Source: a virus. Taken from it: a DNA stretch of 40,719 nt. Under the pieces are notes generated by a model, which saw only the letters and a program-made list of their open reading frames with translations, was not told the DNA's origin and did not search any database. The number at the start of each line of letters is the position of its first letter. The first letter of the stretch is position 1. Shown here in pieces: positions 1 through 40,719 of this stretch. The position numbers and the translations under genes are program-made. The stretch covers positions 1 through 40,719 of the IMG/VR virus record IMGVR_UViG_3300030419_002795; one strand, given 5' to 3'.

Positions 1-68
1 ATATATTTTGGTAAATCATCAGGATTATCAGGTACAGGATTAGGTGTATATCTTGGTGCTTGTGCCAT
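1..68 (-). CDS. N-terminal fragment of small virion-region protein (second copy of the 40444-40701 gene)
   Basis: This fragment starts at ATG 66-68 and runs off the left edge. It encodes M-A-Q-A-P-R-Y-T-P-N-P-V-P-D-N-P onward, the same 22 residues that begin the complete 85-residue gene at 40444-40701. Over 66 bases there are only two differences from that copy and both are silent. It follows the 274-residue gene by 4 bases, with AAAGG as the likely ribosome site. The overlap shows that the right end of the window joins this end. Function unknown. Confidence 0.85.
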   Translation of the reverse strand, partial: MAQAPRYTPNPVPDNPDDLPKY

Positions 69-72
69 ATTA

Positions 73-897
73 TTAAACCTTTAAATTTTTTTTAAATCTT
101 CTTTTAAATCGTTCTGCTGCTGAACCCTTTTCACCATATATTGTTACTTTATCCCTGTAACCTTTAGGTAAAATTTTAGCTGCTGATTTTATATCCCAAT
201 CTCCTAGCGAACCTACCCTTACATTCGTTTCATCAAGTTCTTTATATCTATTTGGATTTAATATTTTTTTACCTGTTTTATCTCTAATTTTTCTTTTATA
301 TAGTGCAGGTATTATCTCCTTGTGTCCTCTTGGTCCGAACCAAATTTTGACAGGTATTTCTTTGTTACCTTGTAATAAATTTGCCACTTGTGTTCTATGT
401 CTACCCTCATGTGCAGATACTTTTAAAGCTCCACCTTTATCTATGTTTACCCATAATTCTGGCATATCTATTTCTTTTCCTTTTTTCATTTTATTGATTA
501 AGCGTTTTGCTTTGCTTCTTCTATATAATTTTGGAACAAGACTCATAAATTGTTTAGGTGTCATATATCTTACAAAACTAGCAATCTCCCCTGCACTTAA
601 TGTTCCTGACGATTTGACAAATTTTGGTGTTATTGCTTTGCTCCCACCTCTTTGTAAAGTATTTGTTATCCCACTACTAATAGCTTTTCCATATCCTTTT
701 GCTAATGCCTGTCCTACTTTTGTACCAACTAATCCAACAGGTATCATGGTTAAGCCAATGTTGGTTAGCCATGTTTTAGCCATTTCATTAGCTTGTTTCA
801 TTTCTTGTTTTGTAGGTGCGTTGGCTCTACTTTTTGCTCTACCTGCTGCTGTAGAACTTTGTTTCATTACATCTTGTAACCATTTTGGAGTTGCCAT
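73..897 (-). CDS. Strain-variable protein with ParB/Srx-like HEGRHR motif
   Basis: 274 residues, basic. Residues about 45-75 form a glycine/alanine-rich hydrophobic stretch (MIPVGLVGTKVGQALAKGYG) like a weak membrane or pore segment. Residues about 145-185 carry P-E-L-W-V-N then K-V-S-A-HEGRHR-T-Q-V-A, then I-P-V-K-I-W. This arrangement (beta strand, G/S-HEGRHR, strand) is typical of ParB/sulfiredoxin-fold domains in phage polyvalent proteins; fold assignment is inference. It begins in a TAATG overlap with the gp10-like gene. At the other window end the gp10-like gene is joined directly to the next gene and this gene is absent, so it is a presence/absence accessory gene. It may be a protein ejected with the DNA; its enzymatic role is unknown. 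Confidence 0.75.
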   Translation of the reverse strand: MATPKWLQDVMKQSSTAAGRAKSRANAPTKQEMKQANEMAKTWLTNIGLTMIPVGLVGTKVGQALAKGYGKAISSGITNTLQRGGSKAITPKFVKSSGTLSAGEIASFVRYMTPKQFMSLVPKLYRRSKAKRLINKMKKGKEIDMPELWVNIDKGGALKVSAHEGRHRTQVANLLQGNKEIPVKIWFGPRGHKEIIPALYKRKIRDKTGKKILNPNRYKELDETNVRVGSLGDWDIKSAAKILPKGYRDKVTIYGEKGSAAERFKRRFKKNLKV

Positions 898-2426
898 TAT
901 CTTTCTCCTAATACCTCATATTCTAAATCATAACCATTAAGTTCAAATGTAGTTGCAGATGTATGTTGAAACTTAATTGCTATATACTTTCCTGTGCTTC
1001 TAGCATCTACTTTATTCTGTGAGTTAGGATTAAAACTTTGTGATGCTGTATAAGTATAAGTAGCATTAGGCGACATAGCACTTCCTATAGATATATTGAC
1101 AGAACCTGTACCTGCTGCTCTAGGAGTTACTTTTCTTACAGATTTAACTGTATTTGTATTACCATCTAAAGTCAGTCCTTTTCTCTCTAAAGTCATAGTA
1201 AAGTTAGAACCTGCAAAATCAAATCCATTATCTGCTCTATAAAACTTAGTATCAGTTGTACCTGCCATTAATATAGAAGTTTCTGCTGGATTATAATTTC
1301 TTTCCCCCCATGATGTTGTAGTGCTGTAAGCAATCCAACTTTGTGATTGTCCTGACCAAACAGTTGAAGATGCACCAGGATTAACAATACCTGTTGCAAT
1401 ATGTAATATGTTAGGTAAATCTCTAAAACTAAATGCTTTGGTTTTATAATTCCAAATCAATGCTTTATCACAATAAGTTGAACCTACAGATGGATAACAT
1501 ACCCAAATTTCTGTTTTTTGTTTATTATGTAATGTAAATATATTCTTATAATTAGTGCTATCTAAATCATCAAATAAAGTTCTTTTAACTGTTCCTGTAG
1601 CTATTGATTCTTTAGATACTCCATTATGTACTATTAAATCACCTTCTGTTACAACAAAATGCCTACTATCAAATTCAACTACACAATTCCTTGATAAAAC
1701 CCCTGTATCGTTAAATAGTTTTTGAAAACTAAATACAAGATTTCCACCAATATAATTCATTAACCATGTACTTTTTTCTTTATAAATGATAAATGATTTA
1801 GCCAATGATGTGCCATCTATTATTATATCGCCCTCATCCCCTATCTCATTTTGTCCTGCATCATTGGTAGCTGCTGCTGCCCATGTTGTAGGTAGGCTTG
1901 TTGTGGCATCAGACCATTTTACTCGGTTTGGATAATTTGTTCCTGATTCTGTAGTGTTTAATGCTATTGCATAATTACCATAAGGTCTTATAGATTTACA
2001 AAGTGGAGCATTAGCTAAATCAATAAATTTGCTTGTGCCTGTACTCCATATTTGAGGTTCATCTACTCCATTAGTAATTAATGGTAATCCATTAAATATT
2101 GAACCAACCCAGTTGCCTGTTCCTGTTAAACTGGTTGCGTAGTCGCCACCTGATGTTCTTGTTACATCTGTATTAGTTGAGCCATCAGTTCTATATATTT
2201 TTGCAGAACCTGCATAAAACCAATAGTTAGTAGCACCTGTTAAATTAATTAAAAAATAGGGAGCAACACTAGGAGCTGTAAATACATTATCATGTCCTAA
2301 AATCTTTTTTGCAGCATTATCCTCAAACCTAACATTTTCTGTATGTGAAAAAATTTCATTAGGTAATGCAGTAGGATTTATATCCTTTGCCATTCCTTGT
2401 GGTGGACCTGATTGAAATACTGGCAT
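897..2426 (-). CDS. P22 gp10-like tail / DNA-stabilisation protein
   Basis: 509 residues from ATG 2424-2426. This start is preferred over an in-frame GTG at 2444 because it forms a TAATG overlap with the upstream stop and has AAGGA 7 bases away. The N-terminus (MPVFQSGPPQGMAKD, then PNEIFSHTENVRFED) and the repeated beta-strand pattern with aromatic/Gly turns are typical of the phage P22 gp10 family, which closes the portal vertex and forms the tail hub. It lies in the tail cluster between the collar protein and the internal proteins, as expected. It ends V-L-G-E-R with TAA; a second copy of this C-terminus, ending TAG, is at the right window edge. Confidence 0.85.
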   Translation of the reverse strand: MPVFQSGPPQGMAKDINPTALPNEIFSHTENVRFEDNAAKKILGHDNVFTAPSVAPYFLINLTGATNYWFYAGSAKIYRTDGSTNTDVTRTSGGDYATSLTGTGNWVGSIFNGLPLITNGVDEPQIWSTGTSKFIDLANAPLCKSIRPYGNYAIALNTTESGTNYPNRVKWSDATTSLPTTWAAAATNDAGQNEIGDEGDIIIDGTSLAKSFIIYKEKSTWLMNYIGGNLVFSFQKLFNDTGVLSRNCVVEFDSRHFVVTEGDLIVHNGVSKESIATGTVKRTLFDDLDSTNYKNIFTLHNKQKTEIWVCYPSVGSTYCDKALIWNYKTKAFSFRDLPNILHIATGIVNPGASSTVWSGQSQSWIAYSTTTSWGERNYNPAETSILMAGTTDTKFYRADNGFDFAGSNFTMTLERKGLTLDGNTNTVKSVRKVTPRAAGTGSVNISIGSAMSPNATYTYTASQSFNPNSQNKVDARSTGKYIAIKFQHTSATTFELNGYDLEYEVLGER

Positions 2427-3142
2427 TAAGCTGTCCTTTTCCACATATATACAACTATGTATGGTTGAACATTATTATGTGCTGAACCACCACCAGTAGA
2501 ACTAGTTGCACTTGTAGCTGCATCATAGTTACCTGCTGTATTGACACCTGACACTCCTGAACCACCTGTTAGCCAGGTTGAATTATGTGTATGGGCAGGT
2601 ATTTCTGATGTGGTTAATGTGTGTGTTTTTGCACCACCAGTTTCTTCTGCTGCATCAAAATCAGTATCCCCTGAATCTATACCAACCATTACACGACCAG
2701 CTCCAAAAACTGCCCATGTACCAAAACCTAATAAAGTTCCAGGATTTGTTGATACTGAAGCATTAATATAAATAGAGCCTACAGGATAAACTGCTTGTAA
2801 AGTTGCAACTGTATTACCACCAACTGATAATGTTCCTGTCATTGTAAAGTTTCTAACACCAGTAATATCAACATTAGCATCTGCTGTTACAGCTTTAGAC
2901 GCTTGTGCTGTTCCTAGTGTTGTTACATCTACATAATTTAATTCTGTTGTAGTAGCTGTTACCCCATCTATAAGATTGAGTTCTGTATGAGTTGCAGTTA
3001 CAGCTCCACTTACATTAGGAAATGTCGCCTTTACTGTTGATTTAATTAATCTTAAATGGTCATCACCCTCATTAACAGCATCACCTGCTGCTGGGTTTGA
3101 ACTATTTAGACTATCTATATATGTTCCTGATTCTAATCCCAT
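2426..3142 (-). CDS. Tail collar / receptor-binding tip protein
   Basis: 238 residues. The N-terminal 70 residues (SLNSSNPAAGDAVNEGDDHL, then THTELNLIDG and TTELNYVD) match the attachment region found in many marine phage fibres. The C-terminal half carries Y-P-V-G-S-I-Y, G-T-W, G-R-V-M-V-G, then ETGGAKTHTLTTSEIPAHTH and N-N-V-Q-P-Y-I-V-V-Y-M-W-K-R. This is the tail-collar/gp10-C fold seen at fibre tips, with a His-containing metal-site candidate. It starts soon after the 3152-3454 gene and overlaps the gp10-like gene by TAATG. Probable host-recognition protein. Confidence 0.85.
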   Translation of the reverse strand: MGLESGTYIDSLNSSNPAAGDAVNEGDDHLRLIKSTVKATFPNVSGAVTATHTELNLIDGVTATTTELNYVDVTTLGTAQASKAVTADANVDITGVRNFTMTGTLSVGGNTVATLQAVYPVGSIYINASVSTNPGTLLGFGTWAVFGAGRVMVGIDSGDTDFDAAEETGGAKTHTLTTSEIPAHTHNSTWLTGGSGVSGVNTAGNYDAATSATSSTGGGSAHNNVQPYIVVYMWKRTA

Positions 3143-3151
3143 TTTTTACTC

Positions 3152-3454
3152 CTAACTCTTGGGGTTGTTGTCTTTAACTGATTTAATATGTAAATACCAT
3201 TCACCTGTTTTTGCATCTGCACCTAATTTCCCAGCATCAATATCTCTATAAAGCATATCTAATTGGTCGCCTAAAGCTCCATAGGTAGTCTTTGTTTGTT
3301 GATTGCTGGACTCATTATAGTAACCTGATGTTCTATAGATTTTATATCTTCTTGCAACAGTATTAGCGTCCATAGTTTCTCTATGGGTTTTTTCTGCATT
3401 AGTTTCATCTCTTTCTGTTACACCACTATTATTGCTTACTAAAACTTTAGCCAT
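3152..3454 (-). CDS. Small conserved tail-region protein
   Basis: 100 residues from ATG 3452-3454, chosen over the upstream in-frame ATG because AAGGAG lies 6 bases before it and the start then follows the fibre stop (3457) without overlap. It begins M-A-K-V-L-V-S-N-N and has a charged middle with T-A-R-R-Y-K-I-Y, then G-A-L-G-D-Q-L-D-M-L-Y-R-D-I-D-A-G-K-L. The last part resembles the helical linker often found beside phage fibres; it may be a fibre chaperone or connector. No enzyme motif. Confidence 0.75.
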   Translation of the reverse strand: MAKVLVSNNSGVTERDETNAEKTHRETMDANTVARRYKIYRTSGYYNESSNQQTKTTYGALGDQLDMLYRDIDAGKLGADAKTGEWYLHIKSVKDNNPKS

Positions 3455-3456
3455 GA

Positions 3457-6078
3457 TTAACTCCTTACAACTCCATAAACTGTCAGACAAACTTTATAAG
3501 CACCACCACCACCAAATATTAATTTAAAGCCATTCATTGAATTAGCTCCTGCATCATCATAATGCCCACCCCCATGTACTGCTCTATGGTAATTAGAATG
3601 GTCTTTACCATTTATGCTTAATGTTATTTGAGCTTTTACAGCTCCTTCTGAATCTGTTGAATCACTATCCCATCTACCCCCTCTACCATTATGAAAATAT
3701 ATAAAACCTGAAACAGGATTAGCATCACCACCTTTCAAATCATCAAATATTCTTGGGTCAGATTCATTATTAGAACTTAGCTGTCTATCTGTTCCATTAC
3801 TATCTATTCCATTTAATGCTACTCTATAACCACCACCTGTTATTGCACTTCCATCATCTAAAAATTGAAACTCTACATCTCCATCTCCAGCAAGTGAAAT
3901 ACCATGAATAAGAACATAATAATTATCATAATCACTATCAAAGCCTGTGTATTCATAAGAGGCGTATGGACTAGAGGAATTATAATTATTGACTGCTGTA
4001 AGAACTGCAAGTCCACCACCACCACCACCTGCTGCTGCCCATTTAACACCTGTGGTTTCTGATGAATCTGCTGTTAATACTTGGTCATTACTTCCAACAG
4101 CTAGTGCTTGTGGATTTCCTGAACCATCTCCTATTAAAATCTTTCCTTTGGTAGATAAATCAATAGCTGAAACTGCTGATGTACCATTTCCAATTAATAC
4201 CCCATTGGCAGTTAAACTTGTTGCACCAGTACCACCACTACCAACAGCTAAAGTTGCTGATAATCCAGCAGCATTTCCTGATGTGTTTTGGTTTCCAGCA
4301 CTATTAACTCCAGGTAAATCTATATTGCCAGTACCATCAAACGAGACTCCACCAATATTCCTAGCTGTTGCTAAAGCTGTTGCTGTAGCTGCATTGCCTG
4401 TGCATGAGCCTGACGAACCACTAGCATTACCAGTTAATGCTCCTATAAAACCTGTAGCTGTAATACTTCCAGTAGAAGGATTATAGGTACAGTTCCCATC
4501 AGATTCTAAACCAATGTTTCCACCATCAACATCGCCACCTGATGTGAAAACTAAAGCATTATCTTCATCTGTAGATTCATTATCGGTAATAGTAACAGTT
4601 GTAGCAACTGCTGCTGTTCCACTTGTATTTTGATTACCAGCAGTATTAACACCAGGAAGATTAATATTTCCTGTACCATCAAAACTGACCCCACCTATGT
4701 TTCTAGCAGTTTGTAAAGCTGTAGCTGTAGCTGCGTTTCCAGTACAAGAACCTGATGAGCCACTTGCGTTTCCTGTTAAAGCACCAATAAATCCTGTTGC
4801 AGTAATACTTCCTGTGCTTGGGTTATAAGTACAGTTTCCATCAGACTCAAGTCCGAGATTACCACCATCTACATCTCCACCTGAAGTAAAGACAAGTGCG
4901 TTATCCTCGTCAGTAGATTCGTTGTCAGTAATAGTTACTGTTGTTGCTACTGCTGCTGTTCCACTTGTGTCTTGATTTCCTGCTGTGTTTACACCAGGTA
5001 GGTTTATATTACCTGTTCCATCAAAACTGACCCCACCTATATTTCGTGCTGTTTCTAAAGCTGTTGCAGTTGCTGCATTTCCAGTACAACTACCTGAACT
5101 TCCTGATGTATTCCCTGTTACATTTCCTGTTATATTTCCTGAAAATGTACCTGATAATACATCTGTATTTGAATTAAATGTTAAACCACTTGCTGTCTTT
5201 GGTCCTAAATCTCCAGTTGCTGCTGTTACAAATAAAGGAAAACAACTTGTGTCAGTAGATTCATCTGCTACTGTAATTGCTGTTGGGGTTGTAGCTGGTA
5301 CTGCTGCCCATTTTATTCCTGTTGCTTCACTACTATCAGCAGTTAATACATGATTATTAGAACCTACTGCTAAAGCTGATGGATTGCCACTTCCATCACC
5401 TATTAAAATCTTACCTTTTGTAGATAAATCTACAGCAGTTACAGCAGAAGTTCCATTTCCTATAAGAACTCCATTAGCAGTTAAAGTTGATGCTCCTGTT
5501 CCACCATGAGCTACTCCTATATCTGTAGCTTCCCAAGTACCTGATGATATAGTTCCTGTTGTAACGATTGAACTAGAACCAGCTACTGGTGAAAAATAAG
5601 TTTTCATGGTGTCCATTCCAACTTTCTTTAAAGTTCCACCATCTGAATATAACAATTCATCAGCATCTGCTAAACCTGATGTAATCTCAGTTTGCCCTGA
5701 AATTACATTATCATTTAACATACTACCTTCTACAGCATCTGCTTGTATGGTTGCAGCACCATTAGTTGCTATAGCTATATCGCCTGAAATAACAACTGGA
5801 TTAAAATTAGTTCCATCTGCAATTAAAGCTGCACCACTTGTATTGGTTGCCATAAACAGGTCATCACCTGATATGGTTACATCTCCTGAAATAGTAGCAT
5901 CACCACTAACTGTTAAACTTCCACTAGATGTTAAACTTGTAGCTGTTACAGCAGGTAAATTAGCTGCAATATTTGATAAAGTAACACCATAGTTAGCACT
6001 ATCGTATGCTATTGCAAATACTGATGCACTATTGGGTGTACTTGTAGTTGTTAAATCTGAAAATTTCTTTGTTGCCAT
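3457..6078 (-). CDS. Repetitive tail fibre protein
   Basis: 873 residues, rich in Gly, Ser, Thr, Ala and Asn, with almost no aromatic residues until the C-terminus. Residues about 40-80 carry S-G-D-A-T-I-S-G-D-V-T-I-S-G-D repeats. Residues about 190-265 and 600-675 are two copies of a block with LTANGVLIGNGTSA and DLSTKGKILIGDGSGNP. Between them are tandem 114-residue units. A Gly6 hinge (about residue 690) separates this shaft from a C-terminal beta-rich domain with Tyr/Asp-rich loops (YASYEYTGFDSDYDNYYVLI), probably the receptor-binding head. It lies next to the adaptor and collar genes. The lack of Cys outside the repeats and the repeat design fit a trimeric beta-fibre. Confidence 0.85.
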   Translation of the reverse strand: MATKKFSDLTTTSTPNSASVFAIAYDSANYGVTLSNIAANLPAVTATSLTSSGSLTVSGDATISGDVTISGDDLFMATNTSGAALIADGTNFNPVVISGDIAIATNGAATIQADAVEGSMLNDNVISGQTEITSGLADADELLYSDGGTLKKVGMDTMKTYFSPVAGSSSIVTTGTISSGTWEATDIGVAHGGTGASTLTANGVLIGNGTSAVTAVDLSTKGKILIGDGSGNPSALAVGSNNHVLTADSSEATGIKWAAVPATTPTAITVADESTDTSCFPLFVTAATGDLGPKTASGLTFNSNTDVLSGTFSGNITGNVTGNTSGSSGSCTGNAATATALETARNIGGVSFDGTGNINLPGVNTAGNQDTSGTAAVATTVTITDNESTDEDNALVFTSGGDVDGGNLGLESDGNCTYNPSTGSITATGFIGALTGNASGSSGSCTGNAATATALQTARNIGGVSFDGTGNINLPGVNTAGNQNTSGTAAVATTVTITDNESTDEDNALVFTSGGDVDGGNIGLESDGNCTYNPSTGSITATGFIGALTGNASGSSGSCTGNAATATALATARNIGGVSFDGTGNIDLPGVNSAGNQNTSGNAAGLSATLAVGSGGTGATSLTANGVLIGNGTSAVSAIDLSTKGKILIGDGSGNPQALAVGSNDQVLTADSSETTGVKWAAAGGGGGGLAVLTAVNNYNSSSPYASYEYTGFDSDYDNYYVLIHGISLAGDGDVEFQFLDDGSAITGGGYRVALNGIDSNGTDRQLSSNNESDPRIFDDLKGGDANPVSGFIYFHNGRGGRWDSDSTDSEGAVKAQITLSINGKDHSNYHRAVHGGGHYDDAGANSMNGFKLIFGGGGAYKVCLTVYGVVRS
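4390..5115 (-). repeat. Tandem 342-bp fibre repeats, nearly identical protein, diverged DNA
   Basis: Two complete and one partial 114-codon units lie in tandem inside the fibre gene; equivalent points are near 4402, 4744 and 5086. Each encodes SGSSGSCTGNAATATAL, T-A-R-N-I-G-G-V-S-F-D-G-T-G-N-I, TVTITDNESTDEDNALVF and G-L-E-S-D-G-N-C-T-Y-N-P-S-T-G. Residues are almost the same, for example D/N after GNQ and I/L in G-G-N-x-G, but codons differ repeatedly at third positions (CTA versus CTT, GCA versus GCT). Confidence 0.9.
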
Positions 6079-6288
6079 TTATTGTACTGTCCAAGTTGTT
6101 GTTGCTACTGTTGGGATATCTTGCCAATCATCAGGTGCTATTGATTTATTATCTTCTTGTTGAAAGATGACACCATCTTCATCTGCTAACAAATAGATAT
6201 TATCTTCGGTTTCAAAATAACCTTGTGATACATCACTTATATTAGTCCAAGAAGTTGAACTTGTACTTACTCCTGTCCATGTAGTCAT
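6079..6288 (-). CDS. Small tail protein upstream of the fibre
   Basis: 69 residues, Thr/Ser/Trp-rich and acidic (M-T-T-W-T-G-V-S, D-D-W-Q-D-I, T-T-W-T-V-Q). It begins in a TAATG overlap with the adaptor gene and its stop abuts the fibre start with no gap, so it is translationally tied to both. The beta-rich composition with W-x-x at both ends resembles small fibre-attachment or trimerisation domains. Function is inferred from position only. Confidence 0.7.
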   Translation of the reverse strand: MTTWTGVSTSSTSWTNISDVSQGYFETEDNIYLLADEDGVIFQQEDNKSIAPDDWQDIPTVATTTWTVQ

Positions 6289-6914
6289 TAATAAGCACCA
6301 TAATCAATTCTAGTTGTAGGTGCTACTCCTGAATGTCTATCTCTTTCGTTAGTGGTAATTAAATCGTTTTTAGCTCTATCATAAAATCCTGCCCAAGTTT
6401 GAACTCTTTTATCATTATTTAAGTATGGTTCTGCTTCAACTAATGAACCATATAAATATAAATCAGGGTGATGTGTGAGCATATCATTTGTTGTATTAGA
6501 ATCTGATAATGCAGTAAAATACTTATAATAAAGCATTTCAATTTCATAAACAGCATCAGGAATAGGTCTTAATTGAAAAGTATTTCCCATAATTGAATAT
6601 GCTTTAGGTTTTCCTGTAGTGCTACCTGCTCTAACTCTATCCATTTGTTCAGGAGTTAAATATTCTAAAGCTGTTTTTGTATCTGTATTAAGCTGTATAT
6701 TACGCATAGCAACATAATTATCAGGAAGTGTATAAAATTCTGTATCTGCAATCGTGTTTGCAGTAACACGAGTTTCCATTCTTCTTATTTTAAAATCTCG
6801 TCTGTGCCTAGCTTCTGCTAGTGCTATAAATTCAGGTATTCTATCAGTTAAATCTGACCTATCTAACCAATTAGCTACTGCTGTTTTTAATTCTGAAAAT
6901 GTTGATATTGCCAT
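6288..6914 (-). CDS. Head-tail adaptor protein
   Basis: 208 residues. The N-terminus (F-S-E-L-K-T-A-V-A-N-W-L-D-R-S-D-L, then I-P-E-F-I-A-L-A-E-A-R-H-R-R-D) is the helical start of the podovirus adaptor family that binds beneath the portal. Further signatures are Y-T-L-P-D-N-Y-V-A-M-R, L-E-Y-L-T-P-E-Q-M and H-P-D-L-Y-L-Y-G-S-L-V-E-A-E-P-Y-L. Length and order (capsid, small head genes, adaptor, fibre, gp10-like) agree with SU10/P22-like phages. It ends G-A-Y with a TAATG overlap to the next gene. Confidence 0.85.
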   Translation of the reverse strand: MAISTFSELKTAVANWLDRSDLTDRIPEFIALAEARHRRDFKIRRMETRVTANTIADTEFYTLPDNYVAMRNIQLNTDTKTALEYLTPEQMDRVRAGSTTGKPKAYSIMGNTFQLRPIPDAVYEIEMLYYKYFTALSDSNTTNDMLTHHPDLYLYGSLVEAEPYLNNDKRVQTWAGFYDRAKNDLITTNERDRHSGVAPTTRIDYGAY

Positions 6915-6923
6915 TTTTATTTC

Positions 6924-7154
6924 CTAAAATCTTTTTGTAAATGAAATGCCTTTGGAATCTCTATCGAAATCAATATCTATAAAAGAATTTTCATCTATTG
7001 GTGTTCTATGTTTTAATCTAATATTTTTAGCAAAATTTTTAAATGTTTTTGCTTCATTTCTCCTGAAAGGTTGAACATCACTATATGTTGTACTACCAAA
7101 ATCATTTCCTTTTGTTCTGTATATATCTGCATTTTTAAATTCAAAATTTGGCAT
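6924..7154 (-). CDS. Small conserved protein of the head-tail region
   Basis: 76 residues, basic and aromatic (M-P-N-F-E-F-K-N-A-D-I-Y-R-T-K-G-N-D-F-G). It starts in a TAATG overlap with the preceding 99-residue gene and ends 9 bases before the adaptor. There are no recognised motifs. A repeated F-K-N-F-A-K-N-I-R-L-K-H pattern suggests nucleic-acid or capsid-interior binding, but this is speculative. Confidence 0.6.
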   Translation of the reverse strand: MPNFEFKNADIYRTKGNDFGSTTYSDVQPFRRNEAKTFKNFAKNIRLKHRTPIDENSFIDIDFDRDSKGISFTKRF

Positions 7155-7453
7155 TATAATATCCTCTTAGTTGTTTTTAAGTACCTATAATCAGCACTAT
7201 TTAATAATTTTTTAACTCCTTCTTTATGGTCAGGATTAAAGACATCAACCCCAAATTTGTTCTTCCATTCATAATATACAGTCATAGGAATCCTTGCAGA
7301 TAACCTTAACTCGTCTCTCATAAGATGGTCGTTTTCCTGTAAATTCTTATTAGAATCAACTAGAGGTTGAATGTCTTGTATATGTTCTATAGCGAACTCT
7401 TTTGTTGGTTCGTGAAAATGAAATATTTGATTGTTATCAATCTTTCTTTTCAT
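7154..7453 (-). CDS. Conserved protein between capsid and adaptor genes
   Basis: 99 residues. The C-terminal half (RIPMTVYYEWKNKFGVDVFN, D-H-K-E-G-V-K-K-L-L-N-S-A-D-Y-R-Y-L-K-T) has the look of a protein I have seen beside SU10-type capsid genes, but I cannot give it a function. TAATG overlaps on both sides link it with the 96- and 76-residue genes. A virion-assembly role is inferred from position. Confidence 0.65.
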   Translation of the reverse strand: MKRKIDNNQIFHFHEPTKEFAIEHIQDIQPLVDSNKNLQENDHLMRDELRLSARIPMTVYYEWKNKFGVDVFNPDHKEGVKKLLNSADYRYLKTTKRIL

Positions 7454-7743
7454 TATTCACTTAGCTCGGCTACCCAAACATTAGCTGTACCACTTGCAAT
7501 AATTGCTGCCAGTTTCATGCCACCATCAACTTTAAAAATTAATGGTTCATTAGCTGGTAGTCTTATTGAACTAGCTGCTGCTGCTGTTGGGTTTGAACCA
7601 AACTCAACAAATACAGATGCAGTATCTGATGTTACCATCACATATTCTGTTTGAGCATTAAAAGCTGATGTCTGAGCAGAACTTGTGCTTACTGTTCTAA
7701 CATGGTTCGCTGTTACTCTTTGTCCATAGCTCCAATTTGCCAT
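7453..7743 (-). CDS. Small beta-rich head protein
   Basis: 96 residues, Ala/Thr/Val-rich with strand-forming segments (Y-V-M-V-T-S-D-T-A-S-V-F-V-E-F-G-S-N-P-T) and S-I-R-L-P-A-N-E-P-L-I-F-K-V-D-G-G. This is the pattern of small phage decoration or head-completion proteins. It lies directly after the 115-residue beta protein. The start ATG 7741-7743 has a purine-rich ribosome site in the 2-base gap and the preceding gene's end. Confidence 0.65.
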   Translation of the reverse strand: MANWSYGQRVTANHVRTVSTSSAQTSAFNAQTEYVMVTSDTASVFVEFGSNPTAAAASSIRLPANEPLIFKVDGGMKLAAIIASGTANVWVAELSE

Positions 7744-7745
7744 TC

Positions 7746-8093
7746 TTATCTCCTAACTGTAAATGTTACATTCAATTTTTGTGTGCCAGTAGAGCCACCA
7801 TCTGTAATCATCTCGATTGTTCCATCTTCTGCAACACTATTTGCTGCTGTAGGTTCTGCTGTGTCCACATCACCTGCTGCTGAACCTGAATGTGCTACTG
7901 TTATAGCACCACCAGTTACAGCAGTACCACCTATTTCAAATGTAATAGCAGCATTACCACCACTTATAGCTCCTTGTAGAGCAGTAGCAATTTTAATAAT
8001 TTTACCACCATCAGGTACAGCTACAAATGTGCTTGATGCTGTTGATACATCAGCTATTTCTCCATATATAAAATAATCGTTTAATGTTCTCAT
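7746..8093 (-). CDS. Probable capsid decoration protein
   Basis: 115 residues with short Ala/Gly/Thr strands (F-V-A-V-P-D-G-G-K-I-I-K-I, A-I-T-F-E-I-G-G-T-A-V-T-G-G-A-I-T-V-A-H) and a T-Q-K-L-N-V-T-F-T-V-R-R end. It is the first gene after the capsid, beyond a terminator-like intergenic region, with AGGAG 7 bases before ATG 8091-8093. The pattern fits a jelly-roll decoration protein, a position-based inference. The terminator upstream could set its level below that of capsid. Confidence 0.6.
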   Translation of the reverse strand: MRTLNDYFIYGEIADVSTASSTFVAVPDGGKIIKIATALQGAISGGNAAITFEIGGTAVTGGAITVAHSGSAAGDVDTAEPTAANSVAEDGTIEMITDGGSTGTQKLNVTFTVRR

Positions 8094-8132
8094 TAAATTT
8101 CTCCTAAAAAATAACCCTCGTTCCGAAGCGAT

Positions 8133-8224
8133 ACCTTCTTCAAGGTCATTATTAATTTGGTATCAATAAAATTACCCTCTATGTGTGTAAACTCGCCCTT
8201 ATGTCGTTAGTGCTATAGAGGGTA
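8133..8224 (-). other. Structured RNA region between capsid and decoration genes
   Basis: Read on the minus strand, 10-bp arms TACCCTCTAT and ATAGAGGGTA (8215-8224 and 8173-8182) can pair around a 32-nt loop. They are followed by a small hairpin ACCTT-GAAG-AAGGT at 8133-8146. The first arm starts inside the T-run of the upstream terminator, so the two structures compete for the same bases. There is no open reading frame here. Possible attenuator or processing leader. Confidence 0.5.
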
Positions 8225-8265
8225 AAAAGTGGGGTGGGAAATAAACAAGGAGCAAAACCCACCCC
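8224..8265 (-). terminator. Rho-independent-type terminator after the capsid gene
   Basis: On the minus strand GGGGTGGG (8258-8265) pairs with CCCACCCC (8231-8238) across a 19-nt loop, then ACTTTTTA follows. The stem is perfect and G+C-rich in an AT-rich genome. The loop is long, so termination may be partial, giving more capsid mRNA than downstream tail mRNA. Confidence 0.65.
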
Positions 8266-8300
8266 TATTATATATATTCTGAGGGTATATATAATTTTTA

Positions 8301-9242
8301 CTATGAAGTTGTTATGTCGGCAATAGTTGCTGAACTTGCTTCATTTTTAGCAACAAGTGTCCATTCTGCGATTAGTAATCGTTTCATAGCATCACCTGTT
8401 TTTGCTAGTTCTTGTGTTTGGAAAGGTCTTAAAAAAGCAGTAGACCACATTTCTGTTTCTACTAATAAAGCACTTCTTCCTGAAGAACGAAGTATTCTAT
8501 CAGCTACTACTCTTACTTCTCCAAAGTCTGAAACATAAACATCAATAGTAGCCACTAAACTCCTATCTTCTGCCATGTCCATTCTTGTTGAGTTTCCAGT
8601 AAATCCAGAAACTTTTTGTTTATTAAAAGAGCCAACCAATAATAGGTCAGGATTTCCACCTTGGTCAAAACAGTTTTTCATTTCTGTTTTAAGTATAGTT
8701 TCAGTTAAAACTCTTTGAGTTCCATCTGTAACAGACCCTGATGAGTTTGAACCACCTGAACCATAAGTATTATTAGTAGTAGTCCAAGATTCAAAACCTC
8801 TTGAAGTACGAGCCGAAGCTCCATTCCCACTACCTGCACCTGCATTTACTTTACCAGTTTGAGCTAGTTCTATATCTCTTTTAAGTTCTTTTCCAGCTTT
8901 AGCTATTTGATAAGCTAATTCTGAATTAACACCTGCATGAATAACGCTTTCTTGTGTACCTGAAACCATAACAGGTTTGTATGAAATCTGTGTATAGTTG
9001 AGAACACGAGAAGTTGCTGACAATGCTGCACTAGGAGAATCATCTCCTTCTGCTTGGGCGTTAGCTGCTGCTGCTGCAAGAGAATCTGTTTGCCATTCAT
9101 GTTTTGTAAAGGTAGCTGTTCCAGTACCTATACTTGACATAAAAGGAGTGTCTGTTGGAGTAATATTATAAATAATATTCGCCAAATCTTCTCTATTACC
9201 AGTAGCATCATAAGTTTCAAATGTGTTTGTTAATTGTGCCAC
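8301..9242 (-). CDS. Major capsid protein (DUF5309 / SU10 type)
   Basis: 313 residues. The start M-A-Q-L-T-N-T-F-E-T-Y-D-A-T-G-N-R-E-D-L and the nearby I-T-P-T-D-T-P-F are diagnostic of the SU10-like HK97-fold capsid family. Later features are the P-V-M-V-S-G-T-Q-E-S-V-I segment, a helical E-L-A-Y-Q-I-A-K-A-G-K-E-L-K-R-D-I-E, a Gly/Ser/Asn loop around residues 150-170 and a C-terminal R-L-L-I-A-E-W-T-L. The start codon is GTG (9240-9242), with GAGGTG 8 bases before it. It lies directly downstream of the scaffold gene and upstream of a terminator. Confidence 0.93.
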   Translation of the reverse strand: MAQLTNTFETYDATGNREDLANIIYNITPTDTPFMSSIGTGTATFTKHEWQTDSLAAAAANAQAEGDDSPSAALSATSRVLNYTQISYKPVMVSGTQESVIHAGVNSELAYQIAKAGKELKRDIELAQTGKVNAGAGSGNGASARTSRGFESWTTTNNTYGSGGSNSSGSVTDGTQRVLTETILKTEMKNCFDQGGNPDLLLVGSFNKQKVSGFTGNSTRMDMAEDRSLVATIDVYVSDFGEVRVVADRILRSSGRSALLVETEMWSTAFLRPFQTQELAKTGDAMKRLLIAEWTLVAKNEASSATIADITTS

Positions 9243-9274
9243 TTGTATTACACCTCTATGTTAAAAGTTAGTAT

Positions 9275-10327
9275 TTAAGACAACAGGGATTCAATGAGGT
9301 TTTTAGCATCATTTATATGTCCTGTTCTTTTTAGTCTTGCTCGTTGTTGCTTTACTTTCTCACTACTAATTTCGCCTTTAGATTGAGCAACACCAGGTTT
9401 TTGCATTTTAGGAACAACTTTTATTTTCTTTTTAGAAATTTTAGCATTTAAAAGATTTTCGTATAACATTGCTTTATGCAAAACCTCTATACTTCTTGCA
9501 TCAATAAGCATATTAAGTTCTTGTTCGGTAAACCCTTTGCTTTCTGCATACTCTTTGACAGATTGTTTGACTTTTTGTCCTTTTTCAGGGTCTGCCCATT
9601 CAGGTATACGAACTATTAAGTCATCATAATTTGCTTGTTTTGCAGTTTCAAATGCTTTAAATTGTTCTTCCTGTTGCTTTTTAGCAACCTGGTCTTTTTC
9701 TTCTTTTAGAAGTCGTAAATTATCTTGAAATTCCCTATAAGCATCTCTTTTTGTCATATACTCCATAGGGTCATCTGACTTGAGTTTTTCCCAATCAACA
9801 TTTTTAAACTCATTAAGTTTTTTTGTAGATTGATTGTTTAATTGTTCAAGTTGAGAAATGTATCGCTGTCTTTCTTGTTGAGTGGCAGCTAACTCTTGGT
9901 CAGCTTTTTGCCTTTGTTCTGCCAATACTTGACTTTTTCTTGTGTAATCAGCTTGTCTGCTATAACCTGCCTGAAGTTCCTCAAGTGTAACCTCTACATC
10001 TTTACCATCAACTTTGACAGTATATGTACTAGGTTCTTGTATTTCTTCTTCTTGGCTATCTTCAACTAAATCATCAACAGTTAATTCATCTGAATTTCCT
10101 ATTGGTTCTTCAACTGATTCGGCATTTTCCATTGCCTGTTCAGAAGTATTTTCCTCTACTTCTGTTTGCACTTCTTGCTCTACAGGTTCTTCCGAAGCTG
10201 GAGCTTGTAATTGAGCCATAAGTGCTGCCTGTGCTGATGCTACATCAGTTACAGGAATACCTTTGTTTGTACTTTCTTGTACTGGAATATTATCTTGTGG
10301 AGTAGATTTGGTTATTTTTTTAGCCAT
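9275..10327 (-). CDS. Capsid scaffolding protein
   Basis: 350 residues. The N-terminal 100 residues are strongly acidic (E-E-P-V-E-Q-E-V-Q-T-E-V-E-E-N-T). Next comes V-K-V-D-G-K-D-V-E-V-T-L-E-E-L-Q-A-G-Y-S-R-Q-A-D-Y-T-R-K-S, a hallmark of phage scaffolds in this capsid class. Then a long coiled coil (about residues 130-220) and a basic C-terminus (K-K-I-K-V-V-P-K, K-Q-Q-R-A-R-L-K-R). It is immediately upstream of the capsid gene. The role is to template prohead assembly and then leave. Confidence 0.88.
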   Translation of the reverse strand: MAKKITKSTPQDNIPVQESTNKGIPVTDVASAQAALMAQLQAPASEEPVEQEVQTEVEENTSEQAMENAESVEEPIGNSDELTVDDLVEDSQEEEIQEPSTYTVKVDGKDVEVTLEELQAGYSRQADYTRKSQVLAEQRQKADQELAATQQERQRYISQLEQLNNQSTKKLNEFKNVDWEKLKSDDPMEYMTKRDAYREFQDNLRLLKEEKDQVAKKQQEEQFKAFETAKQANYDDLIVRIPEWADPEKGQKVKQSVKEYAESKGFTEQELNMLIDARSIEVLHKAMLYENLLNAKISKKKIKVVPKMQKPGVAQSKGEISSEKVKQQRARLKRTGHINDAKNLIESLLS

Positions 10328-10577
10328 TCTTCTTCTCCTTTCTTTCTTGCTCTAGTATTTTTCCATTTTCCATAGTGTTTACTAGAACTTGTTTGAATTT
10401 TAAAGCTGCAATTTGTTGATGATAGAGTGCTTCTCTTTCATTACTTTCTGTAGCTTTAGTTGAAATCCATTGTTGATAACCTTCATTCAATATCTGATTG
10501 AAAGCATTGATAACTAATGGATTTTCTAGGATAGTCTTTGCATCTTGACCATCTTTAATTTCCTGCTCTTTAGACAT
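10320..10577 (-). CDS. Small helical protein before the scaffold
   Basis: 85 residues, charged and helical (M-S-K-E-Q-E-I-K-D-G-Q-D-A-K-T-I-L-E-N-P, then K-A-T-E-S-N-E-R-E-A-L-Y-H-Q-Q-I). AGGAG lies 8 bases before ATG 10575-10577 and the end overlaps the scaffold start by 8 bases. It has the size and place of a portal- or scaffold-associated protein. No motif allows a firmer call. Confidence 0.7.
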   Translation of the reverse strand: MSKEQEIKDGQDAKTILENPLVINAFNQILNEGYQQWISTKATESNEREALYHQQIAALKFKQVLVNTMENGKILEQERKEKKNG

Positions 10578-10755
10578 TTTCTTCTCCTATCTGTTTGATT
10601 CTATCCACTACATAAGTGGGTATAGTTCTTCGCCCAGCGAGATATCCTTTTATTTCATTGGCAGATATGCCAGTTTTTAAGAATAACTCATTGATTGAAA
10701 TTCTGTATTTCAACATTAAGTTTTGTAATTCTGTATGCGTTATATCGGCTTTTAT
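10570..10755 (-). CDS. Small HTH protein, apparently without a standard start codon
   Basis: The reading frame holds ITHTELQNLMLKY, NELFLKTGISANEIKGYLAG and T-I-P-T-Y-V-V-D-R-I-K-Q-I, a Cro/XRE-like helix-turn-helix, ending at TAA 10570-10572. The only ATG (10714-10716) would remove the first helix and leave 48 residues. A full domain needs a start near 10755, where ATA overlaps the upstream TAA (ACATAA) and AAAGG lies 6 bases before. A rare ATA/ATT start or a sequence error could explain this. It may repress or time late genes; function inferred from the fold. Confidence 0.65.
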   Translation of the reverse strand: MKADITHTELQNLMLKYRISINELFLKTGISANEIKGYLAGRRTIPTYVVDRIKQIGEENV

Positions 10756-10946
10756 GTATTGCCTTTTAATGTGTTTTTCCTCTTAAATTGTCTTGCTGTT
10801 TCTTCATGTGCTATTGCCACAGCTTTAATAGCTGGGGTATTCTTTTCTAATTCTCTACATAAAACCTTGTCAAAAAACTTTGCACTTTCTACGCTTTCTT
10901 CTTTTTGTCTTTCTTTTTTGCTTGTTTTAATTTTTTTAACCCCTTT
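10752..10946 (-). CDS. Open frame reachable by -1 frameshift from the 31-residue gene
   Basis: 64 codons without stop or any ATG, GTG or TTG start. Composition is normal: helical, with C-R-E-L-E-K-N-T-P-A-I-K-A-V-A-I-A-H-E-E, ending L-K-G-N-T. It is in the -1 frame relative to the gene at 10889-10984, and the overlap contains the slippery heptamer A-AAA-AAG (10913-10919) in the correct zero-frame phase. A shift there would give a fusion of about 78 residues. An indel in the A-run would give the same picture. Function unknown. Confidence 0.45.
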   Translation of the reverse strand, partial: KGVKKIKTSKKERQKEESVESAKFFDKVLCRELEKNTPAIKAVAIAHEETARQFKRKNTLKGNT

Positions 10947-10984
10947 TTAGTATATGAATATTGTTCACCTTTATAAGTTGGCAT
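10889..10984 (-). CDS. Very small basic protein (frameshift donor)
   Basis: 31 residues: M-P-T-Y-K-G-E-Q-Y-S-Y-T-K-K-G-L-K-K-L-K then a Lys-rich tail to TAG 10889-10891. The M-P-x-Y-x-G-x-x-Y-x-Y-T-K-K-G opening is a pattern I associate with tiny proteins near phage portals. It starts in a TAATG overlap with the 68-residue gene. The Lys-rich end coincides with the slippery sequence at 10913-10919, so the short protein may be the non-shifted product. Confidence 0.6.
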   Translation of the reverse strand: MPTYKGEQYSYTKKGLKKLKQAKKKDKKKKA

Positions 10985-11190
10985 TATAATAACCTCAATA
11001 ATTCGTTGAATGAATCAGTTGCTAAAACAAAAACTACAATAGCTCCATAAGCTATGTACTTAAATCTAAATACTTCTACCTTTACATCTTTTAAGTCAGA
11101 TTCAATGTGTGTTAAATGATTATTTTTAATATCACTAATATCTCTTTTAATCATTTCTATTTCAGTATTTAATTCATTTAGGTCTTTCAT
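10984..11190 (-). CDS. Small coiled-coil membrane protein
   Basis: 68 residues. Residues 1-45 form a charged coiled coil (L-N-T-E-I-E-M-I-K-R-D-I-S-D-I-K) and residues about 46-60 a transmembrane helix (Y-I-A-Y-G-A-I-V-V-F-V-L-A). This is the layout of XhlA-like haemolysin or holin partners, so a lysis role is possible, though its place among head genes also allows a virion role. It overlaps the 45-residue gene by 17 bases. Confidence 0.65.
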   Translation of the reverse strand: MKDLNELNTEIEMIKRDISDIKNNHLTHIESDLKDVKVEVFRFKYIAYGAIVVFVLATDSFNELLRLL

Positions 11191-11311
11191 TTTTTTTCTC
11201 TAAAATTTTTTTTGCTATAGCTACTGATTGTCTTTGTGAGTAACCTTCTCTTTTTAATATTTTAATTTTATTAGAAAAAATCCTATTATATTCTGCTTTA
11301 CTTTTAATCAT
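11174..11311 (-). CDS. Small helical protein after the portal
   Basis: 45 residues: M-I-K-S-K-A-E-Y-N-R-I-F then K-R-E-G-Y-S-Q-R-Q-S-V-A-I-A-K-K-I. The E-G-Y-S-x-x-Q-S/A-V-A-I-A pattern is a helix-turn-helix-like module common in phage mini-proteins. The start lies inside the portal's last codons (8-base overlap) and the end overlaps the next gene. Tight coupling and sensible composition support it as real. Confidence 0.6.
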   Translation of the reverse strand: MIKSKAEYNRIFSNKIKILKREGYSQRQSVAIAKKILEKKNERPK

Positions 11312-13334
11312 TTCCAATCTTTACAGGTCGTTCTTGTGTTACCTCTAAAGCTAATTCTGCTTTAGTTAACTCAAGTTGTTGTTTTTTAATCTCTAGTTCT
11401 TGTTGCTTTATTGCAAGTTCCACAGTCGCCATATCCTTTTTTAATTTAAGTTCAGCAACAGATATTTGTGCATCTGTTTGTATTTTCTGTAACTCTACTT
11501 GTGATTTTTGTTGTTGTATTTTTTCATCAATAGATGGTTCTTTAGGTGGTTGTGGTGGCATTGTTTCAGGGTTAGAAACAAAAACATCAGGATTTTTATA
11601 TCCAGTTTGTGTTATAAATTCACTTACAGCATTGTAAATATTTTGCTGAGTAACGATTGTTCCCATTCCACCATTTTCAATTAATTTTTGTATTATACTC
11701 ATTACACTAGCCATGCTTGTTAGTTTCGTTTGTTGGCTACCACTACCTATACCAACATTTATAATACAATTTAATTTTTCTTTCCAGCGAGATACATCAA
11801 TAGGAACAAATTTATTATTCAGATAAACAATTTTTTGCCTATCTTCATATCTTTGTACTAATTGATAAATACATCTAAATATATCTTTAACACCTGTTTC
11901 TGCAAAAATACGAGCAATTAATTCTACTCTTTGCATAGCAGATTCTGTTGCAGCACTTATAGCACCTGATGTTACATGAGATGTTAGGACATCAGGATTT
12001 AATCCTTGTGTCATTTTAGATACACCACTTCTTTCTTCCTTTACGCCATCTAAATATTGAACCATTTGAAATGCGTAAGGTTGTATCTGTGGAGTAGGCA
12101 ATGCTTGTACTGCATTAGGACTTCTCATTCTAACAATACCACCAGGTCTTGATGTTAATAAATCATCTAACTCAACCTGTCCTGCTAAAACTGCATATCT
12201 AGCATTATTAGTTAAATACATATTATCAAGAAGATTCCTCATAATAGTAGATTTAATTAGCTGTATATCTTTAACAGTATCAGCAATACTCATTCCATAA
12301 AATTTATGTGGAATAGGTAAAGGACAAATAGTAGAAAATGGAACATAATCTATTTCTATATTTTCTAATATTACATTTCCACCTTTTGTAATTTTACGAA
12401 GTTCTGCTATACCATCATTATCATAGTCAATTCTTGTATAACACTCCTCAATCCAAACTTGTTTAGATGCACCAGTTCCTTCGTCAGGTGGTATCGAGTC
12501 ATCATCATAACTAAATCTTGCTAATCTTTCTTGATTCCATTCTGCTTGTGTTTGTGAATAAGTAGGTAAATCATTTACTACTTTAGGGTCATAGCCTTCT
12601 AAAATTAAATCACTTACTGTTTTTTTTACTCTATGACAAATAAAAGGTGCAGTTTCTACATCAACTGCCCTTCTTGATATTAAAAATTCTTCAGGTGGAA
12701 CTGATACAACTTTGACTTGCCCATATTTTTTAGTACATTTTGCTTTTACATCATGTTTAGATAATGCTGGAGATACTTCCATTCCTTCTTCATTTAAAAC
12801 TGCTTCCTTTATTACTTCTTCAGTATGTTCTAATACTTCTAATTCATCATTTGCTAATATAGCTTGAAATTCAATTTCAGTTAAATTTGTGTAGGTTTCT
12901 GTCTTTATTTCTTCTTTTTCTTCCCAATAATGCTTTACGATACCTGTTTTACTGATTAAAGCATCTTTAAAGGCATCATATAGGACTTTAAACCCATTAT
13001 TTTGCTTATTAAAAACATAATTTACATAATCTGTTGCCTGTTTTGCCATATCTATATCTTCAGGTCCTTGTGGCTCAAATTCAGCAACATTGTTATGTGT
13101 TGTAAAAATACGCATAAGGCTTGGCATAATATACTCAATAGTATCTCTTACATCTGTGGTTACTATTTCAGACCTGCCATCAATCTCATTTCCAAATTTT
13201 TCACCAAGATAATACTTCATAGAGTCCTCTCTTTGACTAGAGAGTTCACTATTCATGTGTCCTGTAGCTTGTTCTATTTCAGATGATAAGTGTGAAGCGA
13301 GTTCACTATTGGTCATTTTTTTCTTTTTTGCCAC
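11304..13334 (-). CDS. Portal protein (P22 / SU10 type)
   Basis: 676 residues. Features seen are the N-terminal D-G-R-S-E-I-V-T-T-D-V-R-D-T-I-E-Y-I-M-P-S segment, H-Y-W-E, P-P-E-E-F-L-I-S-R-R, D-Y-D-N-D-G-I-A-E-L-R, the M-S-I-A-D-T-V-K-D-I-Q region, then S-G-V-S-K-M-T-Q-G-L-N-P, all typical of large podovirus portals. The final 100 residues are a long Lys/Glu/Gln coiled coil (P-P-K-E-P-S-I-D-E-K-I, then Q-Q-E-L-E-I-K-K-Q-Q-L-E), probably the barrel/crown. It forms the dodecameric DNA gate and docks terminase and adaptor. It follows TerL by one small gene. Confidence 0.9.
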   Translation of the reverse strand: MAKKKKMTNSELASHLSSEIEQATGHMNSELSSQREDSMKYYLGEKFGNEIDGRSEIVTTDVRDTIEYIMPSLMRIFTTHNNVAEFEPQGPEDIDMAKQATDYVNYVFNKQNNGFKVLYDAFKDALISKTGIVKHYWEEKEEIKTETYTNLTEIEFQAILANDELEVLEHTEEVIKEAVLNEEGMEVSPALSKHDVKAKCTKKYGQVKVVSVPPEEFLISRRAVDVETAPFICHRVKKTVSDLILEGYDPKVVNDLPTYSQTQAEWNQERLARFSYDDDSIPPDEGTGASKQVWIEECYTRIDYDNDGIAELRKITKGGNVILENIEIDYVPFSTICPLPIPHKFYGMSIADTVKDIQLIKSTIMRNLLDNMYLTNNARYAVLAGQVELDDLLTSRPGGIVRMRSPNAVQALPTPQIQPYAFQMVQYLDGVKEERSGVSKMTQGLNPDVLTSHVTSGAISAATESAMQRVELIARIFAETGVKDIFRCIYQLVQRYEDRQKIVYLNNKFVPIDVSRWKEKLNCIINVGIGSGSQQTKLTSMASVMSIIQKLIENGGMGTIVTQQNIYNAVSEFITQTGYKNPDVFVSNPETMPPQPPKEPSIDEKIQQQKSQVELQKIQTDAQISVAELKLKKDMATVELAIKQQELEIKKQQLELTKAELALEVTQERPVKIGND

Positions 13335-13350
13335 TATTTATAAATCCCAA

Positions 13351-13539
13351 TTAGAAGAAGTCTGAAAATGAAACCTTATCTTTCATTTTTTCGATTTCGT
13401 TAGCATACTTTTCTGTATAAGGTGTTCTCTCATGAGCTGCGTCCATACTTGCCTTTAAAGCTTTTAAATTTTTATTTATAGTATGCTGTGTACCAGCTTT
13501 GCTTCCATTTTCTTTTAATTTTTCTCTAAATATATTCAT
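13351..13539 (-). CDS. Small protein between TerL and portal
   Basis: 62 residues, basic and helical (M-N-I-F-R-E-K-L-K-E-N-G-S-K-A-G-T, then K-A-L-K-A-S-M-D-A-A-H-E-R). The start ATG 13537-13539 has AGGAG in the 11-base gap after TerL. It ends K-V-S-F-S-D-F-F, 16 bases before the portal start. No family recognised; likely a packaging or portal accessory by position. Confidence 0.6.
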   Translation of the reverse strand: MNIFREKLKENGSKAGTQHTINKNLKALKASMDAAHERTPYTEKYANEIEKMKDKVSFSDFF

Positions 13540-13550
13540 TTTTTTATCTC

Positions 13551-14972
13551 CTAAACTATTGCGACATCAGGACCTAGTCTACCTTTAGCGTTCCATTTTG
13601 ATGTTTCTGTTGTACTGTGTCTTAGACTCATAACTGCATATCGTGTTGCAGACATGATATCATCTTTTATTTTAACTACTTTACCATCTTTTCTATGATA
13701 GAGTCTAAATTCTTGAAACCAATCATACATGGTGTTAAAAACCTTAAACTTTCCCTGCTCCATACGAGTAAGCATTTCCATCAATCCTGCTTCTACAGAA
13801 TTACCACCTTTTGTTTCTCCTAACGCAGGTGGATTCTCAAAATGAAAAGGTAACATATTGACACGAGCAGTCCTATACTGTTCTGCCAAAGTTATTCCAC
13901 TTCCTTTATCATGTTGGTAGCCATCATGTGGAAATGCTATAGGAATATAATGACTTCCCTCTCGTTCATTAATGTGTGTTGCGTGATAATCAGGTGTTTG
14001 TTTAGACATTTTATAACAATCGTAAATATACACAATATCATCATCTCTATCCCATGCCACCCATACTACTGCTGTAGGGTGGTCATATCCAAAATCAAGA
14101 CCTGCAATCCTAGAGAAATGTGGGGGAATTGTGAAAGGTTCACAGGTCAAACTATCTTCGGCTATAGGAAATACCAATCCTGAACCAATCATGGGTATAC
14201 CTTTAGACCTTAATTCTCTTTCATGTGGTGGTAAAGCAGCAAGGATTTGCTCTTTCATATCCTCGGTTAAGTGTTCTGCATCTTCCCAACCTGCTGTTAT
14301 CAATGCCTGTTTAGGTCGTAAATCAGTTGTAAAGTTCTGCACCACCTCAGTCATACCTGATTCAGGGGTAAAGGTCAAATAGACCATTCCTCGCCTGTCT
14401 AGTGTACGAGTTATACATTGTGAGTAGATTTCTTGTGATGGTTCTTCATCTAACCATACCAAATCTATACTCTCCCCCATAAATTTTTCAGCACCCATCT
14501 CGTATGCTTTGAAGGCACACCTAGACCAACCACCTGTTTTATGCTTCACCAATACTGATGAATGTGCGTTGGGTACTCCAGGTTTCCTAGTAGCTTCACC
14601 AATCAAGTGTTTAGGTATACTGCCTTTTCCTTTATCTCGTGGATTATCAGGTTGCCCAAATAATTCTCTTTGACAGATATCCCTCGTGGTTTCATTACTC
14701 GCACCACATACCCATGCCCTTATGGGTTTCGTAAATCTGTGTCCTTTCCACCATTTAGGGTATTCGCCAGTAAGATGAATCGACATTTCCATAGCTCCAA
14801 CATAAGATTTCCCTACCCTGTTTGCTGCCATCAATAGTCTTTGATTAGCGTCTGCACCTGATTCGTGAAAAATTTGCTGAAATTTATAAGGTTTATAGTA
14901 ATTGAGCCGATTTTCTTGTTGCCTTTTATCTAAAGTAGTAAGGATTTCCTTAATTCTTTCATTATTATTCAT
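13551..14972 (-). CDS. terL: Terminase large subunit
   Basis: 473 residues from ATG 14970-14972. The packaging ATPase shows Walker A A-A-N-R-V-G-K-S-Y, Walker B I-D-L-V-W-L-D-E-E-P and coupling motif T-F-T-P-E-S. The headful-type nuclease has G-L-D-F-G-Y-D-H-P and a late K-D-D-I-M-S-A-T-R-Y-A acid. The N-terminal Y-K-P-Y-K-F-Q-Q-I-F-H-E-S-G-A matches the family. The start is uncertain: no good ribosome site precedes this ATG, and an in-frame TTG at 15024-15026 would add 18 residues. It heads the late gene block, preceded by 540 bases without a supported gene. Confidence 0.92.
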   Translation of the reverse strand: MNNNERIKEILTTLDKRQQENRLNYYKPYKFQQIFHESGADANQRLLMAANRVGKSYVGAMEMSIHLTGEYPKWWKGHRFTKPIRAWVCGASNETTRDICQRELFGQPDNPRDKGKGSIPKHLIGEATRKPGVPNAHSSVLVKHKTGGWSRCAFKAYEMGAEKFMGESIDLVWLDEEPSQEIYSQCITRTLDRRGMVYLTFTPESGMTEVVQNFTTDLRPKQALITAGWEDAEHLTEDMKEQILAALPPHERELRSKGIPMIGSGLVFPIAEDSLTCEPFTIPPHFSRIAGLDFGYDHPTAVVWVAWDRDDDIVYIYDCYKMSKQTPDYHATHINEREGSHYIPIAFPHDGYQHDKGSGITLAEQYRTARVNMLPFHFENPPALGETKGGNSVEAGLMEMLTRMEQGKFKVFNTMYDWFQEFRLYHRKDGKVVKIKDDIMSATRYAVMSLRHSTTETSKWNAKGRLGPDVAIV

Positions 14973-15485
14973 ACTGTAGGCATAGTAATCCACTTCTAAG
15001 TATATGTTTTTTAAAAAAATAATCAACCCTTAACTGCCAATTTAAGCTCCTTATTTACCCTTTTTTAGCCTTTTTCTTAATTTTAGCAAGATAACATAAG
15101 GATTTACTAATAGACTTTATTTTTCCCACCATAGCGTGGATTAGAGGTCGCTGAATTTGAATTTGGAATATGGGGGTTGAACGCTTCGCTGGTGAAATGA
15201 AAATGGAATTAATTTTTTTTCATTGGTAAAAGTTTTTTATAATTAATTTTATTTTATTTTAATAATTAATTTTTTATTATGCAAAATTAATTTAAAAAGA
15301 AAGTATGTAGACATGATAGTTTATTTTTAAATGAATCATGTAACAAGTCATTTAAATTAATGTTAACAATTTACAATTAAATCAATGCTTCTAGTTATAT
15401 TCTTTCTAATAAGAACAAGGCATTTATAATCTTTGGCGATTTTATTTTTTATTATAGGACTATAATTAAATTGTAATTGTATAAA

Positions 15486-15506
15486 GTCAAAATTAAAAAT
15501 GTTAAC
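15486..15506 (-). promoter_or_regulatory. GTTAAC-N8-TTTTGAC box (1, reverse)
   Basis: On the minus strand the box reads GTTAAC ATTTTTAAT TTTGAC TTTAT, pointing toward TerL. The same GTTAAC starts a weaker plus-strand copy (15501-15520, AAATTTAGAC), so the site is nearly a two-sided dyad. It lies just beyond the protease terminator and is the copy nearest the late genes. Confidence 0.7.
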
Positions 15507-15519
15507 AATAAAATTTAGA

Positions 15520-15554
15520 CAAAAAAAAGGAGCTACTAACTTAATAGTAGCTCC
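15520..15554 (-). terminator. Terminator of the SprT-like gene
   Basis: A perfect 10-bp stem GGAGCTACTA / TAGTAGCTCC with a 6-nt loop (15529-15554) is followed on the minus strand by eight T (15521-15528). It lies 13 bases after the stop of the metalloprotease gene. A classical intrinsic terminator. Confidence 0.9.
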
Positions 15555-15567
15555 TAGTTTTATTTAT

Positions 15568-16941
15568 TTATTTTCGAAAGTTTCTGCAATATTCTTCATT
15601 GCTTAATCTTTCTTCTTCTAAGAAGTCTCTTTCAAAGCAAGTACCATGATGATAATTACTTTTTCCAATTCTTCTTTCTACTTTTTCAGAAGTTGTTTCA
15701 CTTTCTTCTGTTTCTGTAGGCATTGTGCAGTTATCACCATCTAAAAACAAGTTAGGTTTTTTTGTTTCGTGCTGTTCCATAACTGTTTCAGATTCATTCT
15801 CCCAATCTGTTCCATTATGGTCACAGTAGAAATTAACCAAACTATGCTTCTTTGATTGATTGGCAATTGATACTCTACTCCCACAAGTGCCACATTTAAG
15901 AGTTATAGTTTTTGTTTTCTCAGTGATATTAGTGTGCATACCCTCTTGAGCGTTCCATTCTTTACTAAGTCTTTTAAATATTTCTGAGAAATATTTTTTA
16001 AATTCCTTAGTGTGATATGTATGACACTTTCTTGTTCCTTTGCCTGATTTGATTTCTTGTTTAAAATCAATCATACATTCTTCAAACGCTTCACCATGAT
16101 TACCTGAATTATTTATTAATAAATGTCCGAGTTCATGGATTGCTACTGCTGAAGTATCTTCAAAAGATGTAGGATTATAAAGTATAGTTTTTTTGTCATC
16201 ATATAAAACATTTTTTCTGATAACAATATGCTCTACTTGATTTCCTTGTTTATCATCAAAGTTACCTTTGTCCCACGCTTTAGAATAATGAGTTCCTAAA
16301 ACATTTTTATTTCTGATTGTAAATGCCACTCTTAATTTTGAAAGATTTGCTTCAGTATATTTGCCTGTGTCTTTCTGAACTTTGCGTAAACATTCAATCA
16401 TTAACTTTTTCAAAACATTTAAATTATTTTCTTCTTTTAAAAACTCTTTATCTTGTTTTTTAAAGTCATTTTTACCTTTGTTAACATTTATTTTATTTTT
16501 ATATCTCTCGACAGCTTTAATAAAATATTTGTCAAACTTCCCTGATTCAGTTCTAGGAGTTTTCCTTCTCAATATCTCATCACTAGTAGAAGCATTTCTA
16601 AACCAAATATTATAATCATCAACTGACTTCATCAATTCATGAAATTTAATAATTTGTTTTTCCATGCCTTTAGTTTTTTTGTTGAAATCAATTTCACCCA
16701 TTTTACTTTTAATATTTTGGTCAAAAGTTTTTTTAGTGAACTTGTTTTCTATCAAAACACTTTCCATAACATTGAAAGATTTTTTATGGTTAGTGGTTTC
16801 ACCTAGTTTATTGAAAGCGTAATACTTTGTATAAACTTTAGGATTTTTGTTTTTTCTTGACGATTGTCTCATTTTATTTGCTCCTGTTGTGAGAGGAGAT
16901 TTATTTCTCCTCTCGGTTAAGTTTGTTACATTATGCAACAT
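15568..16941 (-). CDS. SprT-like zinc metalloprotease
   Basis: 457 residues from ATG 16941 (AAGGAG 5 bases upstream); a second start at 16870-16872 also has AGGAG and would give 434 residues. Around residue 270 is A-V-A-I-HELGH-L-L-I-N-N-S-G-N-H-G-E-A-F: the HExxH zinc site plus a downstream H-G-x-x-F as in SprT/Spartan proteases. About 90 residues later C-G-T-C-G-S-R-V-S-I-A, then Y-C-D-H-N-G, forms a zinc ribbon in the usual SprT position. The first 180 residues are Lys-rich and unlike known domains. Spartan proteases cut proteins crosslinked to DNA; that role here is inference. It ends the early gene block. Confidence 0.75.
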   Translation of the reverse strand: MLHNVTNLTERRNKSPLTTGANKMRQSSRKNKNPKVYTKYYAFNKLGETTNHKKSFNVMESVLIENKFTKKTFDQNIKSKMGEIDFNKKTKGMEKQIIKFHELMKSVDDYNIWFRNASTSDEILRRKTPRTESGKFDKYFIKAVERYKNKINVNKGKNDFKKQDKEFLKEENNLNVLKKLMIECLRKVQKDTGKYTEANLSKLRVAFTIRNKNVLGTHYSKAWDKGNFDDKQGNQVEHIVIRKNVLYDDKKTILYNPTSFEDTSAVAIHELGHLLINNSGNHGEAFEECMIDFKQEIKSGKGTRKCHTYHTKEFKKYFSEIFKRLSKEWNAQEGMHTNITEKTKTITLKCGTCGSRVSIANQSKKHSLVNFYCDHNGTDWENESETVMEQHETKKPNLFLDGDNCTMPTETEESETTSEKVERRIGKSNYHHGTCFERDFLEEERLSNEEYCRNFRK

Positions 16942-17236
16942 TTTTTCTCCTTGCTTCTTGCAAGTCGTTATACGCTTCCTTTTCGTTTCTGCTTACTCTT
17001 TCTTTTTCGTTGGCTAATTTAGTTTGATAACCTTCGACAAAATAACAGATACTATATTTTTCATATAGCTCTATGCTAGTAAGCCTAGTGTTCCAAAAAA
17101 GATAACGATTAAATGCTTCATCTTCTGAAGATAAACCACCTCTCTTTTCAGAAAGACTTATATGACTATCATTGCTTCTGCATGAATAAAGAAGGTCATT
17201 GATAATCTTCAAGTGTTTTTTGTTTAATGTTTTCAT
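16931..17236 (-). CDS. Small protein upstream of the protease
   Basis: 101 residues, charged, with aromatic patches (Y-L-F-W-N-T-R-L-T-S-I-E-L-Y-E-K-Y) and a helical C-terminus (N-E-K-E-A-Y-N-D-L-Q-E-A-R-R-K). Start ATG 17236 has AGGAG and a good promoter about 50 bases upstream. It overlaps the protease start by 11 bases, so the two form an operon. No family recognised. Confidence 0.7.
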   Translation of the reverse strand: MKTLNKKHLKIINDLLYSCRSNDSHISLSEKRGGLSSEDEAFNRYLFWNTRLTSIELYEKYSICYFVEGYQTKLANEKERVSRNEKEAYNDLQEARRKNVA

Positions 17237-17284
17237 ATTTTTTCTCCTATTTATTTATGAGATTATTTCCTAATCTCTATAAAT

Positions 17285-17313
17285 AGTATAATGCCAAAAT
17301 AGATAATATACAA
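17285..17313 (-). promoter_or_regulatory. Sigma70-like promoter for 17236
   Basis: On the minus strand TTGTAT (17308-17313), 17 bases, TATACT (17285-17290). A box ends 2 bases upstream of the -35, at an activator or operator position. The downstream gene starts about 50 bases after the -10. Confidence 0.6.
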
Positions 17314-17315
17314 GT

Positions 17316-17336
17316 GTCAATATGAAAAATGTTAAC
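17316..17336 (-). promoter_or_regulatory. GTTAAC-N8-TTTTGAC box (2, reverse)
   Basis: Minus strand GTTAAC ATTTTTCATA TTGAC, spacing 21 bp, adjacent to the -35 of the 17236 promoter. This and the copy at 15486 are the only full copies in this orientation. Confidence 0.65.
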
Positions 17337-17345
17337 ATTTTTTTA

Positions 17346-17361
17346 TGTTTCATGTGAAACA
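17346..17361. promoter_or_regulatory. parS-like site
   Basis: TGTTTCATGTGAAACA matches the broadly conserved bacterial parS sequence (TGTTNCACGTGAAACA) at every position but one: CAC to CAT in the centre. It is an almost complete 16-bp palindrome. It lies in a non-coding region, 10 bases from a box. Possible binding site for host ParB; no chromosome-type ParB gene is in the window. Confidence 0.55.
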
Positions 17362-17675
17362 AGTGTATAAGAATATCAATATATACTAATGAAAATAAAT
17401 ATATATATATATATAGTAAGAAAAAAAATTATAAAATATTCAAAATTTACTTGACACGCTTTCAGACGAGCTTAAATAGTCTTTTTTGCTGTTTTTATGT
17501 TTTGATGAATAGCATATCAAAAAACTTTTTTTTATTCCATTTTGATAGCAATTTGAAAGCCATCAAAAATCAATAACTTACAAAGATTTTTATTTTTATT
17601 TTTTTTTAAATGTCAATAGTAAATTTTAAATATTTTTTTTAATCAAATTTATTTTTCTTAGTCATTTTTAAAAAT

Positions 17676-17696
17676 GTTAACAATAAAAATTTTGAC
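17676..17696 (+). promoter_or_regulatory. GTTAAC-N8-TTTTGAC box (3)
   Basis: Plus-strand GTTAAC AATAAAAA TTTTGAC. On the minus strand GTCAAAA directly follows the T-tract of the terminator at 17697-17735. Confidence 0.7.
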
Positions 17697-17735
17697 AAAA
17701 AAAAAGAGCAGACCTTTTTTAATTTAGTCTGCTCT
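17697..17735 (-). terminator. Terminator of the 17755-18066 gene
   Basis: Stem AGAGCAGAC / GTCTGCTCT (17705-17713 with 17727-17735), 13-nt loop, then at least eight T on the minus strand. It lies 20 bases after the upstream stop. Confidence 0.85.
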
Positions 17736-17754
17736 AATTTTAAAATTCCTTTTT

Positions 17755-18066
17755 TTAAAAGTCCTTGTCTCTACATTCTCCCTTCACTTTTGTATTTATC
17801 ATATCTTCCACAATTTCCCTACATTCTTCTTCTGTAATTTTATAATCAATTTCTTCCAAAGGATAATCTCCTTCAGATACAATATCATAATCAGAAGGTG
17901 AAAAAGTATTCCTAATAGCTTCATCCATATCTATATTTGAAACTTTTTCATCTATTGTGTCATCTATAGTGTTAATGACATCTTCTGCAATTACTAATCT
18001 TTCATTTAGTCTTTTTATTTTTTCAGACATTCCGAAAGTTACAATTTTTAATATAAAGTCTAACAT
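17755..18066 (-). CDS. Small acidic protein, unknown
   Basis: 103 residues. After a hydrophobic start (M-L-D-F-I-L-K-I-V-T-F-G-M) comes a coiled coil and an acidic stretch (D-D-T-I-D-E-K-V-S-N-I-D-M-D-E-A), ending I-V-E-D-M-I-N-T-K-V-K-G-E-C-R-D-K-D-F. Its own promoter (extended -10 at 18121-18126), RBS AGCAGGT and terminator make it a one-gene unit. Acidic early phage proteins often bind and inhibit host DNA-binding proteins; that is only a suggestion. Confidence 0.65.
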   Translation of the reverse strand: MLDFILKIVTFGMSEKIKRLNERLVIAEDVINTIDDTIDEKVSNIDMDEAIRNTFSPSDYDIVSEGDYPLEEIDYKITEEECREIVEDMINTKVKGECRDKDF

Positions 18067-18116
18067 TAAATTTACCTGCTATTTAGAGGATAGCTCCTAG
18101 TTAATTAACTTCAAAA

Positions 18117-18147
18117 TTGTATTATAACATATTTTACATTCTTTTAA
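18117..18147 (-). promoter_or_regulatory. Shared extended -10 promoter (A)
   Basis: Minus strand AAAGAATGTAAAATATG-T-TATAAT-ACAATT, with TATAAT at 18121-18126 and TGT before it (extended -10). It matches copies B, C and D at nearly every base. The leader to 18066 is about 50 nt and includes a short inverted repeat AGGAGCTATCCT. Confidence 0.75.
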
Positions 18148-18175
18148 TATGTATTTTAAAAGTCATTTTTAAAAT

Positions 18176-18196
18176 GTTAACATTTACCATTTTGAC
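18176..18196 (+). promoter_or_regulatory. GTTAAC-N8-TTTTGAC box (4)
   Basis: Plus-strand GTTAAC ATTTACCA TTTTGAC TATG. It sits between the terminator of 18260 and promoter A. Confidence 0.75.
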
Positions 18197-18202
18197 TATG
18201 AT

Positions 18203-18230
18203 AAAAAAAAGGAGCTAATCTCTTAGCTCC
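18203..18230 (-). terminator. Terminator of the 18260-18559 gene
   Basis: Perfect stem GGAGCTAA / TTAGCTCC with a 4-nt loop (18211-18230), then eight T on the minus strand. The GGAGCT stem base is shared with the terminator at 15529-15554. Confidence 0.9.
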
Positions 18231-18259
18231 CTTTCTCGTGGTGATGATAAACTAATTAA

Positions 18260-18559
18260 TCAATTTAAATCATCTAGCAAATATTCTCCTACTTTAATTT
18301 TTGCTTCTGTTTCTTTTTTTGTTTCATTTAAAAACTTATTTCTATGCTTCCCTGTTGTAGTTGAATAGTTCCAAGTCTTATTATCTAGATAAGTGTCAGG
18401 AGTTCCAAATTTAAATCTAATAGCTATCAATGAATTGTAACTATATAATCTGAAACATTCTGAATCTTCTATGACAAAATAATTTGCTCCACTATCTATA
18501 ACCTTCATATTTTTCACAAACCAATTAATATCTTTTTTCTCTTTTATTCTTTCTTTCAT
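18260..18559 (-). CDS. Small unknown protein
   Basis: 99 residues, Lys-rich. Contains W-F-V-K-N-M-K-V-I-D-S-G-A-N-Y-F-V-I-E-D and F-R-L-Y-S-Y-N-S-L-I-A-I-R-F, alternating strands, then a charged helical tail. ATG 18559 with GAGGT 8 bases before. No promoter TATAAT is seen, so it may be read from upstream. The I-x-S-Y-x-S-x-I-A pattern resembles phage proteins that carry a short beta-sheet fold, but I cannot name it. Confidence 0.6.
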   Translation of the reverse strand: MKERIKEKKDINWFVKNMKVIDSGANYFVIEDSECFRLYSYNSLIAIRFKFGTPDTYLDNKTWNYSTTTGKHRNKFLNETKKETEAKIKVGEYLLDDLN

Positions 18560-18578
18560 TATTTGTACCTCGTTTTAT

Positions 18579-18599
18579 GTTAACATTTACTTTTTTGAC
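18579..18599 (+). promoter_or_regulatory. GTTAAC-N8-TTTTGAC box (5)
   Basis: Plus-strand GTTAAC ATTTACTT TTTTGAC TTTAT. It lies between a terminator-like hairpin and the ribosome site of 18559; on the minus strand GTTAAC is 10 bases before GAGGT. Confidence 0.8.
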
Positions 18600-18607
18600 T
18601 TTATTAA

Positions 18608-18627
18608 AGGGAGAGTCCATTCTCCCT
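18608..18627 (-). terminator. Hairpin after the 18636-19085 gene
   Basis: AGGGAGA / TCTCCCT stem with a 6-nt loop. Only TTTAAT follows on the minus strand, so it is a weak terminator or an mRNA 3'-end stabiliser. Confidence 0.5.
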
Positions 18628-18635
18628 GTCTGTAA

Positions 18636-19085
18636 TTATATAGAACTTATATAATTCTCAACGACTTCATCAAAAATTATTCCCTTGATTTTTTCCTTCT
18701 CCTTTTTAACATCATCATCATCACTTCTATGATAATCTATGATGTCTCCATGACAATCATTAAGACCACTAACTACACTCATCATATAGTAAGTGTCAAA
18801 ATTTACAGTCTCACCTTCACAACAAACGCCCACAGGAGCATTGAAGCATTGCATTTTACCTACATACCTATCATAGATTTCATCTTCCAACTCTTTATAT
18901 GCAGCTGTCCAATCATCTATACGAGCATAAGTATATAAGTCGCTAACAGAATCAACTGTAAAATCATCAGCTTCTATATCTCCATTAATATAGAATTTGC
19001 AATAAGCTTTTAAAAAATCAGATTTTAACCATTTTTTCAAATGGTCTAATCTTCTTACTTTTTTACTTCTTTCCCAAATTTTCAT
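18636..19085 (-). CDS. Acidic cysteine-containing protein, unknown
   Basis: 149 residues. A basic start (K-I-W-E-R-S-K-K-V-R-R-L-D-H-L-K-K-W) is followed by an acidic body with two Cys in C-F-N-A-P-V-G-V-C-C-E-G-E, and I-D-Y-H-R-S-D-D-D-D-V near the end. RBS GAGGTG, promoter B upstream. The V-C-C-E-G-E-T-V-N-F-D-T-Y-Y segment is distinctive, but I do not recognise a family. Early single-gene unit. Confidence 0.65.
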   Translation of the reverse strand: MKIWERSKKVRRLDHLKKWLKSDFLKAYCKFYINGDIEADDFTVDSVSDLYTYARIDDWTAAYKELEDEIYDRYVGKMQCFNAPVGVCCEGETVNFDTYYMMSVVSGLNDCHGDIIDYHRSDDDDVKKEKEKIKGIIFDEVVENYISSI

Positions 19086-19116
19086 AATTTCACCTCGATT
19101 AAATTTTATTAAAATT

Positions 19117-19148
19117 GTATTATAACATATTTTAAAATCTTTTAATAG
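19117..19148 (-). promoter_or_regulatory. Shared extended -10 promoter (B)
   Basis: Minus strand AAAAGATTTTAAAATATG-T-TATAAT-ACAATT (TATAAT at 19119-19124). About 28 nt of leader with GAGGTG before ATG 19085. The 30-base core is identical to copies C and D. Confidence 0.8.
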
Positions 19149-19173
19149 TTTTTTAAAAAGTCATTTTATTTTT

Positions 19174-19194
19174 GTTAACATTTTCTGTTTTGAC
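19174..19194 (+). promoter_or_regulatory. GTTAAC-N8-TTTTGAC box (6)
   Basis: Plus-strand GTTAAC ATTTTCTG TTTTGAC TTTAT. It directly follows the TGA stop of the 19199-19612 gene (TGATAAAGTCAAAA on the minus strand) and precedes promoter B. Confidence 0.8.
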
Positions 19195-19198
19195 TTTA

Positions 19199-19612
19199 TC
19201 ACTCTATTTTGGAATTGCCCAAGTGCAGTTCTTCTGTTTCCAATATTTTTAATGCTTCTTTTATCGTTACCCTTTTCCCTGTTCTATAATCTATAGCAGT
19301 TTTTCTTATTGCTCTTGTTTCGTCTTTAGCTCCTTGAAAATTTACTCTAGTTTTATATTTGGTGTCTTGTCTCAGTTCTTTTCTTTTTTTGTCATCTCTT
19401 GCCATTCTTTTTTTATCTAATGGTTTGTGTTTTCTTAGTGCATTTTTTTGTCTTTGTTTTTTTCTATATTCTTCATCTGTCCAATATCTTATGGTTTCAG
19501 CACAAACAGGATAGAGTAAAGAAATTTTGGAATATGAATATCCATTTTCTCTTAATTCTCTAATTGAGTTTACATCTTCTTGGCTTAGTTTATATCTGTT
19601 ATCTTTAATCAT
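19199..19612 (-). CDS. HTH DNA-binding protein
   Basis: 137 residues. Residues about 8-45 (L-S-Q-E-D-V-N-S-I-R-E-L-R-E-N-G-Y-S-Y-S, then I-S-L-L-Y-P-V-C-A-E-T-I-R-Y-W) form a homeodomain-like helix-turn-helix as in phage regulators and transposase N-termini. The rest is very basic (K-K-R-M-A-R-D-D-K-K-R-K-E-L-R). Promoter C has its -10 nine bases before ATG 19612, so the message should be leaderless. It is a candidate for the factor that reads the GTTAAC boxes, but that is inference from fold and location only. Confidence 0.7.
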   Translation of the reverse strand: MIKDNRYKLSQEDVNSIRELRENGYSYSKISLLYPVCAETIRYWTDEEYRKKQRQKNALRKHKPLDKKRMARDDKKRKELRQDTKYKTRVNFQGAKDETRAIRKTAIDYRTGKRVTIKEALKILETEELHLGNSKIE

Positions 19613-19616
19613 AATA

Positions 19617-19647
19617 ATTGTATTATAACATATTTTAAAATCTTTTG
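19617..19647 (-). promoter_or_regulatory. Shared extended -10 promoter (C), near-leaderless
   Basis: Minus strand AAAAGATTTTAAAATATG-T-TATAAT-ACAATT (TATAAT at 19622-19627). Only nine bases separate it from ATG 19612, giving a 5' leader of about 3 nt and no ribosome site. Confidence 0.75.
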
Positions 19648-19675
19648 GTATGGTTTTTATAATTTATTTTTTTTT

Positions 19676-19696
19676 GTTAACATTTTTATTTTTGAC
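19676..19696 (+). promoter_or_regulatory. GTTAAC-N8-TTTTGAC box (7)
   Basis: Plus-strand GTTAAC ATTTTTAT TTTTGAC TTTAG, upstream of promoter C. It is paired with box 8 only 54 bases away, and there is no gene between them. Confidence 0.8.
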
Positions 19697-19750
19697 TTTA
19701 GTGGGATGATTACTTATGGAAGCCCCCCCTATTTGAAGTGATAATAATTT

Positions 19751-19771
19751 GTTAACATTTTTATTTTTGAC
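19751..19771 (+). promoter_or_regulatory. GTTAAC-N8-TTTTGAC box (8)
   Basis: Identical 21-bp core to box 7 (GTTAAC ATTTTTAT TTTTGAC). It follows the hairpin after the 50-residue membrane gene. Confidence 0.8.
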
Positions 19772-19780
19772 TTTATGAAT

Positions 19781-19798
19781 GGGAGCGTCCCTTCTCCC
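19781..19798 (-). terminator. Hairpin after the small membrane gene
   Basis: GGGAG / CTCCC stem with an 8-nt loop, placed like the hairpin at 18608-18627 (after a stop, before a box). The T-tract is missing. Confidence 0.4.
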
Positions 19799-19814
19799 TT
19801 TGGGAAATGAAATT

Positions 19815-19967
19815 TTATAAAACCAATAGCAAACAAAATAATGGAATCAAAATTATGGCTAATAGTATATGTCTTTCATTTTCATTAATATTATTCCAAT
19901 AAATATTCCAAGCGTATATTAAAACGCCTAGAGCAAACAAAAAAGTGAAAAAATAAATTTCTAGCAT
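19815..19967 (-). CDS. Small two-helix membrane protein
   Basis: 50 residues: M-L-E-I-Y-F-F-T-F-L-F-A-L-G-V-L-I-Y-A-W, a polar turn W-N-N-I-N-E-N-E-R-H, then I-L-L-A-I-I-L-I-P-L-F-C-L-L-L-V-L. Two transmembrane helices in a hairpin, no signal motif. The start lies one base after the upstream stop, with AGGTGG 8 bases before. Could be a membrane-acting early protein such as superinfection exclusion, or a holin; not determinable. Confidence 0.65.
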   Translation of the reverse strand: MLEIYFFTFLFALGVLIYAWNIYWNNINENERHILLAIILIPLFCLLLVL

Positions 19968-19968
19968 T

Positions 19969-20202
19969 TTATTTACCACCTACCAATTCTAAATTTTCAG
20001 GTTTTATGTCGCTAACTTGAACTACATAATATTTGGTGTCGCTTTCTTTGGCTTCTGATAATCTTTGAAGTGCATTTTTTAAATCAATAGCAACATCAAA
20101 ATTTGGTATAGCTCTATTATCTGCTTCTATATAATAATATCCAAGTTCTGTTTTTTTAACAACTAGGTACATTATCTTTGGCTTATCTTCCACCCTATTC
20201 AT
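19969..20202 (-). CDS. Small unknown protein
   Basis: 77 residues with strands I-M-Y-L-V-V-K-K-T and Y-Y-Y-I-E-A-D and T-K-Y-Y-V-V-Q-V-S-D-I. The ATG overlaps the previous TGA (ATGA), and CAGGAG precedes it inside the upstream gene's end. The beta-alpha-beta pattern resembles small phage modulators without a known family. Confidence 0.65.
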   Translation of the reverse strand: MNRVEDKPKIMYLVVKKTELGYYYIEADNRAIPNFDVAIDLKNALQRLSEAKESDTKYYVVQVSDIKPENLELVGGK

Positions 20203-20378
20203 TTTATCTCCTGTTTGTTAACATTATCTTTTTTGACTTTATCTACTATCCTTTCATAAGGTACTGCAATTTTTGTATGAATAAAACCACCTTGCATTGT
20301 TGAAATTGTATATTCATATGGACAAGTTTTTATCCAATCAAGAAAACCCTCTAAGTTTTTTACATGATTATTTTCCAC
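20199..20378 (-). CDS. Small F-x-x-W-x-x-T-C-P family protein with box-encoded C-terminus
   Basis: 59 residues, GTG start at 20376-20378 with AAGGAG 9 bases before. It has G-F-L-D-W-I-K-T-C-P-Y-E-Y and G-G-F-I-H-T-K-I-A-V-P, the pattern of a widespread tiny phage protein; a second member is at 26572-26694. The last residues (V-D-K-V-K-K-D-N-V-N-K) are encoded by a full regulatory box. Function unknown. Confidence 0.6.
   Translation of the reverse strand: MENNHVKNLEGFLDWIKTCPYEYTISTMQGGFIHTKIAVPYERIVDKVKKDNVNKQEIK
20217..20237 (+). promoter_or_regulatory. GTTAAC-N8-TTTTGAC box (9), inside a coding end
   Basis: Plus-strand GTTAAC ATTATCTT TTTTGAC TTTAT. It lies inside the last codons of the 20199-20378 gene (codons GTC AAA AAA and GTT AAC) and just before the CAGGAG of 20202. 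Confidence 0.8.
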
Positions 20379-20407
20379 TTTATATATCTCCTTGTTGATT
20401 TATTAAT

Positions 20408-20725
20408 TTAAATTTCATTTACTTCTTCTATTGTAGCTCCATCACATTCATCTTCTTCTACATGAGGATTGAAACTATCTAAGTCGGCTTGTATTTTTTC
20501 CTGTGCTTCTTCTTCTGAATCTGCTCTTACTGTGCGAGTTTCATAAATTACATTTGATATCTTTACTTCATATTCAAACTCGCCTTCCTGTAAGCTCCTC
20601 TCATGACTAAGATGTTTTACTCTTTCTTTAGCTTCCATTAATTGACTTTGTGCTTCTATAAAGTCTTTATCTGCTTGTTGTTTGCTGACCGCAGTAGCTA
20701 ATTGGTCTTTATCTGTATATCTCAT
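20408..20725 (-). CDS. Small protein with coiled coil and beta domain
   Basis: 105 residues. Residues 10-45 form a coiled coil (K-Q-Q-A-D-K-D-F-I-E-A-Q-S-Q-L-M-E-A-K). Residues 50-85 (E-Y-E-V-K-I-S-N-V-I-Y-E-T-R-T-V-R-A, then S-E-E-E-A-Q-E-K-I) are a two-strand and helix motif seen in many uncharacterised phage proteins. The end is acidic (E-E-D-E-C-D-G-A). Promoter D and AGGAG precede ATG 20725. Confidence 0.65.
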   Translation of the reverse strand: MRYTDKDQLATAVSKQQADKDFIEAQSQLMEAKERVKHLSHERSLQEGEFEYEVKISNVIYETRTVRADSEEEAQEKIQADLDSFNPHVEEDECDGATIEEVNEI

Positions 20726-20753
20726 TTTTTGTGTCTCCTGTTTTATTTTAAAA

Positions 20754-20784
20754 TTGTATTATAACATATTTTAAAATCTTTTGG
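20754..20784 (-). promoter_or_regulatory. Shared extended -10 promoter (D)
   Basis: Minus strand AAAAGATTTTAAAATATG-T-TATAAT-ACAATT (TATAAT at 20758-20763). About 25 nt of leader with AGGAGAC before ATG 20725. Confidence 0.8.
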
Positions 20785-20812
20785 TATAGTTTTTAAAAGT
20801 CATTTTATTTTT

Positions 20813-20833
20813 GTTAACACTTTCTTTTTTGAC
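20813..20833 (+). promoter_or_regulatory. GTTAAC-N8-TTTTGAC box (10)
   Basis: Plus-strand GTTAAC ACTTTCTT TTTTGAC TATG, between the 20867 gene end and promoter D. Confidence 0.8.
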
Positions 20834-20866
20834 TATGTGTGTATCCTATTCCTATATTTCTACTTG

Positions 20867-21175
20867 TTAATGTTTTGTTTTGTTTTTGGTGTCTGTAGAA
20901 GATTCAATGCCCTTAATATCTTCAACTAAATCAAGCAGAACAGTTAAAGCAAAAGTATATAAAACCTCAATGGCTTCAGATTTATTTTCTCGTGAACTGC
21001 TAACACTCCAATAAATGCTAGTTAAAACTTCTTTTAATAAGCCAACCATTGTACTTACTCCATGTGGATTAAATTTTTCCCAATCAACATCTGCAAGAAA
21101 TTCTCTAACATCTTCTCTAACTATTTCTTCAATTTCTCTTGGTGTATATTTCTTCATATATTTTTTGCTCCTCAT
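20867..21175 (-). CDS. Small helical protein, unknown
   Basis: 102 residues. Basic start (M-R-S-K-K-Y-M-K-K-Y), then R-E-I-E-E-I-V-R-E-D-V-R-E-F-L-A-D-V-D-W and a Leu-rich C-terminal half (A-L-T-V-L-L-D-L-V-E-D-I). It looks all-helical. It lies directly after the zinc gene, with GAGGAGC before ATG. No family recognised. Confidence 0.65.
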   Translation of the reverse strand: MRSKKYMKKYTPREIEEIVREDVREFLADVDWEKFNPHGVSTMVGLLKEVLTSIYWSVSSSRENKSEAIEVLYTFALTVLLDLVEDIKGIESSTDTKNKTKH

Positions 21176-21177
21176 TG

Positions 21178-21339
21178 TTAATTTTCTTTTTGGTGTATAA
21201 TTTCTTTATAACAATCACCGCAAACATTTCTTTTTTCTGTTTCTATTTTGGTGTACCATTCATTGCAATATTTACCACTATAAATATTATATCTTTGACA
21301 CCTAGCAACAACCCTTCTTTCCCGCACATTCTTTTTCAT
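21178..21339 (-). CDS. Small zinc-finger protein
   Basis: 53 residues. R-R-V-V-A-R-C-Q-R-Y, then K-Y-C-N-E-W-Y and later V-C-G-D-C-Y-K-E give four cysteines (C-x10-C, C-x2-C), a likely zinc site. Very basic. The ATG at 21337-21339 has GGTGG about 11 bases upstream and sits 17 bases after the HNH stop; the TAA is 3 bases before the next ATG. Possible nucleic-acid-binding modulator. Confidence 0.6.
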   Translation of the reverse strand: MKKNVRERRVVARCQRYNIYSGKYCNEWYTKIETEKRNVCGDCYKEIIHQKEN

Positions 21340-21355
21340 TTTTCTTTTTACCACC

Positions 21356-22429
21356 TCATTTACTCTTGTTCGCTTTGTTTAATTCTGATAACAATAATCT
21401 TCTATCTCTTTTTGAACACATATTGCTCTTGATGTAATCTAAAGAACAGTTAAAAGCAAGTTTTGGTGTTATTGCTCCTCTCTTGGTGTTCGTTGCATAA
21501 GTAGATAAAACAACATTGTCTTTGGTATAAGTTTTATTAGAGTTTTTTCTATCTAATGTCATGCTATCCCAACAAACAACCCTATTGTCTTTTTGTTTAG
21601 TTCCAAACTCACATCTTGGAATAACCATTTTAAGTTTTTTATCATAATAATCCCTTCCTTGTTGTTTGTGCATTAAATTAATAATGTCTACCCAATCCAC
21701 AAGAACTTTACCTAGTTTTTTTATTCTTGGTTTTCTCACAACCTTGCTTCCTTTTCCATACATTGCTTTATAATAACTTTCATTATGATATTTTCTATTT
21801 CTAGGATATCTTTTATTGTTTTCATCACAAAATATATATGAATATTCTTTCTCCATATTAACTCTCTTTTTAGCACTCTTTATTGTTCCCTTTGCTATCT
21901 GAATAATATTTCCTGATGTTATTTTAGTTATAGGAATCCATTTCCCATTCTCTTTAAATTGTGTATTTACAGGAACAAACCATTTTGTTTTATGTGCAAT
22001 TTCTATTGCTAGTTGTACAGCTTTTGTTTGTCTTTTTGTTTTACCATTTCTGCTTAGACTCCTTCTTCTGTCAAAATAAATCATTTTGGTCAGCTTGTCT
22101 TTTTTTTCTAAAAATACTAATTTTTTCTTTCTGCCTTTTGACTTCCTTTTGTTTGGGCAAGAATCAAATGCTTCCTTGAAAAAATAATATTCTTCATCAA
22201 AGTTCCAATGTTTGTTTTGAAACTCAATATCTTTTTTGCTTAATTCTCCAACTGCTCTTTTATATAAGGTTTTATCTTTATAATCAAATAGAGATATATT
22301 TTCTTTAAGGGGGCATGAATGACCATATTTTCTATAAAATTTTCCTAGTTCTATTGTTTTAGACTTAATATAATTTTCTGCTCCTTTATAACCTTCTCTA
22401 CCTTTTCTTTTTTTATTTTTCTCTCTCAA
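21356..22429 (-). CDS. HNH-type endonuclease with basic N-terminus
   Basis: 357 residues, TTG start at 22427-22429 with AAGGAG 6 bases before. The first 240 residues are Lys/Arg-rich and unknown. The C-terminal 110 residues carry V-V-C-W-D-S-M-T-L-D-R-K-N-S-N-K-T-Y-T-K-D-N-V-V, then Y-A-T-N-T-K-R-G: the D-R-x3-x-K-x-Y-x-x-x-N-V layout of phage HNH/homing-type nucleases. An upstream C-E-F-G-T-K-Q may replace the usual CxxC. The zinc-binding cysteines are incomplete. It may cleave DNA or be a homing nuclease standing alone; the substrate is unknown. Confidence 0.65.
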   Translation of the reverse strand: MREKNKKRKGREGYKGAENYIKSKTIELGKFYRKYGHSCPLKENISLFDYKDKTLYKRAVGELSKKDIEFQNKHWNFDEEYYFFKEAFDSCPNKRKSKGRKKKLVFLEKKDKLTKMIYFDRRRSLSRNGKTKRQTKAVQLAIEIAHKTKWFVPVNTQFKENGKWIPITKITSGNIIQIAKGTIKSAKKRVNMEKEYSYIFCDENNKRYPRNRKYHNESYYKAMYGKGSKVVRKPRIKKLGKVLVDWVDIINLMHKQQGRDYYDKKLKMVIPRCEFGTKQKDNRVVCWDSMTLDRKNSNKTYTKDNVVLSTYATNTKRGAITPKLAFNCSLDYIKSNMCSKRDRRLLLSELNKANKSK

Positions 22430-22447
22430 TTCTGTCTCCTTATTTTG

Positions 22448-22468
22448 TTAACATTTACTTTTTTGACT
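22448..22468 (+). promoter_or_regulatory. GTTAAC-N8-TTTTGAC box (11)
   Basis: Plus-strand GTTAAC ATTTACTT TTTTGAC TTTAC. It encodes part of the V-K-S-K-K-stop end of the 22455 gene and precedes AAGGAG of the HNH gene. Confidence 0.8.
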
Positions 22469-22808
22469 TTACTTTAGGACATAGCGTATCTGCGTTCCTC
22501 ATAATGAGTTCCTCATTCCACTCAATAGGATTACAATATAAATTTTCAACCTCTTTAACATATTCATTATTATTTAATGAATAATCGCTTATCCAAGAAA
22601 TATCGGTTTTGTTATATTCATTATTAAAGACAATATATCCTAGTTGGTCATTAAACCAATTAGACCCTTTTTTATATATAACGATATAACCCATGTAATT
22701 AAATTTGAAAATATCTCTTTTATTAATAAATTCACCATCTATTGTGATTTTATGTTTTAAGCCATATTTTTTTAAGATTTCTTTAATTTTTGTATAAGTG
22801 TTTTTCAT
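22455..22808 (-). CDS. Small protein with C-N-P-I-E-W-N motif
   Basis: 117 residues. Aromatic strand-rich body (F-K-F-N-Y-M-G-Y-I-V-I-Y-K-K-G-S-N-W-F, Q-L-G-Y-I-V-F-N-N-E-Y), then N-L-Y-C-N-P-I-E-W-N-E-E-L-I. The same C-N-P-I-E-W-N motif, from 20 identical DNA bases, is in the 30853-31071 protein. The -10 is six bases before ATG, so the mRNA should be leaderless. Function unknown. Confidence 0.65.
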   Translation of the reverse strand: MKNTYTKIKEILKKYGLKHKITIDGEFINKRDIFKFNYMGYIVIYKKGSNWFNDQLGYIVFNNEYNKTDISWISDYSLNNNEYVKEVENLYCNPIEWNEELIMRNADTLCPKVKSKK

Positions 22809-23195
22809 AAGCGTATTATAACATTTTTAAAACATAAATACAAGAAAATAAATATTTATTTTCAATCAATAAATAAGTGTTGTTGTTGCTGTATATTTGT
22901 TGGTAGGAATAGCGTTTTGCCATGCTTGTGTGTAAGTTATTGATTTATATAGATATTTTCCCCTTTATTTTGCCCTTAAAAAATTTTCCATGATATATTG
23001 TTCATCAAACTTGATTTTAGAGCCAAATTCGAGCTTACAGGAAGCGTTTTTTTTATTCATTAAGGATAGACTGTAATTCACTAGCTCACCGACTAGAAGT
23101 TTTGCATTTCCATTTGCAATAGCAATAATGTCTCACTAGTAAGATATTGTTGCCAACTAAAATTAGTGTGTCATTACAACCTATCCCATTACCCA
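22809..23195. other. Interval with promoter and possible gene remnant
   Basis: It holds promoter E at its left. On the minus strand 22965-23132 is open (56 codons), with L-L-V-G-E-L-V-N-Y-S-L-S-L-M-N-K-K then K-L-E-F-G-S-K-I-K-F-D-E-Q; the only standard start upstream of its Met codons is a GTG at 23079-23081. Another frame just before it reads E-T-L-L-L-L-Q-M-E-M-Q. This could be a small gene with a GTG start or a decayed, frameshifted gene. No box or terminator seen. Confidence 0.4.
22815..22834 (-). promoter_or_regulatory. Extended -10 promoter (E), leaderless
   Basis: Minus strand TTTTAAAAATG-T-TATAAT-ACGCTT-ATG, TATAAT at 22815-22820. It is a diverged member of the shared promoter family. 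The spacing places the transcription start on the A of ATG 22808. Confidence 0.7.
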
Positions 23196-23486
23196 TTATG
23201 TTTGCTCGTAATTTTTTATTTTTTCTTCTAGTTCTTTCAACCTATCGTTTTTCTTTTTGTTGTAGTCTTTTTGATAAGCTAGTCTTACTTCTCTATTCTT
23301 TGTGTATCTTTCTTTTTGTTTTTTCAATCTTAGCTTTCTTTCTCTATCGCTTTCTTCGTTTCTTCTTTCTTTAAAACTATCTAGCAAAATCTTTTTTTCT
23401 TCTTCATTCAAAGAAGCATATCTGTTTCTTTGTTTTTCTTTTATTTTTTCTGCATTTTTTTTATAATAATCACTCCAATAACTCAT
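23196..23486 (-). CDS. Basic coiled-coil protein
   Basis: 96 residues, about 40 percent Lys/Arg/Glu: M-S-Y-W-S-D-Y-Y-K-K-N-A-E-K-I-K, then N-E-E-E-K-K-I-L-L-D-S-F-K-E-R-R and a C-terminal coiled coil. The W-x-D-Y-Y-K-K-N-x-E-K start occurs in small phage nucleic-acid-associated proteins. GGAGAAG before ATG; box 12 lies 17 bases upstream of the start. No catalytic motif. Confidence 0.65.
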   Translation of the reverse strand: MSYWSDYYKKNAEKIKEKQRNRYASLNEEEKKILLDSFKERRNEESDRERKLRLKKQKERYTKNREVRLAYQKDYNKKKNDRLKELEEKIKNYEQT

Positions 23487-23502
23487 TGCTCACTTCTCCT
23501 TT

Positions 23503-23523
23503 GTTAACATTTAATTTTTTGAC
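23503..23523 (+). promoter_or_regulatory. GTTAAC-N8-TTTTGAC box (12)
   Basis: Plus-strand GTTAAC ATTTAATT TTTTGAC TTTAT, between the TAG of 23531-23812 and AAGGAG of 23486. Confidence 0.8.
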
Positions 23524-23530
23524 TTTATAC

Positions 23531-23812
23531 CTAGAAAGGCATATTGTCCTCTATGTTCTCCTTTTTCTTAAAACCATTGTCTTTTTTATCTTCTTTTTTA
23601 TGTGTTATAAACTTCCTTCCTTCTTTTTCATTCAACCAAATAGAAATAGATTTTGGAGTAGCTCCTTCTCTTTCTATGTAATTGTTATTTTGAAAAATTG
23701 GATATCTTTTTCCTTCTGCTTCATATAACCTTTCGGCTTTGTCATACAACGCTTGTACTTCTTCTGCATATTTATCATTAATAAATAGGTTTTCAAAAAT
23801 TGGCTTATCCAT
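23531..23812 (-). CDS. Possible single-strand-binding-type protein with D-N-M-P-F tail
   Basis: 93 residues. D-K-A-E-R-L-Y-E-A-E-G-K-R-Y-P-I-F and P-K-S-I-S-I-W-L-N-E-K-E-G-R-K-F-I form the body; the end is E-N-I-E-D-N-M-P-F. Bacterial and phage SSB proteins end in an acidic D/E-x-x-P-F tip that recruits repair and replication proteins; this tail fits. The body is too short for a full OB fold, so this may be a reduced SSB or a protein that mimics the tail. It lies in the recombination gene block. Confidence 0.5.
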   Translation of the reverse strand: MDKPIFENLFINDKYAEEVQALYDKAERLYEAEGKRYPIFQNNNYIEREGATPKSISIWLNEKEGRKFITHKKEDKKDNGFKKKENIEDNMPF

Positions 23813-23959
23813 TTATGTCTCCTTTGTTGGTGTCGGTTTCATTGAGTTAAAATATTTTCTCGTTTCTTCAAACTCTCTTTTTAAGTGTTCTAACAAATAA
23901 CACATTCTCCTGTATCTTCTGCTAGACCAATTTATATTTTTTTTGTTTCTTTTTATCAT
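23813..23959 (-). CDS. Small basic protein
   Basis: 48 residues: M-I-K-R-N-K-K-N-I-N-W-S-S-R-R-Y-R-R-M-C then L-L-E-H-L-K-R-E-F-E-E-T-R-K. One or two helices, Arg/Lys-rich N-terminus. The end contains AAGGAG, the ribosome site of the next gene. Unknown function; likely DNA- or RNA-contacting. Confidence 0.55.
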   Translation of the reverse strand: MIKRNKKNINWSSRRYRRMCYLLEHLKREFEETRKYFNSMKPTPTKET

Positions 23960-23962
23960 TTT

Positions 23963-24178
23963 TTACTCTATTATTTCGTATTTATAGGGTCGCCATTTCG
24001 TCTTATCTTCATCTTCCTTTGTTCGTTCACTTACAACATATCTCTCATAAAAGTCATCTATTGTAAATTCGTTTTCAGGGTGCTTCTCCATACTATCTTT
24101 CCATTCCTTAAGTTTTTCATCATCTATGTCAATGTCATAGTCTTTATAAGCTCTTATTTTATATGTTGTCATCTTCAT
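23963..24178 (-). CDS. Small charged protein
   Basis: 71 residues (or 69 from the second ATG, which has better spacing to AAGGAG). T-Y-K-I-R-A-Y-K-D-Y-D-I-D-I-D-D then E-W-K-D-S-M-E-K-H-P. Likely a single beta/helix domain with an acidic C-terminus. Promoter-like TTATAA at about 24218 lies upstream. No family recognised. Confidence 0.6.
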   Translation of the reverse strand: MKMTTYKIRAYKDYDIDIDDEKLKEWKDSMEKHPENEFTIDDFYERYVVSERTKEDEDKTKWRPYKYEIIE

Positions 24179-24251
24179 TTACTCCTTTTTTTTATTAATC
24201 TATCATCAATCTTTTTATAATGCAAATTGTTTTTAAAGACATTAAAAAAAA

Positions 24252-24272
24252 GTTAACATTCTAATTTTTGAC
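24252..24272 (+). promoter_or_regulatory. GTTAAC-N8-TTTTGAC box (13)
   Basis: Plus-strand GTTAAC ATTCTAAT TTTTGAC TTTGC. It overlaps the last codons (S-K-V-K-N-stop) of the exonuclease gene. Confidence 0.8.
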
Positions 24273-24935
24273 TTTGCTTTCATAAACAAGTTTAATAGCA
24301 CTTTCTTTATCCCATTCTAATTTTTTAACTTCCTTTTCTAATTCTGTTATTGGAATTTTACCCAATAAAGCAAGAGAATATTCTTCCAACAACTCAATCA
24401 TGTAAAAAATAAATTCTTGGTTAATTGGTATTTCATATATTTTGGTGTGGTTTTCTCCAAAATTTATCAAGTGGGTTTTTTTAACTCGGTGCGGCAATTC
24501 TTCTCCTTCAAAAAACATATTAGCTATCATTTGTTGACCGAATATTTGGGGCAACCACCTAAAATCAAAACTTTCTTTGCATGACTTGTTTGTTAATGTG
24601 CTTTTCACTTCCAAAATGGTGTCCATTTGGCTATTGAAACCATCGGGGGTGCTGCTTATGCTGATTGTTTCTTTTTCGTCTAAATTTAACCAATTTGGTA
24701 TCAATAAAGACTCTTGTTGGCTGAGGACATATTTTGGCATATCTTTCTGCCACAATACCCATTCTGCGATTCCATGTTTTTCGTGCTTCAATCCATAGTT
24801 CACATATTTTTGTTGCCAAGAAGATATTTCGGTTGTCTCTCCTTTGGTGTCCATAAGACACATTTTTGCTCTTGGTACATAAGCACCAAAGCAATAGTTT
24901 CCAAACAAGCTACTGCGAAGGTTAAGATTTTTCAC
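24261..24935 (-). CDS. YqaJ-type viral recombinase exonuclease
   Basis: 224 residues. N-terminal Y-G-L-K-H-E-K-H-G-I-A-E-W matches the YqaJ/lambda-exo motif G-x-x-x-E; around residue 97 S-T-P-D-G-F, then T-I-L-E-V-K-S is the P-D-G...E-V-K nuclease core that binds metal. R-W-L-P-Q-I-F-G-Q-Q-M-I-A follows as the usual Q-x-Q helix. Such enzymes digest one strand of linear DNA to leave tails for annealing. The start overlaps the end of the annealing-protein gene, forming a Red-like pair. Confidence 0.8.
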   Translation of the reverse strand: MKNLNLRSSLFGNYCFGAYVPRAKMCLMDTKGETTEISSWQQKYVNYGLKHEKHGIAEWVLWQKDMPKYVLSQQESLLIPNWLNLDEKETISISSTPDGFNSQMDTILEVKSTLTNKSCKESFDFRWLPQIFGQQMIANMFFEGEELPHRVKKTHLINFGENHTKIYEIPINQEFIFYMIELLEEYSLALLGKIPITELEKEVKKLEWDKESAIKLVYESKVKN

Positions 24936-25425
24936 TTGCTTTTATTTCCTTTTTGTTTAGGTTTTTTACTTCTGCTACTGCTTTGGCTAGTTGTTCTTCT
25001 GTTGTGGTTTCAAACTCTCCAACTTCGTCTGCAAATTCCCATTTCCCTTCTTTTTTTACAACATCACTTTCTGAATAAAGCAGTCCACTCATTCCAACTA
25101 ATTTTAATATTACCCTGTCTTTTGCTCTCTTTTCTGCCATAGCAACAAAATAAGCTGAAACTGTGTTTTTTGGACTTGCTTCTCCAAAACTGCACTCGTG
25201 CCTGTCATGTAAGCTCCCACTACATTTGATTACTGCTAGTCTTTTTTCAGAATTGATTTCTATTATTTCAAAATCTAAATTTTTTATTCCTTCTTTGAGT
25301 GCTACTTTTTCACAAGCACTATGAAGAACTACAGGGTTGTTGTGGCAACTCCAATAGTCTTTGTCTGTTAACCCATATTTTTTATTAAACGCTTCTTGTT
25401 CAGGCGTATAATTAAATTTTGACAT
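24922..25425 (-). CDS. Single-strand annealing protein (Rad52/Erf-like)
   Basis: 167 residues. The central C-S-F-G-E-A-S-P-K-N, then A-Y-F-V-A-M-A-E-K-R-A-K-D-R-V-I-L-K, L-V-G-M-S-G is the A-x-K/R-A-x-x-R-A-L-x-x-x-G pattern of Rad52-type phage annealing proteins. An acidic tail follows (E-F-E-T-T-T-E-E-Q), typical for these. First gene of the early minus block with GGAG before ATG 25425. With the exonuclease it provides recombination and replication repair. Family choice is by motif, not alignment. Confidence 0.7.
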   Translation of the reverse strand: MSKFNYTPEQEAFNKKYGLTDKDYWSCHNNPVVLHSACEKVALKEGIKNLDFEIIEINSEKRLAVIKCSGSLHDRHECSFGEASPKNTVSAYFVAMAEKRAKDRVILKLVGMSGLLYSESDVVKKEGKWEFADEVGEFETTTEEQLAKAVAEVKNLNKKEIKASEKS

Positions 25426-25444
25426 CTTTTTCTCCTTGTTTTAA

Positions 25445-25496
25445 GAGAAGGGGGAAGATTGCTGTTTTTATGTAGAATACTACTCTTTCCCTTCTC
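25445..25496 (-). other. Long hairpin in the leader of the annealing gene
   Basis: Arms 25445-25458 and 25484-25496 pair over about 12-13 bp, with a 25-nt loop. There is no T-tract. A 5' mRNA structure able to affect stability or translation. Confidence 0.5.
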
Positions 25497-25520
25497 CATG
25501 ACTAAATCTAAATTGCAATT

Positions 25521-25537
25521 ACTATGTCAGTCATAGT
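25521..25537. promoter_or_regulatory. Palindromic operator candidate (left)
   Basis: ACTATG-TCAGT-CATAGT, a 6-bp perfect inverted repeat, with flanking ATT/AAT nearly symmetric. It shares ACTAT with the right-hand pair. Confidence 0.45.
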
Positions 25538-25661
25538 GTAATTACAGATTAACAATAATATAAATATTTACAGATTGCAAGTAAATTAGTAAAAAAATTA
25601 TATTGACTTTATATTAATTATAGATAACTATGTATATGTATAATAATATATATATACACAT

Positions 25662-25695
25662 ATAGTTATAATTAACTATTAGTTATAAATAACTA
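25662..25695. promoter_or_regulatory. Two adjacent palindromes before the rightward operon
   Basis: ATAGTTA-TAAT-TAACTAT (25662-25679) directly followed by TAGTTAT-AA-ATAACTA (25680-25695). A third half-related site TAGATAACTAT is at 25621-25631. Their spacing and closeness to the RBS (AAGGAG at 25707) fit operators for a Cro/CI-like dimer. Confidence 0.6.
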
Positions 25696-25717
25696 TAATA
25701 AGTAACAAGGAGTAAGA

Positions 25718-26179
25718 ATGAAGGAAGAAGAATTTAAAAAATTCATGGGGGTTGTTGATGAAGCATACCCAAAACAAAGAAATCTAAACATCATTCAAAA
25801 GGGGTTTTTTTGGTTGGCTTTAAGAGACTATTCTCTTGAAGAATGTATCAAAGCATTTTCAATACACACACAACAAAGCGAATGGAAACCACAAGTTTGC
25901 GATATCATAAACAAGCTAAGTGATGATACTGAAATAAAAAAACTACTGCTTGATTTTTTTAATCGTAAAGAAATTAAAGATGAAACAGGGATTGAAGTAT
26001 TTAGAATTATGGGGGGAGAAAGACTTAGAAGAACTTGTGAAAACGATTATGAAAAAATAGAAGAAAAGTTTGTTGAGCTTTACAAAAGCAAAAAAACAAA
26101 AGAAAAGTTTGAAGAACTGCCGAACAAGGTTAAACAAAAACTAATAGGAATAGAGGAGAAAGATGATGACAATAGTTAG
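25718..26179 (+). CDS. Helicase-loader-like replication protein
   Basis: 153 residues. F-K-K-F-M-G-V-V-D-E-A-Y-P-K-Q, then F-W-L-A-L-R-D-Y-S-L-E-E-C-I-K-A-F and Q-Q-S-E-W-K-P-Q-V-C-D-I-I-N-K-L is the helical pattern (F...YP...W...L.dy....v..A...h....W.P....I) of G39P/DnaI-type loaders. The C-terminus is charged. It opens the rightward operon with AAGGAG 5 bases before ATG. It would bring the host DnaB-like helicase to phage DNA; no phage helicase is seen. Confidence 0.55.
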   Translation: MKEEEFKKFMGVVDEAYPKQRNLNIIQKGFFWLALRDYSLEECIKAFSIHTQQSEWKPQVCDIINKLSDDTEIKKLLLDFFNRKEIKDETGIEVFRIMGGERLRRTCENDYEKIEEKFVELYKSKKTKEKFEELPNKVKQKLIGIEEKDDDNS

Positions 26180-26381
26180 AACAATAATTTATAAAGGTGG
26201 TTTAGAAAATAATTACGAGCCATACTACCAAGACACAACAACATTGAGTATGGAAGATTGGATTATCCAGCATAACGAAGATAGAGGAGCAGATATCAAT
26301 GATAAGGATTGTCTTTTGCCTGAAACCTCAGCTTTATGGGAAGATGAAAATCAGTTTATAGTGCATGAAACCGAAATATAG
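26163..26381 (+). CDS. Small acidic protein, unknown
   Basis: 72 residues; a start one codon later (26166) is equally possible. T-I-V-R-T-I-I-Y-K-G-G-L-E-N-N-Y-E, then W-I-I-Q-H-N-E-D-R-G-A-D. It overlaps the loader end by 17 bases, with GAGGAG before. Begins like the next gene (R-V-I-V-Y-K-I-V). Function unknown. Confidence 0.6.
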   Translation: MMTIVRTIIYKGGLENNYEPYYQDTTTLSMEDWIIQHNEDRGADINDKDCLLPETSALWEDENQFIVHETEI

Positions 26382-26395
26382 GAGAAGAAAAGAAA

Positions 26396-26533
26396 ATGAG
26401 AGTTATAGTTTATAAAATTGTAAGAGTAGATGACAATGATGAAGATTGGCATGACACAGCTATTCAATCAGCTACAGAAGATGTATCAGACTTTGACGCA
26501 GAAGAAATAGAAACTTTTGTTGAACAAAATTAA
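26396..26533 (+). CDS. Small acidic protein related in start to its neighbour
   Basis: 45 residues: M-R-V-I-V-Y-K-I-V-R-V-D-D-N-D-E-D-W-H, then D-F-D-A-E-E-I-E-T-F-V-E-Q-N. GGAGAAG before ATG 26396. The I-V-Y-K-I/R-T-I-I-Y-K start suggests it and the 26163 gene may derive from one ancestor. Unknown role. Confidence 0.6.
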   Translation: MRVIVYKIVRVDDNDEDWHDTAIQSATEDVSDFDAEEIETFVEQN

Positions 26534-26545
26534 GAGGAGAAAGAG

Positions 26546-26575
26546 ATGTATCCAATAGAGGAGAAAAACAAATGA
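26546..26575 (+). CDS. Possible nine-codon mini-gene
   Basis: M-Y-P-I-E-E-K-N-K, with AGAGGAG before it and its TGA overlapping the next ATG. It may be translated only to couple ribosomes to the next gene; it may also be chance. Confidence 0.25.
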   Translation: MYPIEEKNK

Positions 26576-26694
26576 GTAGAGAAGAATTTTTTAGTTGGTT
26601 AAACACTTGTCCAAGTCATAAATGGAACACCACCATTGATGAACATGGATATATAACTGTAGATTTTACAATAGATGAGGAAGAAGATGATTAA
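26572..26694 (+). CDS. Small F-x-x-W-x-x-T-C-P family protein
   Basis: 40 residues: E-E-F-F-S-W-L-N-T-C-P-S-H-K-W, then D-E-H-G-Y-I-T-V-D-F. Same family as the protein at 20199-20378 (F-L-D-W-I-K-T-C-P). GGAG 9 bases before ATG, and the end overlaps the next start by 8 bases. Function unknown. Confidence 0.6.
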   Translation: MSREEFFSWLNTCPSHKWNTTIDEHGYITVDFTIDEEEDD

Positions 26695-27040
26695 ACTTGG
26701 TGATGAAATGCTTGAAAAGGCAGTACATAAAATATCAGAACTTGGTCAGGAACTCTCCATTCACGAATCGAATTATGAGAAATACACTCTTGAAATGAAG
26801 CACGAAAGAGATTTAGCTTTAATATCTTTACAAGACAAGCAAATGACACAAAAAGAAAAAGAAGCATGGGCAAACACACAACCCCAAGTTTGCCAATACA
26901 TAAAAAAGATTTGTGAAGCAAAGAAACAATACATTGCTTTGCGACACAAAATTAAGTCTGCCGAACTATTTTGTGATTTATTTAGAACTCAATCTGCAAA
27001 TATTCGTAGAGAGAAGAAATTTTATCAAGAGTTAAGTTAA
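26687..27040 (+). CDS. Coiled-coil protein of the replication operon
   Basis: 117 residues from ATG 26687, favoured over 26675 by GAGGAAG spacing. Long helices: E-K-A-V-H-K-I-S-E-L-G-Q-E-L-S, K-H-E-R-D-L-A-L-I-S-L-Q-D-K-Q, then A-K-K-Q-Y-I-A-L-R-H-K-I-K-S-A-E and I-R-R-E-K-K-F-Y. The last part is the pattern of phage proteins often encoded near recombination genes; mediator-like role possible but unproven. Confidence 0.6.
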   Translation: MIKLGDEMLEKAVHKISELGQELSIHESNYEKYTLEMKHERDLALISLQDKQMTQKEKEAWANTQPQVCQYIKKICEAKKQYIALRHKIKSAELFCDLFRTQSANIRREKKFYQELS

Positions 27041-27055
27041 ACACAGGAGAAAATA

Positions 27056-27325
27056 ATGGAAAAAACAAGCCAACAATTAAGAATCCTTAGAGAATTTTTA
27101 AAAGGTAGAAAACTAACTTTTAATAGTGCTAGGGATATTTCAGGTAGCAATTACCCAATAAAGAGAATATCTGAGTTGAAAGAAAATGGCTACCCAATTC
27201 AAGATACATGGGTAGAAAAGACAAATAAACCTAGATACAAAAAATATTGGATTGGAAAAGAAGATATTAAATCAATAATGTCTGGGTATAGTGTATTCCC
27301 TCTTTTCCTTGATGATGAGGAGTAG
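27056..27325 (+). CDS. Winged-helix/HTH protein
   Basis: 89 residues. Q-Q-L-R-I-L-R-E-F-L-K-G-R-K-L-T, then I-K-R-I-S-E-L-K-E-N-G-Y-P-I-Q-D and K-Y-W-I match the HTH_39-type phage domain (ILxxL...G.....ARDI....R-I-S-E-L-x-x-x-G-Y-P-I). Such proteins bind DNA as regulators. GGAG 7 bases before ATG. Confidence 0.7.
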   Translation: MEKTSQQLRILREFLKGRKLTFNSARDISGSNYPIKRISELKENGYPIQDTWVEKTNKPRYKKYWIGKEDIKSIMSGYSVFPLFLDDEE

Positions 27326-27328
27326 ATT

Positions 27329-27592
27329 ATGGGAAATATACTAGACGAATATTTTAAAGATGAAAAAGACTTAGAAAATTATGTTGAAAATTCCCTGAAA
27401 GAGCAAGACCAAGCAATAATGAGGTTGTCTAGGCAAAGGAAAATGGTGTCTAACGCTTTAGATAGTTTGTCTGCCCTTAAGGTAAATTATTCATCTTCTA
27501 TCGGCAAAAAAGAGCATAGAGAAATAAATAGAGTTGTAGATAGGCTGAGAGAATGGCTACTAGATATAGACAAATTATTAGAAGTAATATAA
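27329..27592 (+). CDS. Small helical protein, last of the first rightward operon
   Basis: 87 residues, coiled coil (S-L-K-E-Q-D-Q-A-I-M-R-L-S-R-Q-R-K, then S-N-A-L-D-S-L-S-A-L-K-V-N). GAGGAG before ATG, followed by a strong terminator. Unknown function. Confidence 0.6.
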   Translation: MGNILDEYFKDEKDLENYVENSLKEQDQAIMRLSRQRKMVSNALDSLSALKVNYSSSIGKKEHREINRVVDRLREWLLDIDKLLEVI

Positions 27593-27617
27593 TATAAAAA
27601 AATACTTTATTTAGACT

Positions 27618-27662
27618 GTTCGGCATAAGTTTGTATACTTTCCTTGTGTCGAACTTTTTTTT
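27618..27662 (+). terminator. Strong terminator of the first rightward operon
   Basis: GTTCGGCATAAG (27618-27629) pairs with CTTGTGTCGAAC (27643-27654) over 12 bp with two G-U pairs, then eight T. It ends the 25718-27592 operon. Confidence 0.9.
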
Positions 27663-27677
27663 ATATATATAAAAATT

Positions 27678-27698
27678 GTTAACATTCAAAATTTTGAC
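27678..27698 (+). promoter_or_regulatory. GTTAAC-N8-TTTTGAC box (14)
   Basis: Plus-strand GTTAAC ATTCAAAA TTTTGAC, ending three bases before the ATG of the HNH-like gene. It is the only box ahead of a plus-strand gene and lies in opposite relation to transcription from most others. Confidence 0.8.
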
Positions 27699-27701
27699 CT
27701 T

Positions 27702-27998
27702 ATGAGCAAGAAACCCAATAAAGAAACCATTGAAGAATATAAGAAAGCAATCGAATATGGATGTGTGGTCTGTAGAAAAATGTATGGGGTAAAATCTTAC
27801 GACACACAAATACATCATCTAAGGGGTGTTGGTACTGCCAATACAGGAGTCTCTTTAAAATCTAAATTATTCATTCCTTTGTGTGCAAAACATCATGTTT
27901 CCTCTAATGACGCTTTTCATGTAATGGGACAATTTTCGTGGGAAAATAAATTTGGTACACAATTAGAATTATTAGAGTATTATAATAATAATAAATAA
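27702..27998 (+). CDS. Ref-like / HNH endonuclease-like zinc protein
   Basis: 98 residues. E-Y-G-C-V-V-C-R-K, then I-H-H-L-R-G-V-G-T, L-F-I-P-L-C-A-K-H-H-V and F-H-V-M-G. The C-x2-C, I-H-H, L-C-x-x-H-H layout is that of the Ref / DUF968 group of RecA-directed nucleases and related HNH proteins. No Shine-Dalgarno sequence is seen: a box ends three bases before ATG. It may cut DNA at recombination intermediates; by family, not shown here. Confidence 0.7.
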   Translation: MSKKPNKETIEEYKKAIEYGCVVCRKMYGVKSYDTQIHHLRGVGTANTGVSLKSKLFIPLCAKHHVSSNDAFHVMGQFSWENKFGTQLELLEYYNNNK

Positions 27999-28041
27999 AT
28001 ATGTTTTAATATAAGAGGGGTTAAACCATTTGGTGTAAGAA

Positions 28042-28560
28042 GTGAAAGCAGAACTATTAGCAAAACTAATGCCATCATCACTAGATATATCTGCCTTTGG
28101 TAGTAAAAACCACAATGCAATTACATCAGAAGATATTTTAATTAAATTATCTTATTCTAAATTAAGCGATAATGAATTAAATTTTATATTGGCTAAATTT
28201 TTGAATGATGATAAATCTCGTTCATCTGTTTATAAAGAATTAATTAAAGAAGTACATTATAAGTTCAAAAAGAAGGGGGAAAATCATTTGGTGTGCCGAT
28301 ATGTTGAGGTTGCAATTATGGAGTGTATTATGACGACCTGTCCATTTTGCAAAGGAACAGGATTCAATGTATTTAAAACATCAATAAGCAAATGTCCACA
28401 TTGTAATGATGGTCAATTTATTTATGATGATGATGTAAGAGCAAATCTTATAGGAATAAAAAAAAATAAATTTATAAAAAATAAAAAGAAGTATGAAGAT
28501 ATAATACATTTATTAAGAGATATTGAAAACAATGCCTTATCTAAAATAGGCGATAATTAA
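28042..28560 (+). CDS. Zinc-ribbon regulator, possible Q-type antiterminator
   Basis: 172 residues from GTG 28042; an ATG at 28069 is an alternative. Central C-P-F-C-K-G-T-G-F-N-V, then K-C-P-H-C-N-D-G form a DnaJ-like CxxCxGxG zinc pair, as in phage antitermination Q proteins, followed by a basic helical end. It lies after the early genes and converges with TerS, ending four bases inside it. Controlling the late operon is a reasonable inference. Confidence 0.55.
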   Translation: MKAELLAKLMPSSLDISAFGSKNHNAITSEDILIKLSYSKLSDNELNFILAKFLNDDKSRSSVYKELIKEVHYKFKKKGENHLVCRYVEVAIMECIMTTCPFCKGTGFNVFKTSISKCPHCNDGQFIYDDDVRANLIGIKKNKFIKNKKKYEDIIHLLRDIENNALSKIGDN

Positions 28561-29042
28561 TGTTTTACTATAACTTTTTCTTCTTTTACAGGCTCTTGAT
28601 TAGATTTTATTTCTTCTTGATAAAACTTTAATTTTGGTAATAATTCAGGACTACTGGCAATAAGAACTTTTAATTCATCTATTAATTCTTCATCAGATTT
28701 AGATTTTGTGTCATCAATGTTAACATTAATATTTTGACTATGAAAATTACCAAGTTCTAATAATAATTTAGCTGTGTTAAGTCTTACACTATCTTGTTCT
28801 GACGATAGTAAATCTTTCAAAACACTTATAGCAATGCCACTCGTATTAGCAATCCTTTCTTCATTTTTCTTTCTTATTTCAGTAGTAAATTTTTTACGCA
28901 AATATGCACCCATCTGTGCTGGTTTTGTATCTTTATTATATCCAGCTTTAATAGCCGATTGTGTAGCATTGCCTTGTGTATCTCCATCACAGAAATACTC
29001 AATAAACTTAGTTTCTTTTTCTATATCAGCTTTTTTCGGCAT
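28557..29042 (-). CDS. terS: Terminase small subunit
   Basis: 161 residues. F-I-E-Y-F-C-D-G-D-T-Q-G-N-A-T-Q-S-A-I-K, A-G-Y is the Terminase_2-type DNA-binding N-terminus (gN.tqAA..AGY). A coiled-coil middle and a Glu/Lys-rich tail follow. AGAGGA before ATG. It ends the late operon, far from TerL on the map, and its stop overlaps the Q-like gene. A full box (28719-28738) lies within it. It should select the DNA for packaging. Confidence 0.8.
   Translation of the reverse strand: MPKKADIEKETKFIEYFCDGDTQGNATQSAIKAGYNKDTKPAQMGAYLRKKFTTEIRKKNEERIANTSGIAISVLKDLLSSEQDSVRLNTAKLLLELGNFHSQNINVNIDDTKSKSDEELIDELKVLIASSPELLPKLKFYQEEIKSNQEPVKEEKVIVKH
28719..28738 (+). promoter_or_regulatory. GTTAAC box (15), inside terS
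   Basis: Plus-strand GTTAAC ATTAATA TTTTGAC TATG, 20 bp (one base shorter). It codes for F-H-S-Q-N-I-N-V-N on the minus strand. Possibly chance, but the core and CTATG/CATAG flank match boxes 4 and 10. Confidence 0.45.
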
Positions 29043-29385
29043 ATGTTTTCCTCTTTAGTTTGTCTTTGGCTTTATCAACAACTAGACTTCCATCTAGCCA
29101 TTTACCTACTAATTCTGCTATATCTTTATTAGGAGCAAATGAGATAGCTAAGTCTTGTCTTTCTTTAATCCATGTTTTATCTAATACTAGACTACCATCT
29201 ATATCTGTGCCATCTTCATCACCTGATACATGAGATACGATTGTTATAGTTCTGTCATTTTCTTCAACAAGAAATCCAACTGAAACACAATCAGCTAGTT
29301 CTGATTTGAGTTCTGTAATATCTGTCCAACCATCTGTAGGGGTTATTGCATCTTCCCAATGTACTAAAACTAATTTTGCTTTCAT
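29026..29385 (-). CDS. Conserved phage protein of unknown function
   Basis: 119 residues. K-A-K-L-V-L-V-H-W-E-D-A, G-W, then V-S-V-G-F-L-V-E-E-N-D-R-T-I-T-I-V-S-H and K-T-W-I-K form the strand pattern of a small protein common in marine and P22-like phages. It overlaps TerS by 17 bases. Function unknown. Confidence 0.7.
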   Translation of the reverse strand: MKAKLVLVHWEDAITPTDGWTDITELKSELADCVSVGFLVEENDRTITIVSHVSGDEDGTDIDGSLVLDKTWIKERQDLAISFAPNKDIAELVGKWLDGSLVVDKAKDKLKRKTYAEKS

Positions 29386-29585
29386 TTGTATTTAAAAATA
29401 TATTTACTCCATAAATAACTTCGTGCAATGCTCACCACCATAAATATCAAAGATAGATGAAACATCTCCCATATATTTATATGTATATCATACAAAGGAA
29501 ATACTAATATTTGAATGATTACAGCAAGAATAAGTCCACTTCCTATATCTAATGTTCTATGTATTAGATGTTTTGTATTGGTCAT
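29382..29585 (-). CDS. Small membrane protein
   Basis: 67 residues with two transmembrane helices (L-I-L-A-V-I-I-Q-I-L-V-F-P-L and M-F-H-L-S-L-I-F-M-V-V-S-I-A), ends Y-L-W-S-K-Y-I-F-K-Y-K. It overlaps neighbours by 4 bases on each side. Possibly holin-related, not determinable. Confidence 0.65.
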   Translation of the reverse strand: MTNTKHLIHRTLDIGSGLILAVIIQILVFPLYDIHINIWEMFHLSLIFMVVSIARSYLWSKYIFKYK

Positions 29586-30670
29586 TTTTTCTTTCTTATA
29601 AATTTTAAGTAGTCAGCTCCTTCTTGGACTTCCCAAAATATCTTAATAAAATCAGGGTGGGTATCAGGTAAATGAGTATTAAATACTGCTACTGCACAAG
29701 GCGACATCATCTTGTTTGGCATATTTAACATCTTGGCATAGTTGTCATATTTTTTATAACTTCCCACTTGAACACAATGCATGGTTATATTTGAATTAGC
29801 ATCTTTAACAGGCATATAGCCACTAACATGAGTATGTCCTGCCATAAGTAGATGGTCTCTTGCATTAAATATTGCGTGTCTGACAATGCCATGTGCTGTA
29901 TTGTAGATTGAATTACCTCTAAAATTATGAGAACAATTTACTCTAACATGGTGTTTGGGTAATTTTAATTTTACCCTTATGTTGTGTTGTGCGTATGTAG
30001 TCTTTAATGGTCTGCATATCCATCTAATAGGGTCGCCATCACCTGACCATACATCATGGTTTCCTGCAACTATAAATAACCAATCGGTATATTTAATAAG
30101 CCATTCTGTTAATTGCCATGCCTGTTCTGCTGTGGTCGATTGTTCTGCCCATAATCCTGCAAGTTTAGTTCTTCTTGCCCAATTATTTTGTAAATCACCT
30201 ACATTACAAGCATACATTCCATCAGTTTTATTTGTTATATCTAAATGTTTAATAACACTTGGCATATCACAACCATCATCATCTATATGGGGGTCGCCCA
30301 TAATATAAAGTCCGATAGGTTTATCATCTCTAACAGTTACATTTAAAAATTCTTCGTTCTTTTCTCGTTTTTCTTTTCTTTCAAAACTTTCTAATCTTAA
30401 TTTAACTAATTCTTCTGTTGATATTTCTTCATCAGAAAAAGGATTTTCTACTTTATAATTTTTATCCTTCATTGATTTTTTAGGGTGAACAGTTCTAAAT
30501 CCACAATCACGACATTGATATCTTTGAGGTAGACTTTGAGTGTTCCTTGCCTTTCCCCTTTTAATTAAATGAGTTGAACCACATTTTGGACATTGTAAAA
30601 TGTTACCATCTTCGTCTCTTTGTTCTTCTATTATTTTAGTATAGTTCCCACCACTATTGAATATCGCCAT
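29582..30670 (-). CDS. Metallophosphoesterase with N-terminal zinc ribbon
   Basis: 362 residues. Residues about 22-60: L-Q-C-P-K-C-G-S-T-H-L-I-K-R-G and Y-Q-C-R-D-C-G-F-R-T, a transposase-like zinc ribbon. The rest is a calcineurin-like enzyme: I-M-G-D-P-H-I-D-D-D-G, V-G-D-L, V-A-G-N-H-D-V-W, and M-A-G-H-T-H-V. All metal-binding residues are present. The family cleaves phosphate esters, often of nucleotides or nucleic acid; the zinc ribbon could give DNA/RNA targeting. It starts in the same late block. Confidence 0.8.
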   Translation of the reverse strand: MAIFNSGGNYTKIIEEQRDEDGNILQCPKCGSTHLIKRGKARNTQSLPQRYQCRDCGFRTVHPKKSMKDKNYKVENPFSDEEISTEELVKLRLESFERKEKREKNEEFLNVTVRDDKPIGLYIMGDPHIDDDGCDMPSVIKHLDITNKTDGMYACNVGDLQNNWARRTKLAGLWAEQSTTAEQAWQLTEWLIKYTDWLFIVAGNHDVWSGDGDPIRWICRPLKTTYAQHNIRVKLKLPKHHVRVNCSHNFRGNSIYNTAHGIVRHAIFNARDHLLMAGHTHVSGYMPVKDANSNITMHCVQVGSYKKYDNYAKMLNMPNKMMSPCAVAVFNTHLPDTHPDFIKIFWEVQEGADYLKFIRKKK

Positions 30671-30887
30671 TCTTTTCTAATTCCTTGATTAGATATTCCA
30701 AATACCACCTAGCTTTTTTTAAATCAGACAAGGGTGTTCCTTTATATGGAAATCTAGTTACATATTTAATAATATTTCCTCGAACATAATCCATATTCCA
30801 TGAACGAATGTAACTTATAGTTTCTATTCCCTGTGTGTAATGGTCAGGGTGGTTAATATTGTCTTTGTTGTTCTTGCCTAATTTCAT
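30654..30887 (-). CDS. DUF3310 protein
   Basis: 77 residues. N-H-P-D-H-Y-T-Q-G-I-E-T-I, then G-N-I-I-K-Y-V-T-R-F-P-Y-K-G and D-L-K-K-A-R-W-Y-L-E-Y-L is the complete DUF3310 pattern, a phage family often next to nucleotide-metabolism genes and described as kinase-like; activity is not established here. Overlaps both neighbours. Confidence 0.85.
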   Translation of the reverse strand: MKLGKNNKDNINHPDHYTQGIETISYIRSWNMDYVRGNIIKYVTRFPYKGTPLSDLKKARWYLEYLIKELEKNGDIQ

Positions 30888-31071
30888 CTATCTTATCCAA
30901 AACTTGATTCCACTCAATAGGATTACAATCAATCCACTCAATACCACCATACAGGTAGTCATGTCTATTTTCAAGTTTTCCCTTTATGCTGAATTTAGCA
31001 AAAGGGTCAATGTTTCGGATTGCAGATATGATGTCCATTTCTCTAGGCGAGAACGCAACTGGACTACACAT
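30853..31071 (-). CDS. Small protein with C-N-P-I-E-W-N motif
   Basis: 72 residues. F-S-P-R-E-M-D-I-I-S-A-I-R-N then Y-G-G-I-E-W-I-D-C-N-P-I-E-W-N-Q-V-L-D-K-I. The C-terminus is helical with Arg/Gln. It resembles small phage proteins with an I-E-W...N-P core. Twenty bases encoding the motif are also in the 22455-22808 gene. Unknown role. Confidence 0.65.
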   Translation of the reverse strand: MCSPVAFSPREMDIISAIRNIDPFAKFSIKGKLENRHDYLYGGIEWIDCNPIEWNQVLDKIDEIRQEQQRQY

Positions 31072-31073
31072 AT

Positions 31074-31259
31074 TTAACTCCTCACTAATAACTCTACTGA
31101 AAGTAAAACTATTAATGCGATTATTAATAACTCAAACACAGATATATCAGGTTTAAGCCATTTGGTTTTTATTCTATAAAAAAACCAATTAAAAAATTCA
31201 GGTTTGAACATGATTAACACGCATAACAGGAGTGCGATTATGAGTGCTTCTTGTATCAT
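31074..31259 (-). CDS. Small membrane protein
   Basis: 61 residues with two hydrophobic helices (A-L-I-I-A-L-L-L-C-V-L-I-M-F and L-L-I-A-L-I-V-L-L-S-V-E-L-L) around K-T-K-W-L-K-P. Overlaps the next gene by 4 bases. Possible holin or spanin partner. Confidence 0.6.
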   Translation of the reverse strand: MIQEALIIALLLCVLIMFKPEFFNWFFYRIKTKWLKPDISVFELLIIALIVLLSVELLVRS

Positions 31260-31483
31260 TGTTGTAGAGGATTGTCAGACCTCGCTTTTATTTCATCAAC
31301 TTTAGCTTTCAATACAGCTATTTCAGCTTTATTAATAGCTATATCTTGTTCTAAAGGTTTTATGTTTGGTGCTTTTTGAGCTTCTAATACTTCTACTCTT
31401 TGAATTAATTGTCCTTGATAAACAAATAATCCACCGAGAGTAATAACTAAACCAATAGCACCTGTAATTACTTTAATATCCAC
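31256..31483 (-). CDS. Small membrane-anchored coiled-coil protein
   Basis: 75 residues. N-terminal helix V-I-T-G-A-I-G-L-V-I-T-L-G-G-L-F-V-Y, then Q-R-V-E-V-L-E-A-Q-K and a coiled coil N-K-A-E-I-A-V-L-K-A-K-V. It has the shape of an i-spanin or o-spanin, but neither a lipobox nor a partner is clear. Overlaps the 487-residue gene by 11 bases. Confidence 0.55.
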   Translation of the reverse strand: MDIKVITGAIGLVITLGGLFVYQGQLIQRVEVLEAQKAPNIKPLEQDIAINKAEIAVLKAKVDEIKARSDNPLQQ

Positions 31484-32936
31484 GAATTTCCTTCAAATGT
31501 TGTTCTGCTCTTATAACTTCATCAACAGCTTGTTGAACTTTTGCTTGATTATTATCCACCAAATCGTTATATAAAGTTTGATTCGCAGAATATATATTTC
31601 TAGTATCAATATATTTTCTTGTTTCATAATAATTCCCACCATCTATAATGGGTTGATTATTAAATATATCTTGATTTATATTGCTATAACTGTCAAGAAT
31701 CTTGTTATTATTCATAGCTTTAGCTACTATAATCTGAGTAATTTTTAACTGCTCGTCTACAGATTTTATTTTCTGTGCAACTTTTTCAGCAATTTTGTCC
31801 ACATTGATAGAAACCATGGTATTAGTTTCTCTTGTTTCGGCTGGTTGTTCTGTTCTTTCTTCACTTGTTTCGCTAGTTGATTCGTTGCTCCTGGAAACAG
31901 TATTTGTGGATTCAGTTTCTTCAGTTTCGGTGTTATTTTCTGTAGATACTCCTTCAGTTCCTGTGGACTCCTGTTCGTTACTTGCGATTCGCTGTCCACT
32001 CGTTTCCTCGATTTCAGTTTCTTCATTCTTAACTTCCATTGGAGTTTCGTTACTTTCTTCATAAACTTCTTCTACTAATTCTTCTGTTATTTCCTCTACA
32101 GGTTCTTCTACAACTGTTAATTCCTCTATTTCAGATAAAGGTTGTGTTTGTAAAACAGATAAAATAATTTCTTCTTCTATAAACTTTTCTTCTTCCCTTA
32201 TCTCTATAATTTCAGGTAATACTTCTAATACAAATTCTTCTAATGTTATTTCTTCTACAAATAATTCTTCAAATGTTTCAGGTATTATTTCTTCTATTAT
32301 TTCAACTACTTCTATTATTTCTTGAAATGTTGTATTTAATTCTGCTGTTTGTGTGGCAGTTAATACCTCATCATCATAGGTCATAGTAACCGATATATTA
32401 TCTACATTAGGACCACCAAGAGTAGCAGGACTATTAGCATCAGACCCACTAATAAAAATATTTCCAATGTTAGAACCACTACCTGTATGCGAGAGAGTAT
32501 CTGTGAAATCTTCGCCATTAATTCCTGTAACATCTGTTCTTTCCTGTGTTGTAGTAGCTAAAATATTACTATCAGAATCCCTAATTTGCAACCTTATTGT
32601 AAAGGTATCAGCACCACCTGAACCACCCCAACAACCTGATACTGCACATTCTCCATTCTGTACTTGAACGCTAGAGTTAAGAGTAATGCCATTATCAAGC
32701 ATTTGTTGTGTTATGGAATTATTGGTAAGATTGAAAGATTGCTCAATACTGCCACTATCTCCAAACTCTAGGTCATGTCCACCTGGACAACAATCATTAA
32801 TTCTTTGTGCGTTACCTGATAAAGTCCAACCAGTAGTTCCATTATTAAATGCACCATTGGTAATTAAATTTCCTGTAATTTGTTCTTCTGCAAATAATGC
32901 TAAAGGAAATAATAAACTAATCAGTATCTTTTTCAT
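31473..32936 (-). CDS. Exported protein with beta domain and Glu-rich segment
   Basis: 487 residues. Signal peptide M-K-K-I-L-I-S-L-L-F-P-L-A-L-F-A then E-E-Q. Residues about 20-195 look like a beta-sandwich (N-L-I-T-N-G-A-F-N-N-G-T-T-G-W, D-L-E-F-G-D-S-G-S-I-E-Q-S-F) similar to carbohydrate-binding modules. Residues 210-400 are very acidic repeats (E-E-I-I-P-E-T-F-E-E-L, E-E-I-T-L-E-E-F) then Ser/Thr/Glu-rich linker. The C-terminus is helical. May bind the cell surface or act in superinfection control; not shown. Confidence 0.6.
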   Translation of the reverse strand: MKKILISLLFPLALFAEEQITGNLITNGAFNNGTTGWTLSGNAQRINDCCPGGHDLEFGDSGSIEQSFNLTNNSITQQMLDNGITLNSSVQVQNGECAVSGCWGGSGGADTFTIRLQIRDSDSNILATTTQERTDVTGINGEDFTDTLSHTGSGSNIGNIFISGSDANSPATLGGPNVDNISVTMTYDDEVLTATQTAELNTTFQEIIEVVEIIEEIIPETFEELFVEEITLEEFVLEVLPEIIEIREEEKFIEEEIILSVLQTQPLSEIEELTVVEEPVEEITEELVEEVYEESNETPMEVKNEETEIEETSGQRIASNEQESTGTEGVSTENNTETEETESTNTVSRSNESTSETSEERTEQPAETRETNTMVSINVDKIAEKVAQKIKSVDEQLKITQIIVAKAMNNNKILDSYSNINQDIFNNQPIIDGGNYYETRKYIDTRNIYSANQTLYNDLVDNNQAKVQQAVDEVIRAEQHLKEIRGY

Positions 32937-33543
32937 TTTCTAACATATGATTCCAAGTCATACTAGGTTTAGTGGATTGATTTACAATTTTATTCTTTCT
33001 TTTAGCTATCCATCTCTCTTTAGCTTTAGCTCCAATCAATCCTTCGATTGGGCAGGGTGTACCTGCGTTCCACATAGCTTCCCAAACATTTTGGTTCTGG
33101 CAGAGAAGGGAAATACTCGCTACGGACATACCAAGTTTTTTTAACAACTCAGCTTTTTTTCTTAATTCACATTCTTGGTCTATATAATAATTTCCTGCTG
33201 AGAAACTGAACCCTATCGTTGTCATGCCTAATGATAGTGGTATGACACAACTCCCTTGTCCATATACACTCATAGCAGGAGCTGATGAACTGTTTACAGC
33301 AGTTTTTTGATTGGTGCTGTTATTGGTTTCATTGTTCGTTGTTGTATTAGAAGATGAACCTGATTGATAGGTTGTTGATGACTCATATCCACCTGTGATT
33401 GCTGTGTTACTACCTGCATTATTGCTTTGTGTATTCGTGGTACTACCTGATGAGGTTACATCTCCCATAGCATCTACCATTCCTAGCAATAATATTAATG
33501 CTAAGATTAGCCAAGCTGATTCTTTTATTGTTTGCCACAACAC
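32917..33543 (-). CDS. Exported protein with Ser/Thr/Asn-rich linker
   Basis: 208 residues. N-terminal helix S-A-W-L-I-L-A-L-I-L-L-L-G-M-V-D-A-M (signal or anchor), then a 70-residue Ser/Thr/Asn/Gly segment, then G-Q-G-S-C-V-I-P-L-S-L-G-M-T-T-I-G-F and a Cys-containing C-terminus (C-Q-N-Q-N-V-W-E-A-M-W-N-A-G-T-P-C-P). Overlaps the 487-residue gene by 20 bases, suggesting a joint role at the envelope. Unknown function. Confidence 0.6.
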   Translation of the reverse strand: MLWQTIKESAWLILALILLLGMVDAMGDVTSSGSTTNTQSNNAGSNTAITGGYESSTTYQSGSSSNTTTNNETNNSTNQKTAVNSSSAPAMSVYGQGSCVIPLSLGMTTIGFSFSAGNYYIDQECELRKKAELLKKLGMSVASISLLCQNQNVWEAMWNAGTPCPIEGLIGAKAKERWIAKRKNKIVNQSTKPSMTWNHMLENEKDTD

Positions 33544-33565
33544 TATAAATCTCCTTTAAAATCAA

Positions 33566-33997
33566 TTACTTACGAGTTAAACTTCCACCAAAATATAACC
33601 CTATAATTGAGAAAATTGTGTGGGATTGTAAGCTGGTTATAAATATACCTGTACCCTCTTTCCATACTGTAGTTTCAAAAGATGAGCCAAATATCCACCA
33701 ACCTGAACTTTGTTCTGTAACTACTTGATAAATAACAGTAACATCAGTAAAAATAGGTGCTATGATTGGTACTACAATAATACTAAATACACACATTAAA
33801 GCTATCCATCTTCTAGTATGTTTGGTATGAGGGTCTTTCACATCTCTAGCTTTATCGGTTTGTTTAGCTGCAAAGTTTGCCCTTGCCATTAACATTTTTT
33901 CTCTTTCAGCTTCAGCTTGTGATTTTTGTGCCATGATAGACATCACACCACCTAGTACAGTTGAGCCAAGCATTGAGATTAATTCCATTGGTATCAT
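33566..33997 (-). CDS. Holin-like protein (3TM / GTA type)
   Basis: 143 residues. An N-terminal hydrophobic/amphipathic helix, H-T-K-H-T-R-R-W-I-A-L-M-C-V-F-S-I-I-V-V, then the loop with S-S-G-W-W, and T-I-F-S-I-I-G-L-Y-F-G-G-S-L-T-R-K. This order (H-T-R-R, transmembrane pair, G-x-Y-F-G-G) matches the Holin_3TMs family used by gene-transfer agents and phages. Probable lysis membrane pore. It overlaps the 819-residue gene by 4 bases. Confidence 0.7.
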   Translation of the reverse strand: MIPMELISMLGSTVLGGVMSIMAQKSQAEAEREKMLMARANFAAKQTDKARDVKDPHTKHTRRWIALMCVFSIIVVPIIAPIFTDVTVIYQVVTEQSSGWWIFGSSFETTVWKEGTGIFITSLQSHTIFSIIGLYFGGSLTRK

Positions 33998-36453
33998 TGA
34001 TATACTCCTGATGTATTTGTTGGTAATGCACCTACTGCTTGTCCTGTATATTCAACACCTGCTTGTCTTAATAATTCTAAATATCTTTTATATGCTCTTG
34101 GGTCTGCTATAGCTAATGCTCTTTCTTTAATTTTTGTTGCTTTAGCTGGTAGTTTTGTTTCTCTAGTAAAATCATTTGATATTTTTTTTATTGCTTCTCT
34201 ACCAGCAGCAGTATTAACATTCGCCTGTGCAAGTAATGTTTGACCATATGGTTTTGCTAAAAATTTACTAATTTGCCACATCACACCCATAGAAACAGCA
34301 GTACCTAATGGACCACCTAATGAATATCCTAATATACCCATAGAGCCAATACCTATTGCACCTTTAGATAAAATAGCATTTCTTAATACAAAGTTATTAA
34401 GATTGGGTTCTTGTAATAAATAAGGCATTATATTAGTAACTCTATCAAAATTATTATAGATAGTATTACCTAATTGTTTCCCATGTGCTTCTATAAGTCT
34501 TTGTCGCATTAATGGAGTTTTTAGTTCTTTTTCTAATCCTTTTTTTAATGCTGCTGGTGCTTTACCTTCATTTATCATTGGAATTAAATAGTTTTTTTCT
34601 AATATGTCATCTATTTCTGAATTAACTAATGATTTGTATTCTTTTTCACCAATTAATGATTTAAAATATTGTTGGTCTGCTGGATTAGATTTTACCCAAT
34701 ATTTATTCATTACATCACCTATACTTCTTGATGTTCCTGTTGTAGGTAATAAAACATTTGGTATTACTGCACTTGCATCATCAGGCTGTAATTCTTTTTT
34801 TAATACTTTTGTTAGTTGGTTATCTCTACCCATAAAAGCTAATGCTTCTTTATTTAAGTTTACTTCTGCAACCATTGTTCCATACGAATTTTCTGCACGA
34901 CCTAACATTTGACTTAAATCTTCACCAGTTGCACCTATTTGTCCTTTTAATCTTTCTTCTAAAGCTTTTTGTAAGCCTAATAATTTCGCTTTTGCGTGTT
35001 GGTTTTGTGCAGATAAATTTTGTCCTAAAGGTGCAGATGCTTTTATATCTTTGATTTTATCTCTTACATTTGAATATAATCTTAAATAATCTTTTCCTGT
35101 TATATCTCCCTTCCAACCCTTTACTTTCCAGCTTCTAATTCCTGAAAGTATAGATGGTATGATTGAACGCCTAATATAATTAACTGAATCAGCAGATATC
35201 CTAGATATATCTTTACCTATATAATATTTTGAATTTCTATTAGTTGCATTTAATCCTAAATAATCTGCTATTGAGCCAATATTTTCATTATCTTTTGTAA
35301 GTTTTTCTGTTAAATTAAATCTTTTAGTAGATTCTTCTGCTGCTTCTTTTGTTCCAGTATTTATTAAAGCATCATCAAATTCTTTATATGCCTTTTTTTT
35401 AGCATCTATTGCGTGTGATAATTTGTGTTGTATATTTTGTATTAGCGTAGTTCCTGAATTTGTTACTCCTCTACCTTCCCCAATAAGTTGTAAATTAGTA
35501 TTTAAATTAGGGGATAAATCAGGATTTCTAATTATTTCTTCTTTGCCACCAACAGTTTTTCTCATTGTCCATATATTTGCAGCATCACTTTCTGCTAAAT
35601 GTAACCCTGAAATTCCTGTAAATCCATCTTTATCTAAACCAGCATTTAATTTTTTTGTATCTCCAACTATTCTTGCTACTACTTTTTGTACTTGTTCTCT
35701 AAATCTTCCTCTTACTGGACCACCTATAATGGGTAAGACTCCTGATGATTGAAAATATGCTCTTACCATCTCTCCAGTAACTAATCCTAAATAAGGTGTT
35801 AACCCTTCTCTTTCAAAAGCACCTGCTACTTCATCAAGAACTTCTTTTTCTGCTTTAGCAGATAAACCACCACGAGTTACCAGTTTACCTAATAAACTTG
35901 TTTTTCTAGGCATATCTTTTTTTATTTTAGATAATTCTTTATCTCCTTTACTACCTAAATTTTTTATTTGCCTTGATGATAATTGTTGTCCACGACCAAG
36001 CATATTCCCTATTGCATTAGCTGCACCACCAAAAATTAAAGTACCAGCAAAGTCTGTAGCACCAGCTACCCCAACATCTCTAATTTTTTTATTCATTGGA
36101 GCTATAGGTAAATCAGGATTTAAAAGTTCTGCAAATTCTCTATATACAGCAGTAGCTGCACCACCACCAACACCAGCACCAACTGACATTCCACCAATGC
36201 CACCAGCAGCACCACCTATAGCACCTAATGTAGCACCAGTTATTCTCATTGTTGGTTCTGCCCAACCAGGTAAATCTGTTGGGTATTCATCTTCATTAAT
36301 AATGCCTAAATCAATTCCCTTTTGTCTAACATTTTTATAATAGGTTTTTGCATTAATTCTACCTGCTTGTAATAAAGTAGAACCTGTTTTTTTGAATAAG
36401 TTAAATTCTTGATTTATACTGTCTTGTATCTTTTTTCTTTCTAAAGGTGTCAT
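33994..36453 (-). CDS. Large internal / ejection protein
   Basis: 819 residues. Residues about 70-110 are Gly/Ala-rich (G-A-T-L-G-A-I-G-G-A-A-G-G-I-G-G-M-S), a further G-A-T-D-F-A-G-T-L-I-F-G-G-A-A-N-A follows, and near residue 705-735 I-G-I-G-S-M-G-I-L-G-Y-S-L-G-G-P-L-G-T. Such pore-forming Gly helices on a long helical body are typical of podovirus ejection proteins that make the DNA channel across the envelope. Last of the ejection cluster. Confidence 0.7.
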   Translation of the reverse strand: MTPLERKKIQDSINQEFNLFKKTGSTLLQAGRINAKTYYKNVRQKGIDLGIINEDEYPTDLPGWAEPTMRITGATLGAIGGAAGGIGGMSVGAGVGGGAATAVYREFAELLNPDLPIAPMNKKIRDVGVAGATDFAGTLIFGGAANAIGNMLGRGQQLSSRQIKNLGSKGDKELSKIKKDMPRKTSLLGKLVTRGGLSAKAEKEVLDEVAGAFEREGLTPYLGLVTGEMVRAYFQSSGVLPIIGGPVRGRFREQVQKVVARIVGDTKKLNAGLDKDGFTGISGLHLAESDAANIWTMRKTVGGKEEIIRNPDLSPNLNTNLQLIGEGRGVTNSGTTLIQNIQHKLSHAIDAKKKAYKEFDDALINTGTKEAAEESTKRFNLTEKLTKDNENIGSIADYLGLNATNRNSKYYIGKDISRISADSVNYIRRSIIPSILSGIRSWKVKGWKGDITGKDYLRLYSNVRDKIKDIKASAPLGQNLSAQNQHAKAKLLGLQKALEERLKGQIGATGEDLSQMLGRAENSYGTMVAEVNLNKEALAFMGRDNQLTKVLKKELQPDDASAVIPNVLLPTTGTSRSIGDVMNKYWVKSNPADQQYFKSLIGEKEYKSLVNSEIDDILEKNYLIPMINEGKAPAALKKGLEKELKTPLMRQRLIEAHGKQLGNTIYNNFDRVTNIMPYLLQEPNLNNFVLRNAILSKGAIGIGSMGILGYSLGGPLGTAVSMGVMWQISKFLAKPYGQTLLAQANVNTAAGREAIKKISNDFTRETKLPAKATKIKERALAIADPRAYKRYLELLRQAGVEYTGQAVGALPTNTSGVYQ

Positions 36454-36454
36454 A

Positions 36455-37426
36455 TTAATTTCCGAAATAATCTTCTAATTCATCTAAATCTTCAGGTGTA
36501 AATTCACCTGCAAATAAATCATCATTTGCATAAAATTCCTCTCTACCATATCCTGATTGTTCAAATGCACCTAATACAACATCTAGTCTATTTACCATGT
36601 GTTCTAAATCACCTAATTTTTGTGCATATTTTGTTTTATCACTTGCAGTACCTGCACCAGCTAAAAGGTTTTTAAACTGTTGAATTTGGTCGCCAAATAT
36701 TTGTTTTAGTTTTGAGTATTTTGAATAAGCTAAATCATCTCCTTCTAATGCACCTATAGGCATAGTTTTTTGTATTTGTTCTAAAAGAAATTTAGATGGT
36801 CTACCTGAATATAAACTAGCACCTGTTGCTAATATATCTCTATTTAATTGCTCTCTAGCAGCTAATGCTCTATTAGATTCTAAATTTGACATACCAATAG
36901 CAGAACCAACTCTTGCTGCACCCATTTGTAAAGTATCCCAAGCACCAAACGCTTCAGGTATTAGAGCATCTTGTTTTTGTGATTCTACAGAATAAGTCCT
37001 AGGAGCTATTGATGGTGTTGATATTCCACCCATAGCTTTTATCATTTGTGCTGTTGCTGCTTTTGATTGATTTATTGTTCCAAGAATTTCTGTATCATCT
37101 TGTGGAGCAGATAATGCTCTATTAAATGCTTGTCCTGGTGTTTCAAAAGGATTTTGTTTTGAGCCTGTGTAAGTTGTTTCAGCAGCAATTCTAAATAAAT
37201 CATTTATCCCTTTTGCTTCTTTATATTTTGACATTGATTCAGCAGTCAAGTTTCCATCTATTACTGCATCTAATAGATGTAATTTAGGATTTATAAAAGC
37301 TGCTACATCTTCCACATTAATACTTGATGGTATTTGTGGCTCTATCCTATTTCTATTTCTTTCATCTTCTTCAAAAAAACCTGAAAGTTGACTTCCTACA
37401 CTTTGTATATCATCAAATAAACTCAT
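36455..37426 (-). CDS. Internal virion protein
   Basis: 323 residues, helical, acidic at the end (D-L-F-A-G-E-F-T-P-E-D-L-D-E-L-E-D-Y). Contains P-S-S-I-N-V-E-D-V-A-A-F-I-N-P-K-L-H and A-F-G-A-W-D-T-L-Q-M-G-A-A-R-V-G-S. One base separates it from the 819-residue gene. Likely packaged with the DNA, by position. Confidence 0.6.
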   Translation of the reverse strand: MSLFDDIQSVGSQLSGFFEEDERNRNRIEPQIPSSINVEDVAAFINPKLHLLDAVIDGNLTAESMSKYKEAKGINDLFRIAAETTYTGSKQNPFETPGQAFNRALSAPQDDTEILGTINQSKAATAQMIKAMGGISTPSIAPRTYSVESQKQDALIPEAFGAWDTLQMGAARVGSAIGMSNLESNRALAAREQLNRDILATGASLYSGRPSKFLLEQIQKTMPIGALEGDDLAYSKYSKLKQIFGDQIQQFKNLLAGAGTASDKTKYAQKLGDLEHMVNRLDVVLGAFEQSGYGREEFYANDDLFAGEFTPEDLDELEDYFGN

Positions 37427-37434
37427 ATTATCTC

Positions 37435-39084
37435 CTAGCTTAAAAATCCTAAATGTTTATAAAATTCAGGGTCAAGCCAACCTACAGGTCGTTGACCTCG
37501 ATATTCTTGCATTGGTGTCCTATTATTGAACCAACCTTGTCCAAAATTAGGGTCTATTCCTGCAAATCTATTATTTTGATTTGCCATCTGTCCTAAATAG
37601 TTTGCTAAACCAAACAGTTGAGCTGTTCTAGTTGCATCTACAGGAACATTTCCTACTACACTAGAATCTGTATATGTTTTTGTTAATTGACCTGTTTCAG
37701 GGTCTGTACGCATTGATGAAACATTAGGTTGTACTGTGGTTTCTGTAGCTTCACCTACTGTGCCAATTACTTCTCCTTTTGCATTATATATAGGTTCGCC
37801 AATATTTTGATTAGGTACATCAACTGTCCTAGTTCCACTTGCTAATTGTGAATCAGAATAAACCTGATATTCAGGGTCGCCTAATTTATATCCTAATTCC
37901 TTTGGGTGAACATATCTTTTTGAATCAGGGTCAAATATTTTTCTTACATACATTCCTTCATCACCAATATTAAATACTCTTTCTAGCCAGTTTCTATCTT
38001 CACCACCTATAAGCTCAAATTGATTTGGACCACTTTTTTGACCAAATCTTGGGTCATCTTGATTTGTATCTGCTTGTCCAGCTACACCAAAAGCGTATTG
38101 TGCATCTTCTAAAGAAAATTCAGGTTCTATCATTCTTGTAGCTTGTTCTTCAGCATCTTTAATTGCATTAAAAGCAATATTAAACCTATTCGTATCAATT
38201 TGTTCTAATTTCCATAATCTTGCTTCTTCTTCAAATTGAGGGTCAATTCTTGGGTCGACTTCAGAACTAGTTACTCCAATTTTATCTAATAAAGTACCTT
38301 CTCTATTAAAAATTTGCATTTGTTTTTTAAAATCTTCATATGATTCTTCGGTAATTCCTGATGTGGTACTATAAGTAGGATTTCCTTCTTCATCTACTCC
38401 TGTTTGAATAGGAACACTACTTACAGGTTTTAGACCTTTTTGGATATTTTCTCTATATGTTAATTCATTATTAACTACAGGAAATGAAGTACTAGCACCT
38501 GGTCTTGAAGATACATCTGTAACAAAGTTGCCTGTACGCAATCCTTGTCCTATATCAAAATAACCTTCAGGGGAAGCTGCGTATGCACCTGTTCCTAGAA
38601 CACCTACCCCTATACCAGTCGGACTTCCTGCCCATTTAGCACTAGATAATAATCCACGCTTTGTTGCTTCTGCACCTGTACCTAGTCCTTGTCTTATTGT
38701 GGTTAAAAAGCCTTGAGTTGTTCCTTGTGGGTACATTTTACTACCAGCAGTAGGATTTAATGCGTTAAAACCTAATAAATTTGATTTTTGTCCTACTCCA
38801 CCTCTCGTTAATGCAGGAATATTTCTTAAAATAGCTACTTGGTCAGCTTCACCTATTTGAACATTTATAACATTTCTGTTACTTACAACATCTTTACCAC
38901 CTAGTTTTTGTGTTATATTGCCTTTATCTCTTACTTTTCTATAAGTTTCCATTATGTTACTAGCTGTTCTTCGATTAACACCTAGTTCTGACATAAGTTT
39001 AAAAACTCCTTGTTTAGAACCATATCTAGCTAATATTCCTCTAATTGCTGAATATCCTATTGGTACTAATGCTTGTAATGCCAT
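37435..39084 (-). CDS. Internal virion protein with HTH-like N-terminus
   Basis: 549 residues. Residues 20-55 (L-M-S-E-L-G-V-N-R-R-T-A-S-N-I-M-E-T-Y-R) resemble a helix-turn-helix. A Gly-rich hydrophobic patch (G-I-G-V-G-V-L-G-T-G-A-Y) lies around residue 155. Further parts are charged/helical. It starts near the 304-residue gene (10 bases apart). Role in ejection inferred. Confidence 0.6.
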   Translation of the reverse strand: MALQALVPIGYSAIRGILARYGSKQGVFKLMSELGVNRRTASNIMETYRKVRDKGNITQKLGGKDVVSNRNVINVQIGEADQVAILRNIPALTRGGVGQKSNLLGFNALNPTAGSKMYPQGTTQGFLTTIRQGLGTGAEATKRGLLSSAKWAGSPTGIGVGVLGTGAYAASPEGYFDIGQGLRTGNFVTDVSSRPGASTSFPVVNNELTYRENIQKGLKPVSSVPIQTGVDEEGNPTYSTTSGITEESYEDFKKQMQIFNREGTLLDKIGVTSSEVDPRIDPQFEEEARLWKLEQIDTNRFNIAFNAIKDAEEQATRMIEPEFSLEDAQYAFGVAGQADTNQDDPRFGQKSGPNQFELIGGEDRNWLERVFNIGDEGMYVRKIFDPDSKRYVHPKELGYKLGDPEYQVYSDSQLASGTRTVDVPNQNIGEPIYNAKGEVIGTVGEATETTVQPNVSSMRTDPETGQLTKTYTDSSVVGNVPVDATRTAQLFGLANYLGQMANQNNRFAGIDPNFGQGWFNNRTPMQEYRGQRPVGWLDPEFYKHLGFLS

Positions 39085-39094
39085 AATTTATCTC

Positions 39095-40009
39095 CTAATC
39101 AAATAATCCTAATGCTGAACCTACGCCAACTGCTAAACCTATAGGACCTGCATATCGAGCTATATTTAATCCTGAAGAACCTAATATTGGTGCTAACGCA
39201 TCTGAACCTATTGCACCATAAGTTCCTAAACCTGCTGCTGCACCACCTAATGCTCTTTGTCCAAAAGTTGGGTCTTGTCCTTGCATAGTTCCACTTCTTT
39301 CTCCATACCCAGTATTTCCACCAACAATACCACCATAACCTGCTAAAGTTTCATAAGGTCTTGCTTGTTGTGCTTCAAATCTTGCTCTTGCTTCATCAAT
39401 AGCTTGTTGTTGTCTAGCTTGTTCTGCTAACCCAACCTGTCCTAGTGTTTCTGCTGGTACATTCATAGCTGCTAATGTTTGTGGAGCTAATGACATTGCT
39501 CTAGCTTGTTGTGTTAAAGCATTATTATAAGCATCACTATACATTCTTGATGTTACATCTCCAGCTTTCGTTAAATAATCTCCTATTACGCCTTGCTCCA
39601 ATAAGGCTTGTCTGTCGCTATCAAGCTGTCCTGCTCCTGTAGCACTTCTTCTAGCTTGTTGAAGTAATCCTTGCGTTTGTGAGTAAAGAGGTCTTAACGC
39701 AGCTTCTGTTGCTCCTGCTAAATAAGGATTTGTTGCTAAATTCTGTGGTCCTGCTAATGAAAAATTCTGTGCATTAGCTAGATTTTGCGACATTAACGCT
39801 TGTGGTCCTAATGCGTTTAAAACTTGTAAGTTTTCAGCAGTTAATTGTTTTTCTGTCGGAAGTGCAAAAGTTCTTCCAGGATATACTTGTGGTCCACCTT
39901 GATTATATAATCTTTGTGCTTCACTATAAAGATTACTTAAATATGGCTGTTGCCCTTCCCAAGGGATAGACTTCATTGTTTGGCTTCCACCACCACTTCC
40001 TTTACTCAT
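39095..40009 (-). CDS. Gln/Ala-rich internal protein of the ejection cluster
   Basis: 304 residues. M-S-K-G-S-G-G-G-S-Q-T, W-E-G-Q-Q-P-Y-L-S-N-L-Y-S-E-A-Q-R-L, Y-P-G-R-T-F-A is the opening common to podovirus proteins upstream of the ejection genes. Body rich in Gln/Ala helices (Q-A-R-R-S-A-T-G-A-G-Q-L-D-S-D-R-Q-A); a Gly/Ala hydrophobic C-terminus (L-G-G-A-A-A-G-L-G-T-Y-G). GAGGT before ATG. Confidence 0.7.
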   Translation of the reverse strand: MSKGSGGGSQTMKSIPWEGQQPYLSNLYSEAQRLYNQGGPQVYPGRTFALPTEKQLTAENLQVLNALGPQALMSQNLANAQNFSLAGPQNLATNPYLAGATEAALRPLYSQTQGLLQQARRSATGAGQLDSDRQALLEQGVIGDYLTKAGDVTSRMYSDAYNNALTQQARAMSLAPQTLAAMNVPAETLGQVGLAEQARQQQAIDEARARFEAQQARPYETLAGYGGIVGGNTGYGERSGTMQGQDPTFGQRALGGAAAGLGTYGAIGSDALAPILGSSGLNIARYAGPIGLAVGVGSALGLFD

Positions 40010-40018
40010 AATTTACCT

Positions 40019-40447
40019 CTAATGTAATGTTTGTAGTTCTTTTCCAAGAACTGTATATGTATTTTCATATCCAAATTTCTTTAATTTCTTTATAAATCCT
40101 TTTCTACAACAAGTTTCCATAGCTACGCAACCTTGTTCCTTTGCCCATTCTTCCAATGTAAATAATAATTGTTCTGACCAATTATCTAATTCTGTTCCAC
40201 CACAAGTAACAATTCTACAGGTAGTTTTTCTTGGATATTGGACTATTTCTGTAGTTACTACAGAATGAATTTCTTTTTCTTTATTAAAAACTATCCAAAG
40301 TTGCATATCAGAACCTAATAATTTTTCATAAATATCATCTATATTCATTTCTTGTAAGCTCTTATCATTACCCATTTTTACATAGTCTTTACATTCATGC
40401 CAAACTTCATCAATTCTATCTGATGGAATACCTGATATAAAAATCAT
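40019..40447 (-). CDS. GNAT-like phage protein
   Basis: 142 residues. L-L-G-S-D-M-Q-L-W-I-V-F-N, T-T-E-I-V-Q-Y-P-R-K-T-T-C-R-I, C-G-G-T-E-L-D-N-W, L-E-E-W-A-K-E-Q-G-C-V-A-M-E-T and F-I-K-K-L-K-K-F-G-Y is the pattern of the GNAT-like protein frequently found in podovirus tail regions. Acetyltransferase fold by family; substrate unknown. It overlaps the 85-residue gene by ATGA. Confidence 0.75.
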   Translation of the reverse strand: MIFISGIPSDRIDEVWHECKDYVKMGNDKSLQEMNIDDIYEKLLGSDMQLWIVFNKEKEIHSVVTTEIVQYPRKTTCRIVTCGGTELDNWSEQLLFTLEEWAKEQGCVAMETCCRKGFIKKLKKFGYENTYTVLGKELQTLH

Positions 40448-40701
40448 AACTTAACCCAACTACCTGCTGCGTTTCTAAAATAAATTCCTTCACCACTTCC
40501 AGGATTCCAATTAGAGCCATCAGCATAAACTATATCACCTTGTTTAATTCTATCAGGTGCTGCATTTTTAACCTCTATGTATTGGGTAGGGTTTTCTTGT
40601 AATGCTCCTTGTAATTTTAATAATTCTTCAAAGATATATTTTGGTAAATCATCAGGATTATCAGGTACAGGGTTTGGTGTATATCTTGGTGCTTGTGCCA
40701 C
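40444..40701 (-). CDS. Small virion-region protein, GTG start
   Basis: 85 residues. Pro-rich start (Q-A-P-R-Y-T-P-N-P-V-P-D-N-P-D-D-L-P), helix E-E-L-L-K-L-Q-G-A-L, then strands E-V-K-N-A-A-P-D-R-I-K-Q-G-D-I-V-Y-A-D-G-S-N-W-N-P and G-I-Y-F-R-N. The G-S-N-W-N-P-G-S-G pattern fits phage attachment proteins. Here the start is GTG overlapping the TAG of the gp10-like gene; the copy at 1-68 uses ATG after the 274-residue gene. Confidence 0.75.
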   Translation of the reverse strand: MAQAPRYTPNPVPDNPDDLPKYIFEELLKLQGALQENPTQYIEVKNAAPDRIKQGDIVYADGSNWNPGSGEGIYFRNAAGSWVKL

Positions 40702-40719
40702 TATCTTTCTCCCAATACC
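40634..40719. repeat. Terminal near-repeat with the left end
   Basis: 40634-40699 matches 1-66 with two silent differences, and 40701-40719 matches 897-915 with two silent differences. Left-end bases from about 67 to 896 (the 274-residue gene and 4 flanking bases) are absent between these two matches on the right. Confidence 0.9.
40701..40719 (-). CDS. C-terminal fragment of the gp10-like gene
   Basis: Codes V-L-G-E-R-TAG, the same end as the gp10-like gene at 897-2426 (V-L-G-E-R-TAA). Runs off the right edge. It shows that in this version the gp10-like gene is directly next to the 85-residue gene. Confidence 0.85.

Follow-up and report, generated by a model that had tools for sequence, protein, structure and literature searches.

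The two ends of a virus contig raise the question of why one gene junction should be written twice in a single genome, once with an additional gene in it and once without. The contig comprises all 40,719 bases (32% G+C) of an IMG/VR virus record, and this complete stretch is termed here the window. At its left end the minus strand encodes a 515-residue virion protein (2444-897; phrog_3287, "gp10-like", an orthologue of tf_57 and LUZ24 gp56), then a 274-residue protein (897-73), and then the first 68 bases (68-1) of an 85-residue gene with an ATG start, truncated at the contig end. At the right end, again read on the minus strand, the final codons of the 515-residue gene (VLGER and the stop; 40719-40701) are joined directly to the 85-residue gene (40701-40444), which here starts with GTG and stands in the position of tf_56 and LUZ24 gp55. 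In an ungapped alignment the right end (40634-40719, minus strand) was identical at 82 of 86 positions to a composite of positions 915-898 and 68-1, that is, to the left end from which the 274-residue gene has been taken out, and no other copy of these 86 bases was found in the window by BLAST beyond chance 11-13-mers. None of the four differences changes a residue: they are TTA/TTG in the 515-residue gene (gp10), TAA/TAG in its stop, a change that also converts the following start codon from ATG into GTG, and CCT/CCA and AAT/AAC in the 85-residue gene. The stop and the start are intact at both joins. Since the differences are only silent and both reading frames are kept, neither chance nor random misjoining explains the match. 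Thus the initial annotation, according to which the ends overlap and differ by one gene, was borne out, and its coordinates, gene lengths and four silent changes proved correct on re-alignment.

The window carries portal (phrog_1216), scaffold (phrog_3927), major head (phrog_1328) and gp10-like (phrog_3287) genes that place it among LUZ24-like phages; its portal is 36-37% identical to those of LUZ24 and tf, and among cultured phages Pelagibacter phage HTVC106P has the most similar portal (45%). The late genes tf_57, tf_56, tf_55, and tf_54 of Pseudomonas phage tf (PMC3517423) follow one another directly and correspond to the 515-, 85-, 142- and 304-residue genes of the window, which stand in the same order once the contig ends are joined, so that the contig evidently represents one turn of the genome of a marine LUZ24/tf-like phage, opened in the middle of the late operon and closing at the junction in question. 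Unlike the left end of the window, tf and phage Lyrsu01, in which the homologues of the 515- and 85-residue genes adjoin directly, have nothing between these two genes, and the proteins are 36-39% identical to those of the window. The proposal that the genome is "circular or permuted" holds as far as the contig closes on itself, but the permutation was not upheld: the terminal repeats of the relative tf are fixed and 186 bp long (PMC3517423), so assembly would be expected to close the contig, and neither circular nor permuted DNA is implied.

With the 85-, 274-, and 515-residue proteins and a junction pattern as queries, 127 distinct contigs were gathered, from collections that may lack records very near the window. 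The state of the junction was counted by a script with borders placed by tblastn, reading to the next stop. Both borders were readable in 112 contigs, among which 85 show the direct join (gap of -1 or 0) and 27 are filled with an insert of 172-790 bases. At the neighbouring junctions inserts were present in 2 of 106 contigs (between the 238-residue tail gene and the 515-residue gene), 0 of 108 (85/142), and 0 of 98 (142/304). As a side observation, the two exceptions (L025 and L027) have a 526-base insert, and the other 104 are at a gap of -19 or -18. Many of the contigs are near copies, and clustering of the 515-residue proteins at 97% identity resulted in 45 clusters, of which 28 contain only the empty state, 15 only the filled state, and 2 both. 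The 515/85 junction is an exchangeable gene slot, and the recognition of it as a general insertion site for many different genes goes beyond what had been noticed from the window itself.

These counts bear on the explanation that the double junction is an assembly artefact only, made by the joining of unrelated contigs or by a chimeric read, with no real presence and absence of the gene. The data do come from metagenome assembly, and most related IMG/VR records in the set are fragments; however, the right end keeps the frame of gp10 and its own stop with silent differences only, and the direct join is the commonest arrangement among relatives, which makes this explanation very unlikely. Because the direct join is found in most relatives and in the cultured phages tf and Lyrsu01, the right end is a real allele.

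The tree of the 515-residue protein (109 rows) implies no fewer than 14 switches in slot state, and in one pair of contigs, one filled (L053) and one empty (L060), the flanking DNA is 93-95% identical. The nearest relative of the window on this tree (L005, 83%) carries an insert unrelated to that of the window, and the next nearest (L011) carries one of a third family. According to these data the suggestion that the 274-residue gene is present in some members only is well founded; most relatives have an empty slot, and filled and empty states switch between close relatives. Population variation and the assembly of two strains had been offered as alternatives, but these options are not mutually exclusive: both alleles probably co-occur in one population or sample, and, if the population holds both, the contig probably joins two strains. 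It would have been assembled from such a population and broken where the filled (left end) and empty (right end) alleles meet. Neither exact allele was found in other IMG/VR records of the searched set. Contig ends falling at the slot might have pointed to polymorphism, but the bins upstream of it were equally enriched.

The inserts belong to at least six families, between which no sequence relation was found. Family A, designated by its HEGRHR motif, includes the EGRHR proteins of the window, L001, L004, and L086 and has a conserved N-terminal part of about 90 residues. Family B is carried by the groups of L005, L006, L069, and L078; family C (L011, L167, and L168) has a YPTIR-type domain at its end; family D (the L017 group, L064, and L113) is short and basic; family E includes L053, L055, and L147, and family F includes L058. 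In the members L066, L078, L097, and L069 of family B the N- and C-termini are common (GGLLD...LF[DQ]) and the middle differs, as if recombined within the gene. Proteins related to the C-terminal part of family C also occur in other viral contigs (L180-L184). By tblastn no match to family B, family C or the 274-residue protein was found in annotated phages, and at the sensitivity used the 274-residue family had no relatives in bacterial and archaeal genomes. A scan with the family B alignment gave no stretch conserved enough, and a scan with a single family B protein recovered only the slot itself.

The EGRHR gene also has a second place. In L002 and L003 it lies between terminase and portal, which share 87% and 76% identity, respectively, with their counterparts in the window. 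In the window the same junction (13335-13550), between the terminase (13551-15026) and the portal (11304-13334), holds on the minus strand a 62-residue gene (13351-13539) without relatives among the 74 loci compared. The 74 terminase/portal junctions surveyed have 0-908 bases between the borders, a space that is either without genes or occupied by one or several small genes of diverse kinds, and in many of them a conserved 44-55-residue gene precedes the portal. Taken together, the window and these 74 terminase loci (L187-L266) show the second slot to be more variable than the first. An N-terminal M-x-x-P-L-[LIV] sequence followed by a basic AAKK-type stretch is common to proteins of both slots, being carried, for example, by L198, L199, L205, L242, and L244 in the second and by L064 and L113 in the first.

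It could be argued that the cargo is ancestral and was repeatedly lost rather than exchanged, since the identity of the family A cargo roughly tracks the divergence of the backbone and the changes between empty and filled states cannot be polarised on the tree. Nevertheless, different families are found in near relatives (A in the window, B in L005, and C in L011) and the same family in distant clades, tf and Lyrsu01, both Pseudomonas phages, have an empty slot, and the EGRHR gene is found in two slots; all this requires gain or exchange, so that loss alone is highly improbable.

Nearly every insert is one gene that extends from the stop of the upstream gene to the start of the next one. The last codons of the 515-residue gene, AGGAGAAAGATA (898-909, minus strand), double as a Shine-Dalgarno sequence for any following gene. 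Thus a cargo gene would enter from start to stop and be translated from a ribosome-binding site built into the end of its upstream neighbour, and it would have to supply its own Shine-Dalgarno sequence for the next gene; the exchange itself probably proceeds by recombination in the conserved flanks. The initial annotation had placed the join at TGGCA, shared by both starts. This sharing is correct, but TGGCA is the ordinary context of a start codon (ATG GCA), and the stretch shared at the join varies from 0 to 11 bases in relatives; TGGCA therefore does not mark a specific site of joining. As a recombination site it was rejected, like any longer direct repeat, because neither is constant among relatives. 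It is also very unlikely that the inserted gene is itself a mobile element, such as a homing endonuclease or a transposon, landing at one site. A single site, precise boundaries and recurrence in distant backbones would fit such an element, but no tested cargo matches an endonuclease, transposase or integrase, the site takes at least six unrelated genes with no constant target duplication, and the EGRHR gene is present at two sites.

What the 274-residue protein of the window does can be approached through its C-terminal part. No Pfam match was obtained for this protein, and its full-length fold (pLDDT 41.8) was dropped from the fold search. The C-terminal part was modelled on the relative in L086 with four sequences and with modest quality (pLDDT 62.6, pTM 0.52). 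In the Foldseek comparison of this model with the PDB, sulfiredoxins and ParB proteins head the list (best E 0.07, probability up to 0.92; no match below E 0.05), and in the viral structure list several ParB/sulfiredoxin domains of phage proteins were found, with a best E of 2.6e-5. The relative in L002 matched a ParB phrog at E 0.0044, over 21 residues only. Ribosomal protein L9 appeared in a PDB profile search with family A and was discarded as giving chance matches only. According to this modest model, the cargo protein may end in a ParB/sulfiredoxin-like domain. Phage domains of ParB type adjoin virion genes, related domains are nucleases or nucleotidases, and the ParB-domain protein DdrB of P1 is packaged (PMC5512222). 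The window protein resembles the DdrB-like domains of phage polyvalent proteins (PMC5512222) in the predicted domain type, in being coded beside virion genes, and in its EGRHR motif, which has arginines as in the superfamily; it differs in having 274 residues and one recognisable domain without a metallopeptidase part. If the model is right, the cargo of the window would act via a nucleotide-binding or nuclease domain of this type.

Near its C-terminus the same protein carries the sequence AAERFKRR (residues 260-267; 97-120, minus strand), which is shared with unrelated slot proteins: SAAERFKRRF in the window has counterparts in TAAQRLKDKF (L064), SAAQRFKDRY (L227), and SAAQRFKRNR (L231, near the N-terminus). 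The motif is enriched in slot proteins of different families: its strict form A[QE]RFK was found in 7 of 36 slot clusters versus 0 of 143 clusters formed by the remaining genes of these loci (Fisher test, 8e-6), a value to be read with the fact that the motif was spotted by eye before testing and that distant homology between clusters is possible. In shuffles of 33 representatives 0.01 occurrences were expected versus 6 observed. A DNA pattern of the motif gave only 2 matches in 16 records, namely the gene of the window and the terminase/portal gene of the L212 record, and the backwards control gave 0 matches in the same 16. The motif mostly lies at most about 26 residues from the C-terminus and is N-terminal in L210, L212, and L231; it is absent in slot families B, C, E, and F and was not found in positions 10000-36945 of Pelagibacter phage HTVC106P.

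Packaged phage proteins with ParB domains (PMC5512222) and the internal proteins of T-even phages (PMC3012670 and PMC12373910) make an accessory, perhaps packaged protein the best reading of the cargo. The T-even internal proteins are diverse, have only a targeting sequence in common, are injected, and block restriction enzymes (PMC3012670 and PMC12373910). By analogy, the slot cargo is possibly an exchangeable accessory protein that is packaged and injected in the same manner. Like the slot proteins, IpI-III and their relatives are diverse small proteins which vary between close relatives, lie at distinct loci, and share mainly a short signal; in contrast, the T4 signal is N-terminal, whereas the motif described here is C- or N-terminal, and no sequence relation to the Ip proteins was noticed. 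A polymorphic contig combined with an exchangeable slot, whose cargo is made up of late accessory proteins that are, less certainly, loaded into the virion and injected, has as a whole about an even chance of being correct. Under this joint reading some of the late-made proteins might be loaded via the short basic A(A)QRFK tag, and the injected cargo could counter host defences or aid early infection. Its strongest form, in which two late-operon slots hold modular virion-injected effectors of many families and A(A)QRFK at either end loads unrelated proteins as the counterpart of the T4 capsid-targeting signal, is tentative and rather unlikely.

With the same slot and the same contig, the cargo may instead act unpackaged in the cell late in infection, in lysis timing, superinfection exclusion or assembly help, and the motif may be a helix that binds nucleic acid or membrane. 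This is a real possibility, though short of an even chance. Many slot proteins are small and basic, and several have a hydrophobic N-terminus (M-x-x-P-L-[LIV]...AAKK), as small intracellular effectors often do; on the other hand, the two slots are surrounded by head and tail genes, where the known packaged ParB-domain proteins sit (PMC5512222), and a single short motif recurring on unrelated proteins is consistent with a common sorting step.

Two other known systems resemble the slot. The anti-phage diversity hotspots of P2 and P4 (PMC9122126) are likewise small high-turnover loci between two conserved phage genes, but they are loci of 1-5 kb in temperate phages and satellites, whereas here usually one small gene is inserted from start to stop in a virion operon of marine LUZ24-like phages, at two places. 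The metaviromic islands of marine phages (PMC3909814) are also genome parts that differ between co-occurring strains; they were found by read recruitment and contain mainly the same genes with very divergent sequence, many of them for host recognition, whereas the slot is a precise junction at which one gene is substituted by another that is unrelated to it. Thus an odd contig end led to a site with exact borders at which whole genes are exchanged between closely related ocean phages. The small slot proteins are good candidates for effectors that are injected or counter host defences, few of which are known from such a setting, and, if the motif loads proteins into particles, such effectors would be findable by sequence. 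Presence/absence alleles can also cause a phage genome that is complete to be recorded as a linear fragment. A minor irregularity concerns the family A record of L004 (G005), where the 515-residue gene (392-1956) is read in three pieces in different frames, the frameshifts being probably sequencing or assembly errors.
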